Positions 1 to 64,000 of a DNA stretch of 64,000 nt are shown one piece after another. Under the pieces are notes generated by a model, which searched no databases, was not told the DNA's origin, and worked only from the letters and a program-made list of their open reading frames with translations. A program made the position numbers and the translations under genes. Source of the DNA: an uncultured Rhodospirillales bacterium (GTDB taxonomy: Bacteria > Pseudomonadota > Alphaproteobacteria > ATCC43930 > CGMCC-115725); NCBI GenBank assembly GCA_903828515.1, contig CAIKMD010000007.1, positions 62,001 to 126,000 of the forward strand, in the 5' to 3' direction. The first letter of the stretch is position 1, and the number at the start of each line of letters is the position of its first letter.

Positions 1-660
1 ACCAAGGCACTCACCGATCTGCTGGCGACCCTCGCTTCCAATCCGACCTCTGTTCTTGGCAGCGAATTGGCGATGGGAATCCTGGTCGCGGTATGGAGCG
101 GCCAATCCGCCGCGTCGGCGCTGGTCTCGGCGCTCGACGCGGTTTACGAAAAACGCGAGGCGCGCGGTTTTTTTGCCTTCCAGCTCACGGCGCTCGCCAT
201 CGCACTGAGCTGGATCGTGCTCGCGGTCGCGGCGGTGACGCTCTTTTCGCTGGGCCCCTGGCTGCTCGACCGGACCTTCTTCGTCCATTTCCCCGCTTAC
301 ATCATCCGGTGGCCGACCCTGATCGTGCTGGTCGCCGGCGCGATCGGCGCGCTTTATCGCTACGCGCCGGCGCAACGTCCCGAATATGGCTGGGGCAAGT
401 GGGGAATTGCGTTGGCGACCACTTTGTCGCTCGGCGGTTCGGCGCTCTTCACGCTCTATGTCGAGTACTTCGCGTCTTATGACATCCGCTACGGCTCGCT
501 CGGGGCGGCGGTGGTGATGCTGCTGTGGCTCTATGTCATGGTCTTCGCGGTCCTGCTCGGCGCCGAGCTGAACGCCGATCTCGAAGGCGAGACGCCGCGC
601 AAGGACAGCGCCGTGCCGACGCCGACCGGCCAAATCCTCCCGGAAAGCGCTCGGCGATAG
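1..660 (+). CDS. YihY/BrkB-family membrane protein, C-terminal part
   Basis: The reading frame is open from the first base, so the start lies outside the window and only the last 219 residues are visible. They contain four or five hydrophobic segments and the family hallmarks: a WSGQSAASALVSALDAVY block near visible residue 35 and a C-terminal FASYDIRYGSLGAAVVMLLW stretch followed by LLGAELNADLE. YihY/BrkB proteins are inner-membrane proteins of about 300 residues whose role is not settled; the old RNase BN label is wrong. The cytoplasmic tail is short and polar. The next gene follows after 130 bases with its own promoter-like sequence, so this is probably the end of its transcription unit. 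Confidence 0.85.
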   Translation, partial: TKALTDLLATLASNPTSVLGSELAMGILVAVWSGQSAASALVSALDAVYEKREARGFFAFQLTALAIALSWIVLAVAAVTLFSLGPWLLDRTFFVHFPAYIIRWPTLIVLVAGAIGALYRYAPAQRPEYGWGKWGIALATTLSLGGSALFTLYVEYFASYDIRYGSLGAAVVMLLWLYVMVFAVLLGAELNADLEGETPRKDSAVPTPTGQILPESARR

Positions 661-682
661 GCCCGGTCGGAACGACGCGACG

Positions 683-707
683 GGAACCTTCGGCCCTCGT
701 CCCGGTT
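683..707 (+). promoter_or_regulatory. possible EcfG-type promoter (GGAAC-N16-GGTT)
   Basis: GGAAC at 683-687 is followed after 16 bases by GGTT at 704-707, one mismatch from the EcfG consensus CGTT. It lies 84 bases before the lipoprotein gene at 791. It is weaker than the exact matches elsewhere in the window. Confidence 0.35.
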
Positions 708-790
708 ATTAGAGAAGGATGCCGCCGGCGCGGTTTGCGAACAGGCGCACACGCGTCTCGCGGCGTTGCCATTCAACGTGGAGAGAGCAA

Positions 791-997
791 ATGACGAAGG
801 CGAGATTTCAACTTCAATATCTGGTCGGCGCGGCACTTCTGAGCAGCGTTACGGCGCTGGCAGGTTGCGTGCCTGATACACCCGCCGTGACCCGCACGAC
901 CACGACGCAGGAACGGACCACGACCACCCCCGCGCTCTCGTCGGCGCCGTCCTATCAATCGACCACGACCACGACGACCCGGCAGGTCCAGCCGTAA
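791..997 (+). CDS. small Thr-rich lipoprotein
   Basis: A 68-residue protein with an N-terminal signal of about 24 residues ending in a lipobox (ALAGC), so it should be lipidated at the cysteine and anchored in the envelope. The mature part is almost only Thr, Ser, Pro and Gln with runs of threonine, a low-complexity, probably disordered tail. The start at 791 is chosen because a GGAGAG ribosome site precedes it; an in-frame ATG at 719 has none and would bury the signal peptide. The next secreted-protein gene begins 25 bases downstream, suggesting one transcript (791-1684). No functional family is recognised. Confidence 0.7.
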   Translation: MTKARFQLQYLVGAALLSSVTALAGCVPDTPAVTRTTTTQERTTTTPALSSAPSYQSTTTTTTRQVQP

Positions 998-1022
998 TCC
1001 GACCGCTTCGAAGGAGCACGTC

Positions 1023-1346
1023 ATGACGAAAACTCTGATCGCGGGCGCTTTCGCCCTAACGATGATGATGGGCGGCGCCCATGCCCAAGGCGTCTCGTCC
1101 GATTCCACGGCCAATTTTCCCAACGGGCCGGCGGGAAGCGAAAGCGTCGTCAAAACCCAGAAAGTCATCGGCGCGGATGGCACGGTCACGCAGCAATCGC
1201 AGAGCTACGACAAGACCCAGACCTACAGCAGCGGCGACGGTGCGTTGAGCGCTCACTCGACGGTTCGGACCAATGAAGTGAAAACCGTCACGCCGCCGTC
1301 GGTGTCGACGTCGACTTCCACGACGACGACCGAGCAAGTCCGCTGA
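1023..1346 (+). CDS. small secreted Ser/Thr-rich protein
   Basis: A 107-residue protein with a clear Sec signal peptide (positively charged start, hydrophobic core, cleavage after AHA at about residue 21). The mature part is polar, rich in Ser, Thr, Gln and Val, with short repeated motifs (VKTQKV, VRTNEVKTV) and a Thr-rich end. A good Shine-Dalgarno (AAGGAG) precedes the ATG. It lies between two other small exported proteins in the same direction with 17-25 base gaps, so it is probably co-transcribed with them. It resembles the uncharacterised exported proteins common in alphaproteobacteria; function unknown. Confidence 0.7.
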   Translation: MTKTLIAGAFALTMMMGGAHAQGVSSDSTANFPNGPAGSESVVKTQKVIGADGTVTQQSQSYDKTQTYSSGDGALSAHSTVRTNEVKTVTPPSVSTSTSTTTTEQVR

Positions 1347-1363
1347 CACCGGAGCGCCGTGCC

Positions 1364-1684
1364 GTGAAGCCGAAATCGAGTTGGGTCGTATCCTTGCTCG
1401 CTTTCGGTTTCATTCTCGGTGGCGGTGTCAGTGCCATTGCCCAGACGGTGACGGACCAGAATGGCAGGCGCGAGACAATTCCGCCGCAATCGACCGACCA
1501 ATCGCCGGCCCGGCCGGAGCAGAGTGTTCCCGGTCAGGTTTCCGCAACGCCCAATGGGGTCATCGCGCCGCCGAAAACCGGCGATGCCAACGTGATCCAG
1601 CCGCCCAGCGCCGGCCCCGACGCCACGCCGGTGATCAAACCGCCGGGTACGCCGGGCGGCAACACCGACATCCAACCGAAATGA
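1364..1684 (+). CDS. small secreted Pro-rich protein (GTG start)
   Basis: A 106-residue protein read from a GTG at 1364, with GGAG nine bases upstream; no ATG fits. Residues 1-27 are a Sec signal peptide ending in AIAQ. The mature part is rich in Pro, Gly, Asp and Thr (VIAPPKTGDANVIQPP, VIKPPGTPGG), probably disordered and periplasmic or surface-exposed. It is third in the row of small exported proteins starting at 791 and is followed directly by a strong hairpin. Function unknown. Confidence 0.65.
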   Translation: MKPKSSWVVSLLAFGFILGGGVSAIAQTVTDQNGRRETIPPQSTDQSPARPEQSVPGQVSATPNGVIAPPKTGDANVIQPPSAGPDATPVIKPPGTPGGNTDIQPK

Positions 1685-1685
1685 A

Positions 1686-1713
1686 AAACCGCCTCCCCGA
1701 AAGGAGGCGGTTT
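1686..1713 (+). terminator. hairpin terminator
   Basis: A perfect 11-bp stem (1686-1696 with 1703-1713) and a 6-base loop directly after the stop at 1684, ending in TTT. It separates the exported-protein cluster from the convergent gene at 1746 and may act in both directions. Confidence 0.7.
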
Positions 1714-1745
1714 GCCGTGGCGCCCGTCGCGAGACGAAAGCGGCT

Positions 1746-1967
1746 TTAAGCTTGCTTGCGGCCGGCGAAGACCAGGCCGGCGCCGATGACGATGGCGATG
1801 ATGCCGGCATAAGGCGGAATCACATAATCGGTTTCGGTGTCCTTGGTCGCGGTGATCGGGCCGATTTTCGCGACCTGTTCCTGGTGGTGAACGGGAATGA
1901 CGTTGACGAGCAAGCCGCCCACGCCCGCGAGAATGAGAACGACCCCGACAATCAGCAATCCGCGCAT
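1746..1967 (-). CDS. small two-helix membrane protein
   Basis: A 73-residue protein with two predicted membrane helices (about residues 3-24 and 50-69) joined by a polar loop containing a TKDTETD stretch. It ends in the charged GRKQA, as expected for a cytoplasmic tail. A strong AAGGAG precedes the ATG at 1967. It stands alone, convergent with the exported-protein cluster. It resembles the many short alphaproteobacterial membrane proteins found near stress genes, but I do not recognise a named family. Confidence 0.65.
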   Translation of the reverse strand: MRGLLIVGVVLILAGVGGLLVNVIPVHHQEQVAKIGPITATKDTETDYVIPPYAGIIAIVIGAGLVFAGRKQA

Positions 1968-2079
1968 GTTCTAGCTCCTTCGTTTATTCCAGGCGCCTTG
2001 TCGAAGGCGCGCGCGTATTAAAGTCGGAGCCGGTGGAAAGGTTTCGCCATCGCGATTGCACTCATTTTCCGCTTTTCGT

Positions 2080-2105
2080 GGAACCGAATGTGCCTGCCGC
2101 TCTTT
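2080..2105 (+). promoter_or_regulatory. possible EcfG-type promoter (GGAAC-N17-CTTT)
   Basis: GGAAC at 2080-2084 and CTTT at 2102-2105, spacer 17, one mismatch from CGTT. It lies about 37 bases upstream of the micro-gene at 2142. Confidence 0.3.
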
Positions 2106-2141
2106 TGTTCACCGACATCGATGAACAAGGAGAGCAAAATC

Positions 2142-2219
2142 ATGGGACGCGGCATTCTTCTCTGGCTCCTGGGCGTTCCGATTCCGATCATCATTCTTCT
2201 TGCCCTGGTGTGGCGCTGA
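2142..2219 (+). CDS. 25-residue membrane micro-protein
   Basis: ATG at 2142 with a strong AAGGAGAG site encodes 25 residues, nearly all hydrophobic (MGRGILLWLLGVP, then PIPIIILLALVWR): one short membrane helix with basic ends. Very similar peptides are common in alphaproteobacteria and are usually left unannotated. Its stop overlaps the start of the next gene as TGATG, a layout typical of translational coupling. It may be both a peptide and a leader that sets translation of the downstream membrane protein. Confidence 0.6.
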   Translation: MGRGILLWLLGVPIPIIILLALVWR

Positions 2220-3148
2220 TGGCTGCGGTTATCGAGGCGCCTTTCGGCGAGCCTCGCGGCATATCCGAAGTTGGCGTCGTGGGAAGCGTCGATGCGGCGA
2301 TATCCTGGGGTGCCATCATCGGTGGTGCCGTCGCGGCGGTGGCCGTCACCTTCATTCTGGTGGAACTGGGTGCCGGTCTGGGTCTGGCTGCGGTGTCGCC
2401 GTGGCTGCAACGGGGGCCGTCGCCCACGACATTCGCGATCACGACCGCGATCTGGCTTATTCTCGTGCAATGGATCGCGGCCGGTTTCGGCGGCTATGTC
2501 GCCGGTCGGCTGCGCACCAAATGGGTCGGCGTTCATACCGACGAGGTGTTCTTTCGCGATACCGCGCATGGCTTTCTGTCCTGGGCGCTCGCGACCGTCA
2601 CCGGCGCGATCATCGCCGGCATCGTGGCGATGGCCGCGATCTCGGGCGCGGTCAACACGGCAACCACGGTGGCATCGGCGGGTGTGCAAGCGGCCGGCCA
2701 GGTCGCGGCGCCGCGTAGTAACGGCACCGATTCCTCGGCCTATGTCGTCGATACCATGTTCCGTTCCAATGGTGCTTCGTCTGCAGCCGCGGGATCTCCC
2801 GCGCCGACGGACGGTGCCGTTGCATCGCCGCGTCGCGACATGCGTGGCGAAGCCGGGCGCATCCTCGCCAATGACCTGAGCAGCGGCGACGTCACGCCCG
2901 ACGACAAGACTTATCTGGCGCAAATCGTCGCGACACAAACCGGGCTCAGCCCCCCGGACGCGCAAAAGCGTGTCGATGACGCCATCGCTCAGCTCCAGGC
3001 GGCAAAGGCCAAGGCACAAATCGCCGCCGACGCAGCCCGCAAGGCGGCGGCGACCACGGCGATGATGTTGGCGCTGTCGATGATCGTGGGGGCTTTTATC
3101 GCCAGCACTGCCGGCGCGATCGGCGGCCACCGCCGCGACTCATACTGA
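2219..3148 (+). CDS. PhnA-like/YrzE-like multi-pass membrane protein
   Basis: A 309-residue protein starting at the ATG that overlaps the preceding micro-gene stop; the frame stays open upstream, but this start is coupled and keeps the N-terminus short. Predicted helices lie at about residues 24-50 (AAISWGAIIGGAVAAVAVTF), 75-98, 122-148 and 275-300. The central 150-270 region is Ala/Pro/Asp-rich and soluble. The same layout occurs in alphaproteobacterial proteins often labelled PhnA-like, a poor name because no phosphonate function is shown. The C-terminal helix is glycine- and alanine-rich (ASTAGAIGG). Probably a stress-associated envelope protein; function unknown. Confidence 0.7.
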   Translation: MAAVIEAPFGEPRGISEVGVVGSVDAAISWGAIIGGAVAAVAVTFILVELGAGLGLAAVSPWLQRGPSPTTFAITTAIWLILVQWIAAGFGGYVAGRLRTKWVGVHTDEVFFRDTAHGFLSWALATVTGAIIAGIVAMAAISGAVNTATTVASAGVQAAGQVAAPRSNGTDSSAYVVDTMFRSNGASSAAAGSPAPTDGAVASPRRDMRGEAGRILANDLSSGDVTPDDKTYLAQIVATQTGLSPPDAQKRVDDAIAQLQAAKAKAQIAADAARKAAATTAMMLALSMIVGAFIASTAGAIGGHRRDSY

Positions 3149-3184
3149 ATCCGGACACGCACAGAACCTTAGAAAGAGGACGTC

Positions 3185-3544
3185 ATGGCAAAGCGAACCA
3201 CATCCCTGCAGGACCTTTCCAATAAATCGAAGGAAATCGCGTCGATGGCGAGCGACGCGATCGGCCAGGCCGCGTTGCGCGTCACCCATATGGCGCTGAA
3301 GCGCGCCCGTGCGGTGGTCGCCTCGGCCGACGAAACGATCTACCCGGCCAAACGTAAAGCCAAAGCCAAGGCCAAGGCCAAGGCCAAGGCCAAGGCCAAG
3401 GCCAAGGCCAAGGCCAAAATTGCGAAGAAGGCGAAGCCGGTGAAGAAGGCGATCGCCAAAGCCGCTTCCGTCAAGCGGAAGGTCAAGGCGCGCGGCAAAG
3501 CCATCGTGAAAAAAGCCAAGCGAATCGTCCGCAAGGCGCGTTGA
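3185..3544 (+). CDS. Lys/Ala-rich histone H1-like protein
   Basis: A 119-residue, strongly basic protein. Residues 1-50 form a mixed helical head; from about residue 55 the chain is alternating Lys-Ala encoded by a hexanucleotide tandem repeat, then KK/AK-rich sequence to the end (IVKKAKRIVRKAR). This composition matches bacterial histone H1-like or AlgP-like C-terminal domains, which bind DNA non-specifically and compact the nucleoid. An AGAAAGAGGA site precedes the ATG. The Lys-Ala tract length should vary by replication slippage. DNA binding is inferred from composition only. Confidence 0.75.
   Translation: MAKRTTSLQDLSNKSKEIASMASDAIGQAALRVTHMALKRARAVVASADETIYPAKRKAKAKAKAKAKAKAKAKAKAKIAKKAKPVKKAIAKAASVKRKVKARGKAIVKKAKRIVRKAR
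3359..3418 (+). repeat. hexanucleotide tandem repeat (GCCAAR)10
   Basis: Eight identical GCCAAG units (3365-3412) flanked on each side by one GCCAAA unit, ten units in all, inside the H1-like gene. Each unit encodes Ala-Lys, so gain or loss of a unit stays in frame and changes the basic tail by two residues. Confidence 0.9.
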
Positions 3545-3565
3545 TCAACCGAAGAGGGTATATCG

Positions 3566-3715
3566 ATGAGTGACGTCACGCTGCAACCGGGCCGGCAACC
3601 CCGCAAAAGCAAATCGGTGTTGGGATTCATTCTGGCCGGCAGTTGCATCCTCGCCGCCGCCGCCGCGTTGCCGCTGTGGCTGATCGAGACGTTCATCTGG
3701 GCGGCGAAAATCTGA
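3566..3715 (+). CDS. 49-residue single-helix membrane protein
   Basis: ATG at 3566, 21 bases after the H1-like gene, with GAAGAGGG upstream. The product has a polar basic head (PGRQPRKSKS) then one long hydrophobic segment from about residue 18 to 45 (ILAGSCILAAAAALPLWLIE). The positive-inside rule suggests a cytoplasmic N-terminus. It is likely co-transcribed with the H1-like gene. No named family; function unknown. Confidence 0.55.
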   Translation: MSDVTLQPGRQPRKSKSVLGFILAGSCILAAAAALPLWLIETFIWAAKI

Positions 3716-3750
3716 CCAACGGCCGGGGACCGAAAGCACCAAGCGTGTTT

Positions 3751-3915
3751 TCAGAAAACCACGAAGGCCAGAATCATCGCGACGATGGCGAGCGCAACCG
3801 AGAAACCCAGGATGTATCGAACGCGTCCTGTGGTTTCTGCTTGGCGCGCCTCGGTGGTCGTGAGTACGGCGCCGTGGTCCGGCGTCGTCTGGTGACGGTC
3901 TATGATCGGGTTCAT
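3751..3915 (-). CDS. 54-residue single-helix membrane protein
   Basis: Reads from ATG at 3915 to TGA at 3751. The first 33 residues are polar (IIDRHQTTPDHGAV, EARQAETTGRVR); the last 20 are a membrane helix (YILGFSVALAIVAMILAFVV). No convincing Shine-Dalgarno is visible before the ATG, so the start is uncertain. Good codon use and the clean amphipathic-to-hydrophobic layout support it. Tail-anchored small membrane protein of unknown role. Confidence 0.45.
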   Translation of the reverse strand: MNPIIDRHQTTPDHGAVLTTTEARQAETTGRVRYILGFSVALAIVAMILAFVVF

Positions 3916-3960
3916 CAACTTATAACCCGGCGGCTTGCCGAAAGGTTCCGAAGCCGGGCG

Positions 3961-4149
3961 TCAGCCCCCACGCGCTTCATGATGAAGCCGGCGGTTTCCC
4001 TGCCAGAGCTCGAACGCGGCATACCGCTCGTTCTGCGCGAAGGACGCTCGCGCACTCAAGATGGCCTCGTCGTCGGTTGCTGTGATGATGTCCTCTGCCG
4101 CAATGATATGGCCGCCCGTATTCAGGAAGTAACACCGATATTCGATCAT
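3961..4149 (-). CDS. short conserved alphaproteobacterial hypothetical protein
   Basis: A 62-residue soluble protein starting MIEYRCYFLNTGGHI. Small proteins of this pattern (an aromatic beta strand, a GHI turn, an acidic DDEA helix and a final ELWQGNRRL motif) are very common in alphaproteobacteria, about 60-70 residues long and uncharacterised. I chose the ATG at 4149 because this family begins there; the in-frame upstream ATG at 4209 adds an unrelated basic stretch. No partner is evident. Confidence 0.6.
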   Translation of the reverse strand: MIEYRCYFLNTGGHIIAAEDIITATDDEAILSARASFAQNERYAAFELWQGNRRLHHEARGG

Positions 4150-4323
4150 CGCCCCTTTTGCCCGCCGCAGATGGCTGCTGCCCGTGTTCGCGGATCGAAA
4201 CGCCCGCATTTGACGGTCAGTTGTTCGGCCGGTCGACGCAGATGATCATAGTCGCGGGAATTTAGGTTCCGAATCTCAGTACGAGATCGTACCCAAGCCG
4301 CACAAACGCCTCCGAAAACCTTT

Positions 4324-4506
4324 TCAGGGGAGCGTCGGTGGACGCGTCCGCGTGACGAGCGATGCCAGCAGCGACAAAGCGAACAACACCAGGAAGATGA
4401 AGAACAGGATCTTGGCAATTTCCGCGGTCGCAACGGCGAGGCCGGTAAAGCCCAGGACGCCGGCGATGATCGCGACGAGGAAAAATACGACCGCCCAATA
4501 GAGCAT
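4324..4506 (-). CDS. DUF1328-family small membrane protein (YtjA-like)
   Basis: A 60-residue protein with two hydrophobic helices (about residues 3-25 and 30-52) and a conserved layout: [20 protein letters not shown], then [15 protein letters not shown]. This is characteristic of DUF1328 (E. coli YtjA), found in many proteobacteria and often stress- or sigma-factor-controlled; the biochemical role is unknown. A GGAGG site lies just upstream of the ATG at 4506. It is downstream of sodB on the same strand but separated from it by a terminator-like hairpin. Confidence 0.85.
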
Positions 4507-4585
4507 CTGATCCTCCACAAACGACGTCTCGGACGCGATAAGAACGGCGACCCCCCGCAAAAGGTTGCGTCGTTCGCGCAAACGA

Positions 4586-4617
4586 AAGCGGCGCAGCCGG
4601 AGCAAGCTGCGCCGCTT
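4586..4617 (-). terminator. hairpin terminator after sodB
   Basis: A perfect 11-bp GC-rich stem (4586-4596 with 4607-4617) with a 10-base loop. On the minus strand it is followed by TTTCGTTTG, fitting a Rho-independent terminator 18 bases past the sodB stop. Confidence 0.7.
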
Positions 4618-4635
4618 CGAATGCTGGTGGCCGGT

Positions 4636-5253
4636 TTACGCCGCCTTTTGACCCGGATGCTGGGCCAGATTCTTGGCGACGAAATTCCAATCGATCAAAT
4701 GATCGATAAAGGCGGTGACGAAATCGGGCCGCCGATTCTTGTAGTCGACATAGTAGGCATGCTCCCAGACGTCGCAGGCAAGGAGCGGGGTGAGGTTATG
4801 CGCGATCGGATTGTCGGCGTTCGAGGTCTTGATGATCTTGAGCTTGCCGTTTTCGAGGGTGATCCAGACCCAGCCGCTGCCAAACTGGCCGACCGCGGCT
4901 TCCTTGAACGCATCGCGAAACTTGTCGATGCCGCCGAGGTCCTGGTCGAGCCGCGTGAGCAGGTCGCCTTCGGGCTTGCCGCCGCCTTTGGGTTTCATCG
5001 AGTGCCAGAAGAAATCGTGATTCCAGGCCTGTGCCGCGTTGTTGAAGACCGGCGTCTTGGCCGTGTCCTTGGCCGTCGCCCGGATGATCTCCTCGAGAGT
5101 CTGGGTCTCGAACGGCGTGCCCGCGACGAGTTCGTTCAATTTGTCGACATAGGCCTTGTGATGCTTGCCGTGGTGGAGGTCGAGCGTTTCGGCCGACATC
5201 TGCGGCGACAACGCGTCTTTCGGGTAAGGCAGGGGTGGGAGTTGAAAAGCCAT
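4636..5253 (-). CDS. sodB: superoxide dismutase (Fe/Mn family)
   Basis: A 205-residue protein, normal length for the family. It converts superoxide to oxygen and hydrogen peroxide in the cytoplasm. The N-terminal helical domain has LHHGKHHKAYVDKLN (first metal His); the second ligand is in AWNHDFFWHSM, and the C-terminal domain has DVWEHAYYVDY with the Asp and His ligands. The FFWHSM and GGG region is closer to Fe-type than Mn-type enzymes, but metal choice cannot be settled from sequence. The start is the ATG at 5253 (GAGGA upstream; no signal peptide). A GGAAC-N16-TGTT promoter-like sequence sits 47 bases upstream, which would place it in the stress regulon. Confidence 0.95.
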   Translation of the reverse strand: MAFQLPPLPYPKDALSPQMSAETLDLHHGKHHKAYVDKLNELVAGTPFETQTLEEIIRATAKDTAKTPVFNNAAQAWNHDFFWHSMKPKGGGKPEGDLLTRLDQDLGGIDKFRDAFKEAAVGQFGSGWVWITLENGKLKIIKTSNADNPIAHNLTPLLACDVWEHAYYVDYKNRRPDFVTAFIDHLIDWNFVAKNLAQHPGQKAA

Positions 5254-5299
5254 TTGATCCTCGCTGACAGTGAGCCGCGCGCAGCGGCGCATACCGTTC

Positions 5300-5324
5300 A
5301 ACAAGGGGGCTGGGCGTTAGTTCC
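5300..5324 (-). promoter_or_regulatory. near-consensus EcfG-type promoter of sodB
   Basis: On the minus strand GGAAC (5324-5320) and TGTT (5303-5300) are separated by 16 bases; one mismatch from CGTT. The same variant occurs in front of the gene at 16597. Confidence 0.45.
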
Positions 5325-5341
5325 GTTCGTCGAGCCGGCGA

Positions 5342-6097
5342 TCAGGCCTCGCCGGCGGCCGGCTCGGGCTTGGGCTCGGGATGCCAGCCGGTCAGGCGCA
5401 GATATTCCGCCTCCGGAATGCCGTAGAGACCGTCCGCCAGTTGTTTCAGTCCGTCGTAATCCAGGATTGTCACCGAGCCGCGCCGGGTCGAAATGAGATC
5501 GCGGTCTTTCAACAGGCGCAAGGCGCCGGTCACGCTTGCCCGACGCACGCCCAGCATCACGGCCAGGAATTCATGCGTCAGCGGCAATGAATTCGTATCC
5601 AACCGGTCCTGCGCCATCAGCAGCCAGCGCGCCAACCGCTCGCCGACTTTGGCGCGCCCGTTCGCCATCGCGGTGTGCGAGGTCTGAATCATGAAGGCCT
5701 GGGCAAACCGCAGGAAGCATCGCTGCATCGACGGGCTTTTGCGGACGACCGCGCGCAGGTCGTCGGCGGTCACCCGCATGCCCTCACCGGGAATCTGGAC
5801 GAAAGTGAAATTGGCCGATCGATCGTCGCCGAGAAGGACCGATATGCCGCTCATGCCCTCGCGACCGATCAGCGCGACCTCAAGCTGATGTTCGCGCGGC
5901 GTGGAGGCCACGACCGAAACGATGCCGCCCTCGGGGAAATAGACGTGCTTGATCGGCTGATTGGGCGATTCGATGACGTGCCGTCGCGGCATGGCGATCG
6001 CTTCGAGATTGGGCTCGATCAGCGCGAAGTCGTCGGCCGATAGAATCGACAGCATGTGATTACGCGATCGGTGGGAATCGTGTTGGGTTGCGGTCAT
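5342..6097 (-). CDS. Crp/Fnr-family transcriptional regulator
   Basis: A 251-residue regulator. Residues 20-130 form a cyclic-nucleotide-binding-like beta-barrel (HVYFPEGGIVSVVAS, then a GREGMSG loop); residues 155-230 form a winged helix-turn-helix of the Crp type with the recognition region LGVRRASVTGALRLLKDRDL. No four-cysteine FNR cluster is visible, so it is not an Fe-S sensor of the FNR class. Related proteins in rhizobia and Rhodospirillales respond to stress or unknown ligands. The ATG at 6097 has a GAGGATGAG site. It is probably transcribed from the EcfG-type promoter at 6292-6316 together with the small gene at 6108. Confidence 0.85.
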   Translation of the reverse strand: MTATQHDSHRSRNHMLSILSADDFALIEPNLEAIAMPRRHVIESPNQPIKHVYFPEGGIVSVVASTPREHQLEVALIGREGMSGISVLLGDDRSANFTFVQIPGEGMRVTADDLRAVVRKSPSMQRCFLRFAQAFMIQTSHTAMANGRAKVGERLARWLLMAQDRLDTNSLPLTHEFLAVMLGVRRASVTGALRLLKDRDLISTRRGSVTILDYDGLKQLADGLYGIPEAEYLRLTGWHPEPKPEPAAGEA

Positions 6098-6107
6098 GTT
6101 CTCATCC

Positions 6108-6260
6108 TCACCGGTCACGAGCGCCGAGCCGATTCGGCCGTTCGCGACGCCGTATCGTCGAGGTCGCGACCAGCAATCGGTGGATGGCGAGAGACGAAAA
6201 CATGACGACGGCGGCAACCGCCGCGGTGTCCAATGTCGCCAGAGATAAAGATGCTGTCAT
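6108..6260 (-). CDS. 50-residue small protein upstream of the Crp/Fnr gene
   Basis: ATG at 6260 with GGAG seven bases upstream; the product has one hydrophobic segment (about residues 8-32) and an Arg-rich tail. It begins about 32 bases after the -10 element of an exact EcfG-type promoter, a normal leader length, and ends 10 bases before the Crp/Fnr start. The position supports it more than its sequence; no family is recognised. Confidence 0.45.
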   Translation of the reverse strand: MTASLSLATLDTAAVAAVVMFSSLAIHRLLVATSTIRRRERPNRLGARDR

Positions 6261-6291
6261 GTTCCACTCCGACAAGGTTCTTCCGATTCCA

Positions 6292-6316
6292 AACGTCCGG
6301 TCGCCGTCAAGGTTCC
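6292..6316 (-). promoter_or_regulatory. EcfG-type promoter (leftward, exact)
   Basis: Minus strand: GGAAC at 6316-6312, 16-base spacer, CGTT at 6295-6292. It is back to back with a second exact match at 6331-6356 facing right. It should drive the small gene at 6260 and the Crp/Fnr gene. Confidence 0.75.
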
Positions 6317-6330
6317 TTTTTGACAATCGG

Positions 6331-6356
6331 GGAACAAGCGGGCGGGGTTCGACGTT
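6331..6356 (+). promoter_or_regulatory. EcfG-type promoter of DUF883 gene (exact)
   Basis: GGAAC at 6331-6335, 17-base spacer, CGTT at 6353-6356; the DUF883 start is 30 bases further on. Confidence 0.8.
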
Positions 6357-6385
6357 TCATTCATCGAGTCATTTCAGGAGCCGAC

Positions 6386-6661
6386 ATGAGCATCAAAATC
6401 GCCGACGAAAGCGCCGATATCGGCACGGTCACCAAGGACATCGAACTCCTCAAAAGGGATATCGCCCAATTGATGGAAAAGATGAAGAACGGTGCGACGC
6501 AAACCGTCACCGATGAGGCGCGTCGGATTTATGACGCGGCGACGGCGGAAGGCGAGCGGACCGTGGCCGCGCTCGCCCAAAGGGTCGAGGACCGGCCGAT
6601 CGCCAGTCTGCTGATCGCCTTTGCCGCCGGTTATATCAGCAGCCGAATCCTGGCGCGTTAA
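6386..6661 (+). CDS. DUF883 family (ElaB/YqjD-like) protein
   Basis: A 91-residue protein: a long amphipathic helix (residues 8-65, DIELLKRDIAQLMEKMKNG) followed by the conserved C-terminal membrane segment (RPIASLLIAFAAGYISSRIL). This is the layout of ElaB/YqjD/DUF883 proteins, tail-anchored inner-membrane proteins that bind ribosomes in E. coli stationary phase. The start at 6386 has an AGGAG site; longer in-frame starts are unsupported. An exact EcfG-type promoter precedes it, consistent with stress control. Its stop interlocks with the stop of the convergent GH15 gene (4-base overlap). Confidence 0.85.
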   Translation: MSIKIADESADIGTVTKDIELLKRDIAQLMEKMKNGATQTVTDEARRIYDAATAEGERTVAALAQRVEDRPIASLLIAFAAGYISSRILAR

Positions 6662-8460
6662 TGCGCCGTCCGCCGGCCGGCGGGGCCCTCGTTGAGGGTA
6701 AGGTTGTGGGCGGTATTGATGATACCGACATGAGAAAAGGCCTGCGGGAAATTGCCGAGGAACCGCCGCGCGCGCGGATCGAATTCCTCGGCAAGCAGCC
6801 CGACATCGTTGCGAATGGATAAAAGCTGCTCGAACAACTCGCGCGCTTCCCGGTGGCGCCCCATCAGCGCCAGGTTATCGGCCATCCAGAACGAGCAGAT
6901 CAGAAAAGTGCCCTCGCCCGGCGGCAGGCCTTCGTGGACGGTGCCGGTGCGGTAGCGCAGGACGAAGCCATCGACGGTGAGATCGCGCCGGATGGCATCC
7001 GCCGTGGCAATGACGCGCGGATCGTCGGCGGGCAGGAAGCCGACCAATGGAATGCGCAGGAGCGCGGCATCCAATTCGGCGGCACCGTAACGCTGCACGA
7101 AAGCGCCGCGGGTGCGGTCGAAACCTTTTTCGCAAACCTCGGCGTGGATGGCGTCGCGCACCGCTTTCCAGCGTTCGACCGGGCCGACGAGTCCGAAGGA
7201 CTCGACCGATTTGACGGCGCGATCGAATGCGACCCAGGCCATGACGGCGGAATGGGTATAGCGCTGCTCCGGCCCGCGCATTTCCCAAATCCCCGAATCG
7301 GGCAATTGCCAATGACCTTCGAGGTGATCGAGCAGGGCTTTCTGAACGTTCCGCACGTCGTCATGAGCCTTGATACCGTAAAGATCGGCGGAGTAGACGG
7401 CGCCCATGATTTCGCCGAATACATCGGTCTGCCGCTGGGTATGCGCGGCGTTGCCGATGCGAACCGGGCTGCTGCCCTGATGGCCGGCGAGCCATGGCAA
7501 CTCGAATTCCGGCAGTCGTCGCTCGCCGCCGATGCCGTACATCACCTGGATCTCGGCCGGCGAGCCGGCCACCGCGCGCAACAGCCATTCGCGCCATGCC
7601 ATCGCTTCGTTGCGGTATCCCGAGAGTAAAAGCGAATGGAGCGTGAAAGCCGCGTCGCGCAACCAGCAAAACCGGTAATCCCAGTTGCGGATGCCGCCGA
7701 TCAGTTCGGGCAATGAGGTGGTGGCCGCCGCGACGATGCCGCCGGTCGGCGCATAGGTGAGCGCCTTCAGGGTCAGCAATGAGCGCATGACCGGCTCATG
7801 CCACTCGCCGCGATCCACGTAATGCCCGCTCCAGCGGCGCCATCGCTCCTCGGTTTCCTGGAGCGCGGCTACCGCGTCGATCGCGCGCGGCCCATCGCGG
7901 TGCGACGGATAACCGCTCAGCACGAAGGGCACTTCGTCTCCGGCGGCAACGGTGAATGCCGCCACCGTCGTCGTCCCGCGGGAATCGAGCGGGACCGGCG
8001 CGCGCAGCAAAAGCGCGTCCGGACCGGCAATCGCGCGCAAGCCGTCCCGGCCTTGGCGGACCCACGGCACGGTGCGGCCGTAATCGAAGCGAAAGATCGC
8101 TTCCATGCGCATCGGCACGGAACCGCTCTCGCCGCGAACGATGCGAATGGTGTTCACCGCATCGGGGCGCCCTGGGAGCGACATGAAGTCGATCAGCGTG
8201 ACTTCGCCATTTTCGGTACGAAAACGGGTTTCCAGAATCATCGTGTCGGGCCGGTAACGGCGTTCGACCGCGAGAATCGGAACCGAGGGCGCGATCAGCC
8301 AGCGTCCGTTCTCGGGCCCGCCGAGAAGCGCGGCGAAACACGCGGGCGAATCAAACCGTGGCAGGCCCAACCAATCGATCGAACCGTCGCGGCCGACCAA
8401 GGCGCAGGTGAGACAATTGCCGATTAACGCGTAATCTTCGATGCGGAGCGCCATCCGCAT
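6658..8460 (-). CDS. glycoside hydrolase family 15 (glucoamylase/trehalase-like)
   Basis: A 600-residue cytoplasmic enzyme, normal for the bacterial GH15 group that hydrolyses terminal alpha-glucosidic bonds in maltodextrins or trehalose. The N-terminal 230 residues form the beta-sandwich (starting RIEDYALIGNCLTCALVGRD); the (alpha/alpha)6 barrel has the conserved GGIRNWDYRFCWLRDA block near residue 285 and the C-terminal acid-base region LAEEFDPRARRFLGNFPQAF near 555. No signal peptide. The first ATG is at 8460, a second at 8454. An exact EcfG-type promoter ends three bases upstream of 8460, so translation may be leaderless or start at 8454. Trehalose breakdown would fit stress recovery, but substrate is not decided by sequence. 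Confidence 0.85.
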   Translation of the reverse strand: MRMALRIEDYALIGNCLTCALVGRDGSIDWLGLPRFDSPACFAALLGGPENGRWLIAPSVPILAVERRYRPDTMILETRFRTENGEVTLIDFMSLPGRPDAVNTIRIVRGESGSVPMRMEAIFRFDYGRTVPWVRQGRDGLRAIAGPDALLLRAPVPLDSRGTTTVAAFTVAAGDEVPFVLSGYPSHRDGPRAIDAVAALQETEERWRRWSGHYVDRGEWHEPVMRSLLTLKALTYAPTGGIVAAATTSLPELIGGIRNWDYRFCWLRDAAFTLHSLLLSGYRNEAMAWREWLLRAVAGSPAEIQVMYGIGGERRLPEFELPWLAGHQGSSPVRIGNAAHTQRQTDVFGEIMGAVYSADLYGIKAHDDVRNVQKALLDHLEGHWQLPDSGIWEMRGPEQRYTHSAVMAWVAFDRAVKSVESFGLVGPVERWKAVRDAIHAEVCEKGFDRTRGAFVQRYGAAELDAALLRIPLVGFLPADDPRVIATADAIRRDLTVDGFVLRYRTGTVHEGLPPGEGTFLICSFWMADNLALMGRHREARELFEQLLSIRNDVGLLAEEFDPRARRFLGNFPQAFSHVGIINTAHNLTLNEGPAGRRTAH

Positions 8461-8462
8461 TA

Positions 8463-8488
8463 AACGTTCGAGCCGGGCAAGGTGTTCC
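8463..8488 (-). promoter_or_regulatory. EcfG-type promoter abutting the GH15 start (exact)
   Basis: Minus strand GGAAC at 8488-8484, 17-base spacer, CGTT at 8466-8463. It lies immediately before the first ATG (8460), so the transcript would start at or inside the start codon. It is either a leaderless-mRNA promoter or a chance match. Confidence 0.5.
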
Positions 8489-8600
8489 CAGGGGTTCAGC
8501 CTCGACGGCGGCAGTGGAAAATGCCACGATTGCCGTGGGTTGCAGCCCGGATGCAAGGCGAATGACGGGCTGCGGCACCGGTATGGGGACGCGACGGGGA

Positions 8601-9653
8601 ATGATCCGGTATCCGAAATACGCGACGACGGTGATCGGCGCGCACAGCGTGCCGGACTGGTACGAGGCGCTCGATCGGCTGGTCGCGGTCGGTCAGTTGT
8701 CGATGGCATCCATGGCGGACGCTCAATACCGGGCAAGCGAGGCCGCCATCCTCGATCAGGAACTTGCCGATATCGACGTCGTCACGGGCGGCGAGCTGCA
8801 CCGGCGGACCAACAACCGCCATTCGCCGCCCAACGCGATGCTGAACTATTTCTGGCAGAAGATTCCCGCGTTTCAGGGCGCGACGCGGCCGATGCCGATC
8901 ACCAAACACGATCCTTACGTGTTTCACCCCGCGGCGACCTGTACCGGCCCCATCGCCGAGACGATCGATCTCGGCCTCGTCGACGAATTCAAGATGGTCT
9001 CGGCGCTGACGCGCCGGCCGGTCAAGATCACCATGACCGGCCCCCACATGCTCGCCAAGGTCACCTATGACGAGCATTATAAAGACATCGCGAAAATGAT
9101 GGCCGATATCGGCAAATTGCTCCGCTACAATTTCAGGATGCTGGCCGAAGCAGGCTGCAGGCATATTCAGATCGACGAGCCGCTCTATACGATGTCGGAT
9201 GAAGACGAGGTGCGGGCCGGGGTCGATGCGATCAATCTCGCGATCGCGGATCTTCCCGATACGGTGCATGTCTCGACCCATATCTGTCAGGGCAATTACG
9301 CCGTCGGCAAGGACTATGACGGGCAGATCGGCCACCGGTATTTCGATACCGGACGCTACAAGGCCGATCTCATTTCCCAGATCGACTGCGCGGCCTATCT
9401 GATCGAATACGATATGACGCATCACTTCGAAGGGTTCCTCGGCGAGAAACAACTCGGCGTCGGCGCGGTCGATGTGCAGGACCCGAAGGTCGAAAGCGGG
9501 GAAACCATTGCCGCGCGCATCCGCGACAACAAATGGCTGGCGCCCGATCAGACCATCATCACCAGTTCGTGCGGCTTCAACCATCTGCCCCGACAGACCG
9601 TCTTGGGTAAGCTCAAGGCGATGACCGACGCCAAACACATTCTCGGCGGGTGA
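8601..9653 (+). CDS. cobalamin-independent methionine synthase (MetE C-domain)-like protein
   Basis: About 350 residues, corresponding only to the C-terminal catalytic barrel of MetE. The zinc-ligand pattern is visible: His and Cys in HVSTHICQGN, Glu in the following barrel strand and Cys in ITSSCGFNHL near the C-terminus. Such short MetE-like proteins act as methyltransferases to homocysteine or thiols with varied donors, or in catabolic demethylation; the substrate is unknown. Start choice is uncertain: ATG at 8601 (MIRYPKYATTVIGAH) fits the family, but 8583 is possible. The downstream kinase gene starts within 12 bases and may be co-transcribed. Confidence 0.75.
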   Translation: MIRYPKYATTVIGAHSVPDWYEALDRLVAVGQLSMASMADAQYRASEAAILDQELADIDVVTGGELHRRTNNRHSPPNAMLNYFWQKIPAFQGATRPMPITKHDPYVFHPAATCTGPIAETIDLGLVDEFKMVSALTRRPVKITMTGPHMLAKVTYDEHYKDIAKMMADIGKLLRYNFRMLAEAGCRHIQIDEPLYTMSDEDEVRAGVDAINLAIADLPDTVHVSTHICQGNYAVGKDYDGQIGHRYFDTGRYKADLISQIDCAAYLIEYDMTHHFEGFLGEKQLGVGAVDVQDPKVESGETIAARIRDNKWLAPDQTIITSSCGFNHLPRQTVLGKLKAMTDAKHILGG

Positions 9654-9664
9654 GTCGAAGCGTC

Positions 9665-11725
9665 ATGTCGGATCAACGCCAAGAGTCGTCCGCGAAAAGC
9701 ATGGAGCATCGCGATATCCAGCGATTGCTCGATGCCATCGCGGCGGACAGCGCGGATCCTCTCTTCGTCAAGGATGCCAACGGCACGTTTCTGTTCGCGA
9801 ACGCGGCGACGGCCACGATGATGCGGGTCGCGAACGCGGATGCGCTCATCGGCCGCCGCGACGAAGACGTGATGCCGGCGCACGCGGCGCATTTCGCAAG
9901 ACTGTCCGACAAGTCCACGATGGACCGTGGCGAGCCGTTGTCCTTCGAGGGGGATTTCGGCGGTCGACGTTATCAGTGCCGGAAAAGCCCGTGGCGCGAT
10001 GTGGACGGACGGGTGATCGGGGTGATCGGCACGGCGCACGAAATTTTGCCCGATCAGCCCAGTCCGGCCCTGTTCCGTGAGAACCAGGAAATGCTGGATC
10101 TCGCCCAGGCGGCGGGACAGATGGGGCTCTTCGAATGGCAGGTTCAGGCGGAGACGGTGCGCCTGTCGCCGAATTTCCTCGCGCTCTATGGGCTCGGCGC
10201 GTTCGATGGGCGGTATGAAACCTGGCTCGCGTCGATTCATCGCGAAGACCGGGCGCGCGTCGTCGATCTGTTCGATCATGCTTTCGCGACGAAATCCCGC
10301 GAGGCCGCGATCGAGTTCCGCATCGTCAAAGCCGATAGCGGCGAGGTCAAATGGATGGAGGCGCGCAACGTCGTCTTCTACGACGATCGGCAGCGCGCGG
10401 TCCGGGTCGTCGGCGTCAACGCCGACATCACGCAGCGCAAACGCACGACGCTCGATCTGCTGGCCCTCGCGGACACGCTCGAAGAGCGCGTGCGCGAACG
10501 AACGCGCGAACTTCAGGCCGAAAACGAAGCGCGCAAGACGGCCGAGGCCGCGTTGCGCCAGGCGCAAAAGATGGAAGCCGTCGGCCAGCTCACCGGCGGC
10601 GTCGCGCACGACTTCAACAATCTACTCACCATCGTGCAGGGCGGGCTCGAGATGATCGGCCGGCAGGTCGCCACGCTGGACGTCTCACCGGCTGCGATCC
10701 GTATCGCGCGCGGACGCGACATGGCGCTCCAGGGCGTACAGCGCGCGGCCACCCTGACGAAACGCCTGCTCGCGTTTTCGCGCCAGCAACCCCTGGAGCC
10801 GAAACCGTTCGACGCGAACCGACTGGTTTCCGAAATTTCCGAGCTGCTGCGTCGAACGCTGGGCGAGACCGTGGTGCTGGAGACGGTTTTGGCCGGCGGG
10901 TTGTGGAGCGTCAACGTCGATGCCAACCAGCTCGAGAACGCGATTCTCAATCTGGCGGTCAATGCGCGCGATGCCGCGCCCAATGGCGGCAAGGTGACGA
11001 TCGAGACCGCGAATTGTTATCTCGACCAAGCCTATGTCACGACGATCTCCGAACCGGTCAAGCCCGGCCAGTATGTTCAGATCGCGGTCGCCGATACCGG
11101 AATCGGCATGAATCCGGCGACGCTCGATCGGGTGTTCGAACCGTTCTTCACCACCAAAGGCGTCGGCAAGGGCACGGGCCTGGGGCTGAGTCAGGTCTAT
11201 GGCTTCGTGCGCCAATCCGACGGACATGTGAAGATCTACAGCGAGGTCGGCGCGGGAACGACCGTGAAGATCTATCTGCCGCGTCACATCGGTGAAGGTG
11301 ACATCCCCGACCACGCGCCGCGAACGGCGGATACCGTTTACGCCGTCGGGACCGAGACGATCCTGCTCGTCGAGGACGACGAGACGCTGCGCGCCTACGG
11401 CATCGATGTGCTGACCGAACTCGGCTATCGGGTTTTCGATGCGGCGAACGGCGCGGCCGCGCTTGAAGCCCTCGAGCGGGTTCCCGACGTCGATCTGTTG
11501 TTCACTGACATCATGATGCCCGGCGGCATGAATGGACGTCAGCTCGCCGACGAGGCGCAGCGCCGTCGTCCGGGGCTCAAGGTACTCTTCACAACCGGCT
11601 ATACGCGGAACGCGATCGTCCATCACGGGCGTCTCGACCCGGACGTTCACCTGATCAGCAAGCCGTTTTCGTTCGACGACCTTGCCGCGAAGATACGCGC
11701 GATCCTCGAGGAAGCGCCCGGTTAA
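9665..11725 (+). CDS. soluble PAS hybrid histidine kinase with receiver
   Basis: A 686-residue cytoplasmic sensor kinase with no membrane segments. Order: PAS 1 (about residues 20-125), PAS 2 (about 145-260), coiled coil (270-305), HisKA with phospho-His in GGVAHDFNNLL (about 320), HATPase with NAVNARDAA, DTGIGM and GTGLGLSQVYGF (430-545), and a C-terminal REC domain (565-680) with the phospho-Asp in LLFTDIMMPGG and Lys in SKPFSF. The HDFNN H-box is typical of a large hybrid-kinase group in alphaproteobacteria. The start may be the ATG at 9665 or a GTG at 9650 that overlaps the previous stop. No paired response regulator is adjacent. Confidence 0.9.
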   Translation: MSDQRQESSAKSMEHRDIQRLLDAIAADSADPLFVKDANGTFLFANAATATMMRVANADALIGRRDEDVMPAHAAHFARLSDKSTMDRGEPLSFEGDFGGRRYQCRKSPWRDVDGRVIGVIGTAHEILPDQPSPALFRENQEMLDLAQAAGQMGLFEWQVQAETVRLSPNFLALYGLGAFDGRYETWLASIHREDRARVVDLFDHAFATKSREAAIEFRIVKADSGEVKWMEARNVVFYDDRQRAVRVVGVNADITQRKRTTLDLLALADTLEERVRERTRELQAENEARKTAEAALRQAQKMEAVGQLTGGVAHDFNNLLTIVQGGLEMIGRQVATLDVSPAAIRIARGRDMALQGVQRAATLTKRLLAFSRQQPLEPKPFDANRLVSEISELLRRTLGETVVLETVLAGGLWSVNVDANQLENAILNLAVNARDAAPNGGKVTIETANCYLDQAYVTTISEPVKPGQYVQIAVADTGIGMNPATLDRVFEPFFTTKGVGKGTGLGLSQVYGFVRQSDGHVKIYSEVGAGTTVKIYLPRHIGEGDIPDHAPRTADTVYAVGTETILLVEDDETLRAYGIDVLTELGYRVFDAANGAAALEALERVPDVDLLFTDIMMPGGMNGRQLADEAQRRRPGLKVLFTTGYTRNAIVHHGRLDPDVHLISKPFSFDDLAAKIRAILEEAPG

Positions 11726-11728
11726 GGC

Positions 11729-12559
11729 TCACTCCCAGGTGTAGCAAAGCACCGCGGCCGCGCCGAGCTGATAGCTTGTCTGGGTGATCGGGCTGCTGGC
11801 GGCGGAGCCGAGCAGCTTCTCGATTCCGGCGCTCGCGCTGACGAACCAGTTCTTGTCGAAGTGATAAAACGCCGAGACGCCGAGATTGACGTTCTTGATG
11901 CCGCCATTGGCGGTATAGGGCCTGAACATCGATTGCGGTTGGGCGTGTTGCGGGCTGATGCCGAAATAGGTGTTCATATAGTTGTCGTCGGCGAAGGTGA
12001 CCGAGGGGCCGACGAAGACTTGCAGCGTCTCGTTGGCGACGACTGGCATGTAAGCGGAAAGATCGCCGATCACGCCGCTCTGGCCGGTGACGCGCGCCCT
12101 TATGTCAGCGTGAAAGATGACCGGCAGGAACGCGATCTCGCCAAAGAGTTTCGGCTCGAGCGCGGGATCGACATTGCCGGTCCCGCTGAGGCGCGTCGCC
12201 GCGTTGTGCTCGCGTCCCATGTCGTAGGTCATCGCGACGCCGGCGCGATAGGTCGCGCCGCGCAGGATGTTGACGCCGATCCCTTCGCCCATCGATGCGA
12301 AGGCGATGTCCTTATATCGGACGTCGAATTCGGGAGCAGGAGCCAACCGGTTGCTGTTCGAGCCTTCATAGGCCGGTAATGACGCGACGCCCATGCCGAC
12401 GGTGAAATCCCAATCCGGCATCGCGCCGCCCAGCGGACGCAGCACGATTCCCGGCGCATTCTGCCAATCGGCCAACGGTGCCGACGATTGCGCCGATGCC
12501 TGCGCGGCGAACAGAAGGACCGCGATACCGAATCCGAACGAACGCCAACCGAAAACCAT
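11729..12559 (-). CDS. MipA/OmpV-family outer-membrane protein
   Basis: A 276-residue protein with a signal peptide (VLLFAAQASAQ, cleavage near residue 24) and a beta-barrel-like mature region of alternating hydrophobic strands ending in the C-terminal aromatic motif ...CYTWE. MipA/OmpV proteins are outer-membrane beta-barrels; MipA was described as a scaffold for murein hydrolase/synthase complexes, others as adhesins or porins. The in-frame region upstream of 12559 is basic and non-signal-like. A divergent promoter region shared with ku contains an exact EcfG-type match pointing this way (12695-12720), with a leader of about 130 bases. Confidence 0.8.
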   Translation of the reverse strand: MVFGWRSFGFGIAVLLFAAQASAQSSAPLADWQNAPGIVLRPLGGAMPDWDFTVGMGVASLPAYEGSNSNRLAPAPEFDVRYKDIAFASMGEGIGVNILRGATYRAGVAMTYDMGREHNAATRLSGTGNVDPALEPKLFGEIAFLPVIFHADIRARVTGQSGVIGDLSAYMPVVANETLQVFVGPSVTFADDNYMNTYFGISPQHAQPQSMFRPYTANGGIKNVNLGVSAFYHFDKNWFVSASAGIEKLLGSAASSPITQTSYQLGAAAVLCYTWE

Positions 12560-12688
12560 TTTACGACCCACTAAAGAATGCTTCCCACGGCGATGATGAT
12601 GCCGACAAAGCGTTACCGAGGCAATCTTCGCGTTTCGATTTCGCCGCGATGACATCGTGTGCGGTGCGATATGACGGCGTTTGGTACG

Positions 12689-12713
12689 GGAACGAACGAA
12701 GCGCTCGATCGTT
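12689..12713 (+). promoter_or_regulatory. EcfG-type promoter of ku (exact)
   Basis: GGAAC at 12689-12693, 16-base spacer, CGTT at 12710-12713, 33 bases before the ku start. It physically overlaps the leftward match at 12695-12720. Confidence 0.8.
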
Positions 12714-12720
12714 TGGTTCC
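12695..12720 (-). promoter_or_regulatory. EcfG-type promoter facing the mipA-like gene (exact)
   Basis: Minus strand GGAAC at 12720-12716, 17-base spacer, CGTT at 12698-12695. It overlaps the ku promoter on the other strand, so the two probably exclude each other. Confidence 0.6.
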
Positions 12721-12745
12721 TCGTTGAACCCGATGGGAGTCATCG

Positions 12746-13669
12746 ATGGCCGTTTCCCGACGCAAGAAGACCGTAACGGCGAAGAAGGCAGTGTCGGCCG
12801 GACGTCAAGGTCGTGCGCGCGACTCTGACGTTGAGGCGAAAAAGCCCGGTCTGTCGCGTCGCCCGCTCTGGGAAGGTCATTTGCGCCTGTCGCTGGTCAG
12901 TTGCCCGGTCGCGCTTTATCCGGCGACCACGCATACCAACGACATATCGTTTCATTTGCTCAATCCGAAGACCAATAACCGCATCCGCATGATTCCGACC
13001 GATCCCGACACCGGCCCGGTCGAGCGAAACGATCTGGTCAAAGGCTATGAGCTCGAAAACAACCGCTATGTCGTTCTGACGCCCGAGGATCTCGACGCGG
13101 TGAAACTCGAAACCACCCACACGCTCGACATCGAGCGCTTCGTCGATGCCGGCGACATCGACCGGCTGTACTGGAACGACCCGTTCTTCCTCCTGCCATC
13201 CGAGGATTCGGGCATCGAGGCCTATACCGTCATCCGCGACGCGATGGCCGATGCCGGCCGCATCGCCCTGGGCCGCGTGGTCATGCACACCCGCGAGCGG
13301 CTGATGGCGCTGGAGGCGCGCGACAACGGCCTGGTCGCCTATAGCCTGCGCATGGCGGACGAGGTGATCGACGCCAAAAAAGCGTTCCGCGACATCCCGA
13401 ATAAGAAACCGGATCGCCGGATGATCGAGATCGCCGAAAAGATCATCGCCCAGCAGGAAGGCCCCTTCGCGCCGGCCGAATTCACCGATCGTTATGAAAA
13501 GGCGCTGCGCGATCTCATCCGCAGCAAGGAGCGCGGCGAGAAGCTCGTGACCGCCGCGCCGCCGGAAGATACCAACGTGATCGATCTGATGAAGGTTCTG
13601 CAGCGCAGCCTGAAGGGAAGCGGAAAGCCCGCTGCCGCGTCGCCGGCGCGCAAACGCAGCGCCCGTTAG
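12746..13669 (+). CDS. ku: Ku-family DNA end-binding protein (NHEJ)
   Basis: A 307-residue bacterial Ku homologue. Ku dimers ring broken DNA ends and recruit LigD for non-homologous end joining. After a 40-residue basic N-terminal extension come the Ku core motifs: LWEGHLRLSLVSCPVALYPA, VERNDLVKGYELENNRYVVL, GDIDRLYWNDPFFLLP and LGRVVMHTRERLMALEARD. The C-terminus is Lys/Arg-rich, as in other bacterial Ku proteins where it helps DNA and LigD binding. A GGGAG site precedes the ATG. An exact EcfG-type promoter lies upstream. ligD is convergent, sharing a 4-base interlocked stop region. Confidence 0.95.
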   Translation: MAVSRRKKTVTAKKAVSAGRQGRARDSDVEAKKPGLSRRPLWEGHLRLSLVSCPVALYPATTHTNDISFHLLNPKTNNRIRMIPTDPDTGPVERNDLVKGYELENNRYVVLTPEDLDAVKLETTHTLDIERFVDAGDIDRLYWNDPFFLLPSEDSGIEAYTVIRDAMADAGRIALGRVVMHTRERLMALEARDNGLVAYSLRMADEVIDAKKAFRDIPNKKPDRRMIEIAEKIIAQQEGPFAPAEFTDRYEKALRDLIRSKERGEKLVTAAPPEDTNVIDLMKVLQRSLKGSGKPAAASPARKRSAR

Positions 13670-15672
13670 CGCTTGCTCTTTTCTAAGGCGCGGCGCGCGG
13701 CAGCGAGCGGCGTTGCCGATTTGTGCAGATCTCGCCACGGATCGGCCCGTTTCAACAAGGCACCGGCGGTGCGCAAGGTAAAGGCGAGCGGATCGAGGCC
13801 GTTTCGCAATTGCGACCAGGGCAGCGGCGTGGCAATCGGTGCATGCGGGCGTGCGCGCGGCGACCACGGCGCGACCGCCGTCGAACTTCGATCGTTCCGG
13901 AGATAATCGAGGAAGATTTTTCCGCTGCGCGCTTTCTTCGCCATGGTCGCGATATAGGCGTCCGGGCGGTCGGCGACCATCTGCAGGCAAAACTGGTGCG
14001 CGAAGTCCTTGACGTCCGGCCACGTCGCCGGATCGCGGGCGGTGCCCTTGATGGCGGCGGTGACATGCAATCCCTTGCCGCCAGTGGTTTTGACGAACGG
14101 CTCCAATCCCAAAGCCTTCAGCCGGTCGCGAACTTCCTTCGCGGCGGCGATGACGCGGTCGAAGTCGATATCGGGAGCGGGGTCGAGGTCGAAGATGATC
14201 CGCTCGGGCACGTCCGGCGCGTCGCGCTGGCAGCCCCACGGGTGCAGCTCGAGGACCGCCGCCTGGGCGAGGCTAACCAATCCGGGCTCGTCGTCGATGG
14301 CGAGATAAGGCTCGGCCTCGCCCGTAACCTTGATCGGTCGCGCGCCGCTCGCCTGTTGATGAGCGTGGCGCTGAAAGAATTTTTGGCCGTCGATGCCGTC
14401 GGGCGCGCGGACCAGCGAGAGCGGCCGTGCCGCCACGTGAAGCAGAATGCGGTCGGCGAAGGCCTCGTAGTGTTTCGCCAGGTCGAGCTTGCTGAAAGCC
14501 GGGTCGGGCTTCGCCGTCGGCCACATCGCCTTGTCGGGATGAGTGATGACGATGCCGGCGATCTCGACGTGCGGTTCGCCGGGTTTCGTCAGCGGGCGCT
14601 TGGGCATCTTGTCACCTCTGCTCCTCCTGCCGGTGGCGCGTGTCGGTTGCGCCTCGGGGACCACGGCGGATGCGGGCTTGTCCTCGCGCAAACCCTTGTA
14701 GCTCGCCTGTCGTAACAATCCTGCTTGCGTGATCGTGCCGAATTCGACCTCGGCGACCAGGGTAGGCTTCACCCACTGTACGTCATGCGTCCGATCGACC
14801 GCACCGGTAAACGGCGATTTGGCAACCTGCAACGGCTTGAGCTTCGACAAGAGCGCGCGCGACGTCGCGGGATTGAAGCCGGTGCCGACTCGTCCGAGAT
14901 AGATGAACCGGCCATCGCGGAAAGCGCCGACCAGGAGCGAGCGCAACGTTGTCTGATTGCCCCACCAGCCGCCGATGACGACTTCCTGTCCGGCCCGGCA
15001 TTTCGACTTGGTCCAGCTATCGCTGCGACCGGAATGATAGGGTGCGTCGAGTCGCTTCGAGATGACGCCTTCGAGGCCCAATCGGCATGCGGCATTCAGC
15101 ACGCTCTCGCCGGACGAACCAAAATGCTCGACGAAACGCAACCGTTTGGATCTCTTCGCGTGGAGATCCAGCAGATCTGTCAGGACGGCCTTGCGGTCGC
15201 GCAGGCCCAATTCGCGCAGGTCGCGCCCGTCGGCGTAAAGCGCATCGAACACGAAGAAGACAAGACCGGAGGTGGCCGCTTCCGACAAAGCCTGCTGAAG
15301 CGCGCCGAAATCGGCGACGCCGTTGGCATCGAGCGCGCAAATCTCGCCATCGATCAGGCAGTCGGGCAGGGCGTCGCCATCGCGCGCGATTTCGGGAAAC
15401 CGGGTCGTCCAATCCAACCCGTTTCGCGTCAGCAATCGTGCCTTGCGGTCTTCGACGCGCATCTGCACGCGATAGCCGTCGAATTTGATTTCGTGGACCC
15501 AGCCTGGGGTGCCCGGCGGAGCCGATACGATGCGGCACAATTGCGGTTTGACGAATTTCAGAAGCAGCGCGGTTCGGCCTAGACCTTGCGTCGCTTTAGA
15601 CTCTTTTTTTTTGACTCGGCGTTTCGCGCAACGGGTGATGCGGTTACCGATGTCGGGGGTCGGCTGTTCCAT
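13666..15672 (-). CDS. ligD: LigD ligase-polymerase part (separated from its nuclease domain by a frame change)
   Basis: This frame carries the ATP-dependent ligase domain (catalytic Lys in HEIKFDGYRV, DGEICALD, then GLEGVISKR) and, after a linker, the primase-polymerase domain (DLDPAPDIDFDRVI with the Asp pair, TTGGKGLHV). These join ends and fill gaps in NHEJ. If translated alone it could start at ATG 15672 (668 residues), but there is no convincing ribosome site. Normal LigD of the Pseudomonas layout is one chain, nuclease-ligase-polymerase, about 840-870 residues. Here the nuclease domain (15579-16274) is in another frame with an A9 run at the overlap; one extra A would fuse them. Confidence 0.85.
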   Translation of the reverse strand: MEQPTPDIGNRITRCAKRRVKKKESKATQGLGRTALLLKFVKPQLCRIVSAPPGTPGWVHEIKFDGYRVQMRVEDRKARLLTRNGLDWTTRFPEIARDGDALPDCLIDGEICALDANGVADFGALQQALSEAATSGLVFFVFDALYADGRDLRELGLRDRKAVLTDLLDLHAKRSKRLRFVEHFGSSGESVLNAACRLGLEGVISKRLDAPYHSGRSDSWTKSKCRAGQEVVIGGWWGNQTTLRSLLVGAFRDGRFIYLGRVGTGFNPATSRALLSKLKPLQVAKSPFTGAVDRTHDVQWVKPTLVAEVEFGTITQAGLLRQASYKGLREDKPASAVVPEAQPTRATGRRSRGDKMPKRPLTKPGEPHVEIAGIVITHPDKAMWPTAKPDPAFSKLDLAKHYEAFADRILLHVAARPLSLVRAPDGIDGQKFFQRHAHQQASGARPIKVTGEAEPYLAIDDEPGLVSLAQAAVLELHPWGCQRDAPDVPERIIFDLDPAPDIDFDRVIAAAKEVRDRLKALGLEPFVKTTGGKGLHVTAAIKGTARDPATWPDVKDFAHQFCLQMVADRPDAYIATMAKKARSGKIFLDYLRNDRSSTAVAPWSPRARPHAPIATPLPWSQLRNGLDPLAFTLRTAGALLKRADPWRDLHKSATPLAAARRALEKSKR

Positions 15673-16274
15673 ACTTTCGGCTTCTTGCCGCCGGCGATCT
15701 CGACCAGGGTGCGACCCGATTTCACCGATGTATCGGCGGCCAGAAGCGCATCGGGCTTGTCGGGCTTGGCGGCGACATCCTTTTCCTTGATGAGAAGCCA
15801 ATTGTGGTGCGGCTTGCCGCGCCCCTTCGCAGGCTTGTCCCGCATATGGACAAGGGCCCAGCCGCCTTTCATCCGCTCGCCGTCGAGCGTGAATTTGATA
15901 TGGCCCTCGGCCAGCGCGGCCTCAGGTGACTCGTCGCCTTCGGGAATCCAGGTGCCGCGATCCCAAAGCTGAACCGTTCCGCCGCCATATTGGCCTTCCG
16001 GAATGATGCCTTCGAAGGTGCCGTAATCGATCGGATGATCCTCGACCTCGACCGCGAGGCGTTTGGTGGCGGGGTCGAGCGATGGCACCTTGGTCACCGC
16101 CCAGGATTTGTAAACCCCATCGAGTTCAAGCCGCAGATCGTAATGCAGCCGCGTGGCGTCGTGACGCTGCACGACGAAGCGAAGCGCCTTGGCGGAGCCG
16201 CGCGCCACGCGACCGCGCGGCTCCGCCGTGCGGGTAAAATCACGCTTGGCGTGATAAGTCGAGAGCGCGCGCAT
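15579..16274 (-). CDS. ligD: LigD 3'-phosphoesterase (nuclease) domain, separate frame
   Basis: 231 residues holding the LigD phosphoesterase domain: RHDATRLHYDLRLE and EDHPIDYGTFEGIIPEGQYG carry the His and Asp metal ligands. It trims 3' ends before ligation. The domain is complete and is followed by a Lys-rich linker (NAESKKKSLKRRKV) that stops at 15579, inside the overlap with the ligase frame. The chain length before the stop matches the usual domain plus linker, and the linker is also where this fusion would cross the A9 run. The ATG at 16274 follows the preceding gene's stop by eight bases, so it is probably co-transcribed with it. Frameshift, slippage or sequencing error are discussed in the findings. 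Confidence 0.85.
   Translation of the reverse strand: MRALSTYHAKRDFTRTAEPRGRVARGSAKALRFVVQRHDATRLHYDLRLELDGVYKSWAVTKVPSLDPATKRLAVEVEDHPIDYGTFEGIIPEGQYGGGTVQLWDRGTWIPEGDESPEAALAEGHIKFTLDGERMKGGWALVHMRDKPAKGRGKPHHNWLLIKEKDVAAKPDKPDALLAADTSVKSGRTLVEIAGGKKPKVWNSRPPTSVTASPVARNAESKKKSLKRRKV
15604..15612 (-). other. A9 slippery run in ligD
   Basis: On the coding (minus) strand nine consecutive A residues lie between GAGTC and GAGTCT. Reading one A twice, or inserting one A in the mRNA, moves ribosomes from the nuclease frame into the ligase frame. Confidence 0.7.
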
Positions 16275-16282
16275 TGCCCCCG

Positions 16283-16597
16283 CTACTTCCCATCCGGCGC
16301 GATGGCCGCGGTGGTCGAGGCAGGCGCGTCGGTGCGCAGCGGCGTGTTCCCGGCGCATTGAAGGTCGGCGAGGGTGCCGCGACGATCATCCGTCGGCGCC
16401 ATCGTTTTCGCATCGGCGACGATCATGCCGGCCGTCGTTGGACCGGCGCCGCAAGGCGCCAGTACGGGCGAATTGGGCGCATTCATCGGCGCTTCCCGGT
16501 TGGTGGGATTCGACGGCGCGTTACCGTTGCTGTTCTGCGCGAATGCGACCGTCGTGAAGCCAAGCAAGGCGATCGAGACCATCATCAGGGGTTTCAT
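16283..16597 (-). CDS. small secreted protein upstream of ligD
   Basis: A 104-residue protein with a Sec signal peptide (IALLGFTTVAFAQN, cleavage about residue 21) and an Asn/Pro/Thr-rich mature part with two cysteines (about residues 49 and 81). AGGAAGG precedes the ATG. It reads toward ligD with an 8-base gap and probably shares its transcript. A GGAAC-N16-TGTT sequence lies upstream (16642-16666), divergent from a similar site serving the gene at 16751. That gene encodes a similar small secreted protein, suggesting a related pair. Function unknown. Confidence 0.65.
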   Translation of the reverse strand: MKPLMMVSIALLGFTTVAFAQNSNGNAPSNPTNREAPMNAPNSPVLAPCGAGPTTAGMIVADAKTMAPTDDRRGTLADLQCAGNTPLRTDAPASTTAAIAPDGK

Positions 16598-16641
16598 GAC
16601 GCCCTTCCTTTCTGCCGTTAACGGCGAAGTCTCGCTTACTC

Positions 16642-16666
16642 AACAATGGCATCGGTTCCCGGTTCC
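16642..16666 (-). promoter_or_regulatory. near-consensus EcfG-type promoter (leftward)
   Basis: Minus strand GGAAC at 16666-16662, 16-base spacer, TGTT at 16645-16642. It would transcribe the secreted-protein gene and ligD. Confidence 0.45.
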
Positions 16667-16686
16667 GCCGAAAGACGGGAACCAAA

Positions 16687-16711
16687 GGAACGAGCGGCGA
16701 CTTTAGACGTA
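16687..16711 (+). promoter_or_regulatory. near-consensus EcfG-type promoter (rightward)
   Basis: GGAAC at 16687-16691, 16-base spacer, CGTA at 16708-16711, 40 bases before the gene at 16751. Confidence 0.5.
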
Positions 16712-16750
16712 CTCAGGCGCGAACGGCGCGTCGGTTCCCTGGAGGATTTC

Positions 16751-17116
16751 ATGAAATTACTGGCATTGGTTTCCGTTATCGCATTGACCGCCGCGACCGG
16801 CGCATTCGCTCAATCGGCGCCGCCGCTGGCGAATGAAAACCCCAATAATTGCTCGCCCGCGCTGCCCAACTGCGCGACGGATCAAGGCGGCAGTTCGAAC
16901 AAAACCCCGCGCAACGCCGAAGGCACGGGCGCCAACGCGCGGATGAACGAGCAGCAGGGCGCGATGCCGGCGGGTACCGGCGCGGGTGCTTCGAACGGCA
17001 TCAAGGGCGGCACCACCTGCCCGCCGGGTGAATCCGCTTGCGCGCCGGCCGGCAACGCGACGGATCGCGGCAATGCCTCGGGCAGCGCCAGCCGGGGGGC
17101 GCCCGGCAACAACTAA
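16751..17116 (+). CDS. small secreted Asn/Gly-rich protein
   Basis: A 121-residue protein with a Sec signal peptide (LVSVIALTAATGAFAQ) and a low-complexity mature region rich in Gly, Asn, Ala and Pro with four cysteines in two CxxxxxxC-like pairs (NCSPALPNC and CPPGESAC). GGAGG precedes the ATG at 16751; an upstream in-frame ATG lacks a ribosome site. It has a similar build to the divergent gene at 16597. A perfect hairpin terminator follows. Role unknown; the paired cysteines suggest disulfides in the periplasm. Confidence 0.65.
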   Translation: MKLLALVSVIALTAATGAFAQSAPPLANENPNNCSPALPNCATDQGGSSNKTPRNAEGTGANARMNEQQGAMPAGTGAGASNGIKGGTTCPPGESACAPAGNATDRGNASGSASRGAPGNN

Positions 17117-17146
17117 CGCGTTACGACACGGCGCAACGCCGAAACG

Positions 17147-17176
17147 AGGGCGGCCCCTTCAAGGGGGCCGCCCTTT
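17147..17176 (+). terminator. Rho-independent terminator
   Basis: An 11-bp perfect GC-rich stem (17147-17157 with 17164-17174), 6-base loop, followed by TTAT. It ends the transcript of the gene at 16751. Confidence 0.75.
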
Positions 17177-17216
17177 ATCGTGATCGGCTTGTCATTGGGT
17201 GGATGCGCCGCCGCGC

Positions 17217-17241
17217 GGAACTAAACCCGCGCTATTCCGTT
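17217..17241 (+). promoter_or_regulatory. EcfG-type promoter (exact)
   Basis: GGAAC at 17217-17221, 16-base spacer, CGTT at 17238-17241, 48 bases before the gene at 17289. Confidence 0.8.
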
Positions 17242-17288
17242 CCATTCCTGCCTGAAACAAAACCCGGGCAATTGCCCAGGAGGCAGCC

Positions 17289-17498
17289 ATGAATGTCTAT
17301 CGGTACACAGGTCTGATCGGAATCGGCGTCGGCGTCGTGGTGCTGTTTCTGCTCTCGATGCCCGACGCGCAAGCCGGCACATGGCTGGCTCAAGCGGTCA
17401 CCGATCAATTCAGGGGCAATCTCTTGCTGCATTTCGTCGGCGGCATCGCTGCCATCGGCAGCGGCGGTTACCTCTTCACCTTCGGCAGCAACGACTAA
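17289..17498 (+). CDS. 69-residue two-helix membrane protein
   Basis: Two hydrophobic segments (about residues 6-26 and 45-65) around a polar loop. The start has a CAGGAGG site. An exact EcfG-type promoter lies upstream and the lipoprotein gene at 17533 follows after 34 bases, so the pair is probably a stress-induced envelope operon. It resembles DUF3185-type small membrane proteins in layout, but I cannot assign it firmly. Confidence 0.65.
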   Translation: MNVYRYTGLIGIGVGVVVLFLLSMPDAQAGTWLAQAVTDQFRGNLLLHFVGGIAAIGSGGYLFTFGSND

Positions 17499-17532
17499 CC
17501 CAATCCCTCCGTCCCACCCAGCGAGAAAAATC

Positions 17533-17976
17533 ATGAAATACCGAATTGCACTTTCCGCTCTGATTTGCGTTGCCGCCGCGGGTTGCGTCGCCCAGGCGCC
17601 TTACGATGCGTCGGCCAATAATCGCACCTACGTCGCGACGACCACCGTCACCACCCCGTCGCCGATCGCGCCCGTTCCCCCCGCGCCCGTGCTGTCGCTG
17701 ATGAATAGCGGCAGCGTCGTCGGCTATCGGGTCTTCGATGCCGGCGGCCAGCCGATCGGCTACGTCCAAGCCGTCGCGGTGGTGCGCGGCACCGGTGAGG
17801 TTCGCAACCTGATCGTTTCGAGCCCCAATTTCGGTCTCGGCAACTACATCTCGGTACCGGCGATCAACGCCCAGACCGTCGGCGACCGCGTCGTCCTCAA
17901 CGCGCCGACCGTCGTCTGGATGCAGGCGCCGCGCTACCAGACGCCGCAGCTCAGCGAGATGTACGTAGCCTATTGA
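17533..17976 (+). CDS. lipoprotein with PRC-barrel-like segment
   Basis: A 147-residue protein with a lipobox (VAAAGC, Cys about residue 18), so it should be lipid-anchored. After a Thr/Pro-rich linker, residues 58-125 (VVGYRVFDAGGQPIGYVQAV and on) look like the beta-rich PRC-barrel fold often found in envelope or stress proteins of alphaproteobacteria. It follows the membrane-protein gene at 17289 closely on the same strand. The PRC-barrel reading is from pattern only. Confidence 0.65.
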   Translation: MKYRIALSALICVAAAGCVAQAPYDASANNRTYVATTTVTTPSPIAPVPPAPVLSLMNSGSVVGYRVFDAGGQPIGYVQAVAVVRGTGEVRNLIVSSPNFGLGNYISVPAINAQTVGDRVVLNAPTVVWMQAPRYQTPQLSEMYVAY

Positions 17977-18049
17977 TCCCCATGGCACCCGGATCGGCGC
18001 GCTACGGCGTGCTGGTCCGGCCGGCCTACGATGAAAAGGAAGCGACGCG

Positions 18050-18226
18050 ATGACGATGCGATCGCCCCCAAGTGGACAACAGCCCGGCGAGCCACAACCG
18101 CCCGGCAACCCGTCCGTTCCCAATCCCGAGATACCTCGGCCGATGAACGATCCGCCGCCACCGATCCCGGTGCCGCCGGAAGATGTGCCGCCGCCGCCGC
18201 TTCAGGCCGGCCGCAGCCCTCGATAA
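18050..18226 (+). CDS. 58-residue Pro-rich protein
   Basis: ATG at 18050 with AAAGGA upstream; about one third proline, with PP runs and acidic PEDVPPPP segments. Short disordered Pro-rich proteins like this are common and uncharacterised in alphaproteobacteria. No signal peptide or membrane segment, so probably cytoplasmic. The gap to the sigma-factor gene is 291 bases. Confidence 0.5.
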   Translation: MTMRSPPSGQQPGEPQPPGNPSVPNPEIPRPMNDPPPPIPVPPEDVPPPPLQAGRSPR

Positions 18227-18517
18227 TTCGCGAATCGAAGAGCCGTGATCACCTCGCTCGCGCGGGGTGTGACCGCTTTTCCGCGTCGAATCGCCGTCGA
18301 GGAACGCGGCGACGCGCCCCGGCGCGCGCTCTTTTGTGACGGCACCGTCCCAAAAGTTCCTTTGGAAGCGCTCTAACGAGACAATTTAATGATAGGCGGG
18401 GATTTTTAAATGATATGCGCAGGAGGCCACAATAAATCGCCCTTCCTGCCTTTTGGTCGCCCGAATTGCCCGCGAAATCTGATGGGACGCGAGATTGAAC
18501 CTCATCGGAGAACGACC

Positions 18518-19036
18518 ATGGCATCTTTTCAGGAAACCCTCGTCGAACACCTGCCTCACCTGCGCGCCTTCGCGCGGCTCCTCGCGCGCAACCGCGCGAT
18601 GGCGGATGATCTCGTGCAGGAGACCGTGCTTCGCGCGCTGTGCAACATCGACAAGTTCGTGCCCGGCACGAACATGAAGGCGTGGCTGTCGACCATTCTC
18701 CGCAATGAATTTTATAACGAGCTGCGCTCGCGGGCGCGGATGGCGGCTTACGTCGCGATCCCGCGTCCCCAGGGCCACGCCGGCGAACAGGAATCGCATG
18801 CCGAGATGCGCGATTTTGAAAAGGCGTTCCATGAACTCCCGGCGGTACAGCGCGAGGCGCTGTCGCTCGTCGGCATCAGCGGCTTCAGCTACGACGAAGC
18901 GGCCGAGATCGCCGGTTGCGCGCAGGGCACGGTGAAAAGCCGCGTGTGCCGCGCGCGGACCGAGTTGAAGCTCCGCCTGGACGGCGAAATGCCGCCGGCA
19001 AACGCATCGGCGCCCGACATCAAGATCGCGGCGTAA
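18518..19036 (+). CDS. EcfG-like ECF sigma factor (copy 1)
   Basis: A 172-residue sigma factor with only regions 2 and 4. Region 2: RAMADDLVQETVLRAL and GTNMKAWLSTILRNEFYNEL; region 4: LPAVQREALSLVGISGFSYDEAA and a final recognition helix QGTVKSRVCRARTEL. This matches the EcfG (ECF15) group that drives the alphaproteobacterial general stress response from GGAAC-N16/17-CGTT promoters, many of which occur in this window. EcfG genes usually sit beside nepR and phyR; neither is here, so it is probably an extra copy. A GGAG site precedes ATG 18518. A close paralogue lies at 41751-42260. Confidence 0.9.
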   Translation: MASFQETLVEHLPHLRAFARLLARNRAMADDLVQETVLRALCNIDKFVPGTNMKAWLSTILRNEFYNELRSRARMAAYVAIPRPQGHAGEQESHAEMRDFEKAFHELPAVQREALSLVGISGFSYDEAAEIAGCAQGTVKSRVCRARTELKLRLDGEMPPANASAPDIKIAA

Positions 19037-19045
19037 TCCGAACGG

Positions 19046-19079
19046 CCGGCCTCGTGACGATCGCGCGTCACGAGGCCGG
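19046..19079 (+). terminator. hairpin after the sigma-factor gene, overlapping the next -35 element
   Basis: A perfect 14-bp stem (19046-19059 with 19066-19079), 6-base loop, 10 bases past the sigma-factor stop. Its last two bases are the first two of the GGAAC element of the next promoter (19078-19082). Confidence 0.65.
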
Positions 19080-19102
19080 AACGAACATTTTCAATCACCG
19101 TT
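19078..19102 (+). promoter_or_regulatory. EcfG-type promoter of DUF3309 gene (exact)
   Basis: GGAAC at 19078-19082, 16-base spacer, CGTT at 19099-19102; the DUF3309 start lies 47 bases downstream. Confidence 0.8.
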
Positions 19103-19148
19103 ACATCCGGGTTCGACATCGGATGTTGTATCGAAAAGGGTCCCGACC

Positions 19149-19298
19149 ATGATTCGCACATTGTTGCTCATCCTCCTGGTTCTCCTGATCATCGGCGCGC
19201 TTCCCGCGTGGCCCTATAGCGCCGGCTGGGGTTACTACCCGGCGGGCGGCGGCGGGTTGCTGCTGCTGATCCTGATTCTCGTCGTCGTGTTCGGATAG
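19149..19298 (+). CDS. DUF3309-family small membrane protein
   Basis: A 49-residue protein: helix 1 (about residues 3-19), the family motif ALPAWPYSAGWGYYPAGG (17-34) and helix 2 (35-49). This ALPxWPYSxxWGY signature identifies DUF3309, tiny membrane proteins found widely in alphaproteobacteria and other proteobacteria, often under stress sigma factors; function unknown. It directly follows an EcfG-like sigma gene and has its own exact EcfG-type promoter, so it is a likely direct target of that sigma factor. A T-rich terminator follows 60 bases past the stop. Confidence 0.85.
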   Translation: MIRTLLLILLVLLIIGALPAWPYSAGWGYYPAGGGGLLLLILILVVVFG

Positions 19299-19358
19299 CA
19301 CGGACTTCGTCGGAGGGGTGCCGCTCGTACAGGTCGCGGCGGCACCCGTCCCTCCATG

Positions 19359-19384
19359 AAAACCCGCCATGTGGCGGGTTTTTT
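19359..19384 (+). terminator. Rho-independent terminator
   Basis: A 10-bp stem of AAAACCCGCC with its complement around a 4-base loop, ending in six T residues. Confidence 0.85.
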
Positions 19385-19415
19385 ATGTCCGGCGATCGAC
19401 CGTCACAATGAAAAT

Positions 19416-19444
19416 GGCCGGCGCTCCGTCCGAGAGCGCCGGCC
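19416..19444 (-). terminator. terminator of the response-regulator gene
   Basis: A 10-bp stem (19416-19425 with 19435-19444) that on the minus strand is followed by ATTTTCATT. It lies 117 bases past the stop at 19561. Confidence 0.6.
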
Positions 19445-19560
19445 CAGTTCAGGGAGGAAACGCCACGGCGCGAGGGGGCGCGCCACGAGCGTCCATATTG
19501 GATAAACGCTGTGATCGGATGGGAGTTCCGCGAAAAACCGCGCGGCGCGGTGAAAGACCG

Positions 19561-20373
19561 TCAGACCGGATCGGTCGTCGTGCGATCGCGCCAGCGATAA
19601 CCGAAGCCCGAATAGTTTTCGAGCACGTCCCAGTTCTCGTCGATGGTGCGGAATTTCTCGCGGATGCGCTTGACGAAGGCGCGGACATTGGCGCGATAGC
19701 CTTCGGCGCCGTTGCCGGTGATGAAGCCCTCGCCATGGACCAGGTCGTAAAGCTCGCGATAGCGGACATCCTGGCCGGCCCGGGTGGCGAGAAGATCGAC
19801 CATCTTGAACTCGGTGATGCTCAAGGTGATCTCTTTGCCGTTCCAGAACGCGCGCGCCGTGTCGCGCCGCAATTCGAGATCGCCGCGCACGAAATGAGGG
19901 CCGGTCGAGGCTTCGACGGCCGGGTTGGCGAGGCTGTTCTTGACGCCCTGGAGGATAAGTTTGATGCGACGAAGCAGAATCGAGAAGCTGCGGGATTTCT
20001 CGACAAAATCGACCGCGCCGCCTTGCAGCGCCGCTTCTTCGTAGATCTGATCGGTCAGCTCGGTCAGGAAAATGACGGGAACGTCGCGTTTGACTTCGCG
20101 GATGCGTTTCAGGACCTCGATGCCGTTCATGCCGGGCATGATCCAGTCGAGCAACACGAGGTCGGCACCTTCGCCATCGACCAAATGGCTCAAGGCGGAT
20201 TCGCCGGACTCGAAGGCCAGCACGTCGAAGCCGGCCTCGGTCATGTTCATGCACAGGGATTCGCGGAACAAGGCATTGTCGTCGATCAGGACGATGCGCG
20301 CGCGGACCGGCGCCGCCTCCGGCTTCACGCCGTCTCCCGAACCACGAAAAGCGGAAACCGCTTCGGACGCCAT
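19561..20373 (-). CDS. OmpR-family response regulator
   Basis: A 270-residue regulator. After a 24-residue leader, the receiver domain (about 25-145) has the acidic pair in LIDDNALF and the phospho-Asp in LVLLDWIMPGMNG; the usual conserved Lys is in VEKSRSF. The C-terminal winged helix (about 175-265) has LSITEFKMVDLLA and ends in YSGFGYRW. The C-terminal form resembles ChvI/CenR-type regulators of alphaproteobacteria. No kinase is adjacent on this strand; the hybrid kinase at 20826 is divergent across a 452-base gap and could be a partner. DNA targets unknown. Confidence 0.85.
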   Translation of the reverse strand: MASEAVSAFRGSGDGVKPEAAPVRARIVLIDDNALFRESLCMNMTEAGFDVLAFESGESALSHLVDGEGADLVLLDWIMPGMNGIEVLKRIREVKRDVPVIFLTELTDQIYEEAALQGGAVDFVEKSRSFSILLRRIKLILQGVKNSLANPAVEASTGPHFVRGDLELRRDTARAFWNGKEITLSITEFKMVDLLATRAGQDVRYRELYDLVHGEGFITGNGAEGYRANVRAFVKRIREKFRTIDENWDVLENYSGFGYRWRDRTTTDPV

Positions 20374-20825
20374 CGACGATTAGCCCTGATCTCACGTACT
20401 GCGTGTTTATATTATACGGCTAGGTTCGGAAAATACCTACGGAACAAGAATACGATATCGTACCCAGCCTTGCTAGGCTGGCAATGTCGCGCCGGTTCGG
20501 CGCGCGGCGAAGAAAAACCGGTAAAATCCCGAATATCCCGCATTTGAAGGGTTATCTCGCTGCAGGAAGGCTCTGTGATATTAAAATGATATGCCCCTAT
20601 TCTGCCGCATTGCGACTTTTGCCCCATTAATCTTTGTGTCTAAATATAAGCCGTACAGGATTCTCCAATTGCCTGGAGGCCTATGCCACGAACATTGGGA
20701 CGACCCTTCATGCGCCTGTCCTTGAAGCGGCAAGCATCGTCCACCAATGAAACCCGCGTCGGCGGGTTGGCGTGCTGTTCGGGGCGTACCGTTCGCGCGG
20801 CCGGGTAAAGGGAAAGGTACAGTCG
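20374..20825. other. 452-base divergent intergenic region
   Basis: Between the response regulator and the hybrid kinase. It is more AT-rich than its surroundings (20400-20670) and must hold both promoters. A small hairpin (stem 20751-20757 with 20762-20768) is followed by no T-run. I see no credible small gene and no GGAAC/CGTT pair. Confidence 0.5.
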
Positions 20826-22982
<2,157 letters not shown>

Positions 22983-22984
22983 AA

Positions 22985-23019
22985 ACGGGCGCCAGCGCCG
23001 TTACAGCGCTGGCGCCCGT
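22985..23019. terminator. bidirectional hairpin
   Basis: A perfect 14-bp stem (22985-22998 with 23006-23019) between the kinase stop (22982) and the convergent csbD-like stop (23034). It has no T-run, so Rho-independent function is only probable. Confidence 0.55.
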
Positions 23020-23033
23020 GATCGATCGAGAAT

Positions 23034-23216
23034 TTAGGGCTTTACGGCGTCGCGCACCGCGTCTTTGACGCCGCCGACGGCGTTCTGAATCTTGCCGGCG
23101 TTCTTCTCGGCATTGCCTTCCGCGCGCAATTTCGCGTCGCCGGTCACTTTGCCGATGCCTTCCTTCACCGCGCCCTTGGCCTGGTGCGCGGCGCCTTCGA
23201 TACGATCTTTATCCAT
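23034..23216 (-). CDS. CsbD-family stress protein
   Basis: A 60-residue hydrophilic protein: MDKDRIEGAAHQAKGAVKEG then GKVTGDAKLRAEGNAEKNAG. This is the CsbD signature; CsbD-like proteins are small, abundant stress proteins (sigma-B dependent in Bacillus) with no known biochemical function. A GGAG site precedes ATG 23216. No GGAAC/CGTT pair lies upstream; instead there is an unusual set of 12-base repeats (23251-23343). Confidence 0.9.
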   Translation of the reverse strand: MDKDRIEGAAHQAKGAVKEGIGKVTGDAKLRAEGNAEKNAGKIQNAVGGVKDAVRDAVKP

Positions 23217-23250
23217 TTTGAACTCCAATTGCGGAAAAGGCTCAGTCGGT

Positions 23251-23343
23251 CGCCGCGTAGAATTTCGGGATCTGAAAAGTTCTGCTTCGATCGGAAATGT
23301 CACTTCTACGCGGCGAACCGCCTTTCTACGCGGCGAACCGCCT
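23251..23343. repeat. 20-bp tandem repeat plus inverted 12-mer upstream of the csbD-like gene
   Basis: TTCTACGCGGCGAACCGCCT occurs twice in tandem (23304-23323 and 23324-23343). Its first 12 bases (TTCTACGCGGCG) occur a third time inverted at 23251-23262. The array lies between the csbD-like and glycine-zipper genes and could be a regulator-binding array or a repeat remnant. Confidence 0.75.
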
Positions 23344-23358
23344 TGTGTTTTTTGGTGC

Positions 23359-23601
23359 TTAGTGTTCCCAGGCCGGGCGGCCCAAATCGACCTGCGACGG
23401 CGAGGTAGCGGCACCGGTCAGGGCGCCGGCGCCGGCGCCGATCGCGGCGCCTTCCAACGGCGCGCCAACCATCGCACCGACCACGGCACCACCGGCGGCG
23501 CCGATGCCGGCGCCGGAGAGGGCGCGGTCGCCCGTGGTCTGGCCGCAGCCCGACAACAACACGCCGACAATGACGAGGGGAAGACCAATTCTTGTGTACA
23601 T
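23359..23601 (-). CDS. glycine-zipper lipoprotein
   Basis: An 80-residue protein with a lipobox (LLSGC, Cys about residue 19) followed by a glycine-zipper segment of small residues in a G-x3-G rhythm (GIGAAGGAVVGAMVG, GAAIGAGAGALTG). Glycine-zipper proteins insert in or lie on membranes; this short lipoprotein type is common in proteobacteria, with unclear function. AAAGGA precedes the ATG. It faces the csbD-like gene on the same strand, 142 bases apart. Confidence 0.75.
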   Translation of the reverse strand: MYTRIGLPLVIVGVLLSGCGQTTGDRALSGAGIGAAGGAVVGAMVGAPLEGAAIGAGAGALTGAATSPSQVDLGRPAWEH

Positions 23602-23687
23602 AATGTTGTTCCTTTCCGAAGTGCGATAGCTACCAAACGATGCACGGCGGAATTGGTTGCGGCGCTACCAAAGTAAATGCGCAACCC

Positions 23688-23712
23688 GGAACCTTCCCCT
23701 TGAGGCGCCGTT
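23688..23712 (+). promoter_or_regulatory. EcfG-type promoter (exact)
   Basis: GGAAC at 23688-23692, 16-base spacer, CGTT at 23709-23712, 55 bases before the secreted-protein gene at 23768. Confidence 0.8.
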
Positions 23713-23767
23713 ATATATGGACGCGACCCTTGAAGGCCCGGCCGCCGTGGCGCCGGGGGAGGATGTC

Positions 23768-24160
23768 ATGACCGTGCGGTTTATTCTGGTTCTGGCCGGC
23801 GTGGCGTTGGTGGCGGGTGCCGTCGCTAATGCGGGCCCGGAATCCCGCAATCTTGGCTTCCACACCACCAAAATCAGCGACGTCGCCGACACGCGCCAGG
23901 ATTATCTCGATCGCGCGCAAGCCGACATGCAACAATGGGAAGCCCGAATGCGGCAATGGAACGCCGATATGAGGGCAAATGGGGCGCAGATGAGCGCCGA
24001 TGCAAGCCGCGATATGGAAAAGGCCTGGGCAACGCTCAAGGTCGATTGGAAGCGCCTTCAGGTGTCGGGCAATGACGTGTGGGCGAAGACCCGCATTTCC
24101 TTCGATCGCGCTTCGCAGAAAATGAGAGCTGCCTGGCAATCCTTCAACACGTCAAGCTGA
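23768..24160 (+). CDS. secreted helical stress protein
   Basis: A 130-residue protein with a signal peptide (LVLAGVALVAGAVANA) and an amphipathic helical mature part rich in Gln, Trp, Ala, Met and Lys (QQWEARMRQWNADMRANG, then DMEKAWATLKVDWKRL), typical of a coiled-coil periplasmic protein. GGAGG lies before the ATG at 23768; the upstream in-frame ATG at 23717 is too close to the promoter. An exact EcfG-type promoter drives it. Family unknown. Confidence 0.7.
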   Translation: MTVRFILVLAGVALVAGAVANAGPESRNLGFHTTKISDVADTRQDYLDRAQADMQQWEARMRQWNADMRANGAQMSADASRDMEKAWATLKVDWKRLQVSGNDVWAKTRISFDRASQKMRAAWQSFNTSS

Positions 24161-24185
24161 GCGTATCGAAAGCAATTTGGTCGTC

Positions 24186-24623
24186 ATGGAAACGGTGCTG
24201 AAGCTTGTCATGACCTTGGCCTCGCATCTCAGCGTGGCCAGAACGTCGGCGGCGCTGTTCTCGCCGCAACGCATCGCGGCAATTTGCCTGGCTTTTATGA
24301 CGCTGGTGATCGGCATCGCGGCGATCGGCTGTGCCATCGGCGCGCTGTGGGTCGAAGTCCTGCCGGCGACGGGGCTCGCCGGCGCGTGGCTGATCGTCAC
24401 CCTCGCGCTGATCGTGTTGGGCGTGGCTTTTGCGGCCATCGCCTATCGGCTGACGCGGCGAGCTCCACCGCCGCCGCTGACCACCGGCCTCGAGGATTTG
24501 CTGCGCGCGCCGAACCTCATGCCGTTCATCCACGACCACAAGACCGAGCTCCTGTTGGGTGCAGCCATCATCGGCCTGTTGCTTGGCAGCCGATCGCAAA
24601 CGCCGCCCGGTCCGCGCGCCTAA
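24186..24623 (+). CDS. three-helix membrane protein
   Basis: A 145-residue protein with helices at about 30-54 (AICLAFMTLVIGIAAIGCAI), 60-85 and 120-136, separated by a basic loop. The start is unclear: ATG 24186 lacks a strong ribosome site. It lies 25 bases after the secreted-protein gene and is probably co-transcribed from the EcfG-type promoter. It loosely resembles small holin-like or DUF1469-type proteins; no assignment is made. Its stop interlocks with that of the convergent Nramp-like gene. Confidence 0.6.
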   Translation: METVLKLVMTLASHLSVARTSAALFSPQRIAAICLAFMTLVIGIAAIGCAIGALWVEVLPATGLAGAWLIVTLALIVLGVAFAAIAYRLTRRAPPPPLTTGLEDLLRAPNLMPFIHDHKTELLLGAAIIGLLLGSRSQTPPGPRA

Positions 24624-25915
24624 CCCATCGTCGCGAACATGCCGATCGCGGCGACACCCATCGCCGCGGTGGCGAGCCAGCCGACCGCTTTCAGCGGCCC
24701 CGGCAGGGTGAAGCGCCCCATTGCGCTTTCGTCGCTGGCCAGGCGCATCACCATCACCATGACCGGCACGGCGACCACGCCGTTGATGACCGCGCTCCAG
24801 AACAGCGCCTTGACCGGATCGATCGCCGTGAAGTTCATCGCGCTGCCGACCACGATCGCGGCGGCGATCGCGCCATAGAACGCCTTGGCGCGGCGAAGCT
24901 TGCGCGCCAGGCCGACATGCCAGCCGAACGCCTCGCCCATCGCATAGGCGGCCGAGCCGGCGAGGACCGGGATGGTCAACATGCCGGTGCCGATGATGCC
25001 GAGCGCGAAGATCAGGAACACGAAGGGACCGGCGACCGGCCGCAAGGCCTCGGCGGCTTGCGACGAGGTTTGAATGTCGGTGATGCCATGGGCATGGAGC
25101 GTCGCCGCGGTCGATACCACGATGAACAGGGCGACGAGGTTCGACAGGGCCATGCCGATATAGGTGTCGAGCCGAATGCGAGTGAATTCGACCTTTGCCG
25201 CGCCGGGGTCGCGTTCCAACGGCTTCGCATTGACGCGTTCTTTGGTGTCCTCGACCTCTTGCCCCGCCTGCCAGAAAAACAGATAGGGGCTGATCGTGGT
25301 GCCCAGCACGGCGACGACGACGGTGAAATAATCCGCGGTCCAGGCGATGTGCGGCACGACGAGGTGATAACCGACCGTCGGCCACGGCACCGGGACGACG
25401 AAAGCGACCCCGACATAAGCGAACAGCGACAGGGTCAGCCATTTCAGGGCGGCGACATAGCGCTCGTAACTGACGAAAACCTCGAGCAGCAGGGTGACGA
25501 CGCCGAAGCCGGCTATATAGATGAAGGCGGGACCGCCGATCAGCAGCTTGAGCGCGGCCGCCATCGCGCCGAGATCGGCGCCGAGATTGATCGTGTTGGC
25601 GACGATCAGGAGAAACACCAGCGCGTAGCAGACGCTGTTCGGATAATGGCGCTTGAGATTGCCGGCGAGGCCGCGCCCGGTGACCCGCCCGATTCGCGCG
25701 CTGATTTCCTGGATGGCGCACATCAGCGGCCAACTGAACAGCAACGTCCAGCCGAGGTCATAGCCGAACTGCGCGCCGGCCTGCGAATAGGTGGCGATGC
25801 CGCTCGGGTCGTCGTCCGAGGCGCCGGTGATCAGGCCGGGGCCCAGGACCTGGAGAAGTTTGGTGGCGCTCGGCGGCGCCTCCGGCGCCGGCACGGGCGA
25901 ATCGTCAGTCGTCAC
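24620..25915 (-). CDS. Nramp-related divalent-metal transporter (divergent metal site)
   Basis: A 431-residue membrane protein with about 11 hydrophobic helices. The Nramp helix 1 motif DPGN appears as DDDPSGIAT (about residue 36), and the helix 6 MPH motif is replaced by TTISPYLFFWQAGQE (about residue 215). The consensus transport motif after helix 8 is also weak. Canonical Nramp/MntH proteins carry Mn or Fe with the Met sulfur; relatives lacking that Met carry Mg, Al or unknown cargo. The GTG at 25915 is preceded by GAGGGGG at good spacing; a TTG at 25921 is too close. Inner membrane, substrate unknown. Confidence 0.8.
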   Translation of the reverse strand: MTTDDSPVPAPEAPPSATKLLQVLGPGLITGASDDDPSGIATYSQAGAQFGYDLGWTLLFSWPLMCAIQEISARIGRVTGRGLAGNLKRHYPNSVCYALVFLLIVANTINLGADLGAMAAALKLLIGGPAFIYIAGFGVVTLLLEVFVSYERYVAALKWLTLSLFAYVGVAFVVPVPWPTVGYHLVVPHIAWTADYFTVVVAVLGTTISPYLFFWQAGQEVEDTKERVNAKPLERDPGAAKVEFTRIRLDTYIGMALSNLVALFIVVSTAATLHAHGITDIQTSSQAAEALRPVAGPFVFLIFALGIIGTGMLTIPVLAGSAAYAMGEAFGWHVGLARKLRRAKAFYGAIAAAIVVGSAMNFTAIDPVKALFWSAVINGVVAVPVMVMVMRLASDESAMGRFTLPGPLKAVGWLATAAMGVAAIGMFATMG

Positions 25916-25989
25916 GCGCAATCCCCCTCGGCGTTCGGCGGCGCGATCCTAGAGTGCGGCGGGGACTTTTAACACCGACGAAGCGACGG

Positions 25990-26805
25990 TCACGCCGATT
26001 TATAGGTCAGCGGGATCGCGGCCTGGGGCGACAACAGGCGGAAGGTCATGCTCTCTTCGATGAAGAGCTGCACCTTCTGGCTGTCATGACTCAAATAGCC
26101 GATCGAGAAATCCTCGCCGACGATCAACTCGAAATCGCCGCCGCGTGTCGACATCACTACGGCGCCATCGAGCGCCGGCGCCCAAACCACCGGCCCGTCG
26201 ATCAAACGTTTGACGTGCTCGATGACCGGATAGCCGCCATCGGTCGTTTCGGTCAGACCGGTATAGCAGCGCTTGCCCAAAGCCATGGCGAAGGGGCCAT
26301 CGACGCCGGACGCGCGCAGCTTCGACAGCGCCGTCGCGACGAGAGCGGGGTAGGCGGCGTAATCCTCGCCGATCGTCAAGGCGGCACGTGCCTCGCCTTC
26401 GCAGATGCCTTCGATTCCGGCGGCTTCATAGCCGTGGAAAATGGCACCGTCCTCGGCCAAGGCGATTTTCTGGGCGGCGGCGATCACCGCGTCGAGATCG
26501 GGATCCTTGGCGCCGCGGTCGATCGTATCGATTTCCTCGCGCGAGACATCGAACGGCACGCGGAATTCGACGAAGCGATGAACCCGGCGCAGCCGCGCCT
26601 CGACACCGCCGCTGCTGCGCGGCGGCTTGATGATATCGACGCGTCCGGCGCTGACCGACGATGCGTCCCAGCCTTTCGGTCCGGCGAAGTCGACGAGGCG
26701 GCGCGCGGCCAGCATCGTCTTCAAGGTACGCCGCGCCTCTTCGTCGATCTGTTGCCACGCCGCATCGGAGATCGGCGCGCGATCGCGCATCAGCCGGTCC
26801 ATCAT
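25990..26805 (-). CDS. family 1 encapsulin shell protein
   Basis: A 271-residue protein of the encapsulin (linocin-M18/HK97-fold) family. Key blocks: LMRDRAPISDAAWQQIDEEA, a DFAGPKGWDASSVSAGR stretch, RVPFDVSREEIDTIDRG and C-terminal HDSQKVQLFIEESMTFRLL. These proteins self-assemble into icosahedral nanocompartments, usually 60 subunits of about this size. The adjacent upstream gene is the cargo ferritin; the two overlap (ATGA) with an AGGAG site before the shell ATG. Together they should build an iron-storing protein shell in the cytoplasm. Transcribed from an exact EcfG-type promoter. Confidence 0.95.
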   Translation of the reverse strand: MMDRLMRDRAPISDAAWQQIDEEARRTLKTMLAARRLVDFAGPKGWDASSVSAGRVDIIKPPRSSGGVEARLRRVHRFVEFRVPFDVSREEIDTIDRGAKDPDLDAVIAAAQKIALAEDGAIFHGYEAAGIEGICEGEARAALTIGEDYAAYPALVATALSKLRASGVDGPFAMALGKRCYTGLTETTDGGYPVIEHVKRLIDGPVVWAPALDGAVVMSTRGGDFELIVGEDFSIGYLSHDSQKVQLFIEESMTFRLLSPQAAIPLTYKSA

Positions 26806-27185
26806 GCCTTCTCCTGGACGCGCAGGCTGCCGATGCCGAGCGAGCGGTCAGCCTTCGCGGCGGGCGCTGCTTTGGCGCCGCCGCCGGCGTCCTTCTCGTC
26901 ATGGATGGGACCCGACGTGAAGAGATATTTCTTCAGGTTCTCGGCCATCTTCTTGTCGTTGCGGCGCAGCCATTCGATCAGCATCGCGGCGTGTTCTTTT
27001 TCCTCGTCGCGGTTATGGGCGAGGATGGAGCGAAGCTCTTTGTCGCTCGAGGCCTGAAAGCGCTGGTCGTACCAGTCGGTCGCTTCCAACTCTTCCATCA
27101 GCGAGACGATCGCCCGATGACGGTCGACCGACTCCACCGACAGCGTTTTTGGATCCTCGTGCAGGGTCGTGCTGGATTCGCTCAT
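26802..27185 (-). CDS. encapsulated ferritin-like cargo (EncFtn)
   Basis: A 127-residue protein closely patterned on Rhodospirillum rubrum EncFtn: two helices with the ferroxidase residues in HRAIVSLMEELEATDWYDQR and AHNRDEEKEHAAMLIEWL, a short linker, and a C-terminal cargo-loading peptide SLGIGSLR. EncFtn forms ring decamers that oxidise Fe(II) inside encapsulin. The ATG at 27185 (MSESSTTLHEDP) has a GGGGAG site; the frame's longer start at 27230 lacks one. The loading peptide and linkage to the shell gene make the cargo role nearly certain. Confidence 0.95.
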   Translation of the reverse strand: MSESSTTLHEDPKTLSVESVDRHRAIVSLMEELEATDWYDQRFQASSDKELRSILAHNRDEEKEHAAMLIEWLRRNDKKMAENLKKYLFTSGPIHDEKDAGGGAKAAPAAKADRSLGIGSLRVQEKA

Positions 27186-27249
27186 CGTGGGGTCTCCCCA
27201 AAGGTTCAGGCGCGGATCGTCGGACGTCATGCGTCACGCTGACTGATGC

Positions 27250-27274
27250 AACGCGGGGGCCGCCGGGAAGTTCC
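27250..27274 (-). promoter_or_regulatory. EcfG-type promoter of the encapsulin operon (exact)
   Basis: Minus strand GGAAC at 27274-27270, 16-base spacer, CGTT at 27253-27250. The EncFtn start is 64 bases downstream. It points only to the encapsulin operon, away from the catabolic genes. Confidence 0.8.
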
Positions 27275-27407
27275 CGTGACGGCCGACCATTTCTCAGGGC
27301 ACAAGCGGTGTTTGACCTCGCGTCGCCAACGCCACAAACTGCACTTTCATAATCGGCATCGCGCGGACGGGTGTTCCGTCACGGCGCGGCCAAAAGGGGG
27401 GACGATA

Positions 27408-28343
27408 ATGCGGCGCTGGGTGTTCGGCTTGATCGGGCTGTTGGGATTCATTGCCGCGGTGCTGCCGCCCGCCAACGCAGCCGATAAATTGACGCTCGGC
27501 ATCTATAGCGGCGACGATTATCTCCTCGCCTTCATCGCCAAGGACGAGGGCTATTTCGAAAAGCACGGTCTCGACGTCACCTTCCAGTTCATGACCGCCA
27601 ATATGTCGCTGGTGACCGGCGCCTTGGTCGGCGACAGTTTGCAGATCGGCGCGACGACGATTCCGGTCGTGCTTCAGGCCGACGATAACGGTCTCGACAT
27701 CAAGATCGTCGCCGGCGCCACCGCGACCCAGCCGGGGTTTCAGCTCGCGGCGATCCTGGTACGCCCCGATCTCGAGGTGAAGACGGCCAAGGACCTCGAA
27801 GGCAAGACCGTTTCGGTCAGCAGCCTTAACAGCTTCAGCCATATCCTTGTCCGCGAATGGCTGCGCGTGCGCGGCGCCGATCCGTCGAAGGTGCATTTCG
27901 TCGAGACCCCGATGGGTCAGTTCGGCGACGGACTGACGGCGAAAAAGCTCGACGCGGTCATTCCGGTCGAGCCGTGGCTGTCGCGCATTCAATCGACCGG
28001 CCAGGGCAAGCTCTTCGACAATTTCGTCGACGAGCTGCCGGCGGGCATTCGCCCGATCATCTGGGCGGCCAACGGCGACTATGTACGCGCGCATCCGGCC
28101 ACCATTGCCGCGTTCCGCGCCGGCCTCGCCGATGCGCTCGCGCTTTACAAGGCGAATCCCGAAAAGAGCGAAGCGGCGCTGGCGCATTACATCAAATTGC
28201 CGCCCGATGTGTTGAAGGCAATGCCCAAGCCGCCGATGGTCGACGACGTCAAACCAGAACACGTGAAGTTCTGGGTCGACATGATGATGCAGCAGAAATT
28301 GCTGAGTCATCCGATCGATCCCGCGACCGTGCTGGCGCCCTGA
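27408..28343 (+). CDS. orphan ABC substrate-binding protein (NrtA/SsuA/TauA type)
   Basis: A 311-residue periplasmic binding protein: signal peptide to about residue 24 (PPANA), then the NMT1/SsuA-like lobes with TLGIYSGDDYLLAFIAKDEG, KDLEGKTVSVSSLNSFSH and VIPVEPWLSRIQ. Such proteins bind sulfonates, nitrate, taurine, pyrimidines or aromatic acids. No permease or ATPase gene is adjacent; a heme-binding-like gene follows after 61 bases. The ATG at 27408 has a GGGGGG-type site. Ligand unknown; context suggests an aromatic or organic acid. Confidence 0.8.
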   Translation: MRRWVFGLIGLLGFIAAVLPPANAADKLTLGIYSGDDYLLAFIAKDEGYFEKHGLDVTFQFMTANMSLVTGALVGDSLQIGATTIPVVLQADDNGLDIKIVAGATATQPGFQLAAILVRPDLEVKTAKDLEGKTVSVSSLNSFSHILVREWLRVRGADPSKVHFVETPMGQFGDGLTAKKLDAVIPVEPWLSRIQSTGQGKLFDNFVDELPAGIRPIIWAANGDYVRAHPATIAAFRAGLADALALYKANPEKSEAALAHYIKLPPDVLKAMPKPPMVDDVKPEHVKFWVDMMMQQKLLSHPIDPATVLAP

Positions 28344-28404
28344 CATCTTGGTTTCGGGCTGCCGCTATGGCACCCTGCGCCGACAAACGAGAAGGAATGA
28401 GACC

Positions 28405-28875
28405 ATGGCCAAGGTAACCCTCGCGACCTCGCGCGGCATCGATCTCTCGATCGCAGCATCGATCATCGACACCGCGTTGAAGATCGCGCGCGCGAAGAAC
28501 CTGCGGCCGATGACCATCGCCGTGCTCGACAGCGGCGGTGATCTCGTCGCCTATAAGCGCGAAGACGGCACCGGCATCCGCCGCTACGACGTGGTGATCG
28601 GCAAGGCATTCGGCTCGCTGGTGATGAACCGGTCGAGCCGCTCGATCGGCCAGATCGCGGAACGCGCGCCGACCTTCATTCAGTCGCTGGCGACCGCGAC
28701 GCAGGGCCGCCTCGTGCCGACGCCGGGCGGGGTCCTGATCAAGAACAAGGATGGTCAGATCATCGGCGCGGTCGGCTCGTCGGGCGACGAAGCCGATGCC
28801 GACGAAGCCTGCGCGATCGAGGCGATCCGCGCGGCCGGCCTGTTTCCCGAACCGGCGGAGCCGACCGGGGCCTGA
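28405..28875 (+). CDS. GlcG/HbpS-family (heme-binding-like) protein
   Basis: A 156-residue protein of the DUF336 (GlcG/HbpS) family: helix with ATSRGIDLSIAASIIDTA, then AVLDSGGDLVAYKRED and VGSSGDEADADEACAIEAI. HbpS binds heme in Streptomyces; GlcG-type proteins also occur in organic-acid catabolic operons as accessory proteins. No signal peptide. It is close behind the binding-protein gene, so likely one transcript, and ends before a large palindromic element. Function is not certain. Confidence 0.75.
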   Translation: MAKVTLATSRGIDLSIAASIIDTALKIARAKNLRPMTIAVLDSGGDLVAYKREDGTGIRRYDVVIGKAFGSLVMNRSSRSIGQIAERAPTFIQSLATATQGRLVPTPGGVLIKNKDGQIIGAVGSSGDEADADEACAIEAIRAAGLFPEPAEPTGA

Positions 28876-28894
28876 CGCTCCGATAAAGCCAAAC

Positions 28895-29036
28895 AAACCC
28901 TCTCCGCCCATCGGGGGGAGAGGGTGCGAGCAAAGCGAGCGGGTGAGGTGGGCTCGCGTAATCGGCGAAACACCTCACCCTCCCGTCGCTTTGCGACGGG
29001 CCCCTCCCTCTCCCCGCGGCGCGCGGAGAGGGGTTC
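28895..29036. repeat. composite palindromic intergenic repeat
   Basis: About 140 bases between the convergent genes ending at 28875 and 29042. It contains CCCTCTCC, GGGAGAGGG, GGGTGAGG and CACCTCACCC motifs arranged as two inverted halves, plus a CCGTCGC/GCGACGG hairpin. This CCTCTCC...GGTGAGG layout is a dispersed repeat common in alphaproteobacterial intergenic regions. It may end transcription from both sides. Confidence 0.65.
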
Positions 29037-29041
29037 ACGCT

Positions 29042-30055
29042 CTAAGGCTTCGGCATCTGGACGATAAAGCGGTCGTCGAAGAATTTCTTCGGATCGACCG
29101 GCTGCTTGATCAGGTCCTGTTTCAGGAACCAGTCGACTTGGTGCATGATGTCGGGCTCGCTGACGCGGGCTTCGCGGTCGAAATAGACGACACCCTGTTT
29201 GACCTGGGGCACGGTCAGTCCGGTGTATTTCGAAATGATGCCGGCGATCTCGTCGGCGCCCGGCCCGTCGGCGCGTTTGCCATCAGCGCCGGTGAACGCG
29301 TCGTGATATTCGCGCACGCCGCGGCGATAGACCTTGAGGAATTTCTCGAGCCGGTCGGGATGCTCGGTCGCCGTTTTGGTGCCCGTAAAGATCGCGCCCA
29401 GCTGATAGGGCACTTCATCGCCGGCCCAGCCGAGAAGATGCACGTCGCCGCGATCGATGAGCGGGATCGCGCCTGAGCCGAGCAGGGAGGAGGCATCGAC
29501 ATTGCCGCCGGTCAGCGCCGAGGCGACGTTGGCCAGCGATTGGAGCGGGACGATGCGGACGGATTTGAAATCGAAACCGTATTTCTCGGCGAGCAGCGCC
29601 AGCTCGTAATGCGGGGGCGCGCCGATCTGCGACACGCCGTAAACGTGATTGGCGAAATCCTTGTAGCTGCGCAGGCCGGCATCCCAGGCCTTGTTGGAAA
29701 CGACGAAGGCGTCGAATTTGAAGCCGGGTACGTTCTGGGCGTAACCGGCGATGAGGCGGATGCCGCCTTGCCCGGCGAGGCTGAAGAGGCCGCCGGTGAA
29801 GGCGGTGACGCCGACATCGATGTCGCTGCCGGTCGCGGCAACCGAGATCGGTTGGGCGGATTCGAAGGTGATGAGATTGGGCTCGAGCCCCTCGGCCTTG
29901 AAATAGCCTTTGTCGACCGCGAGGTAGATCGGTCCGGTCGAGGTGCTTTTGAGGATGCCGATCTTGATTTCCTCGGCGTGTGCCGGTCCTGCCAGGGACA
30001 ATCCGAAAGCCAGTGCCAGACCGCCGAGCAACGCGCCGATTCTTGCCGTTCCCAT
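29042..30055 (-). CDS. orphan ABC substrate-binding protein
   Basis: A 337-residue periplasmic protein with a signal peptide (ALAFGLSLAGPAHAEE) and the NMT1/SsuA fold pattern: IKIGILKSTSTGPIYLAVD, ITFESAQPISVAATG, then ASLLGSGAIPLIDRGD. It is related in type to the proteins at 27408 and 36475. No transporter membrane components lie nearby. The ATG at 30055 has a GAGGG site. It stands divergent from the dehydrogenase-dioxygenase operon starting at 30220, so a shared control region (30056-30219) is likely, and uptake of the operon's substrate is a reasonable guess. Confidence 0.75.
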   Translation of the reverse strand: MGTARIGALLGGLALAFGLSLAGPAHAEEIKIGILKSTSTGPIYLAVDKGYFKAEGLEPNLITFESAQPISVAATGSDIDVGVTAFTGGLFSLAGQGGIRLIAGYAQNVPGFKFDAFVVSNKAWDAGLRSYKDFANHVYGVSQIGAPPHYELALLAEKYGFDFKSVRIVPLQSLANVASALTGGNVDASSLLGSGAIPLIDRGDVHLLGWAGDEVPYQLGAIFTGTKTATEHPDRLEKFLKVYRRGVREYHDAFTGADGKRADGPGADEIAGIISKYTGLTVPQVKQGVVYFDREARVSEPDIMHQVDWFLKQDLIKQPVDPKKFFDDRFIVQMPKP

Positions 30056-30219
30056 CGATGTCCCTCGCGTCAAAGGTGCGAAGAAGCCAGCTTCACACGG
30101 GTCGGGCGTGGCGACAAGGACAACGCACCCATCCGTTTTGTCGCAGCGCAAATTCCTGCCGCGAGCGCCGTTTTCTTCTATGATTTGAGCCGGACGAGTA
30201 AAGCGGTTTCGAGGCTGCC

Positions 30220-31035
30220 ATGAAAACGGGATTTATCGGCTTGGGCGTCCAGGGCAAGTATCTCGCCCTCAATCAGGTTGCCGCCGGCTACGAGCTGATG
30301 GCGTTTGATCTGCGCGCCGAGCCCCTGAAAGAACTGGCGGCGGCGGGCGCCAAGATCGCCATGTCGGCGAAGGAAGTCGCGGCCTATGCCGAGGTGGTGC
30401 AGGTCTGCGTGCTCGACGACGCGCAGCTCGGCGCCGTCATGCGCGGGCCCGACGGTGTATTGGCCGGCTGCAAGAAAGGCACCATCGTCTGCATTCATTC
30501 CACGGTCCGGCCCGCGTTGATCACAAAACTCGCCGAGGAAGCGGCCGCGCTCGGCGTCGAGCTGATGGACGTTCCGGTCAGCGGCAGCGAGACCGGCGCC
30601 AAGGCCAAGACCATGTCCTATATGGTCGGCGGTAGCGAGGCCGGCTTTGCCAAGTGCAAACCATTGTTCGAAACCTCCGGCCCCAAGGTTCTGCATACCG
30701 GCGCGCTCGGCACCGGCATCCGCGCCAAGCTCGGGCATCAGCTCGTGATCTGCATCAACATTCTGGCGGCGCACGAAGGCTTCGTCCTCGCCGAGGCAGC
30801 GGGCCTCGATCCCGAAGTGATGCGCAGCGTGTTGAACGACGGTGCGGGGCAAAGCCGTATCGCCGGGCGATGGAAAAAAATCGTCTTCGGGCCTACATCG
30901 CAGCGCGTGTTCTATAAAGATCTGCAGCTCTGCATCGAATACGGTCACGAGCTCGGCATCTCGCTGCCGGGCGCGGCGCTGACCGCGCAGATGATCGATC
31001 AGATGCTGGCGTGGTCGCCCTCGGAGGCAAGATGA
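30220..31035 (+). CDS. beta-hydroxyacid dehydrogenase-family NAD(P) oxidoreductase
   Basis: A 271-residue enzyme of the 3-hydroxyisobutyrate dehydrogenase superfamily. Residues 1-20 hold the nucleotide-binding GLGVQGKYLALNQVAAG, residues 118-128 the substrate-loop DVPVSGSETGA, and about 170 the catalytic Lys in GTGIRAKLGHQL. Family members oxidise beta-hydroxy acids. Its stop overlaps the start of the Rieske alpha gene (ATGA), so it is in the same operon and should act on an intermediate of that pathway or on the substrate side chain. Confidence 0.85.
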   Translation: MKTGFIGLGVQGKYLALNQVAAGYELMAFDLRAEPLKELAAAGAKIAMSAKEVAAYAEVVQVCVLDDAQLGAVMRGPDGVLAGCKKGTIVCIHSTVRPALITKLAEEAAALGVELMDVPVSGSETGAKAKTMSYMVGGSEAGFAKCKPLFETSGPKVLHTGALGTGIRAKLGHQLVICINILAAHEGFVLAEAAGLDPEVMRSVLNDGAGQSRIAGRWKKIVFGPTSQRVFYKDLQLCIEYGHELGISLPGAALTAQMIDQMLAWSPSEAR

Positions 31036-32345
31036 GTACCGCAATCGGTTCCGCGAAATCGCTGGTCGATACCGCGCACGGCGAAATCAGTCGCGAGATC
31101 TTCGTCAACAAGGATCTCTATCAACAGGAACTCGAGTGCATTTTCGGTCGTGCCTGGTTGCTGGTCGGGCACGAAAGCCAGATTCCGAAATCGGGCGATT
31201 TCTTCTCATCGAAGATGGGCGAGGAATCGGTGATCCTGACGCGCGATCGCGCCGGCAAGATCCACGTCTTCCTCAATAGCTGCCGGCATCGCGGCATGAA
31301 GGTGTGCCGCTACGACGAGGGCAACACCACCAACTTCATCTGCCCCTATCACGCCTGGAGCTACACGACCGACGGGCGACTGGTCGGGGTGCAGGATTAC
31401 GACAATCTCTATCAGCCGCCCTTCGACAAGAAGGAATGGGGCCTGGTCGAAGTCGCCCAGATGGAAAATTTCCACGGTTCGATCTGGGCGACCTGGGATA
31501 AAGATGCGCCGAGTTTCGCGGATTATCTCGGCGAGGCCGCGTTCGGCCTGGCGGGCGCTTTGCGCGCCTGGGACGGCACCGATGGTGACACCGAATTGCT
31601 CGGCAGCGTCCAGAAATGGATCGTGCCGAACAACTGGAAATTCATCGCCGAGAATTTCGCCGGCGACAATCTTCATGTGGTAAGCCATCGTTCGGTCGAG
31701 ATGGTCGGTATCGGCCCCGGCGATGGCGGCGGCCGGCGCGACGATTACGGCGAGGCCAAGCGCGCCGCTTATCCGAACGGCCACGGCATCGTCTACAGCC
31801 TGGTGCCGCCGCGTAAAACCTTCGTGCAATACGCCGCCTCGACGGTGACCTCCGATTATTTTCAGGAGCGCTGGACGAAGCGCTTGGAAAAGCTCGGCGA
31901 CCGTGCGGGTATCTTCCCGCTGATCGGCACGATCTTTCCCAACATGTCGTTCCACGGCCAACAGCCGCGCACCTTGCTGGTGGCCCATCCGCGCGGCTGC
32001 CAGGAAACCGAGATGTGGCGCTTCTATTTCGTCGACAAGGGCGCGCCGGCCGAGGTGAAGGAATTCCTGCGCCGCTATTACATCCGCTATTCGGGCCCCG
32101 CCGGCATGACCGAGCAGGACGACATGGAAAATTGGAACTACGCCTCGAAGGCGAGCGACGGGCTGATCGCGCGCCGCCATCCTTATAATTACAAGGCGGG
32201 CATCGGCCGCGGCGGCAAGGACGATGTGATCCCCGGCCATGTCATGGACAAGGGCGCGCCGGGCACCGAGCAGAATCCGCGTGCGCTTTACAAACGTTGG
32301 GCCGAATTCATGGACGCGCCAAGCTGGGCCGCGTTGAAGGGGTAG
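31032..32345 (+). CDS. Rieske aromatic-ring-hydroxylating dioxygenase, alpha subunit
   Basis: A 437-residue oxygenase alpha subunit. The Rieske 2Fe-2S site is CRHRG (about residue 91) with CPYHAW (about residue 111). The mononuclear iron site begins NWKFIAENFAGDNLHVVSHRS. Alpha subunits with a separate beta subunit form (alpha3-beta3) hydroxylases that add both atoms of O2 to an aromatic ring as a cis-diol. The start is the ATG at 31032, overlapping the dehydrogenase stop. The beta gene follows after 4 bases. No ferredoxin or reductase is encoded here, so electrons must come from elsewhere. Substrate unknown. Confidence 0.95.
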   Translation: MSTAIGSAKSLVDTAHGEISREIFVNKDLYQQELECIFGRAWLLVGHESQIPKSGDFFSSKMGEESVILTRDRAGKIHVFLNSCRHRGMKVCRYDEGNTTNFICPYHAWSYTTDGRLVGVQDYDNLYQPPFDKKEWGLVEVAQMENFHGSIWATWDKDAPSFADYLGEAAFGLAGALRAWDGTDGDTELLGSVQKWIVPNNWKFIAENFAGDNLHVVSHRSVEMVGIGPGDGGGRRDDYGEAKRAAYPNGHGIVYSLVPPRKTFVQYAASTVTSDYFQERWTKRLEKLGDRAGIFPLIGTIFPNMSFHGQQPRTLLVAHPRGCQETEMWRFYFVDKGAPAEVKEFLRRYYIRYSGPAGMTEQDDMENWNYASKASDGLIARRHPYNYKAGIGRGGKDDVIPGHVMDKGAPGTEQNPRALYKRWAEFMDAPSWAALKG

Positions 32346-32349
32346 GGCG

Positions 32350-32895
32350 ATGGAACTCAGCCCCGATCGTCTCGCCTATCTCAGCCTCATGCGCGAGATC
32401 GAGGATTTCTTTCACGCCGAGGCCGACCTGCTCGACGAGCGCGACTACACCAAGTGGCTTGATCTCTTCACCGATGATGTCCGCTATTGGATGCCGATGC
32501 GCAAGAACGTCGCGTTCGACGATCTCGCGACCCGCGAGACCACCGCCGAGAACGACATCGCCTGGATCGACGACGACAAGGCGACGCTGGAAAAACGCGT
32601 GCGGCAATTGATGACCGGCATCCACTGGTCGGAAGAACCGGTGTCGCGCGTCTCGCATGTCGTCACCAACATCCGGCTGGTCGAGCCGATCCACGATCTT
32701 CCCGAGGGCGCCACCGCCACGGTGAAGTGCCACTTCATCGTCTATCGCAACCGGCTCGAATCGGAGACCGACCTGCTGGTCGGGCGGCGCGAGGACACGC
32801 TCCGGCGCGTCGGCCATAATCTCCGTATCACGCACCGTAAAATCCTGATCGAGCAGAGCGTCCTGCAGGCGAAGAACCTGACCGTCTTTCTCTAA
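32350..32895 (+). CDS. ring-hydroxylating dioxygenase, beta subunit
   Basis: A 181-residue protein of the small, SnoaL/NTF2-like dioxygenase beta-subunit family: EIEDFFHAEADLLDERDYTKW, DLFTDDVRYWMPMR, then RVSHVVTNIRL and C-terminal HRKILIEQSVLQAKNLTVFL. It supports the alpha subunit hexamer and holds no metal. Located four bases after the alpha gene. It ends the operon that begins at 30220. Confidence 0.95.
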   Translation: MELSPDRLAYLSLMREIEDFFHAEADLLDERDYTKWLDLFTDDVRYWMPMRKNVAFDDLATRETTAENDIAWIDDDKATLEKRVRQLMTGIHWSEEPVSRVSHVVTNIRLVEPIHDLPEGATATVKCHFIVYRNRLESETDLLVGRREDTLRRVGHNLRITHRKILIEQSVLQAKNLTVFL

Positions 32896-33060
32896 ATCCT
32901 CGGATTTATGCGGTTTTTACCGTGTTTCGCGGTCACTGTTGGATTGACCCCGGACACCCCGCTCAATAGAATTGTGGGCAATCAGCCGGCGCCTCGTAAG
33001 GGCGCGGGCGTCCCGATGACCCGGCGGGTAGCGCGGGCCGAAGCGGCAGGAGACGCGAGC

Positions 33061-34101
33061 ATGCGTATCGTCGATTCCCACTTCCACTGGCGGCCCCGTT
33101 CGGTTCTCGACCGGATTTGCGAGCGCAAGGATTTCCCGAAAGCCAAGCCCAACAGCAAGGGCGGCTATCTCTATCGCCGCGGCGAAGGCGGCAGCGCGAT
33201 CTCCAATGCCGGCGGCGAATGGTTCGATCTCGATGCGCTGTTCGCGCACTTGGATAGCCTCGGCCATGATTTCGACGTCGTGTGCTCGATCGGTCCGTTC
33301 TCGGTCGCATTCTCGGATTTCCAGGCCGAGGAAGGTCGCGACATCTCGATGATGTGGAACGAAGAGATGGCGGCGATGCAGCGCAAGCACGCCGGCCGCT
33401 TCTACGGCACCGGCGCCCTGCCGCTGGTCGACACCAAGGTCGCCATCGAAGTGATGGAACATGCGGTGGGCGAGTTGGGCCTCTGCGGCATGAATCTCCC
33501 CGGCAGCATCGGCAAGGACACCCGCATCGACGCCGAACGGCTCGAGCCGTTCTATGACCGCGCCGAGGAACTGGGCGTAACCCTGTTCATGCATCCGACC
33601 GACGGCATCTATGAAGAGATGCTCGATGGCTATAACGGCGCGCTCTATCTCAGCCTCGGCCGCGTGATCGACGTCAGCGTCGCCGCCTATCGCCTGGTGC
33701 TCTCGGGCATCATGGAGCGGCATCCGAAGCTGAAGATTTTCATGTCGCATACCGGTGGCGCGCTGCCCTATCAGTCCGGCCGCATGGACAAGAATTCCAA
33801 GGCCGCGAAGCTGCCGCAGAACCCCAGCACCTATATCAAGCGCATGTTCACCGACACGGTGTCGCCGCACACCGCCGGCATGAAATTCGCGATCGAATAT
33901 TACGGCGTCGACAACATCATGTACGGCACCGACTATCCGTGCTGGGATCCGGGCACCTGCCTGAAGCTCTTCAACGAGATCGGCCTGTCCGCCGCCGATC
34001 AGGAAAAGATCTTCTTCAGCAACGCCCGCCGCATCCTCGGCTTGAAGGACCCGGCGCCGACAAAGGCCCAGCCCGCCAAGCGCGAGCCCGTGACGGCCTG
34101 A
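33061..34101 (+). CDS. amidohydrolase/decarboxylase (ACMSD-like, amidohydrolase 2)
   Basis: A 346-residue TIM-barrel hydrolase. The metal ligands are visible as DSHFHW at the N-terminus, a His in LFMHPTDGI, a His in MSHTGGALP, and Asp in YGTDYPCWDP. Relatives include aminocarboxymuconate semialdehyde decarboxylase, 5-carboxyvanillate and gamma-resorcylate decarboxylases, so a decarboxylation in an aromatic pathway is likely. The start is the ATG at 33061, which the frame precedes with an unlikely basic stretch. A long terminator follows at 34125. It probably forms its own unit after the dioxygenase genes. Confidence 0.85.
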   Translation: MRIVDSHFHWRPRSVLDRICERKDFPKAKPNSKGGYLYRRGEGGSAISNAGGEWFDLDALFAHLDSLGHDFDVVCSIGPFSVAFSDFQAEEGRDISMMWNEEMAAMQRKHAGRFYGTGALPLVDTKVAIEVMEHAVGELGLCGMNLPGSIGKDTRIDAERLEPFYDRAEELGVTLFMHPTDGIYEEMLDGYNGALYLSLGRVIDVSVAAYRLVLSGIMERHPKLKIFMSHTGGALPYQSGRMDKNSKAAKLPQNPSTYIKRMFTDTVSPHTAGMKFAIEYYGVDNIMYGTDYPCWDPGTCLKLFNEIGLSAADQEKIFFSNARRILGLKDPAPTKAQPAKREPVTA

Positions 34102-34124
34102 AGCTTTCTAAAATCTTATCGATG

Positions 34125-34160
34125 AAAGCCCGTAACGGCGCACCCGTTACGGGCTTTTTC
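34125..34160 (+). terminator. Rho-independent terminator
   Basis: A 14-bp perfect stem (34125-34138 with 34144-34157) with a short loop, followed by TTC after a T-run. It separates the amidohydrolase from the convergent M24-like genes. Confidence 0.9.
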
Positions 34161-34173
34161 TTGTCCGGCGGGA

Positions 34174-35280
34174 TCAGGCGAGGACGGTGCTGCCCGCTTC
34201 GCCGACCAGTGCGACGCGGCCTTTGACCAGCACGTCGTCGCCTTGGCGGATCGCGACATGCGCGGCGATCGTGTCGCCGGCTTCAAGCGCTTCGCCGCCG
34301 GGCAGGAACTGCGGCGCTTCCTCGCGGTCGAGGCCGATGCCGTGAATCCAGGCGGCGCGCGCGTCGCTTTTGCCGACCGAACCGCCGGGCCGCGCGGCTT
34401 TCAGCATCTCGGCGAACGCCGTGTCGAGCGCCGCGATCGGCGCCTTCCCCGCGACGACGAAGGACTGCGACAGCTCAAGCCAATAGCCGTGATATTGAAC
34501 CGCGATGTAAATTCCGGTGCTGGGCGCGGCCGATAGCGGCTGCGACGACGCGGGGCGGAACGGGAAGTGCTTGCCGTGCGCATAGGCCTCGATGCCGGCT
34601 TCGCCCGCGCGGAACAACACGTCGACATCCTGACAGCCCGAGCGGCGGAAGGCGTAATCGGCATAGGCGGCGAGCGCCGCTTCGGTCATGCCCGGCTCGG
34701 CGTGCTGGATGATGTCGGCGAGAATCTTTTCGGCTTTGGCGCCGGCGCCACGGACCAGCGCGATCTCGGTCGGGCTTTTGCGCCGGCGCAGCTCGAGGAT
34801 GATGTCGTCCGCCTCGGTCAGCTTGCCGCCGGCAAAGGTCTTCTGGATCTGACCGAGCATCGCTTCGCCGAGGAAGCGCCCGCCCACGAAGGCGATGCGC
34901 GCGTGTTTCAACTGAAGCTCGGTGGCGGCCTCTTCGACCGCCGAGCCGACGCCCTCATCCGCGGCGGTGCGCACTTTCGCCCAGACATAGGGCTGAACGA
35001 ACGGAATGTTGCGCAACGCGATCTGCAGCGTGGCCTCGTGGGCCGATGGGGTGACGATTGCGGCGGCGATGGCGCGCGGCTCCCAGGGTGCGAAGTTGGT
35101 GACGTAGATCGAGTTGCCGCCGCGCAGCGAATCGCCGACGACGAGCAGCGCGTCATAGCCGCGCGCCTTCATCGCCGCGCGGATGCGGGCGACCCGCTCG
35201 TCGACTTCGCGTTGGGGGATGAGGTCCTTGTCCCATGTGGTTTTGCCGTGCTTCAGAATCGGAGCGCGTTGCAGGCTCAT
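34174..35280 (-). CDS. M24-family protein lacking metal ligands (creatinase/Xaa-Pro peptidase-like), copy 1
   Basis: A 368-residue pita-bread-fold protein: N-terminal creatinase-like domain with VARIRAAMKARGYDALLVVG, then a C-terminal M24 domain (about 165-350). The Asp-Asp-His-Glu-Glu metal set of aminopeptidase P is not conserved: the second metal Asp position reads ELSQSFVV instead of DLTRTF, while a His remains in IHGIGLD. This fits the metal-free creatinase type. It overlaps in context with the second copy at 35322, 41 bases upstream, both reading the same way, so they form an operon with the downstream (leftward) end here. Confidence 0.75.
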   Translation of the reverse strand: MSLQRAPILKHGKTTWDKDLIPQREVDERVARIRAAMKARGYDALLVVGDSLRGGNSIYVTNFAPWEPRAIAAAIVTPSAHEATLQIALRNIPFVQPYVWAKVRTAADEGVGSAVEEAATELQLKHARIAFVGGRFLGEAMLGQIQKTFAGGKLTEADDIILELRRRKSPTEIALVRGAGAKAEKILADIIQHAEPGMTEAALAAYADYAFRRSGCQDVDVLFRAGEAGIEAYAHGKHFPFRPASSQPLSAAPSTGIYIAVQYHGYWLELSQSFVVAGKAPIAALDTAFAEMLKAARPGGSVGKSDARAAWIHGIGLDREEAPQFLPGGEALEAGDTIAAHVAIRQGDDVLVKGRVALVGEAGSTVLA

Positions 35281-35321
35281 GATCGGTCGACCTTATGGAT
35301 AGCGGGTATGCGCGGGCGCGC

Positions 35322-36455
35322 TCAGAGCTTCTCGAAGATTTCGTGTTTCAGCTTGCTCAAGGGCTCGGCGCCGGTTTCGGTCATGATGACCATCTCGCCG
35401 AGTGCCAGGTAACCGGTCTCGGGGAAATACTGGTTCGGGTGGATGATCATCGCCATGCCGGGCTCGAGCACCTGGGTGCTCTTTTGCGACAGGCTGACGC
35501 TGCCCAATCCAAAGCCATGACCGCGCGCGCGCATATAGGGCGGCTTGCAGTAATCGGCATAGCCATATTTGGAGATCACATCGTCCATTACCTTGGTGAT
35601 GGCGCCGACGGTAACGCCCGGCTTGGCGTGATCGCGGCTGGCCGCGAATGCCTCGGCGAGGATTTTGTATTTGTCCTTGATGCCGTCGCCGGCCGGGCCG
35701 AGCGTCATGGTCTTGCACAGCTGCGCCGAATAATTGCGGCTGATCACGGCGGGGGTGATCTCGAAGATGAGATAGTCGCCCGGCACGATCGGCTTGTTGG
35801 TGGCGACGCCGATGGCGTGCTGATGCGTGCCCGACGAGAAGAAGCCGAAATTGTCGAAAGCGCCGCCGGCGCGCATCGAATATTCCATCTCGGCGAGAAA
35901 TTCGTATTCGCGGATGCCGTCGGTGAGCGCTTCATAGCCGCGCTCGAACGCCGCGTCGGCCAACTGGGCGGCATAGCGGATGATCGACAATTCGTAAGGG
36001 GTTTTGCGCCGCGCCGCGCGATTGATCATGCCGTTGTCGTGGGCGATGTCCTTGCCCGATGACGCTTTGATCTCGGCGGCAAAGGGGGCGGACTCGGCAT
36101 CGACGCCGGCAATCGCGCTGCGGTTCTGTTTCAGCAACGTGCCGGCGGTCTTGGCCAAGTTCTCGGAATAACGGATGTCGCGGATCGGCGAGAGCGACGC
36201 GGCGCGCGCCTGGTCCCATTCCTCGGCCACGTAAAGCGTGGGCTCGCCCTCGAGCGGGACGGCAACCAGCGCGCCGTCGCCGATCACGTCGTAGTTGGAG
36301 GCGTAGTGGACGCCCATCGGATTGCGCGGCGAGCCGAGGATCAGATAGAGGTCGATCCCCGCGGCCTGCATTTCCTTGCGCAAGGCCGCATGACGAAGTG
36401 CTAACTCGCCGGCGATTTCGGCGCTCTTGCCGGGGCGGTCACCAAGACTATCCAT
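35322..36455 (-). CDS. M24-family protein lacking metal ligands, copy 2
   Basis: A 377-residue protein of the same M24/creatinase superfamily. N-terminal domain RHAALRKEMQAAGIDLYLILG; catalytic domain with FGFFSSGTHQHAIG, EITPAVISRNYSAQL and RGHGFGLG. The two Asp ligands are replaced (ISRNYSAQLC), so metal aminopeptidase activity is unlikely; a creatinase-like hydrolase of a C-N bond is plausible. The two M24-like genes, the binding protein at 36475 and the HyuB-like gene at 37437 all read leftward in close succession and probably form one operon. Confidence 0.75.
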   Translation of the reverse strand: MDSLGDRPGKSAEIAGELALRHAALRKEMQAAGIDLYLILGSPRNPMGVHYASNYDVIGDGALVAVPLEGEPTLYVAEEWDQARAASLSPIRDIRYSENLAKTAGTLLKQNRSAIAGVDAESAPFAAEIKASSGKDIAHDNGMINRAARRKTPYELSIIRYAAQLADAAFERGYEALTDGIREYEFLAEMEYSMRAGGAFDNFGFFSSGTHQHAIGVATNKPIVPGDYLIFEITPAVISRNYSAQLCKTMTLGPAGDGIKDKYKILAEAFAASRDHAKPGVTVGAITKVMDDVISKYGYADYCKPPYMRARGHGFGLGSVSLSQKSTQVLEPGMAMIIHPNQYFPETGYLALGEMVIMTETGAEPLSKLKHEIFEKL

Positions 36456-36474
36456 GTCGCTTACTCCCTGATCG

Positions 36475-37440
36475 TCACTTGCCGGGCAGATAGGCCTCGG
36501 TGACGAGTTTGCTCATATCCGGCTCGGTCGGCAACGTGCCGAGCGCAACGAAGGACTCGCTGAGCGTTGCGAGTGCTTTCGGGTTGAACTTGCCGTCTTT
36601 CGAGACGACCGGCATCACCACGTCGTAACTCCGGCCGAGAATTTCGGGGCTGACCCGGACGATGGGCGCGGCGATCCGAACGACGGTCTCCTTGTGTGTG
36701 TTCATGAACGCGATGGTCTCGAACCAGCCGGCGAGGAAATGCCGCACGGCATCGGGATCCTTCGCGATCAGCTTGTTGGTCGCATAGATCACCTGGATGT
36801 GGAAATCCTTCACGATCTCGCCGAAACGGACGAGGATATGCGCGGTCTTCTCGTCCTCGAGGCGCAGACCCAACGCGAGTTCGGACGAAAGCCCATCAAC
36901 ATCGCCGGTCTTCATCGCCGCGAGTTCCGGCTGGATGCCGCCCAGCGGTATGATCTGAATCCCGTTCGGTCCCCAACCTTGCTGGCGCGACAACTCGCTG
37001 AGCAGCCATCCGGTCAGCGCGCCGACCGTGGTAACCGCGATCTTGCGGCCTTTGAGATCGGCGATGGTTTTGATCCCGCTCGTCTCGGAGACGATCAGCG
37101 TCATGGTGTTGGGCGCGTTGGCCAGCGCGGCGACCCCCGTGATCGGCGAACCCTTGACGATGAAGGCAAGGCCCGGTCCCGAGCCCAGCCCCATATCGGC
37201 GGCATCGGCAGCGAAAGCCTGTTGCAGCTTGGCGTCGCCGGTGAAGTCGATGATCTCGAGATCGATGCCGTGTTTCTTGAAGATGCCTTCCTCGAGGCCG
37301 ATGTCGAGCGGCGTGAAGGTGAAGGCTTCGCTGATGGCTTTGCCGACGCGCAGTTTTTGCAGGGTCTGTGCCGAGGCGGGAAGGGCGGATGCGCCCAGCA
37401 GGGCGATAGAGACGGCAGCGACGATCCTGGCGAAATTCAT
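36475..37440 (-). CDS. orphan ABC substrate-binding protein
   Basis: A 321-residue periplasmic binding protein with signal peptide (ALLGASALPASAQ) and the NMT1/TauA-like pattern: LRVGKAISEAFTFTPLDIGL, GDAKLQQAFAADAADMGLGS and KTIADLKGRKIAVTTVGAL. Its start overlaps the HyuB-like gene stop (ATGA), so the two are translationally linked. It has no ABC permease partner. The ligand may be a hydantoin, amide or similar compound given the neighbours, but this is only context. Confidence 0.8.
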   Translation of the reverse strand: MNFARIVAAVSIALLGASALPASAQTLQKLRVGKAISEAFTFTPLDIGLEEGIFKKHGIDLEIIDFTGDAKLQQAFAADAADMGLGSGPGLAFIVKGSPITGVAALANAPNTMTLIVSETSGIKTIADLKGRKIAVTTVGALTGWLLSELSRQQGWGPNGIQIIPLGGIQPELAAMKTGDVDGLSSELALGLRLEDEKTAHILVRFGEIVKDFHIQVIYATNKLIAKDPDAVRHFLAGWFETIAFMNTHKETVVRIAAPIVRVSPEILGRSYDVVMPVVSKDGKFNPKALATLSESFVALGTLPTEPDMSKLVTEAYLPGK

Positions 37441-39188
37441 TCGGCGGCTCCCGGCAGTGCCATCGCGGCGCGCAGTTTCACGGTCGCATCCCGGTCGATC
37501 GCCAGATCGCGCGGATCGAGCACGACGCCGTAATCCTCGTGCGCCTTCTCGAAGCTGACATAGCCGTCGCGCACGTCGGCCTGCACGCGCTCGGGTTCGC
37601 GTTCCAGGGGATTGCCCCAGCCGCCGCCGCCATTGGTCGAGGACGAGACTTCGGAACCGGGCGGAATGAGATAGCGCGATTCGTCCATGCTCTTGAAATT
37701 GTTCTCGCCCGGCCGGCGCAGGCGCATGTCGCCGACGCGGCCTTCCTTGCCGTCCCACAGGCCCCAGGGCGGGAACTTGGTCCGCTTCGGCTTGTGCAGG
37801 TTCCAGCGCCCTTCGGCGAGGGTCTCGACATGAATCTCGATGGCGAGACCGCCGCGGAACTTGCCCGGCCCGCCGGAATCGGGACGCAGCGCCCGTGACA
37901 GCACGACCACCGGGTTCTTCAGTTCCAGCGTCTCGATCGTGCCGTTGCGCACGTCGCCCTGGCAGATCGACACCGACGCATTCTCGCCGTCCTCGGTGGG
38001 CCGGCCGCCCCAGCCGCCGCCTTCGATGCTTTGCAGCAGGAAGCGCTTGCCGCCCGGCTCCATGCCGTAAAATACGACCGAGCCGCCGAGGATTCCGCTA
38101 TGCGCGGCCGGGACGAGTTCCTTGGCGGCGGGGGCGAGGGCGGCGATGATGACATCGGTGACGGTCGGCAGGATGGTGCTCCACCCGGCCATCGGCGCCG
38201 GGAACTTCGCCATCATGATGTTGCCTTCGGGGATGATGACGTCGAGCGCGGCGAAACTGCCTTCGTTGACCGGCTCGTTCGGCGCGGTGAGGCACTTATA
38301 AGCGACGCGCGCGCCGGCGAGGGTTCGCGAATTGACGGCGGCCCGCCGCTGTCCGACGCAACCCGACAGGTCGATCGTCATATGGCCCTGGGCGATGGTC
38401 ACGCGCGCGTGGATACGAAGCGGTTCGGCTTTGTTGGCGCCGTCGCTGTCGATGAATGATTCCGCTTCGTAGACGCCGTCGGGGAAGGTCGAAACGATCT
38501 TGCGGCACTTCACTTCGGTTTCGCGGAAGATCTGCGCGATCACCGCGGTGATCGTGTCGCGGCCGAATTTTTGATAGAGCTCGTCGAGGCGGCGCAGCGC
38601 GAGCTTGCAGGCCGCGATCTGCGAGCGCAGATCGCCCATCGAGGAATCCGGGAAGCGGATATTGTCGCGGATCATCTTCAACAATTTTTCGTCGGGTTTG
38701 CCGGCCTCGTAGATTTTGAGCTGATCGATCTGCAGCCCTTCCATCCACGGATCGAGCGCGCCGGCCGTGCTGAAGCCGGTGCTCATGCCGCCGACATCGA
38801 TCCAGTGGGCGCGCACCATCGAGAACATCATCAATTCGCCCTCGAAGAAATAGGGCATGTAGATGACGATGTTGTTGAGATGCTGGCCGGCAACGGCCTG
38901 ATGGTTGGTGATGATGACGTCGCCCGGCGCGAAGCCTTTGATCCCGTGTTGCTTGACGCCATCGACGATCACCGCGCCGAGATCGGCGACGAAATGCGAC
39001 ACGCCGCCGACGTTCTGCGAAATCAGTGCGCCGTCGACTCCGACCAGCGAGGTGCAGAAATCGCGCACCTCGTAAATCATCATGTTGTAGGAGGTCCGCG
39101 TGAGATCGACCGCCATCTCATTGGCGATGGCCGGGAGGGCGCTGCGCACCACTTCGAGGGTGACGGGATCCAGTTTCAGGTCGGTCAT
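37437..39188 (-). CDS. hydantoinase B/oxoprolinase-family protein (HyuB), without HyuA
   Basis: A 583-residue HyuB-type subunit: DPVTLEVVRSALPAIANEM at the N-terminus, EVRDFCTSLVGVDGALISQ, GDVIITNHQAVAGQHLNN, C-terminal YLIPPGSEVSSSTNGGGGWGNPLER. HyuA-HyuB pairs hydrolyse N-methylhydantoin or 5-oxoproline with ATP, or carboxylate acetone/acetophenone in related enzymes; HyuB alone is not known to complete these. No HyuA gene is adjacent. It may pair with a distant HyuA or act in a different complex. It starts the leftward operon 34174-39188. Confidence 0.85.
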   Translation of the reverse strand: MTDLKLDPVTLEVVRSALPAIANEMAVDLTRTSYNMMIYEVRDFCTSLVGVDGALISQNVGGVSHFVADLGAVIVDGVKQHGIKGFAPGDVIITNHQAVAGQHLNNIVIYMPYFFEGELMMFSMVRAHWIDVGGMSTGFSTAGALDPWMEGLQIDQLKIYEAGKPDEKLLKMIRDNIRFPDSSMGDLRSQIAACKLALRRLDELYQKFGRDTITAVIAQIFRETEVKCRKIVSTFPDGVYEAESFIDSDGANKAEPLRIHARVTIAQGHMTIDLSGCVGQRRAAVNSRTLAGARVAYKCLTAPNEPVNEGSFAALDVIIPEGNIMMAKFPAPMAGWSTILPTVTDVIIAALAPAAKELVPAAHSGILGGSVVFYGMEPGGKRFLLQSIEGGGWGGRPTEDGENASVSICQGDVRNGTIETLELKNPVVVLSRALRPDSGGPGKFRGGLAIEIHVETLAEGRWNLHKPKRTKFPPWGLWDGKEGRVGDMRLRRPGENNFKSMDESRYLIPPGSEVSSSTNGGGGWGNPLEREPERVQADVRDGYVSFEKAHEDYGVVLDPRDLAIDRDATVKLRAAMALPGAAE

Positions 39189-39352
39189 CGGAAAAGTCTC
39201 CCCGGGGGATCGGCGCGGATTTCACGAGGGTGCACGCGAGATGTGTTGGTGAGCCGCTCTCCCAACCCGTCGCGAAATAGCTTAGGCGCAGCCTCGTTTC
39301 GAGGCAATCTGAAGTGCCGTCGCGCGGGACTGTTATGCGCATCGTGGCAAGG

Positions 39353-39384
39353 AAAAAGCCGGCACCCTATGCGGGTGTCGGGCT
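39353..39384 (-). terminator. terminator of the hemopexin-like gene
   Basis: A hairpin of AGCCGGCACCC with a near-perfect partner, followed on the minus strand by five T residues. The hairpin and about 50 bases beyond it are similar to a copy at 40306-40380. Confidence 0.7.
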
Positions 39385-39467
39385 ATGACCGCGGACGGTG
39401 TATCCTTCCGCGCTTTCTCGCCGCCCAAGCGAAGCGTGCCGGCGACGAAAGCGGGTCGCTGCGGAAG

Positions 39468-40190
39468 CTAGCGGCGCCTGAAGTACCGATACAGTCCGGG
39501 CCAGGTGCCTTCATCGACATTTTTCGGATAACCGCTATCCACCGCATCATTGCGAATGTCGTAGCGAAGATAACGGCCGTCATCGAGGAAGAAGTACGCC
39601 TTTCCGTTCAGCCAATTGATGGCGGACGAAATCCTCGCGGCATAGGGAGCAAGGCCTGGCCATGAAGCGCGGTCGATCGGTCTTGGATAGCTGGCCTCGA
39701 CCTTATCGGCCCGCAGGTCATAGCGAATATATGTCCCGTTGCTTAGGAAGAATTGGATCTTGTCGTTGGGCCAGTTCAGCGCCGCGTAAATTTTCGTCGC
39801 ATAGGGGCCGAGTCCCGCCCAGGTTTTTCCGACTTCGACCGGATATCCCTGGTCCACGCTGTCTCGCCTGATGTCGTAGCGCAGATAGGTCCCGTTCTGC
39901 AGGAAGAAATAGGCCTTGTTGGGATCGAGTCCGTTGGCCGCGGCGATGATCTGCCGACCGTAACGCCCCATGCCGGGCCACGTCGTTTCGGTGACCGGTT
40001 TGGGATAACCCGGATCGGCGCGGTCCGCCGCGACGTCATATCGAACATAGGTGCCGTCGCTGAGAAAGAACTGCGCTTTGCCCCCCGGCCAATTGATCGC
40101 GCCGGTAATGTACGCTTGGCCGTGCGCCGACCCTCCGATGAAGAACAGGCCAAGACAGAGCAATGCGGCGACCCGCGATATGATTTTCAT
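39468..40190 (-). CDS. secreted hemopexin-repeat protein (four blades)
   Basis: A 240-residue protein with a signal peptide (LLCLGLFFIGGSAHGQ) and four tandem repeats of about 50 residues (starts near 26, 78, 129 and 180). Each has the motif FFLxxGxYxRYD followed by a YP step and a WPGL/WPGM turn. This is the hemopexin four-bladed propeller pattern, best known in eukaryotic hemopexin and matrix metalloproteases and uncommon in bacteria. The mature protein is one propeller with no other domain. Possible roles are binding of heme, matrix or carbohydrate. It is monocistronic, flanked by duplicated terminator sequences. Confidence 0.8.
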   Translation of the reverse strand: MKIISRVAALLCLGLFFIGGSAHGQAYITGAINWPGGKAQFFLSDGTYVRYDVAADRADPGYPKPVTETTWPGMGRYGRQIIAAANGLDPNKAYFFLQNGTYLRYDIRRDSVDQGYPVEVGKTWAGLGPYATKIYAALNWPNDKIQFFLSNGTYIRYDLRADKVEASYPRPIDRASWPGLAPYAARISSAINWLNGKAYFFLDDGRYLRYDIRNDAVDSGYPKNVDEGTWPGLYRYFRRR

Positions 40191-40305
40191 GTGTTCATCC
40201 CCCCAGATGAGTGCCGACCCCCCGGCACGACAACGACTTTAACCGAGATCGCGCAATTCCTGGAAGCAAGCTCCCCGGTTCGGTGTATGCCAATCGAGGT
40301 CAGAG

Positions 40306-40338
40306 AAAAAGCCGGCACCCGCGAGGGTGTCCGGCTTT
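40306..40338 (-). terminator. terminator of the ompA-like gene (duplicate of 39353-39384)
   Basis: A 13-bp stem (AAAGCCGGCACCC and partner, one bulge) followed on the minus strand by TTTTTCT. It matches the terminator region of the hemopexin-like gene and the adjoining sequence (GACCGNGGNNGGTGTATC). Confidence 0.8.
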
Positions 40339-40421
40339 GACCGTGGGTGGTGTATCGGTTCTCGCTGTCTCGCCCCGCCGAAGAGAAGAACGCATTCCCT
40401 CCGGCGGCAAGACGAGGAGGA

Positions 40422-41543
40422 TCAGACGCCGGGCGACTGGATGATGACTTCGACGCGGCGGTTGCGCGGCTCGTTGATGTTGTCGGCGGTCGGGACGGCG
40501 AGATCGTTCTTGCCGACGCCGGTGGTCTGGATCGCATCCTTGCGGATGCCGTCGGCGACCAGGGCCGCGCGGACCGCGTCGGCACGCTTCACCGACAGGC
40601 GCTGGTTGTAGCTGGACGAGCCGACCGTGTCGGTATGGCCGGTCACCATGATCTGGGTGACGTTGCCGCTCTTGGCGCTCGACGCCGCCTGATCGACGAC
40701 GGCGCGGCCGTCAGCGGTGAGGCGCGCGCTATCGAAGTCGAAATAGACCTCGTAGGGACGCTGGGCCTGGACGGGCGCCGGCGCGGGCTTTGCGGGCGGC
40801 GGCACGAACGCGGCCGGCTGGGCGACGGGCGCCGGCGGCGGTGCGGCCGGCGTGTCGAACGAATACCGCATGGTCAGCAGGATGGTGTGGTTGTTGATGT
40901 CGCCCGAATGGGTCGTCAGCCCGTTATTGACGTGGAAGTCGGCGTCATGAGCGACCATGTAGCGATAGTCGACGCCGACCTTGGTGTTCGGCGAGACGGC
41001 GTAATCCATGCCGGCGATGGCCTGAAAGGCGGGTACGTCGTCCTGGCCCGACACCGCGTTGCCGCTTTGGAGCGACGAGCGATTCCACACATGCGCGTAA
41101 CCGGCGCCGACGCCGACATGCGGCTGCAGCGGAATGTACGGCGTGACGTAATTGAAGTCGTAGAGCACGTTGCCCATCAACGTCGCCTGCTTGGTATGGC
41201 CCGAGCCGGGGCCGCCATTGATGCGGTCGATCTCGTTGCCGCGATAGCCGGGCTCGAGTTCGAAGCGAAGGCCGTTGCCCAATCCGTAACCGAAATTCGC
41301 GATGCCGGCGAAGCCCGGCGAATACGTATCGGTCGCCTGGGCATTGCCCTGGCGGAAGCGATTGCCTTCCTCGAAATTCGCGCCGAGCCCACCGCCGATA
41401 TAGAAGCCGCGCGTCTGCGCCGGCGCGACGTCGGCGCTTTGCGCATGAGCGGCGGTTGCGAGGAAGCCGAGCGATGCGATCGCTGCCAAACCTCCCGCCG
41501 CGCTCATGCTGTGAAAAAATCCCCGTTTTTTCGTGTGTGACAT
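40422..41543 (-). CDS. OmpA-family outer-membrane porin
   Basis: A 373-residue protein: signal peptide to about 34 (FLATAAHAQ), an eight-stranded beta-barrel-like domain (about 45-230, GFYIGGGLGANFEEG ... HTILLTMRYSF), a Pro/Ala-rich linker and a C-terminal OmpA/MotB peptidoglycan-binding domain (YEVYFDFDSARLTADGRAVV, VTGHTDTVGSSSYNQRLSVKRADAVRAAL motif regions). It ties the outer membrane to the murein layer. The start at 41543 (ATG) has a GAGGATTAGGA site. A strong terminator follows the stop. Confidence 0.9.
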   Translation of the reverse strand: MSHTKKRGFFHSMSAAGGLAAIASLGFLATAAHAQSADVAPAQTRGFYIGGGLGANFEEGNRFRQGNAQATDTYSPGFAGIANFGYGLGNGLRFELEPGYRGNEIDRINGGPGSGHTKQATLMGNVLYDFNYVTPYIPLQPHVGVGAGYAHVWNRSSLQSGNAVSGQDDVPAFQAIAGMDYAVSPNTKVGVDYRYMVAHDADFHVNNGLTTHSGDINNHTILLTMRYSFDTPAAPPPAPVAQPAAFVPPPAKPAPAPVQAQRPYEVYFDFDSARLTADGRAVVDQAASSAKSGNVTQIMVTGHTDTVGSSSYNQRLSVKRADAVRAALVADGIRKDAIQTTGVGKNDLAVPTADNINEPRNRRVEVIIQSPGV

Positions 41544-41681
41544 CGTCCTAATCCTCGACAAAGTGAACCAAATTCAGTGGTCGCAGTTGAGCGGGACAAC
41601 GCGGCAAATCAGTGTCGATGTTCGGAAAGATAAAGGCGAAAACCCGGTTGCCGGCGCTCTGTGGCAGATTTGCCGCAAGCG

Positions 41682-41713
41682 AACGGCCCCGGAAATGGCT
41701 CTCCGGGGCCGTT
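41682..41713. terminator. hairpin between the sigma-factor and ompA-like genes
   Basis: A perfect 12-bp stem (41682-41693 with 41702-41713), followed by TTTT on the plus strand. It ends transcription beyond the sigma-factor gene only weakly on the minus strand. Confidence 0.5.
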
Positions 41714-41750
41714 TTCTGAGATTCGCCGCGCGGCGATTCTAAAATCGGAT

Positions 41751-42260
41751 TTAGGCAGCGATCGGCATGTCGTCGGCTGGCGGCGTCGCGCTCTTGCGGT
41801 CGAGACGCCGTTCGAGCTCCATGCGGGCGCGGCAAACGCGGCTTTTGACCGTGCCTTGCACGCAGCCGACGATCTTCGCCGCTTCTTCGTAGCTGTAGCC
41901 GCTGCCGCCGACGAGCGACAAGGCTTCGCGCTGCACCGCCGGCAGATCATGAAACGCGCGTTCGAAATCGCGCATCTCAAGCCGCGCGTCCTGCTCGCCG
42001 GCATGATCGGTCGCATGCGGGATCGCCATGTAGGCGGTCAGGCGCGCGCGCGAGCGGAGCTCGTTGTAGAATTGATTGCGCAGGATCGTCGAGAGCCACG
42101 CCTTCATGTTCGTGCCCGGCTCGAACTTGTCGATATTGGACAAGGCGCGCAGAACCGTCTCCTGCACAAGGTCATCGGCCATCGCACGATCGCGCGCGAA
42201 CATCCGGGCGAGTGCGCGCATGTGAGGCAGATGTTCGACGATCGCATCTTGAAAGGTCAT
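41751..42260 (-). CDS. EcfG-like ECF sigma factor (copy 2)
   Basis: A 169-residue paralogue of the factor at 18518. Region 2 (RAMADDLVQETVLRAL, TNMKAWLSTILRNQFYNELR) and region 4 (LPAVQREALSLVGGSGYSYEEAAKI, QGTVKSRVCRARMEL) are nearly the same, so both probably read the same promoter class. The N-terminal helix differs (MTFQDAIVEHLPHMRALARM). A GGAGG site precedes ATG 42260. Neither nepR nor phyR is adjacent. Multiple EcfG paralogues are known in alphaproteobacteria and may divide conditions of use. Confidence 0.9.
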   Translation of the reverse strand: MTFQDAIVEHLPHMRALARMFARDRAMADDLVQETVLRALSNIDKFEPGTNMKAWLSTILRNQFYNELRSRARLTAYMAIPHATDHAGEQDARLEMRDFERAFHDLPAVQREALSLVGGSGYSYEEAAKIVGCVQGTVKSRVCRARMELERRLDRKSATPPADDMPIAA

Positions 42261-42511
42261 GTCCCGTCCTCCGGCTCGTTGAAATTCGATGACCCCAACG
42301 TCGCGTCGGAATGCGGCGTCTGCGCGGCGAAAACCGCGATTTCTTATGGTTCCGGGGCCGGATTCCCGGAGAAAACCGCCATGTCCCAAAAATGTTACGA
42401 CGATCTCCCATCGGCGCGCGTCGCCGCGTGAGGAAGAACCATTCCAAGCGCACGGTGTTTTCATGCGAAGATCGCCTTGGGACGAATCGGGCAGCAATCG
42501 AGATCACGATC

Positions 42512-43231
42512 ATGAGTCGACAAGGACTTTCGACACTCGCCATCGATATCGGCGGCACGCATGTCAAAGCATCGGTGCTTGATGCCAAAGGCGCGATGAG
42601 CGCCGCGCCGGTGCGCGTCGATACCGGCGCGGACCGAGCGCCAAAACGAATCCTGCAGGAGATCGTCGGTCTCGCGGCACAGCTGCCGCGCTTCGATCGC
42701 ATCTCGGTTGGATTTCCCGGCTACGTGCGCGACGGCGTGGTTCATACCGCGCCCAATCTCGGAACCGCCGCGTGGGCCGGCTTTCGTCTCGACCAGGCAT
42801 TGACGCGACGCCTGAAGAAGCCCGCGCGTGTTTTGAACGACGCGGATGTCCAGGGTCTGGGTGTCATCGATCGGCGCGGTCTCGAATGCGTGCTCACGCT
42901 CGGCACCGGGATCGGTTCATCGCTGTTCGAGAACGGACGGTTGCTGCCGCATCTCGAGCTGGGGCAGCATCCGTTTCGCAGCGGAAAGACCTACGATCAG
43001 TATCTCGGCGACGCGGCGTTGAAGAAGATCGGCCGGCGGCGGTGGAACCGTCGTCTGAAACGCGTGATCGCGACCGTCGATATTTTCATCAATTACGACA
43101 CGCTGCATCTCGGCGGCGGCAACGCGATGCGGATCGATTTCGAATTGCCACCCCGCGTGAAGATCGCCGACAACAGCGGCGGCATCACCGGCGGCATAAG
43201 GCTGTGGGACGTTATATTCAATAAAACATAA
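42512..43231 (+). CDS. ROK-family kinase (polyphosphate-glucokinase-like)
   Basis: A 239-residue sugar kinase. N-terminal phosphate-binding DIGGTHVKASVLDAKG, a phosphate 2 region LTLGTGIGSSLF, and an ATP-binding turn ADNSGGITGGIRLWD near the end. It lacks the long N-terminal extension and zinc-Cys cluster of NagC-type ROK regulators, fitting PpgK-type enzymes that phosphorylate glucose with polyphosphate or ATP. The ATG at 42512 has no strong ribosome site. It is divergent from the sigma-factor gene. Glucose released by the GH15 enzyme (6658) would be a plausible substrate (inference). Confidence 0.7.
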   Translation: MSRQGLSTLAIDIGGTHVKASVLDAKGAMSAAPVRVDTGADRAPKRILQEIVGLAAQLPRFDRISVGFPGYVRDGVVHTAPNLGTAAWAGFRLDQALTRRLKKPARVLNDADVQGLGVIDRRGLECVLTLGTGIGSSLFENGRLLPHLELGQHPFRSGKTYDQYLGDAALKKIGRRRWNRRLKRVIATVDIFINYDTLHLGGGNAMRIDFELPPRVKIADNSGGITGGIRLWDVIFNKT

Positions 43232-43364
43232 CGTAACCGATGACCTGCTCGGGGTTGTCCTTTTTGATCAGTCAGGATCGCTGTCCCAGACAAGCCTTGC
43301 GCCCGCCCGCGTTCTGGCAGAGACTTTTCGATAATTAAAAGACGTGTCGATCAGGGAGGTAACG

Positions 43365-44639
43365 ATGGCGCAGTTGCGGGCGTTCGTTATTGGGCTCATG
43401 GCGATTCTTGCTGTGGCGACAGGGCCCGCAAGGGCAGGAAAATCCGACGACACATTGAGGATCGCGGTCACCGATTGGTGGAGCACGCTCGATCCGTATC
43501 AGTTTCCGCTGGATGAGGCGGCTGTCTTCTTCCGCGTGGTCTACGAAAGCCTGGTCGCTTACGACGAACGGAATCATAAATTCGTCCCGCGCCTCGCGAA
43601 ATCGTGGAAGCAGATCGACGACAAGACGATCGAGTTTCAACTTCGCGACGACGTGAAATTCCACAACGGCGACAAGTTCGATGCCGACGATGTGGTCGGC
43701 ACGATCAAGTACATCACCGACCCGGCGACCCAGCTGCGCTTCAAGGACAATTACGTCTGGGTCGACACGGTCGAAAAGCTCGGGCCCTATGCGGTGCGCA
43801 TCACGGCGAAAACCGCGTTCGCGACCGAGCTCGAAACGCTGGCCTATCGCTTCAACATCTATGATTCGAAAGTACTGGCGAAACTCGAGAACAAGGCGGA
43901 TTACGGGCGCATCAGTCCGGTGGCGACGGGCCCGTACAAAGTCGTCTCGCTCGATCAGCAGAAAATGGTGCTGGTGCGTTTCGACGATTATTACGACAAG
44001 GCGGGCCCCTGGAAGGCGCCGATCAAGAACGTGATCGTCCGGCCGATCCCCGATAGTCAAACCAAGATCGCCGAATTCATCACCGGCAATATCGACGTGA
44101 TCCGCAATGCGAGCGCCGATACCGCGCGCGAATTGGGCAAGATGCCGGATACGCGGGTGACGCCGACCCATGCCGGCCTGCTGATGTATGTGACGCTCGA
44201 TGCGATGGGCCGCTCGGACAACAAGGCGATGAAGGATCAGCGCGTGCGCAAGGCCTTCATGGAGGCGATCGATTCGGCCGCGCCTTTGGCATCGATCATG
44301 GTCAGAGGGCTTGCCGCCATCGGGTTCCAACCCAACGAGACCCAGCCGCTGACCATCCCGTCCTTTTCTTCGGCGCGCCCGTCCAACATGAAATCGGGTG
44401 GCGAAGCGAGGAGACCCCCGAGCAGGACATTGTCGTTCAGCGTCGCCCGCAGGGGCCCCGTGTCCCGTGGGTCGACCGATGCCGAGCCGAACGCGATCGC
44501 CCCGGTGTTGCCGCCGGGCAAGTGCCACTCCTGTGCCGGCGAGCCGTCGGCCCGGCACAGTTCGATGCGCGCGGGAGACGGGCCATCCCATGCTTCACCG
44601 GTCAGTTCGAGGTCCGGCGTCAACCCGATCCAACCGTGA
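43365..44639 (+). CDS. ABC peptide-type solute-binding protein, C-terminus replaced (truncated)
   Basis: The first about 300 residues are a solute-binding family 5 protein (signal peptide to about 30, TLRIAVTDWWSTLDPYQFP, FVPRLAKSWKQIDDKTIEFQLRDDVKFHNGDKFDADDV region, KDQRVRKAFMEAID near 300). Family members are about 500 residues; the remaining half is missing. From about position 44,265 the frame is low-quality Ser/Pro/Arg-rich sequence that overlaps the real gene on the other strand. The start has GGGAGG before ATG 43365. A rearrangement or assembly join is probable near 44,270. It should be non-functional as it stands. Confidence 0.75.
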   Translation: MAQLRAFVIGLMAILAVATGPARAGKSDDTLRIAVTDWWSTLDPYQFPLDEAAVFFRVVYESLVAYDERNHKFVPRLAKSWKQIDDKTIEFQLRDDVKFHNGDKFDADDVVGTIKYITDPATQLRFKDNYVWVDTVEKLGPYAVRITAKTAFATELETLAYRFNIYDSKVLAKLENKADYGRISPVATGPYKVVSLDQQKMVLVRFDDYYDKAGPWKAPIKNVIVRPIPDSQTKIAEFITGNIDVIRNASADTARELGKMPDTRVTPTHAGLLMYVTLDAMGRSDNKAMKDQRVRKAFMEAIDSAAPLASIMVRGLAAIGFQPNETQPLTIPSFSSARPSNMKSGGEARRPPSRTLSFSVARRGPVSRGSTDAEPNAIAPVLPPGKCHSCAGEPSARHSSMRAGDGPSHASPVSSRSGVNPIQP

Positions 44640-45067
44640 CGCTCGAAATGGCGGCGCAACACGGCGCGGGCGACGGATTGCAATGACCCGCCGGATACCA
44701 GCGCGAAGCGATGAAGGACGCCGTCAAGCCGTTCGGCTGCTTCGATGCCTCGGCCCAAAGCGAGCAGTGCTTCGATGATCGCGGCTTCGACCTCGGGTCC
44801 CGGGCGGAGCTCCGCGGCTCGCGTCAGGTGCGTGAGCGCGGCTCTCGCGTCGCCCAGCTTCAACAAGAGCTGGCCGTAGGTTTGCGTGATAACGGGATCG
44901 CTGGGGACGGTGCGCCGAGCGCGGTCGAGATAGCGTAGCGCCTGTGCGCTATCGCCACGGCCGAGAGCCGAATTGACGGTGTTCAGCAGCCGGACGAGGT
45001 GCGTCTCCTCGCCGAGGAGGTCGGTCGGGGCTTCGCCCTGCTTGGCGATCGGCGCGCTATCGGTCAT
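44237..45067 (-). CDS. TPR-repeat protein, C-terminus replaced (truncated)
   Basis: A 276-residue protein with tetratricopeptide-like repeats at about 25-105 (VNSALGRGDSAQALRYLDRA, LLLKLGDARAALTHLTRA) followed by a domain with ELCRADGSPAQEWHLPGG and a WVSLGWNP turn. The last about 25 residues before the stop read through the junction with the binding-protein gene, so the natural C-terminus is missing. The start is ATG 45067 with only a G-rich stretch upstream. TPRs mediate protein contacts; partner unknown. It may be part of a larger glycosyltransferase-type protein (guess). Confidence 0.6.
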   Translation of the reverse strand: MTDSAPIAKQGEAPTDLLGEETHLVRLLNTVNSALGRGDSAQALRYLDRARRTVPSDPVITQTYGQLLLKLGDARAALTHLTRAAELRPGPEVEAAIIEALLALGRGIEAAERLDGVLHRFALVSGGSLQSVARAVLRRHFERHGWIGLTPDLELTGEAWDGPSPARIELCRADGSPAQEWHLPGGNTGAIAFGSASVDPRDTGPLRATLNDNVLLGGLLASPPDFMLDGRAEEKDGMVSGWVSLGWNPMAASPLTMIDAKGAAESIASMKALRTR

Positions 45068-45240
45068 CCCGCGCCAGCCGCGCGGCGGGATCAATCATGG
45101 GAAGCTCCGATGAAGGATTGTTTGCGCTTCTCGGGAAGCCGCAAACCCGATCCTAAATAATCTTGCCCGTCACTGTGGCTTTTACACTGCCACGCGTCAA
45201 AAGTCCGTTAACCCCAACGATGGGCGGTTAACCGGCGCAA

Positions 45241-46683
45241 TTAATTATGGATGTTGGTGTTGTTCAGGTGGTTGGCGAGATTATTGAGGGTGATCGTCGT
45301 GCCGTCACCCAAATTGATCGTCGCATTGTAGTGTCCGGCGCTGCCGGTATAGGTGATGTCGTTGGCGATCACGGTGTTGACGTTGTAGCCGCCGAGGAAC
45401 AGCAGGTCCTGGCCCGAGCCGGACTCGACGAAATTGTTGATCGTGAACGAACCGCCCGGCGTGCTGGATTGGAACGAGTAAAGATTGTGGCCCGAACCAC
45501 CGGACATCGTAACGGCTGCGCTGCTCGAGCCTGTTGCATGGTCCCAGCTCAGGAGTGAGCCGGCTTGGATGGTGGCGCTGCCACCGCCCGCGATCGTGAT
45601 CAATTGGCCGTTCAGCCACGTCAAGGTTTCGGGTCCGTTGACGCCGCCGCCAGCCAGCGTCGCGCTGATCTGGGTCGTCAGGTTGGTCCCGTTGACCGTT
45701 GCCATGCCCTCGACGCTGACCGTGTCTCTGCCGAGGCCCAAGGTGATCGTGTCGTGGCCGGTCACGCCGAGCTGCGTGAGGTTGGAGCCGCTGCCGAGGA
45801 GCGAAATCGTGTCGCTGCCGCTGCCGATCGTTACGGCGCCGCCGCGGCCGATGGAGATGCTGTCATTGCCGTTGCCGGCAACGACCGTTCCGGCGCCGGC
45901 GATATTGATCGTGTCGTTGCCATTACCGACCGTGACATTTCCGGCGCCGCCAACCGACACCGAATCCATGCCGTTGCCGAGACCAATCGTGGCATTGCCG
46001 GTAACAGTGACGGTGTCTTGTCCGTCGCCGGCCGTGACCGATCCGTTTTTGCCGAAGGAGAAGAAATCGTTGCCGTTTCCGGCCGTGACGGAACCGAGTC
46101 CCGAGACATAGACAGTGTCGTTGCCGTCGCCGAGCGTGATCGAAACCGGCGGCGCGTTGATCCCGTTCTCTTGGGCATTATCGGTCCAGAAAGGCACGCC
46201 GCCGTTGTTATTCTGCAGCGTGGTGTCGCCCGTGCCGTTGCCGAAGGTAAAGCCGGTATCGTAGTTGTTGCCAAGATCGGCGCCGCTGCCTTTGCCGAGG
46301 TTGTGGACGTTGATCGAGTCATTGCCGTTGCCGAGAATGATCGTCGAGGTGGACGGCGTACGCGCCCAGAGCGCGACCGTGTCGTTGCCGTCGCCGCCAA
46401 GGATCGAGCCTTGGCCTTTCATCAGGAACAGGTCGTTGCCCTGGTTGCCGGCGAGAACCATGTTCTCGCCATGGCCGACCAGCGTCGTCGCCGCCAGCGG
46501 GTTTATATCGGAGATAACGAGGGATTTTTGCCCAGCGCCGCCGTTGACCGTCTGACTGCCGCCGCCTGGCGCATAAAGGATATCGGTGATCAGGACGTTA
46601 TGCAGCGCAGTCGAAGCAACCGCTGCTTCGCCCGTCGAGAGCGAAGTATTTAGCGATCCACCACTGACAGAAATCTGCGCCAC
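45241..46683 (-). CDS. RTX-like glycine/aspartate repeat protein
   Basis: A 480-residue protein with many short repeats of the form GNGNDxIxVxGxGxVT (about residues 95-320) that resemble RTX calcium-binding nonapeptides (GGxGxDx). These form parallel beta-rolls when calcium is bound outside the cell. No Sec signal is visible, as for substrates of type I secretion, and the C-terminus (TINLGDGTTITLNNLANHLNN) is the probable secretion signal. No HlyB/HlyD/TolC genes are nearby. No catalytic domain is evident, so it may be an adhesin or S-layer-like protein. Confidence 0.75.
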   Translation of the reverse strand: MAQISVSGGSLNTSLSTGEAAVASTALHNVLITDILYAPGGGSQTVNGGAGQKSLVISDINPLAATTLVGHGENMVLAGNQGNDLFLMKGQGSILGGDGNDTVALWARTPSTSTIILGNGNDSINVHNLGKGSGADLGNNYDTGFTFGNGTGDTTLQNNNGGVPFWTDNAQENGINAPPVSITLGDGNDTVYVSGLGSVTAGNGNDFFSFGKNGSVTAGDGQDTVTVTGNATIGLGNGMDSVSVGGAGNVTVGNGNDTINIAGAGTVVAGNGNDSISIGRGGAVTIGSGSDTISLLGSGSNLTQLGVTGHDTITLGLGRDTVSVEGMATVNGTNLTTQISATLAGGGVNGPETLTWLNGQLITIAGGGSATIQAGSLLSWDHATGSSSAAVTMSGGSGHNLYSFQSSTPGGSFTINNFVESGSGQDLLFLGGYNVNTVIANDITYTGSAGHYNATINLGDGTTITLNNLANHLNNTNIHN

Positions 46684-47471
46684 ACCGGTCCCCGATTTAC
46701 GGCTCGTTCGGCACCCGTGCCGACCCCGTTCGTCACAGCTCGCCTTTTTGTGCGACTGCGATGGGTAAAATGCGCTTCAAATGCGGCGGGAGTCAATCCT
46801 AAAGAAATGGTAAATAACAAACCTAAGTCACAGGAAACCCTTAAAAATATTCCTTCCCGGATGACCGAATTGTGGCGGCTTTCACGGTTTCGGCGCATTT
46901 CCTACACCGCCGATTGTGCGTTGCAGCATATTTGGAAACGCATAAGCTCATGCTCGGCTGGACCGGCTGGTTCGAGGCGGCGACTTGTCGCGGACAACGC
47001 GGCTTTTGGCATGACTTAGGAAAAACTTTTTTGTGGCGGGATGAGCCGCCGGGGCTAATCCAATCGAAAAAATCACAAATTTGGGGACTGACGACCACCA
47101 ACTGGTGGTCATTGCCCTGTCCTGGTGATGCTGCGTTGCCAGAATTTTGTGCAAATTCGGGTCGGCCCGCACGCGAGTCGGTGCCGCTCGCTGTCTTGGC
47201 CGTGACGGGAAATCGTCATGGCGGCGCCCACGCTGAAGAATTTCTATTTTGGAGGGTGGGGAATGGGTGCCGACGGATGGCTCATCAACGAAACGTGATC
47301 GGCCGTAACAGTTGCCAGCGCTCAATCGAATCGATTTGACACAGTAAACGTCGGCAACACCGACCTCACGAGCGATTCGCGATACCTGGTACAGGGTGTT
47401 GCTGTTTACCCAGCGGACCGTCGCCCGGTAAGGTGACGACAAGCCGTCGCTCATCGGCATCCGGGGGGAAC
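46684..47471. other. 788-base intergenic region
   Basis: No gene I can support lies between the RTX-like start and the binding-protein gene. The part near 46,790-46,900 is AT-rich and likely holds the RTX promoter. At 47093-47110 there is an 8-bp inverted repeat with a 2-base centre (GACCACCAACTGGTGGTC). One plus-strand frame at 46,872-47,339 has atypical composition and is probably not translated. Confidence 0.5.
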
Positions 47472-48644
47472 ATGCGCCACGCCACGACTCTGTTGGTTCT
47501 TGCCGCCATCGCGGCGGCACCGTCCGCCCGCGCCGATATCAAGGTGGGACTGCTGACCGATTTCTCCGGGCCGCAGGGCGGGTTCGGCGTCCTCTATAAG
47601 GATGGCGTGGATTTCGTCATCGCCAAACACGGCGGCATGCTCGGCGGCCAGAAAGTACAGCTCTTCGTCGAGGATGGCGCGGGCGATCCGGCGACCACGA
47701 TCACCAAGGCGAAAAAGCTGGTCGAAGAGAACAAGATCGATGTCCTGTTCGGTCCGATCAACTCGGCGACCGGCGCCGCGCTCAAGCCCTATCTTGTCGA
47801 ACAAAAGATGCCGACGCTGATCCAGTCGACGGTCGACGAGGTGATCGACGGGAAATACATGTTCCGCACCTCGTTTTCGTCGAACCCCGACGCGTTTCTC
47901 GAGGGATATCTGCCGGGCAAGGCAGGCTATAAAAAAGCCGTCATCATCGCCTCGAATTACGTCTCTGGTCAGAATGCGGCCAAGTATTTCGAGCAGGGCT
48001 TCAACGCTGCCGGCGGGACGATCGTGCAGACTTTGATGCCGCGTCTCGGTGCCTCGGATTATGGTCCTTTCATCGCGCAGATCTCGCCCGACGCGGATGT
48101 CGCGATCATTTTCCTCACCGGCGCCGATGCGATCCGCTTCATGCAGCAATCCGCCGGCTACGACCTGAAGCTTCCGATGTACGGCTATACCTCGGCGGTC
48201 GATGAATCGCTGTTGCCGGCCGAGGGCAAGACGGCCGTTGGATTCGTCGGCGCGGCCACGTATTTCTCGACCATCGAGACGCCGGAGAACCAGGCCTTCG
48301 TCAAGGACTGGACCGCGATGTTTCCGCCCGATCAGCATCCGTCATGGCCCGGCATGGGCGGTTACGTTGCGGCCACTGTGCTCGATCAGGTGGTGACGAA
48401 ACTCGGCGGCAAGCTCGGCGATACCGAAGCGTTTCTAAAGGCGATCAAGGAAGCGCGCATCACCGGTCCGGGCGGCGTGTTTCATTTCGACGACAACAAC
48501 AATCCGATCGAGCCGCGCTATGTCGCGCAAATCCGCGAGGTCGACGGCAAGGTCAAACCGGTGGTGATCGGAACCATTCCGGATTTTCTGCCGGTGACCG
48601 CGCCGCCCAAACTGCCGGCCGATCTCGTTCTGCCGAAGCGCTGA
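47472..48644 (+). CDS. branched-chain-type ABC substrate-binding protein
   Basis: A 390-residue periplasmic protein with signal peptide (LVLAAIAAAPSARAD) and the Peripla_BP_6 (LivJ-like) two-lobe pattern: IKVGLLTDFSGPQGGFGVLY, KVQLFVEDGAGDPATTITKA, NKIDVLFGPINSATGAALK and VGFVGAATYFSTIETPEN. Such proteins bind branched-chain amino acids, amides or aromatic acids. No membrane components are adjacent. The ATG at 47472 has a GGGGGGAA site. Confidence 0.85.
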   Translation: MRHATTLLVLAAIAAAPSARADIKVGLLTDFSGPQGGFGVLYKDGVDFVIAKHGGMLGGQKVQLFVEDGAGDPATTITKAKKLVEENKIDVLFGPINSATGAALKPYLVEQKMPTLIQSTVDEVIDGKYMFRTSFSSNPDAFLEGYLPGKAGYKKAVIIASNYVSGQNAAKYFEQGFNAAGGTIVQTLMPRLGASDYGPFIAQISPDADVAIIFLTGADAIRFMQQSAGYDLKLPMYGYTSAVDESLLPAEGKTAVGFVGAATYFSTIETPENQAFVKDWTAMFPPDQHPSWPGMGGYVAATVLDQVVTKLGGKLGDTEAFLKAIKEARITGPGGVFHFDDNNNPIEPRYVAQIREVDGKVKPVVIGTIPDFLPVTAPPKLPADLVLPKR

Positions 48645-48902
48645 TCATGCGCTGACCGACGCGCGGCCACGCGATTTTCACCGGTGCGTCGATCGCGAAT
48701 CGGGCGTCGTCGCGCCCGACGCGAAGATCGATTTCGCGCGCGCTTTCGACAATTCCTTTGTCGATGAGGCCAATCGGAAACACTAAAGCCAGCAAAGCAT
48801 CATTTGGAAACAGCATTAACGATGATGCGGCGTTGACTTAATAACTTCGAATATTCACAGTATAGATTGAATTTTTATTGAAAAACTCCGGCGGAGCTGT
48901 CC

Positions 48903-49886
48903 GTGCAGCGTGCGGAAACTTTTATCGGCATGACGGGTGATGTCGCGGCCACGGCGCGCGGCATTCCGTATCTGTGCCCGCACGATCGCGGCGTTTTGGT
49001 GCGCCTCGGATCCGGCGACAAGCTCACCTGCCGGTCCTGCGCGCGCCGCTATCCGATCGTGCGCGGAATTCCGATCCTGATCAACGACGATGCTAGCGTC
49101 TTCCAGATCGCGGACTACGCCGACGGGCACGCCTATGGCGGCGCCAATTACGGCAACCAGGCCGATCCGGCGAGGGGCTTGCGCCATTTCTATCGCCGCA
49201 GTGCGGTCCAGATCGCCGGGCGCTGGTGGTGGCACGGCATGAGCACGGCCGAGGCGGTCGCGATCATCCGCGCCGAGCGGCCCACGGCGAAAATCCTCGT
49301 CATCGGCAACGGCAACGACACGTGCGACGGCGATGTGACCTATACCGACGTGGCGTTCGGCCTCAATCTGGATTGCATCTGCGACGCGCACGATCTGCCG
49401 TTCGATTCCGCCAGCTTCGACGCGGTGTTGGCACCGTGCGTCCTCGAGCATGTCGCCGATCCGCAGCGTTGCGTTACCGAGATCCAGCGTGTGCTGAAGC
49501 CGCAAGGTCTCGTCTTCGCGGTGACGCCGTTTCTCGAGCCCGTTCATATGGGCGCTTACGATTTCACCCGTTTCACGCCGCTGGGGCACCGCCGGCTGTT
49601 CCGCCATTTCGACGAGGTGAGGGCGGGCCTTGCGCTCGGCCCCAGCGCCTCGGTGGTTTGGTCGGCGCAGAGCCTGTTGCTGTCCTTCAGCGACAACCGG
49701 AACTATCGCCGGATCATGCGCGCGCTGTCGATCCTGCTGCTCTTTCCGTTGCGGCTGCTCGATCTTTTGTCGCGCAAGTCGAAGACTTGTTACGACAGCG
49801 CGGGCGGCACCTATTTTCTCGGGCGCAAGCGGGCAACGCCGATCAGCGATCGCGACATGATCGCGCTCTATCGCGGCGCCCAATAA
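48903..49886 (+). CDS. Trm112-headed class I methyltransferase
   Basis: A 327-residue protein from GTG 48903 (GGAG upstream). Residues 20-60 form a Trm112-like zinc ribbon: CPHDRG, LTCRSCARRYPIVRGIPIL. The methyltransferase domain has ILVIGNGNDTCDGDV, an acidic DAHDLPFDSASFDAVLAPCVLEHV motif and the downstream VTPFLEPVHMGAYDF. Members with this layout methylate small molecules, lipids or polyketides, not tRNA; substrate unknown. A hydrophobic stretch near 275 (RALSILLLFPLRLLDLL) may be membrane-associated. The convergent ABC transporter ends 29 bases away. Confidence 0.75.
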   Translation: MQRAETFIGMTGDVAATARGIPYLCPHDRGVLVRLGSGDKLTCRSCARRYPIVRGIPILINDDASVFQIADYADGHAYGGANYGNQADPARGLRHFYRRSAVQIAGRWWWHGMSTAEAVAIIRAERPTAKILVIGNGNDTCDGDVTYTDVAFGLNLDCICDAHDLPFDSASFDAVLAPCVLEHVADPQRCVTEIQRVLKPQGLVFAVTPFLEPVHMGAYDFTRFTPLGHRRLFRHFDEVRAGLALGPSASVVWSAQSLLLSFSDNRNYRRIMRALSILLLFPLRLLDLLSRKSKTCYDSAGGTYFLGRKRATPISDRDMIALYRGAQ

Positions 49887-49915
49887 CCCAACAGCGAGTA
49901 ACCCAAGAGACGGGC

Positions 49916-52900
49916 TTATTCGGCGGCGCGGCCGATCCCCAATTGGTGCTCGATCAGCTCGGCATAGAGCCCGCCGCGTGCCACCAGTTGATCGTGCGTG
50001 CCGCTCTCGGCGAGCTTGCCGTGATCCAGCACGGCAACCAGATCGGCGTCGCGGACGGTCGAGAGGCGATGGGCGATCACGATGGTGGTTCGATCCTGCA
50101 TCAGCGCCGACAGCGCCTGGTGGACCTGTGCCTCGCTGACTGTGTCGAGATGCGAGGTCGCCTCGTCGAGGATCAGGACCGGCGCGTTCTTCAAAAAGGC
50201 GCGGGCGATGGAAACGCGTTGGCGCTGTCCGCCCGATAGCTGAACGCCGCGCTCGCCGACGCGGGTATCCAACCCTTCCGGCAAGGTCGCAACGAAGTCG
50301 GACAGGGCGGCCCGCTCGATCGCGGCGCGGATGTCGTCCTCGCTCGCGTCGGGCCGCGCCAGTTTGACGTTGGCGCGCAGCGAATCGTTGAAGAGATAAG
50401 TGTCCTGTGCGACGAGGGCGATGCGTCCGCGCAGATGATCGAGTTGGTATTGCCGCAGATCGACGCCGTCGAGCGCGATGGTGCCCTGGCTCGGGTCCCA
50501 AAAGCGCAGCATCAGATTGGCGAGCGTGGTCTTGCCCGATCCCGACGGTCCGACCAAAGCGAGCGTCGTGCCCGGTTTGATTTCGAGATCGACGGCGCTG
50601 ATCGCCGCGCGCGGCGAGCCGGGATAGGCAAAGCTCACCGAGACCATGCGGATCGAGGAACCGCCGCTGACCGGCGGTGCCGGCGCCAGAGGCCCGTCGC
50701 TGACCGCGACTTTCTCGCTATGGACCTTTTGCAGACGGTGCGCGGAGGCAAACGTGTCGGCCAATTGCCGGCTGACATAGGCGATCTCGGATACCGGCAG
50801 GAAGGCGGCGACCGAGAGCAACGTCAGCAGCGGCAGGATGGTCGGTTCGAGGTGTCCGTTGGCGGCGAGCCACGCACCCATCACGGCGACCGACAAGCCG
50901 CCCAGTCCGGTCGCGATCTCGAGCATCGCCGATTGCAGCGACAGGTCGCGATAGGCGGTCAGGCGAAGCTTATGATAGTCGGCGACAAGGCGCAGGAAAT
51001 CGGTACGCCGCGCCGGCACGGCCTGGAACGCGACAAGCTCCCCGAGGCCCTGGATCGTGTCGGTGACATGGGCGGTCATGCGGCCGAGGCCTTCACGCGC
51101 TTCGGCGCCAAGCCGGTCGACCCGTCGCCGCACGAAGATCGGCGTGAGGCCGACATAGAGGAGGAACGGCAACAGGACGAGCGCGGTCTGCCAGCCGAAC
51201 CAGGCCAGCGTCGCCACCACGGCAGTCGGGATCAGGATCGCGACGATGGTCGGCGTGATCGTGTGTGCGAAGAAGGATTCGACGGTCTCGATGTCCTGCG
51301 TCGCGAGGCTGACCAGATCGCCCGAGCGTCGGCGCACGAGATAGGCCGGCGCCAGATCGTCGAGTTTCTGGAACAGATTGATGCGCATCTCGGCCAACAG
51401 CCGATAAGCCATATCGTGCGCGAGCCAGGCCTCGCACCAGGCGAGCAGCCCGGAGATCGGCGCGGCGACCAGCAGGAAGAGCAACGGCGTTTCATAATTG
51501 CCGCCGTGTTTGACCGCGGCGACCGACAGGGCGCTGAACACGCCGACGCTGATGAAGGTGGCAACCCGGCCGATGCCGGCGAACATGGTAATGCCGAGCC
51601 GGCGCCACCACGGCGCGATCATGGCGAGCAGCCAGCCGAGCGTCGTGCCCCAGGGCAAGCGGTCGACACGCAGGATCGAATCCGACGATTCGCCATCGTC
51701 CTGGGCTTCGACCGCGGTTGCTTCCTGCCGTTCATGGCCTTCGAGCAGCGTCTCGGACTCGGCATAAGCGGCGCGCTCGGCGGCCTGCGCGCCCATCAGG
51801 CGGCGATAGGCACCGTCGCGCCGGATGAGGACGTCGTGGCTGCCGCTCTCGACCACGTGCCCCTGCTCGACCACCAGAATCCGGTCGGCGCCGATCACGC
51901 TCGACAGGCGATGCGCGAGGATCAAGGTGGTGCGTCCGACCATCAGGCGGTCGAGCGCCTTTTGAATCGTCGCTTCGGTTTCGGCGTCGACCGAGGACAA
52001 GGCCTCGTCGAGGATGAGAATCGGCGCATCGCGCAACAAGGCCCGCGCGATGGCAAGGCGCTGGCGCTGGCCGCCCGACAGCCGTGCGCCGCGTTCGCCG
52101 ATCATCGTGCGATAACCGTTGGGCAGCGCCATGATGAACTCATGCGCGTCGGCGGCGCGCGCGGCGGCCTCGATTTCGGCCGGTGTCGCGTGTTCCTTGC
52201 CGAGGCGGATGTTCTGCTCGACCGTGCCATGGAACAGATAGGTGTCCTGCTGCACCACGGCGATCATCGAGCGCGCCTGCTCGGGATCGAGTGAGCGCAG
52301 GTCGACGCCACCCAGCTTCACCGTGCCGCCTTGTGGGTCGTAGAGCCGAAGCAGCAGCCGCGCGATGGTCGACTTGCCCGAGCCGCTCGAACCGACGACG
52401 GCAACGCGGTCGCCGGCCTTGAGGGCAAAGGAGATACCGTCGAGCGCGATGCCGCGCCCACCCGGATAGGAGAATTGCACCGTCTCGAATTCGACGGTCG
52501 GGGTAAGGCCCTGAACCCGCCGCGTGATCGTCGCGGGAACGGGGGCCTCTTTCTCCAATAGTTCGTTGATGGCGATTCCGGCGGCCTGGCCGACCATGCC
52601 CTCGTGCAGTACGGCGCGCAGATCGCGCAACGGACGGAACACTTCGGTGCCGGCCATCAACACGATCAGCAAAGCCTGGAGGCTCATTTCACCATGCGAA
52701 ACGCGATAAGCGCCAAGGCCCAAAGCGGCGGCGGCGCCGAGCGCGATCGCCATGTCGATCACGCCGCGCGTCATCAGGCCCGTGGTGGTGAGCCACATCG
52801 TCGTGTTGGAGAGGGCGCGCGCCTTCTTGGCCAGTTCGCGGCCGTAAGCGCGGCTTTGGCCGAATGCCTTCAATGTGGCGAGGCCCTGAATCGAATCGAG

Positions 52901-53494
52901 GAACTCGGCGCTGAAGGCGCGGAACGCCACCTGACGGCCGCGGCTCGCCTTGCGGTCGAGCCCATAGAACGACCACGGCGCGAACAGGCCGAACAGCGCG
53001 AAGCACAGCATCACGGTGGCGACCGGCACATCCCACCACGCGATGAAGAGGAAGATGATGATCGGCGTCAGCGCCGCGGTGGTGAGCTGCGGCACATAGC
53101 GGCCGAAGAAAACCTGTAAATGTTCGACGCCGTCGACCACGGATTGCACATGACCGCCGGTGCGCTCGCCCGCGAACCACGAAGGACCCAGCATCGCGAT
53201 CTTGTCGTAGAGCTTGGCGCGCAGCGCTTGCTGAACCCGCGCCGCCGTGCGGTTCGCGGTCATGGTCCGCAGATGTTCCATCGCGCCGCGCAGGATGACC
53301 GCGAGTGCGACGGCTGCCGCCGGTTCGATCAGTTCGTCGAGCGGCGCGCCCTGGAAGACACGCGCGATGAGGATGCCGAGAAGCGCGAAGCGCGAGATCC
53401 CGACGATGCCGGCCAGCAGGCCGATCACAACCGTGAAGGCAATGCGGCCGCGCAGGCCACGGGTCAGCAACCACAGTCGGCGATCAAAATGCAT
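49916..53494 (-). CDS. fused double ABC exporter (CydDC-like)
   Basis: A 1192-residue single chain with two complete half transporters. Half 1 (about 1-560): six-helix domain with VEHLQVFFGRYVPQLTTAA, Walker A VGSSGSGKST and LSGGQRQRLAIARA. Half 2 (about 620-1190): six-helix domain, Walker A VGPSGSGKTT and LSGGQRQRVSIARA. CydD and CydC are normally separate subunits that export glutathione/cysteine and are needed for cytochrome bd assembly; a fused form is known in some lineages. The N-terminal half resembles CydD. No cydAB lies in the window. A terminator-like hairpin is upstream. Confidence 0.8.
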   Translation of the reverse strand: MHFDRRLWLLTRGLRGRIAFTVVIGLLAGIVGISRFALLGILIARVFQGAPLDELIEPAAAVALAVILRGAMEHLRTMTANRTAARVQQALRAKLYDKIAMLGPSWFAGERTGGHVQSVVDGVEHLQVFFGRYVPQLTTAALTPIIIFLFIAWWDVPVATVMLCFALFGLFAPWSFYGLDRKASRGRQVAFRAFSAEFLDSIQGLATLKAFGQSRAYGRELAKKARALSNTTMWLTTTGLMTRGVIDMAIALGAAAALGLGAYRVSHGEMSLQALLIVLMAGTEVFRPLRDLRAVLHEGMVGQAAGIAINELLEKEAPVPATITRRVQGLTPTVEFETVQFSYPGGRGIALDGISFALKAGDRVAVVGSSGSGKSTIARLLLRLYDPQGGTVKLGGVDLRSLDPEQARSMIAVVQQDTYLFHGTVEQNIRLGKEHATPAEIEAAARAADAHEFIMALPNGYRTMIGERGARLSGGQRQRLAIARALLRDAPILILDEALSSVDAETEATIQKALDRLMVGRTTLILAHRLSSVIGADRILVVEQGHVVESGSHDVLIRRDGAYRRLMGAQAAERAAYAESETLLEGHERQEATAVEAQDDGESSDSILRVDRLPWGTTLGWLLAMIAPWWRRLGITMFAGIGRVATFISVGVFSALSVAAVKHGGNYETPLLFLLVAAPISGLLAWCEAWLAHDMAYRLLAEMRINLFQKLDDLAPAYLVRRRSGDLVSLATQDIETVESFFAHTITPTIVAILIPTAVVATLAWFGWQTALVLLPFLLYVGLTPIFVRRRVDRLGAEAREGLGRMTAHVTDTIQGLGELVAFQAVPARRTDFLRLVADYHKLRLTAYRDLSLQSAMLEIATGLGGLSVAVMGAWLAANGHLEPTILPLLTLLSVAAFLPVSEIAYVSRQLADTFASAHRLQKVHSEKVAVSDGPLAPAPPVSGGSSIRMVSVSFAYPGSPRAAISAVDLEIKPGTTLALVGPSGSGKTTLANLMLRFWDPSQGTIALDGVDLRQYQLDHLRGRIALVAQDTYLFNDSLRANVKLARPDASEDDIRAAIERAALSDFVATLPEGLDTRVGERGVQLSGGQRQRVSIARAFLKNAPVLILDEATSHLDTVSEAQVHQALSALMQDRTTIVIAHRLSTVRDADLVAVLDHGKLAESGTHDQLVARGGLYAELIEHQLGIGRAAE

Positions 53495-53540
53495 AAGGGC
53501 CCCCGGTACAGAGCAGGTTTTGTTCCGGGAACTATAACAG

Positions 53541-53566
53541 TAAGCCCGTCGCCACGGGCTTATCTT
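53541..53566. terminator. hairpin between Ldh-type and ABC transporter genes
   Basis: A 9-bp stem (53541-53549 with 53554-53562) followed by a short T-rich stretch on the plus strand. On the minus strand it follows the Ldh-type stop at 53592. Confidence 0.45.
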
Positions 53567-53591
53567 TTATTGTCGGGGCCGGCTTTTATCG

Positions 53592-54659
53592 TCAGGGCTG
53601 CGGCGGAATTTGCGACGGGTCGAGTCCCGCCAGCTTCGCCGCTTCGGTTAGCTCTGCCCAAGTATTGCGGTCGACCGGAATGCCGGCTGCGAGGCGTTTG
53701 GCGCGTGCCTTCAATTCAGGCTCGCCCGCGACCATGACCGCCTCGACCCCCGGCCGGGGCGGCGAGGATTTGACCCAATCGATCAGGGTTTCCATCTCGT
53801 GTTCCATCCATCCCTTGTCGCCCAGCCGTGCCGGATCGACGAGGATCGAGAACATGCCGTTTTTGACGCCACGATTTGGCAAATCTTTTTGCATCACCCC
53901 GCCGCCGGTCAGGACGCCGGCGAGAAGCTGTACTGCCAAGGCGAGGCCCGAACCTTTGTGCTCGCCGAAGGGCAGCATCGAGCCGCCATTCTCGTCGCGC
54001 GCGAAAAACACCGCCGGGTCGGTCGAATCCCGCCCCCCGCCGTCGATCAGCGTGCCGGGCTCGAGTTGCTTGCCCTGGTTGAGCGCGACGCGAATTTTCC
54101 CGGCGGCGATGCGGCTGGTGGCGAAATCGAGCACGACCGGCGGCAACCGGTCGGTGCCGGGAAAGGTGATGCAGACCGGGTCGGTGCCGAAACGTCCGGC
54201 GACCCCACCAAAGGGCGCGACGCGCCCCGGCGCGATCAGCACGTTGACGAAGTGGATCGACACGAGGCCCGCGCGCGCCGCCAGCTCGCCATAGGTGCCG
54301 ACCCGCGCGACGTGATGGGTGTTGCGGATCGCGAAGGCGGCGAGGCCGCATTCCTGGGCCTTGGCGATGCCCCATTGCGTCGCTTCGCGTGCGATCACCT
54401 GGCCATAGCCCATGTCGCCGTCGAAGACCGCGAGCGCGCCGGTTTCGCTGATGAGGCGCGCGTGACGGTTCGGGTTGAGCAGTCCGGCCTTCACATTCTT
54501 CACATAGGTCGGGATCATCCCGACGCCGTGGCTGTCGTGACCTTTCAGGTTTGCCTCGACCAGATGGGCTGCGACTTCCCCGGCCTCGGCGGGCTCGCTG
54601 CCGGAAGCGGCGATGATCGCGGCGGCAAACTTGGTCAGATCGTCGGCTGTCATCGCCAT
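53592..54659 (-). CDS. Ldh-family (malate/L-sulfolactate-type) NAD(P) dehydrogenase
   Basis: A 355-residue dehydrogenase of the non-Rossmann Ldh/malate family. Residues 35-50 have NLKGHDSHGVGMIPTYVKN, about 110 RNTHHVARVGTYGELAARAG, and about 235 SMLPFGEHKGSGLALAVQLL. The two His motifs hold substrate and catalysis. Relatives reduce or oxidise 2-oxo/2-hydroxy acids such as malate, L-sulfolactate, ureidoglycolate or aromatic 2-oxo acids. It is divergent from the amidohydrolase gene at 54773, so it may share control with the catabolic genes. Substrate unknown. Confidence 0.85.
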   Translation of the reverse strand: MAMTADDLTKFAAAIIAASGSEPAEAGEVAAHLVEANLKGHDSHGVGMIPTYVKNVKAGLLNPNRHARLISETGALAVFDGDMGYGQVIAREATQWGIAKAQECGLAAFAIRNTHHVARVGTYGELAARAGLVSIHFVNVLIAPGRVAPFGGVAGRFGTDPVCITFPGTDRLPPVVLDFATSRIAAGKIRVALNQGKQLEPGTLIDGGGRDSTDPAVFFARDENGGSMLPFGEHKGSGLALAVQLLAGVLTGGGVMQKDLPNRGVKNGMFSILVDPARLGDKGWMEHEMETLIDWVKSSPPRPGVEAVMVAGEPELKARAKRLAAGIPVDRNTWAELTEAAKLAGLDPSQIPPQP

Positions 54660-54772
54660 GGCGTCGCTCCCCCCGTGTTCGTTATCGCGTCAAAATATTG
54701 AATTGCGCGGGGTGGCGCCAGACGGCAATCTCCGCCGCAATCGAATATATCGAAAATTGGAGGACGCTCCCC

Positions 54773-55750
54773 GTGAAGGTCATCGCGCTCGAAGAACACA
54801 TGAATACCGTCATGGCGACCGAAGCGGTGCCGCCGCATCTGCGTCGCGCCGCGGTGCTGGTCGATCGCTCGCGCTATCTCGGCCACGACATGCCGACCGA
54901 ACTGCTCGATCTTGAAAATTCACGCATCAAGTTCATGGACGAGGTCGGCGTCGACATGCAGGTCCTGTCGCTGGTGGCCCCTGGTCCGCAGGGCTCCGAC
55001 GGCAAGACCGGCATTCCGATTGCGATCGATGCCAACGACCGCATGCACGAAGCCTGCAAGCGTCATCCGACCCGCTTTGCCGCGTTTGCGACACTGCCGA
55101 CCGGCGACGTCGCCGCTTCGGTCAAGGAACTCGAGCGCACGGTGAAACTCGGCTTCAAGGGCACGATGATCAACGGCCATCAAGACGGCGAATTCCTCGA
55201 CGCCAAAAAATACTGGCCGATCTTCGAAGCCGCCGAAGGCCTCGGCGTGCCGATCTATCTCCATCCGCGCAATCCGTCGCCGGCGGCGATGAAGGCCTAT
55301 TTCGAAGGTTACGAAGATCTGGCCTTCGCGGCCTGGGGCTATTCGATCGACACCGCGACGCATTTCCTGCGCATCGTCTTTTCGGGCGTTTTCGACGCGT
55401 TTCCGAAGCTCCACTTCATCCTCGGCCACATGGGCGAAGGCCTGCCGTTCTGGATTCACCGCCTCAACGATCATGCGCAGTTTTCGGCCAAGAAGCGCGG
55501 CCTCAAGAAAGCCCCCCAGGACTACCTGCACGAGAATCTCTACATCACCTGTGCGGGAAATTTCGCGACGCCGTCGTTCCTGTGTGCGCTGACCACCGTC
55601 GGCATCGACAACATGATGTTCTCGATCGACTGGCCGTTCGAATCGAACAAAGCCGGCATGGATTTCTTGAACCACATTCCGCTCTCGCCTGCGGACAAAG
55701 AGAAGTTCGCGCACGGCAACGCCGAGCGAATTCTGCGGATTCCGGCGTAA
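54773..55750 (+). CDS. amidohydrolase-family decarboxylase (gamma-resorcylate-type)
   Basis: A 325-residue enzyme read from GTG 54773 with GGAGG eight bases upstream. The sequence VIALEEHMNTVMATEAVPP at the start, ligand His in YLHPRNPSPAA, GHMGEGLPFWIHRL and SIDWPFESNKAGMDFL near the end match the group containing gamma-resorcylate and 2,3-dihydroxybenzoate decarboxylases. These remove CO2 from ring carboxylates non-oxidatively. Its family position suggests an aromatic acid substrate, fitting the ring-cleavage genes downstream. It is followed by the toxin-antitoxin pair. Confidence 0.85.
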   Translation: MKVIALEEHMNTVMATEAVPPHLRRAAVLVDRSRYLGHDMPTELLDLENSRIKFMDEVGVDMQVLSLVAPGPQGSDGKTGIPIAIDANDRMHEACKRHPTRFAAFATLPTGDVAASVKELERTVKLGFKGTMINGHQDGEFLDAKKYWPIFEAAEGLGVPIYLHPRNPSPAAMKAYFEGYEDLAFAAWGYSIDTATHFLRIVFSGVFDAFPKLHFILGHMGEGLPFWIHRLNDHAQFSAKKRGLKKAPQDYLHENLYITCAGNFATPSFLCALTTVGIDNMMFSIDWPFESNKAGMDFLNHIPLSPADKEKFAHGNAERILRIPA

Positions 55751-55817
55751 GGGGGCAAACGTCGGGCCCCAAAAGGCCTGATTGCTTTTTGCTGTTTTCA
55801 TTCTCCAGCGGGTCTTG

Positions 55818-55843
55818 AATGTAGCACATTAATGTGCTACATT
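55818..55843. promoter_or_regulatory. 26-bp perfect palindromic operator of the VapBC-type pair
   Basis: AATGTAGCACATT at 55818-55830 is followed directly by its exact complement, 55831-55843. It sits 34 bases before the antitoxin start, as expected for autoregulation by an antitoxin-toxin complex. Confidence 0.85.
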
Positions 55844-55876
55844 TTTGATACCGTGCCGCCGAGGGAGGTGAAATTG

Positions 55877-56122
55877 GTGAAGATCATCAGTTTACGCGAA
55901 GCAAACCAGGCCTTTGCACGCTGCATCCGGGACGTCGAAGCGGGGGCTGAATACGTCATCACCCGCAACGGCGAACCTGTCGCCCGGCTTGCGCCGATTT
56001 CCGACGAGCGAATTTTGAGCAGTGAGCAAAACGCGGCCCGTGTTCGGGCTCGGGCGAGAATGCAAAAGGGTTGGCCTCTCGCTGCCAAGCCGCTTGATCG
56101 CGATAAGCTGCATGACCGATAA
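55877..56122 (+). CDS. vapB: Phd/VapB-type antitoxin
   Basis: An 81-residue antitoxin of the prevent-host-death fold. The DNA-binding N-terminus is MKIISLREANQAFARCIRDV, followed by VITRNGEPVARLAPI, the usual two-strand signature, and a basic C-terminal toxin-binding tail (ARVRARARMQKGWPLAAKP). The GTG at 55877 is chosen because GGGAGG lies seven bases upstream; an ATG at 55832 lies inside the palindrome and would place the fold off. It overlaps the toxin gene by 11 bases. It should neutralise VapC and repress the operon through the palindrome. Confidence 0.85.
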   Translation: MKIISLREANQAFARCIRDVEAGAEYVITRNGEPVARLAPISDERILSSEQNAARVRARARMQKGWPLAAKPLDRDKLHDR

Positions 56123-56579
56123 AGTCGTTCGCTTTACGCTCGATACCAACATTCTTATTTACAGTGTCGATAGTGCTGCGGGTGCGCGACACGAGCGCGC
56201 GCTCGAAATCGTTGACCGAGCTGCTGAGCGCGATTGCTGGTTGACCTTGCAAGCCCTATCCGAATTCTATGTCGCCGCCACACGAAAAAATATCGTGCCG
56301 AGATACGAAGCGGCCGCACAGATCAATGATTGGCTGACGATATTCCCGACCGTGGCAGCAACTGCCGATGCCATGCGGACGGCTTTACGCGAGGCAGTGG
56401 CTGGCCATCTGTCTTATTGGGACGGCCTTCTTGTCGCGACCGCTGCCGAAGCGGGTTGTGCCGTCATCATCACCGAAGACATGCAAGACGGCAAAGTCGT
56501 CGGTGGTGTGCGAATTCATGACCCTTTTAAAGGCGCGGTCTTGAGCAAGACGCTACGCGACGTCCTAGGTCTCAGATAG
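56112..56579 (+). CDS. vapC: PIN-domain toxin (VapC-type ribonuclease)
   Basis: A 155-residue PIN nuclease. The acidic active site is visible as LDTNILIYSVD (first Asp), Glu in LQALSEFYVAA, and Asp in YWDGLLVATAAEAGCAVIITEDMQDG. VapC toxins cut tRNA or rRNA with Mg. The ATG at 56112 overlaps the antitoxin gene, the usual layout. The final residues include the HDPFK turn. It is followed by a strong terminator. The pair is likely active. Confidence 0.9.
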   Translation: MTDKVVRFTLDTNILIYSVDSAAGARHERALEIVDRAAERDCWLTLQALSEFYVAATRKNIVPRYEAAAQINDWLTIFPTVAATADAMRTALREAVAGHLSYWDGLLVATAAEAGCAVIITEDMQDGKVVGGVRIHDPFKGAVLSKTLRDVLGLR

Positions 56580-56580
56580 A

Positions 56581-56620
56581 AGAACCCTCTCCGCTTTGAT
56601 GAGCGGAGAGGGTTCTTTAT
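56581..56620. terminator. strong bidirectional terminator
   Basis: A perfect 15-bp stem (56581-56595 with 56602-56616) and 6-base loop, then TTAT. It separates vapC from the convergent fumarylacetoacetase-family gene. Confidence 0.9.
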
Positions 56621-56629
56621 CGTCGTTCG

Positions 56630-57469
56630 TTATTTCTCGTCGACGATCGGATTGACCAGTTTGCCGAGGCCGGTGATCTCGATTTCGATCGTGTCGCCGT
56701 GCTTCATGAACGCCTTGTCGCTGTAGGACACGCGGCCGCAGGTGCCGGTGGCGATCATGTCGCCCGGACGCAGTCTTGTGATCGCCGAGAAATATTCGAT
56801 CAGCTTTGGCACCGGGAAGATCATGTTGCCGATCGAGGTCGACTGCTCGATCTTGCCGTTGAGGCGGGCATACATCTTCATCTCGGCGTCGGGCGGGACC
56901 TCGTCCATGGTGACGAGTTCGGGGCCGACCGAGGAGGAGTGATAGAAATTCTTGCCCTGGTCGGTCGTGCGCTTCTGGAAGTCGCGGATCGAGCCGTCGT
57001 TGAAGAGCGTGTAGCCGGCGACGTATTTCTTGGCGTCGGCCTGGCTGACGTAACGGGCTTCCTTGCCCATGACGACCATCAACTCCGCCTCGAAATCGAA
57101 CTCGGTCGAGGCCTTCGGACGGATCAGCGGCACCTTATGGCCGACCAATGACTCATCGAGCTTCATGAAGAGGCGCGGATTTTTCGGCTTCTCCAGTTGG
57201 GTCTCGTCGATGTGGTCCTGGAAATTGAGGCCGGTGCAGTAGATGTTGATGCGATCGGGAATGAGCGGCAGATAGGTGATCTCGCTCTCCGGGAAGTCGC
57301 CCTTCTGGCCTTCGGCGGCGCGGCGCGCTTCGTCGAGGCCGCCCTTTTCGAGGAGCACCAGCAGGCTCGGGTATTTGGCCCCGATCCGCTTTCCCAGATC
57401 GACGATGCCGCCGGGCGTGACCACGCCGTAGCTCTGGGTCCCGCCGTGAGTGTAGGTCGCAATCCGCAT
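56630..57469 (-). CDS. fumarylacetoacetase-family hydrolase
   Basis: A 279-residue FAH-family enzyme. The C-terminal domain has CTGLNFQDHIDETQ, KPKNPRLFMKLDESLVGH, the metal Glu in FDFEAELMVVMG, Asp in NDGSIRDFQKRT and GRVSYSDKAFMKHGDTIEI near the end. FAH enzymes break carbon-carbon bonds in diketo acids or hydrate 2-oxo-dienoates in meta-cleavage pathways. It is divergent from the ring-cleavage operon at 57636 (166-base gap). It should act on the ring-fission product or a later ketone. Confidence 0.9.
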   Translation of the reverse strand: MRIATYTHGGTQSYGVVTPGGIVDLGKRIGAKYPSLLVLLEKGGLDEARRAAEGQKGDFPESEITYLPLIPDRINIYCTGLNFQDHIDETQLEKPKNPRLFMKLDESLVGHKVPLIRPKASTEFDFEAELMVVMGKEARYVSQADAKKYVAGYTLFNDGSIRDFQKRTTDQGKNFYHSSSVGPELVTMDEVPPDAEMKMYARLNGKIEQSTSIGNMIFPVPKLIEYFSAITRLRPGDMIATGTCGRVSYSDKAFMKHGDTIEIEITGLGKLVNPIVDEK

Positions 57470-57635
57470 GGTCGATCCTCCCGCTTTTCATTGACTGGGG
57501 CGGATTATAACCGCGTCGGCGCTTCGGGCGAGAGGGTTTCGCGCGCTTGATCCGGTCCGACCCTTGCGCGATCATAGGCGGGTATTGAAGAAGCGCCCGT
57601 GGGCGTGCGTCGATCCCCGGGCCAGGAGGGATGTG

Positions 57636-58700
57636 ATGGGCGAAATTATCGGACTTGGCATTTCGCATTCGCCGCTCTTCGGCATCCCGCCCGAAAAGAT
57701 GAGCGGCGCCCTGCGCGCCCGCCTCAACGATCCGAAGGTTCCGGCCAGCCTCAAGGACCCGAAGAACTGGCCCCGGCAGATGGTCGAGGAATACGGCGAC
57801 GATTTCGGCGCCGCTGCCGGCGCCTGCCATCAGGCGGCGATGCTCGCCGACTTCCGCAAGATCCGGTCGGTGCTCGACGATTTCAAACCCGACTTCGTGC
57901 TGATCTGGGGCGATGACCAGTACGAGAATTTCCGCGAAGAGATCATTCCACCCTTCTGCATCGAGGCCTTCGACGAGGTGAAGGCGCGCCCGTGGGCGGC
58001 GGCGCCGGATTCGCGCCGCGGCTTTCGCGCCAATGTCTGGAACGAGCCGGAGGATTACGAATTCACCGTGAAGTGCCACCGCGAGGCGGCGCGCTATATC
58101 GCGACGGCCCTGCTCGAGCAGGATTTCGACATGGCCTATTCCTACAAGCCGCGCTTCCACAAAGGCCTCGCCCATGCCTTCATGAATGCGGTGCTCTATC
58201 TCGATTACGACCGTAAGGGTTTCCAGCACCGCATCGTGCCGATCTCGGTCAATTGCTATGGCCGCGAGGTGATCTCGGCGCAGGGCCTGTACGCCATCGG
58301 TGACGGCGAGGTGCAGCCCGATCCGCCGGCGCCGTCGCCGCGGCGGTGCTTCAATCTCGGCGCGGCGATCGCCCGCATCGTCCGCGACAGCCCGTGGCGT
58401 GTGGCCCTGATGGCGTCGTCGGCCTGGTCGCATTCGTTCCTGACCCCGAAGACCCACCGGATGATGCCCGACGTCGAAACCGACCGACAGCTCTTTGCCG
58501 CGATGCGGGACGGCAATTATCAGTTCTGGCGCAATTTCACGCTGACCGATCTCGAAGCGGCGGGCGGCGGCGAGACCCTCAACTGGTTCAATCTGGTCGG
58601 CGCGATGAGCGAGCTCAATTACAAGCTCGACTGGTCGAGCTTCCTCGAGACCTATGTGTTCAACGCAACCAAGGTCAGCGCGGTCTTCGGTCCGAAGTAG
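57636..58700 (+). CDS. LigB-type (class III) extradiol ring-cleavage dioxygenase
   Basis: A 354-residue protein of the class III extradiol dioxygenase superfamily. N-terminal GLGISHSPLF (with the first iron His), IWGDDQYENFREEIIPPFC, then PRRCFNLGAAIARIVRDSPW and C-terminal MASSAWSHSFLTPKTHRMM. These enzymes cut catecholic rings with Fe(II), next to one hydroxyl. Typical alpha-beta subunits (LigA+LigB) are split; here it is single. The ATG at 57636 follows AGGAGGG. It is the first gene of the operon 57,636-62,505, and its product should be a semialdehyde or lactone-type ring-fission compound. Exact substrate unknown. Confidence 0.8.
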   Translation: MGEIIGLGISHSPLFGIPPEKMSGALRARLNDPKVPASLKDPKNWPRQMVEEYGDDFGAAAGACHQAAMLADFRKIRSVLDDFKPDFVLIWGDDQYENFREEIIPPFCIEAFDEVKARPWAAAPDSRRGFRANVWNEPEDYEFTVKCHREAARYIATALLEQDFDMAYSYKPRFHKGLAHAFMNAVLYLDYDRKGFQHRIVPISVNCYGREVISAQGLYAIGDGEVQPDPPAPSPRRCFNLGAAIARIVRDSPWRVALMASSAWSHSFLTPKTHRMMPDVETDRQLFAAMRDGNYQFWRNFTLTDLEAAGGGETLNWFNLVGAMSELNYKLDWSSFLETYVFNATKVSAVFGPK

Positions 58701-58805
58701 CGGTCTGCGGCCTCGTGGCGTGGGGGCCCCAGGGCTTCCCATCGCGGGCCGATTTGATAAACTGCCCACATCTTAGACAGCCCACAATTCGCGGAATTAA
58801 ATCGC

Positions 58806-59621
58806 ATGGCCGATATCATCGATCCCGTCTCGGGACTGAAGTTCGTCGAACTCAGCCACACTTGGGGATACAACTCCCCGACCTTCCCCGGCTATGAGGA
58901 CGTCAAGCTCGAGCGCATCACCTATCACGCCAAGCATGGCGTGATGACCCAGAAGATGACGGCGATCATGCATGTCTCGACGCATGTCAACGCGCCGATC
59001 CATCTCATCCCCGGCACCAACGGCGTCGGCAATATCGCGATGGACCGCTTCTTCGGCAGCGGCGTCGTGCTCAACCTGCCCAAGAAAAAGTGGGAGTTGA
59101 TCACCCCCGCCGATCTCGAAAAGGCGAAGCCCGCGATCGAGGCCGACGACATCGTCATCATCAACACGCAGTGGCATCACCGCTATGCCGACAGCCAGGA
59201 ATATTTCGGCCACGCGCCGGGCCTGTCGAAGGCGGCGGCGGAATGGCTCGTCGCCAAGAAGGTGAAACTCGTCGGTCTCGACACGGCGACGATCGATCAT
59301 CCGCTGGCGACCTCGCTCGGTCCTCATCGCAACGGTCCGCAAATCCGCGACCTGCCTCAACAGTACAAGGCGGCGACCGGCAAGGACGCGAAAGCGGATT
59401 TCCCGGAATGGAACGCGGCGCACAAGGTGTTGCTCGCGGCGGGCATTCCGACGATCGAGAATGTCGGCGGCGACGTCGACCAGGTGAACGGCAAGCGCAC
59501 GACGTTCCATGCCTATCCCTGGCTGTGGCGCGACGGCGATGCCTGCGTCATCCGCCTCGTTGCCATGTTCGACACCAAAGGCGATTACCGGATCGAGTCC
59601 GGTGAGCGCGTGGTGGGATAA
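58806..59621 (+). CDS. cyclase-family hydrolase, copy 1 (altered motif)
   Basis: A 271-residue protein of the cyclase/kynurenine-formamidase-like family (metal-dependent hydrolases of amides, lactones or cyclic compounds). The core motif HxGTHxDxPxH appears as HVSTHVNAPIHL (about residue 57), where Gly and Asp are replaced by Ser and Asn; the second-shell DTATIDHPLATSLGP is present. The Asp-to-Asn change could weaken metal binding. It starts 105 bases after the dioxygenase gene and is followed at 12 bases by a normal paralogue. Confidence 0.8.
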   Translation: MADIIDPVSGLKFVELSHTWGYNSPTFPGYEDVKLERITYHAKHGVMTQKMTAIMHVSTHVNAPIHLIPGTNGVGNIAMDRFFGSGVVLNLPKKKWELITPADLEKAKPAIEADDIVIINTQWHHRYADSQEYFGHAPGLSKAAAEWLVAKKVKLVGLDTATIDHPLATSLGPHRNGPQIRDLPQQYKAATGKDAKADFPEWNAAHKVLLAAGIPTIENVGGDVDQVNGKRTTFHAYPWLWRDGDACVIRLVAMFDTKGDYRIESGERVVG

Positions 59622-59632
59622 AGGATCAAGCC

Positions 59633-60427
59633 ATGCCCAAGACCGATACCAAAGGCCTCGAATTCTACAATCTCAGCACCGAGTGGCAGCACGGCATGCC
59701 GCAATGGCCATCGAAGGCCAACATGAACATCCGCATCAAGGAGTTTCATGCCAAAGACGGGCTGCAGGTGCTCGAATACGAAGGCATCATGCATCGCGGC
59801 ACCCATATGGATGCGCCGATCCATGTGCTCGAGAACACGCCCTTCATCACGGACTACGAGACCTGGCGCTTCTTCGGCACCGGCGTCGTGGTGTCGATTC
59901 CGAAGGGAAAATGGGGCGTCGTCACGCCCGAGGATCTCGAGAACGCGCGGCCGAAAATCCAGCCGGGCGACATCGTCATGGTCAACACCGGCAGCCACCG
60001 CAACTGGGGCGACAATCCCGATTACTTCGCCTATTCGCCCGGCCTCTATAAGGCCGGTGCGGAATGGCTGGTCGAAAAGAAGATCAAGCTGTTCGGCATC
60101 GACGTGCAGGCGCTCGACCATCCGCTCGGCACCTTCCTCGCGCCGCACGGGCCGGGCCCGGCGCAGCCGCATCTCGATGACGAATATTTCGCCGAGACGG
60201 GCCGTCACATCCTCGAAGACTTCCCGTTCTGGGAACCGTCGCACAAGGTGCTGATGACCAACGGCATCCCCGGCATCGAGAACGTCAACGGCGACATCGA
60301 CAAAGTCACCGGCAAGCGCTGCACCTTCATGTGCTTCCCGTGGCGCTGGCCCGAGGGCGAAGGCTGCGGCATCCGCATCGTCGCGGTGATCGATCCGGCG
60401 CAGAAATTCCGCATCGAGCGCGAGTAA
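59633..60427 (+). CDS. cyclase-family hydrolase, copy 2 (canonical motif)
   Basis: A 264-residue paralogue of the preceding gene. Its motif HRGTHMDAPIHV (about residue 54) is canonical, with the same DVQALDHPLGTFLAPHG region. It should be the catalytically competent member, perhaps hydrolysing a lactone or a cyclic ring-fission product. A gap of 12 bases to copy 1 and 5 bases to the cupin gene shows one operon. It may form a hetero-complex with copy 1, or act alone. Confidence 0.85.
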   Translation: MPKTDTKGLEFYNLSTEWQHGMPQWPSKANMNIRIKEFHAKDGLQVLEYEGIMHRGTHMDAPIHVLENTPFITDYETWRFFGTGVVVSIPKGKWGVVTPEDLENARPKIQPGDIVMVNTGSHRNWGDNPDYFAYSPGLYKAGAEWLVEKKIKLFGIDVQALDHPLGTFLAPHGPGPAQPHLDDEYFAETGRHILEDFPFWEPSHKVLMTNGIPGIENVNGDIDKVTGKRCTFMCFPWRWPEGEGCGIRIVAVIDPAQKFRIERE

Positions 60428-60432
60428 TTCCG

Positions 60433-60780
60433 ATGCAGGTCACCAAGATTAAGGACGCCAAGCGCTACGAGGCGGCCAATCACTCGGACGTCAGCGCGCT
60501 GCGTTTGCAGGGCGCCGAAGCCTCGAAGACCAGCACCTTCTGGTGCGGCCTCTCGCACTACCTGCCGGGCGGCAAGGCCGACCGCAGCGCCTCCGATTAC
60601 GAACGCGTCTATTTCGTGATCGAGGGCGAGGTGACGGTGGTGACCGATCAGGGCACGGCGGTGCTGGGCCCGATGGATTCGGTTCATATCGCGCCGAAGG
60701 AAATGCGCTTCGTCGAGAACCGTTCGAATTCGGTAGCCACCATGCTGGTCATCGTCTCCAACGCCAAGGTCGCCGCATGA
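60433..60780 (+). CDS. cupin-domain protein
   Basis: A 115-residue single-domain cupin. The beta-barrel strands include FWCGLSHYLPGGKADRSAS, YFVIEGEVTVVTDQGTAVLG and DSVHIAPKEMRFVENRS. Only some of the usual His-His-Glu-His metal ligands are visible, so it may bind metal weakly or act as an isomerase or scaffold. Its stop overlaps the SDR start (ATGA). Small cupins are frequent in aromatic pathways as dioxygenases, isomerases or regulators; the role here is not known. Confidence 0.75.
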   Translation: MQVTKIKDAKRYEAANHSDVSALRLQGAEASKTSTFWCGLSHYLPGGKADRSASDYERVYFVIEGEVTVVTDQGTAVLGPMDSVHIAPKEMRFVENRSNSVATMLVIVSNAKVAA

Positions 60781-61580
60781 TCACCGAAAGCTTGAAGAAC
60801 CCGCTCAGCCTCTTCGACGTGCGCGGCAAGTCCGCGCTGATCACCGGCGCCTCGGGCGCGTTCGGCCGCGCCACGGCGCTGACGCTCGGCTCGCTGGGCG
60901 TCAATCTCACGCTGGCCTCGGGTTCGAAGGCCGAACTCGATGCGGTCGCCGACGAGTGCAAGAGCGTCGGCGCCAAGGTCGAACTGGTTTATCTCCGCCC
61001 CGACAAACTCGAAGATGCCGAGGCGATGTTGGCGGCGGCACTGAAGGCCTATGGCCGGCTCGACATGCTGGTGGTCGCCTCGGGCTTCAACAAGGCCGGT
61101 TTCATCCACGAGATGAAATACGAGGACTGGCAGTCGGTGATGGACGCCAATGTCCGCGGCGAATGGCTGATGGCCAAGGCCGTCGGCACCTATTGGATCA
61201 AGGAAAAAATCCGCGGCAAGATGTTGATGATGTCGTCGGTGCGCGGCCGTCACGGCAATATCTCGGGTTACACCGCCTATTGCGCCTCGAAAGGCGCAAC
61301 CGACTCGCTGACCCGCGTGCTCGCGACCGAATGGGCCAAGCACGGCATCACCGTCAATTCGATCGCGCCGACCGTGTTCCGCTCGAAGCTCACCGCGTGG
61401 ATGTATGGCGACGACGAACTGGGCCAGGCGACCAAGGCACGCTCGCTGTCGCGTATTCCGCTCGGGCGCTTGGGCGAGGCCGAGGATCTGATGGGCATGG
61501 CGCTTTATCTGCTGTCGCCGGCGTCGGATTTCTGCACCGGCCAGGTCATGTATGTCGACGGCGGCTTTACCGCCGGCTGA
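60777..61580 (+). CDS. short-chain dehydrogenase/reductase
   Basis: A 267-residue classical SDR. Cofactor motif TGASGAFGRATALTLGS (about residue 22); SVRGRHGNISGYTAYCASKGA holds Ser and the YxxxK pair; a C-terminal ITVNSIAPTVFRS and GQVMYVDGGF complete the family. It oxidises or reduces an alcohol or ketone with NAD(P). The ATG at 60777 overlaps the cupin stop. A hydroxyacyl dehydrogenase follows after five bases. Likely step: oxidation of a dihydrodiol or ring-cleavage alcohol (inference). Confidence 0.9.
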   Translation: MITESLKNPLSLFDVRGKSALITGASGAFGRATALTLGSLGVNLTLASGSKAELDAVADECKSVGAKVELVYLRPDKLEDAEAMLAAALKAYGRLDMLVVASGFNKAGFIHEMKYEDWQSVMDANVRGEWLMAKAVGTYWIKEKIRGKMLMMSSVRGRHGNISGYTAYCASKGATDSLTRVLATEWAKHGITVNSIAPTVFRSKLTAWMYGDDELGQATKARSLSRIPLGRLGEAEDLMGMALYLLSPASDFCTGQVMYVDGGFTAG

Positions 61581-61584
61581 CGCG

Positions 61585-62505
61585 ATGGCCACTCCCTCGA
61601 TTGCGGTGATCGGCGCCGGGCTCATGGGCCACGGCATCGCGGCGATTTTCGCGGCGTCCGGCCACCAGGTCTCGCTGCACGATCCTGACGCGAACATCCT
61701 CGGCTCGGCCAAGGAACGCATCGCGGCGATTTTCGACCTGCTCGGTTGGGATCCGGCGGCGCTGTCGAATGTCACTTATGTCGCGGCTTTCGCGCGCTGC
61801 GTGGCCCAGGCCGATTTCGTGTTCGAGGCTGGCCCCGAAAAGCTCGAGGTCAAACGGGCGATCTTCAAGGCGCTCGGCGAGGCGACCAAGCCCACGGCGA
61901 TCCTGTGTACCAATACCTCGGCCATTCCGATCGGCCTGATCGGCGCCGAGGTCGCGGATAAATCCCGCGTCGTCGGCACGCATTACTGGAACCCGCCGCA
62001 TCTCGTGCCGCTGGTCGAAGTCGTGCAGGCGGAATCGACCTCGCTCGCGACTGTCGAGAAAACCATCGCGCTGCTGAAAGCGGCGGGCAAGTCGCCGGTC
62101 CATGTCCGGCGCGACATTCCGGGTTTCATCGGCAATCGGTTGCAGCATGCGTTGAAGCGTGAGGCGATCGCGCTCGTCGCCGAGGGCGTCTGCGATGCCG
62201 AAACCCTCGACACGGTGGTGAAGGAAGGCTTCGGCGCGCGCATGGCCGTGTGCGGCCCGCTCGAGCAATCCGATCTCGTCGGCGTCAACCTGACGCTCGA
62301 CATTCACCGGACGCTCATTCCCGATCTCGACCGCACGCCGGGTCCGCATCCCTATCTGGTCGAACTCGTCGCCAAGGGCGAACTCGGCATGTCGAAGGGC
62401 AAGGGTTTCCGCACTTGGACGCCCGAAACAGCAGCGGCGGTACGCAAGCGCCTGTCGGATTTCCTCGCGCAGTCGGCGCGCGCGCTCAAAGAAAAGAAGC
62501 GCTGA
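61585..62505 (+). CDS. 3-hydroxyacyl-CoA dehydrogenase-like NAD enzyme
   Basis: A 306-residue protein: Rossmann GAGLMGHGIAAIFAASGH, ELEVKRAIF-type helix (PEKLEVKRAIFKALG), catalytic His in THYWNPPHLVPLVEVV and C-terminal helical domain with DIPGFIGNRLQHALKREAI. Besides 3-hydroxyacyl-CoA dehydrogenases the group includes L-gulonate and carnitine dehydrogenases. It ends the operon. The start is ATG 61585, four bases after the SDR stop. It probably oxidises a hydroxy-acid intermediate; free acid rather than CoA ester is possible because no CoA ligase is nearby. Confidence 0.85.
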   Translation: MATPSIAVIGAGLMGHGIAAIFAASGHQVSLHDPDANILGSAKERIAAIFDLLGWDPAALSNVTYVAAFARCVAQADFVFEAGPEKLEVKRAIFKALGEATKPTAILCTNTSAIPIGLIGAEVADKSRVVGTHYWNPPHLVPLVEVVQAESTSLATVEKTIALLKAAGKSPVHVRRDIPGFIGNRLQHALKREAIALVAEGVCDAETLDTVVKEGFGARMAVCGPLEQSDLVGVNLTLDIHRTLIPDLDRTPGPHPYLVELVAKGELGMSKGKGFRTWTPETAAAVRKRLSDFLAQSARALKEKKR

Positions 62506-62535
62506 TCCGCGTTTTCGTATCGGCCTGAAAAAGCA

Positions 62536-62568
62536 AAGCGGCGCGCCCGATAGGACGCGCCGCTTCTT
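62536..62568 (+). terminator. hairpin at the end of the catabolic operon
   Basis: A 10-bp stem AAGCGGCGCG with its complement (62536-62545 and 62556-62565), then CTT. It resembles the sodB hairpin in sequence but not in T-run strength. Confidence 0.5.
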
Positions 62569-62584
62569 GTCGTGTTCGCGGTGG

Positions 62585-63382
62585 TTACAGAACCTGGTGG
62601 AACAGGGTGACCAGCTCGGCCCAAGACCGCTTGTCGGCCTTCTCGTTGTAAGCCGCACCCTTGGAATTGTCGTTGCCGGCACCCTTCTGGGTGAAGGAGT
62701 GGACGGCGCCGCTATAGAGCACCATCTCCCAATCGACCTTGGCGTCGCTCATTTCCTTCTTGAACGCTTCCTGGTCTTTCGGTCCAACCACCGGATCGTC
62801 GGCGCCGTGCAGGACGAGCACGCGCCCGTGGATGTTCTTGTCGTCGTCGGGTGTCGGCGTGACGAGATCGCCGTGGAAGGTGACGGTCGCCTTCAACGGT
62901 GCGCCGCTGCGCGCGAGGTCGAGTGCGCCGGCCCCGCCGAAGCAATAGCCGACCGCGGCAATGTTCTTGGTGTCGACCATCGGGTTCTTGCTCAGTTGCT
63001 CGAACGCCGCCTGGGCGCGATCACGCAGCAGCGGACGGTTCTTCATGTATTTGCTCGATTCGGCAATCGCGCCCTTGGTGTCGGTCGGGCGGACGCCCTT
63101 GCCGTAAACGTCGGCGACGAAGGCGACATAACCGAGCTTCGCCAGCGTTTCGGCGCGGCCCTTTTCGTCGGCGGTCGGACCCATCCAGGCGGGGAAGAGC
63201 ACGACACCCGGACGCTTGCCCTGTTTGGCGTCGTCATAGACGAGCCAGCCTTCGAGCGGCGTGTCGCCCTGCTTGTATGCGACGGTCTGAACCTTGATCG
63301 CGGCCTGGGCGTACCCGGCCGAGAGCCCCACGAAAGCGACGGCGGACAGAAGCGCCAGCGCGCTGAGACGGAATCCTTTCAT
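62585..63382 (-). CDS. secreted dienelactone-hydrolase-family protein
   Basis: A 265-residue alpha/beta hydrolase with a signal peptide (ALALLSAVAFVGLSAGYAQA, cleaved near 28). The Cys nucleophile is in AVGYCFGGAGAL, the acid in HGADDPVVGP and the His in SGAVHSFTQKG, the Cys-Asp-His triad of dienelactone hydrolases. Classical enzymes are cytoplasmic; this one is exported, so it may hydrolyse lactones or esters in the periplasm. It stands convergent with the ring-cleavage operon. Substrate unknown. Confidence 0.85.
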   Translation of the reverse strand: MKGFRLSALALLSAVAFVGLSAGYAQAAIKVQTVAYKQGDTPLEGWLVYDDAKQGKRPGVVLFPAWMGPTADEKGRAETLAKLGYVAFVADVYGKGVRPTDTKGAIAESSKYMKNRPLLRDRAQAAFEQLSKNPMVDTKNIAAVGYCFGGAGALDLARSGAPLKATVTFHGDLVTPTPDDDKNIHGRVLVLHGADDPVVGPKDQEAFKKEMSDAKVDWEMVLYSGAVHSFTQKGAGNDNSKGAAYNEKADKRSWAELVTLFHQVL

Positions 63383-63474
63383 CGACGTTCTCCCTTGGCG
63401 TTACGGCTTTTTGAACGTCGAAAAAATGGCACACCGGCGCGGTATTCCCAAGCGAAAATTACACCGGGACAGTG

Positions 63475-63717
63475 TTACGGGCAGGGATGGCGCTCGCCCG
63501 CGATCACATCGCGGCGATTATCGTTGGCGCCGGCCGCGGCCCCGCCATCGTCGATCGCACGTGCGAAGAGATGGGGGATATCCGCGCGGGTGATACCGAA
63601 TTCGGCGAGCGCCCGCCGGTCGAAGGAGCGCAGCTCGTCATAGACGGCCTGGCGGTGGCGCAACGCGGCGGTCGCAGCCCGGATACGAGCCACGGCAGAA
63701 AGGAGGATGGCGATCAT
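63475..63717 (-). CDS. DUF1127-domain protein
   Basis: An 80-residue protein with the DUF1127 signature YDELRSFDRRALAEFGITRADI in the middle (about residues 30-52). DUF1127 proteins are small, Arg-rich proteins of alphaproteobacteria and enterobacteria; some bind RNA or affect phosphate or stress functions. The start is ATG 63717. It follows the gene at 63725 closely on the same strand. Confidence 0.8.
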   Translation of the reverse strand: MIAILLSAVARIRAATAALRHRQAVYDELRSFDRRALAEFGITRADIPHLFARAIDDGGAAAGANDNRRDVIAGERHPCP

Positions 63718-63724
63718 GCCGATC

Positions 63725-63961
63725 TCATTCCTCCTTGCCGCTGCGGATTTCGTCGGTCGCGCGCTTGAGGATCTCGGCGATCCGTTGCTGCTCTTCCGGG
63801 GTTGCCCGGCGGCGATCACGCAGGGCGGCCCGCAAATCGCGACGTGCGGTCCGGACGTTCAGCGCCATGTCCTCGTCCTCGGCGTCGCCCGCGAAGACTT
63901 CGCGCACGCGCTCCATCCGCTTGCCGATGCGATCGAGCTGGCTGAGGATCGCCTCGGCCAT
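63725..63961 (-). CDS. charged helical hypothetical protein (possibly partial)
   Basis: A 78-residue, highly charged, helical protein (LDRIGKRMERVREVFAG, then LRAALRDRRRATPEEQQRI) with no membrane segment. The frame stays open upstream of ATG 63961 to the window edge, so the true start may lie beyond position 64,000. It is followed by the DUF1127 gene after 7 bases, sharing its ribosome-site region. Possible coiled-coil adaptor; no named family. Confidence 0.5.
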   Translation of the reverse strand: MAEAILSQLDRIGKRMERVREVFAGDAEDEDMALNVRTARRDLRAALRDRRRATPEEQQRIAEILKRATDEIRSGKEE

Positions 63962-64000
63962 CGTCGCGTCCTGCTTGTATTTCGCTTCGCCGGCTTCGGT

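Follow-up and report, generated by a model that had tools for sequence, protein, structure and literature searches.

A conserved A8-A9 run at the phosphoesterase-ligase junction of split ligD genes in Alphaproteobacteria, a putative site of programmed recoding

Background

Bacterial NHEJ centres on the enzyme LigD, usually regarded as a single, fixed chain of several domains. The conventional protein (NHEJ_ligase, TIGR02776-02779) carries 3'-phosphoesterase (PE), ligase (Lig) and polymerase (Pol) domains in one continuous ORF, and 'nonconventional' NHEJ, with the LigD domains on separate proteins, has also been described (PMC7719229). Several recoding systems are close in design to the gene reported below. 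In dnaX of Thermus thermophilus, a cellular DNA-metabolism gene, slippage at a sense-strand A9, an established length for slippage by bacterial RNA polymerase, gives two product lengths, the long one by standard decoding and the short one by slippage (PMC1088944). In mxiE of Shigella (U run; PMC1088944) and tssM of Citrobacter rodentium (PMC4256274), both enterobacterial secretion-system genes, slippage joins two ORFs into a longer protein. The third type is the -1 ribosomal frameshifting of E. coli dnaX and IS elements, for which A_AAA_AAG is a classic heptamer (PMC4066793). A search of the frameshifting/slippage, GeneTack, heptamer and recoding literature found no published case of LigD recoding; a 2011 pilot study on disrupted ORFs lies outside that scope.

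Here we describe a ligD gene in a 64,000-nt stretch of DNA (the window) from an uncultured Rhodospirillales bacterium. Like Thermus dnaX, it is a cellular DNA-metabolism gene with A9 on the sense strand and is predicted to yield two product lengths by slippage, but the predicted roles are reversed, with the short product coming from standard decoding. As in mxiE and tssM, slippage would join two ORFs into a longer protein, but the protein is a DNA-repair ligase and the arrangement is kept across a clade of Alphaproteobacteria. It shares with E. coli dnaX and the IS elements the -1 direction and an in-frame A_AAA_AAG (in the window and in G067, G107, G114 and G124-G126), but has neither an upstream Shine-Dalgarno-like stimulator nor a consistent downstream hairpin. 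All three domains of conventional LigD are present in the order PE-Lig-Pol, although not in one continuous ORF. A separate PE, as in 'nonconventional' NHEJ, is one predicted product, but here the separate state would stem from a shift site able to produce the fusion as well. From the sequence comparisons below, we put at about 78% the probability that this NHEJ ligD is functional and yields its full-length product through programmed recoding at the conserved A8-A9 run that separates PE from ligase.

Results and Discussion

The split ligD gene of the window

The features of the locus are listed in Table 1. The PE ORF starts with an ATG at 16274 (minus strand), and the Lig-Pol frame, which is -1 relative to the PE frame, ends at 13666. 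An earlier note, made from the letters of the window, had placed the two halves in different frames with an A9 run at 15604-15612 in their overlap and had predicted a PE-ligase-polymerase chain of about 870 residues upon addition of one A. Re-reading of the ORFs and the run coordinates bore out the first point, and the chain with one added A was computed to be continuous over 869 residues; removal of one A leads to an immediate stop. The note was also right about the different frame of the ligase but not about its opening at 15801, since the frame is open from about 15921 and 15801 is only its first TTG.

Table 1. Coordinates of the ligD and Ku features in the window
Feature	Positions	Strand	Evidence or remark
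ORF 1: LigD 3'-phosphoesterase (PE) domain and basic tail, 231 aa, TAG stop	15579..16274	-	TIGR02777 E=1.6e-65, PF13298 2.4e-43
A9 on coding strand (T9 on +), proposed slippage site	15604..15612	-	A9/A8 kept in 12/15 split relatives
PE frame past the run: basic tail SLKRRKV, then stop; dual-coding with ligase frame	15579..15603	-	
LigD ligase and polymerase domains, predicted to be entered from PE frame via -1 shift (or +1 A)	13666..15612	-	TIGR02779 1.4e-93, TIGR02778 6.7e-84
Nearest upstream ATG of ligase frame, within codons of a conserved VW motif	15670..15672	-	Weak candidate for independent initiation
Ku gene, convergent with ligD, NHEJ partner	12746..13669	+	TIGR02772 9.2e-81

LigD is expected to be a single ORF of about 850-900 aa; the window gene occupies two frames, and at their junction it has nine A, the minimum length (at least 9 A/T) set here for a slippage run. 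The run is the sole homopolymer of at least 8 nt in the 64-kb window. It is read in the PE frame as TCA AAA AAA AAG AGT, which places the heptamer A_AAA_AAG in frame. The profile scores exceed the curated cut-offs in all three domains (TIGR02777, 219.6 bits; TIGR02779, 313.4 bits; TIGR02778, 281.4 bits), and the domain order is that of the Alphaproteobacteria. No second LigD-type match was found in the source genome. The stop codons of the Ku gene and ligD (13666-16274) lie in a 4-nt overlap of the two genes.

Recurrence of the run and the split

A scan for ligD across 84,980 species, each represented by one genome, yielded 80 ligDs, the five nearest to the window gene being L002 (75% identity) and L003-L006 (53-56%). 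In all five, the PE and ligase frames differ by the same -1 split and exactly A9 is present at the junction, which is the outcome of the comparison across related genomes that the earlier note had asked for. The farther ligDs are nearly all single ORFs, with one isolated split, of another cause, among the next 70 or so. The five relatives all belong to one family of 96 species, which lies outside the order of the window according to rpoB and the group codes. A ligD search across this family, in which each junction was read, gave fifteen split ligDs. They fall in a single clade, and every one has its ligase in the -1 frame; about 30 further ligDs of the family are unsplit. The junction carries A9 in 9 of the 15 (G043, G044, G045, G046, G047, G065, G067, G107 and G114) and A8 followed by G in three (G124, G125 and G126), while the remaining three (G092, G098 and G099) have no long run. 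No further A-run ligD was detected in 43 genomes of the window's own genus, family and order, and a class-wide draw of 385 genomes returned only the window and one member already known. The recurrence of the run and the split in relatives is far beyond chance, with the reservation that these relatives are mostly MAGs whose kinship prevents genome counts from being taken as independent events.

This distribution bears on a homopolymer error of sequencing or assembly, an alternative raised in the earlier note. Long A-runs are error-prone on some platforms, but the A9/A8 split is present in about a dozen independent assemblies, in three of which ligD lies on multi-Mb contigs, and the nearest relatives have the identical A9 and -1 split; we therefore reject this explanation as next to impossible.

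Sporadic splits outside the clade (L029, L048, L101 and L182 of G111) were considered and set aside as a different phenomenon, with no homopolymer at the break; they are likely to be mutations or assembly errors.

Selection on both products

Between the window and G043, dN/dS is about 0.19 for PE (dS about 1.0) and about 0.18 for Lig-Pol (dN 0.18, dS 1.03), and other gene pairs agree (about 0.2). These values weigh against a pseudogene or a recent inactivating indel, the other alternative of the earlier note. The frames are indeed disrupted, and broken ligDs do occur sporadically elsewhere (L048, L101 and G111). However, the sporadic cases lack the run and are broken within or after the conserved PE domain, whereas in the clade the split is conserved, dN/dS stays near 0.2 in both halves of the gene with dS at about 1, the domains are intact and Ku is retained. 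Inactivation is thus rejected as highly improbable. Retention of A9 and the -1 split in the nearest relatives, together with purifying selection on both halves, supports the note's remaining alternative, slippage control, and argues strongly for conserved recoding rather than error or decay.

The PE protein of standard decoding may have a role of its own. Past the run, the zero-frame PE tails of 13 genes extend for 3-21 codons, are basic in every case and together contain 62 K/R and 0 D/E among 127 residues; the overlapping ligase frame has 21 K/R and 25 D/E among 140 residues, the two compositions not being independent because basic codons in one frame skew what the other encodes. The PE tail of the run-less G092, G098 and G099 is of the same basic kind. 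The absence of acidic residues from the PE-frame tails suggests that PE is also made as a free product in its own right, basic tail included.

Initiation of the ligase half

The split genes differ in whether the ligase half could be started on its own. In G046 and G125, no ATG, GTG or TTG occurs in the ligase frame from its opening at the run to the ligase core FVxP, and hence a shift within the run seems obligatory for ligase synthesis. The window, G043 and G107 lack a ligase-frame start both after the run and in the roughly 90 nt upstream of the PE stop, and one remote upstream candidate is left in each; that of the window (ATG at 15672) has no convincing Shine-Dalgarno-like sequence. A start codon at or near the first stop is absent from these five genes and present in other members. 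The starts available outside the five take several forms: i) an ATG (MPxFV) directly ahead of the ligase core in several A-run members, ii) an ATGA overlap of the PE stop with the ligase frame (G098, G099 and G114), iii) a GTGA overlap (G092, G124 and G126), and iv) an ATG 5-41 nt beyond the PE stop in several other members. Reinitiation may contribute in members with an ATG near the core or with ATGA/GTGA overlaps. All three run-less split genes (L160 of G092, L165 of G098 and L163 of G099) have a start-stop overlap and have probably switched to translational coupling.

Such starts, as well as the ATGs 5-41 nt past the PE stop, are what would be expected after gene fission with translational coupling, a model in which two separate proteins are made, Lig-Pol by termination-reinitiation or internal initiation downstream of PE, and the A-run merely encodes a Lys-rich tail. 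Split sets of NHEJ domains are known (PMC7719229), and reinitiation at ATGA/GTGA can explain the three run-less members. We nevertheless consider fission unlikely, given that G046 and G125 lack any usable start ahead of the core and that a start near the PE stop is missing from the window, G043 and G107. It also leaves unexplained why A8-A9 is retained in GC-rich genes that use AAG and why the ligase frame opens exactly at the run, and loss of the run is confined to genes with start-stop overlaps.

Maintenance of the run

In 42,767 nt from 18 ligDs of the group, no A-run longer than 6 was found outside the junction. AAA accounts for 0.11-0.62 of the Lys codons in these ligDs and is the minority codon in most; in G125 its share is 0.11, yet AAA AAA AAG is present at the site. 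Among the genes, the run is found in either of two codon phases, in two lengths and with G or C as the next base, so what is kept is the run itself rather than a peptide or a codon pattern. In six genes (G044, G045, G046, G124, G125 and G126), a TAA of the -1 frame overlaps or abuts the run at its start, with the PE stop about 12-40 nt further on, so that exchange of frames is confined to 19-43 nt, always with the run inside. The linkers of the predicted fusions (38-67 aa) overlap in length with those of unsplit relatives (mostly 25-61 aa). A few of the family's unsplit genes (G090, G127 and G146) likewise contain in-frame A-runs of 8-9, an indication that Lys-rich linkers yield some runs by chance.

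The lengths of the runs also bear on phase variation, by which replication slippage of the DNA would alter the length of A9, so that cells would differ in whether the full-length protein is switched on. In favour of this, A9 tracts are mutable and a change of one base would bring the two frames together. However, random switching predicts some fused A10 or A7 alleles, whereas all 13 run-bearing genes, including that of the window, are non-fused in spite of two phases and two lengths. A10 is found in none of them, though each is one base away from a simple fusion at a presumably mutable tract. Phase variation is accordingly very improbable.

Two unsplit ligDs with in-frame runs are worth describing. 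L180 (G090), a basal member of the clade, has an in-frame heptamer within AAA AAA AAG AAG at the PE-ligase junction; a -1 shift there would truncate the chain to a PE product, as in dnaX and as the mirror image of the split genes. In the distant L197 (G146), an in-frame A9 lies in the linker (junction at 1713), and slippage would truncate the protein after PE.

Proposed mechanism

According to the recoding reading, standard decoding would yield PE as a free protein that ends in a short basic tail. If RNA polymerase slipped on the run and added one A (A10 mRNA, or alternatively A7), the PE-ligase-polymerase fusion would result, and a -1 ribosomal shift on A_AAA_AAN could give the same fusion by another route. 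The purpose may be a supply of extra free PE that cleans 3' ends beside Ku-LigD repair.

The in-frame pattern X_XXY_YYZ of ribosomal shift sites occurs in the window as A_AAA_AAG and in the other run-bearing relatives as A_AAA_AAG, A_AAA_AAC or A_AAA_AAA, although any run of A8-A9 supplies such a heptamer almost automatically. No Shine-Dalgarno-like motif was found near the run, and the z-scores for downstream hairpins are not consistent, with single exceptions such as G067 (z -2.9). Together with the indifference of the run to phase and next base, the lack of SD-like or consistent hairpin stimulators favours polymerase slippage in the A9 genes. With moderate confidence, we assign RNA polymerase about two chances in three of being the main route in the cell, and the ribosome about one in three. 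A8 is a weak length for polymerase slippage, and the genes with A8G (G124-G126) are most likely ribosomal or mixed.

If the recoding site is genuine, some bacteria would need the 3'-end-processing domain of LigD both free and fused, and a chromosomal DNA-repair gene would join the few cellular genes with programmed slippage beyond mobile elements, dnaX and secretion regulators. In automatic annotation such ligDs end up split or marked as pseudogenes, with the result that genome surveys would score NHEJ in these species as 'nonconventional' or broken. The independent alternatives within the clade (run, start-stop overlap and re-fusion) make the question directly testable.

History of the locus

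In a tree of PE and Lig-Pol with 33 rows, the window and the split genes fall in a clade of 17 rows (bootstrap/SH-aLRT 99/97), within which the window ligD groups with those of G043 and G088 (100/100). The ligDs of the window's own genus and family are located elsewhere in the tree. Since the window ligD lies inside the clade of another family, apart from those of its own genus and family, it was probably acquired horizontally. Among the loci compared, all from outside the window's own family, the window Ku is likewise closest to the Ku of the family with the split ligDs (70-73% identity, versus about 60% for Caulobacteraceae).

Three changes of the split state are required by parsimony. In L153 (G088), the sister of the window and G043 copies, the frames have been re-fused, the linker is short and the A-run is missing; in the unsplit G090, an A8G lies in frame. 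Loss of the run has occurred at least twice (once in G092 and once in G098 plus G099), in every case in genes that possess a start-stop overlap. We hold it a little better than an even bet that this alphaproteobacterial clade sets the ratio of free, DNA-binding PE to complete LigD by slippage at A8-A9, and that the switch moved between orders with the ku-ligD block and was replaced in some lineages by start-stop coupling or, once, by re-fusion, which would make the clade a natural series of different answers to one two-product problem.

Ku was found in 16 of the 17 relatives searched, mostly adjoining ligD. The convergent Ku-ligD pair is common to most genomes with a split ligD, and the two genes may have been transferred together. 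In G092, two Ku genes and a second ligase gene lie about 55 kb apart on one contig (C7).
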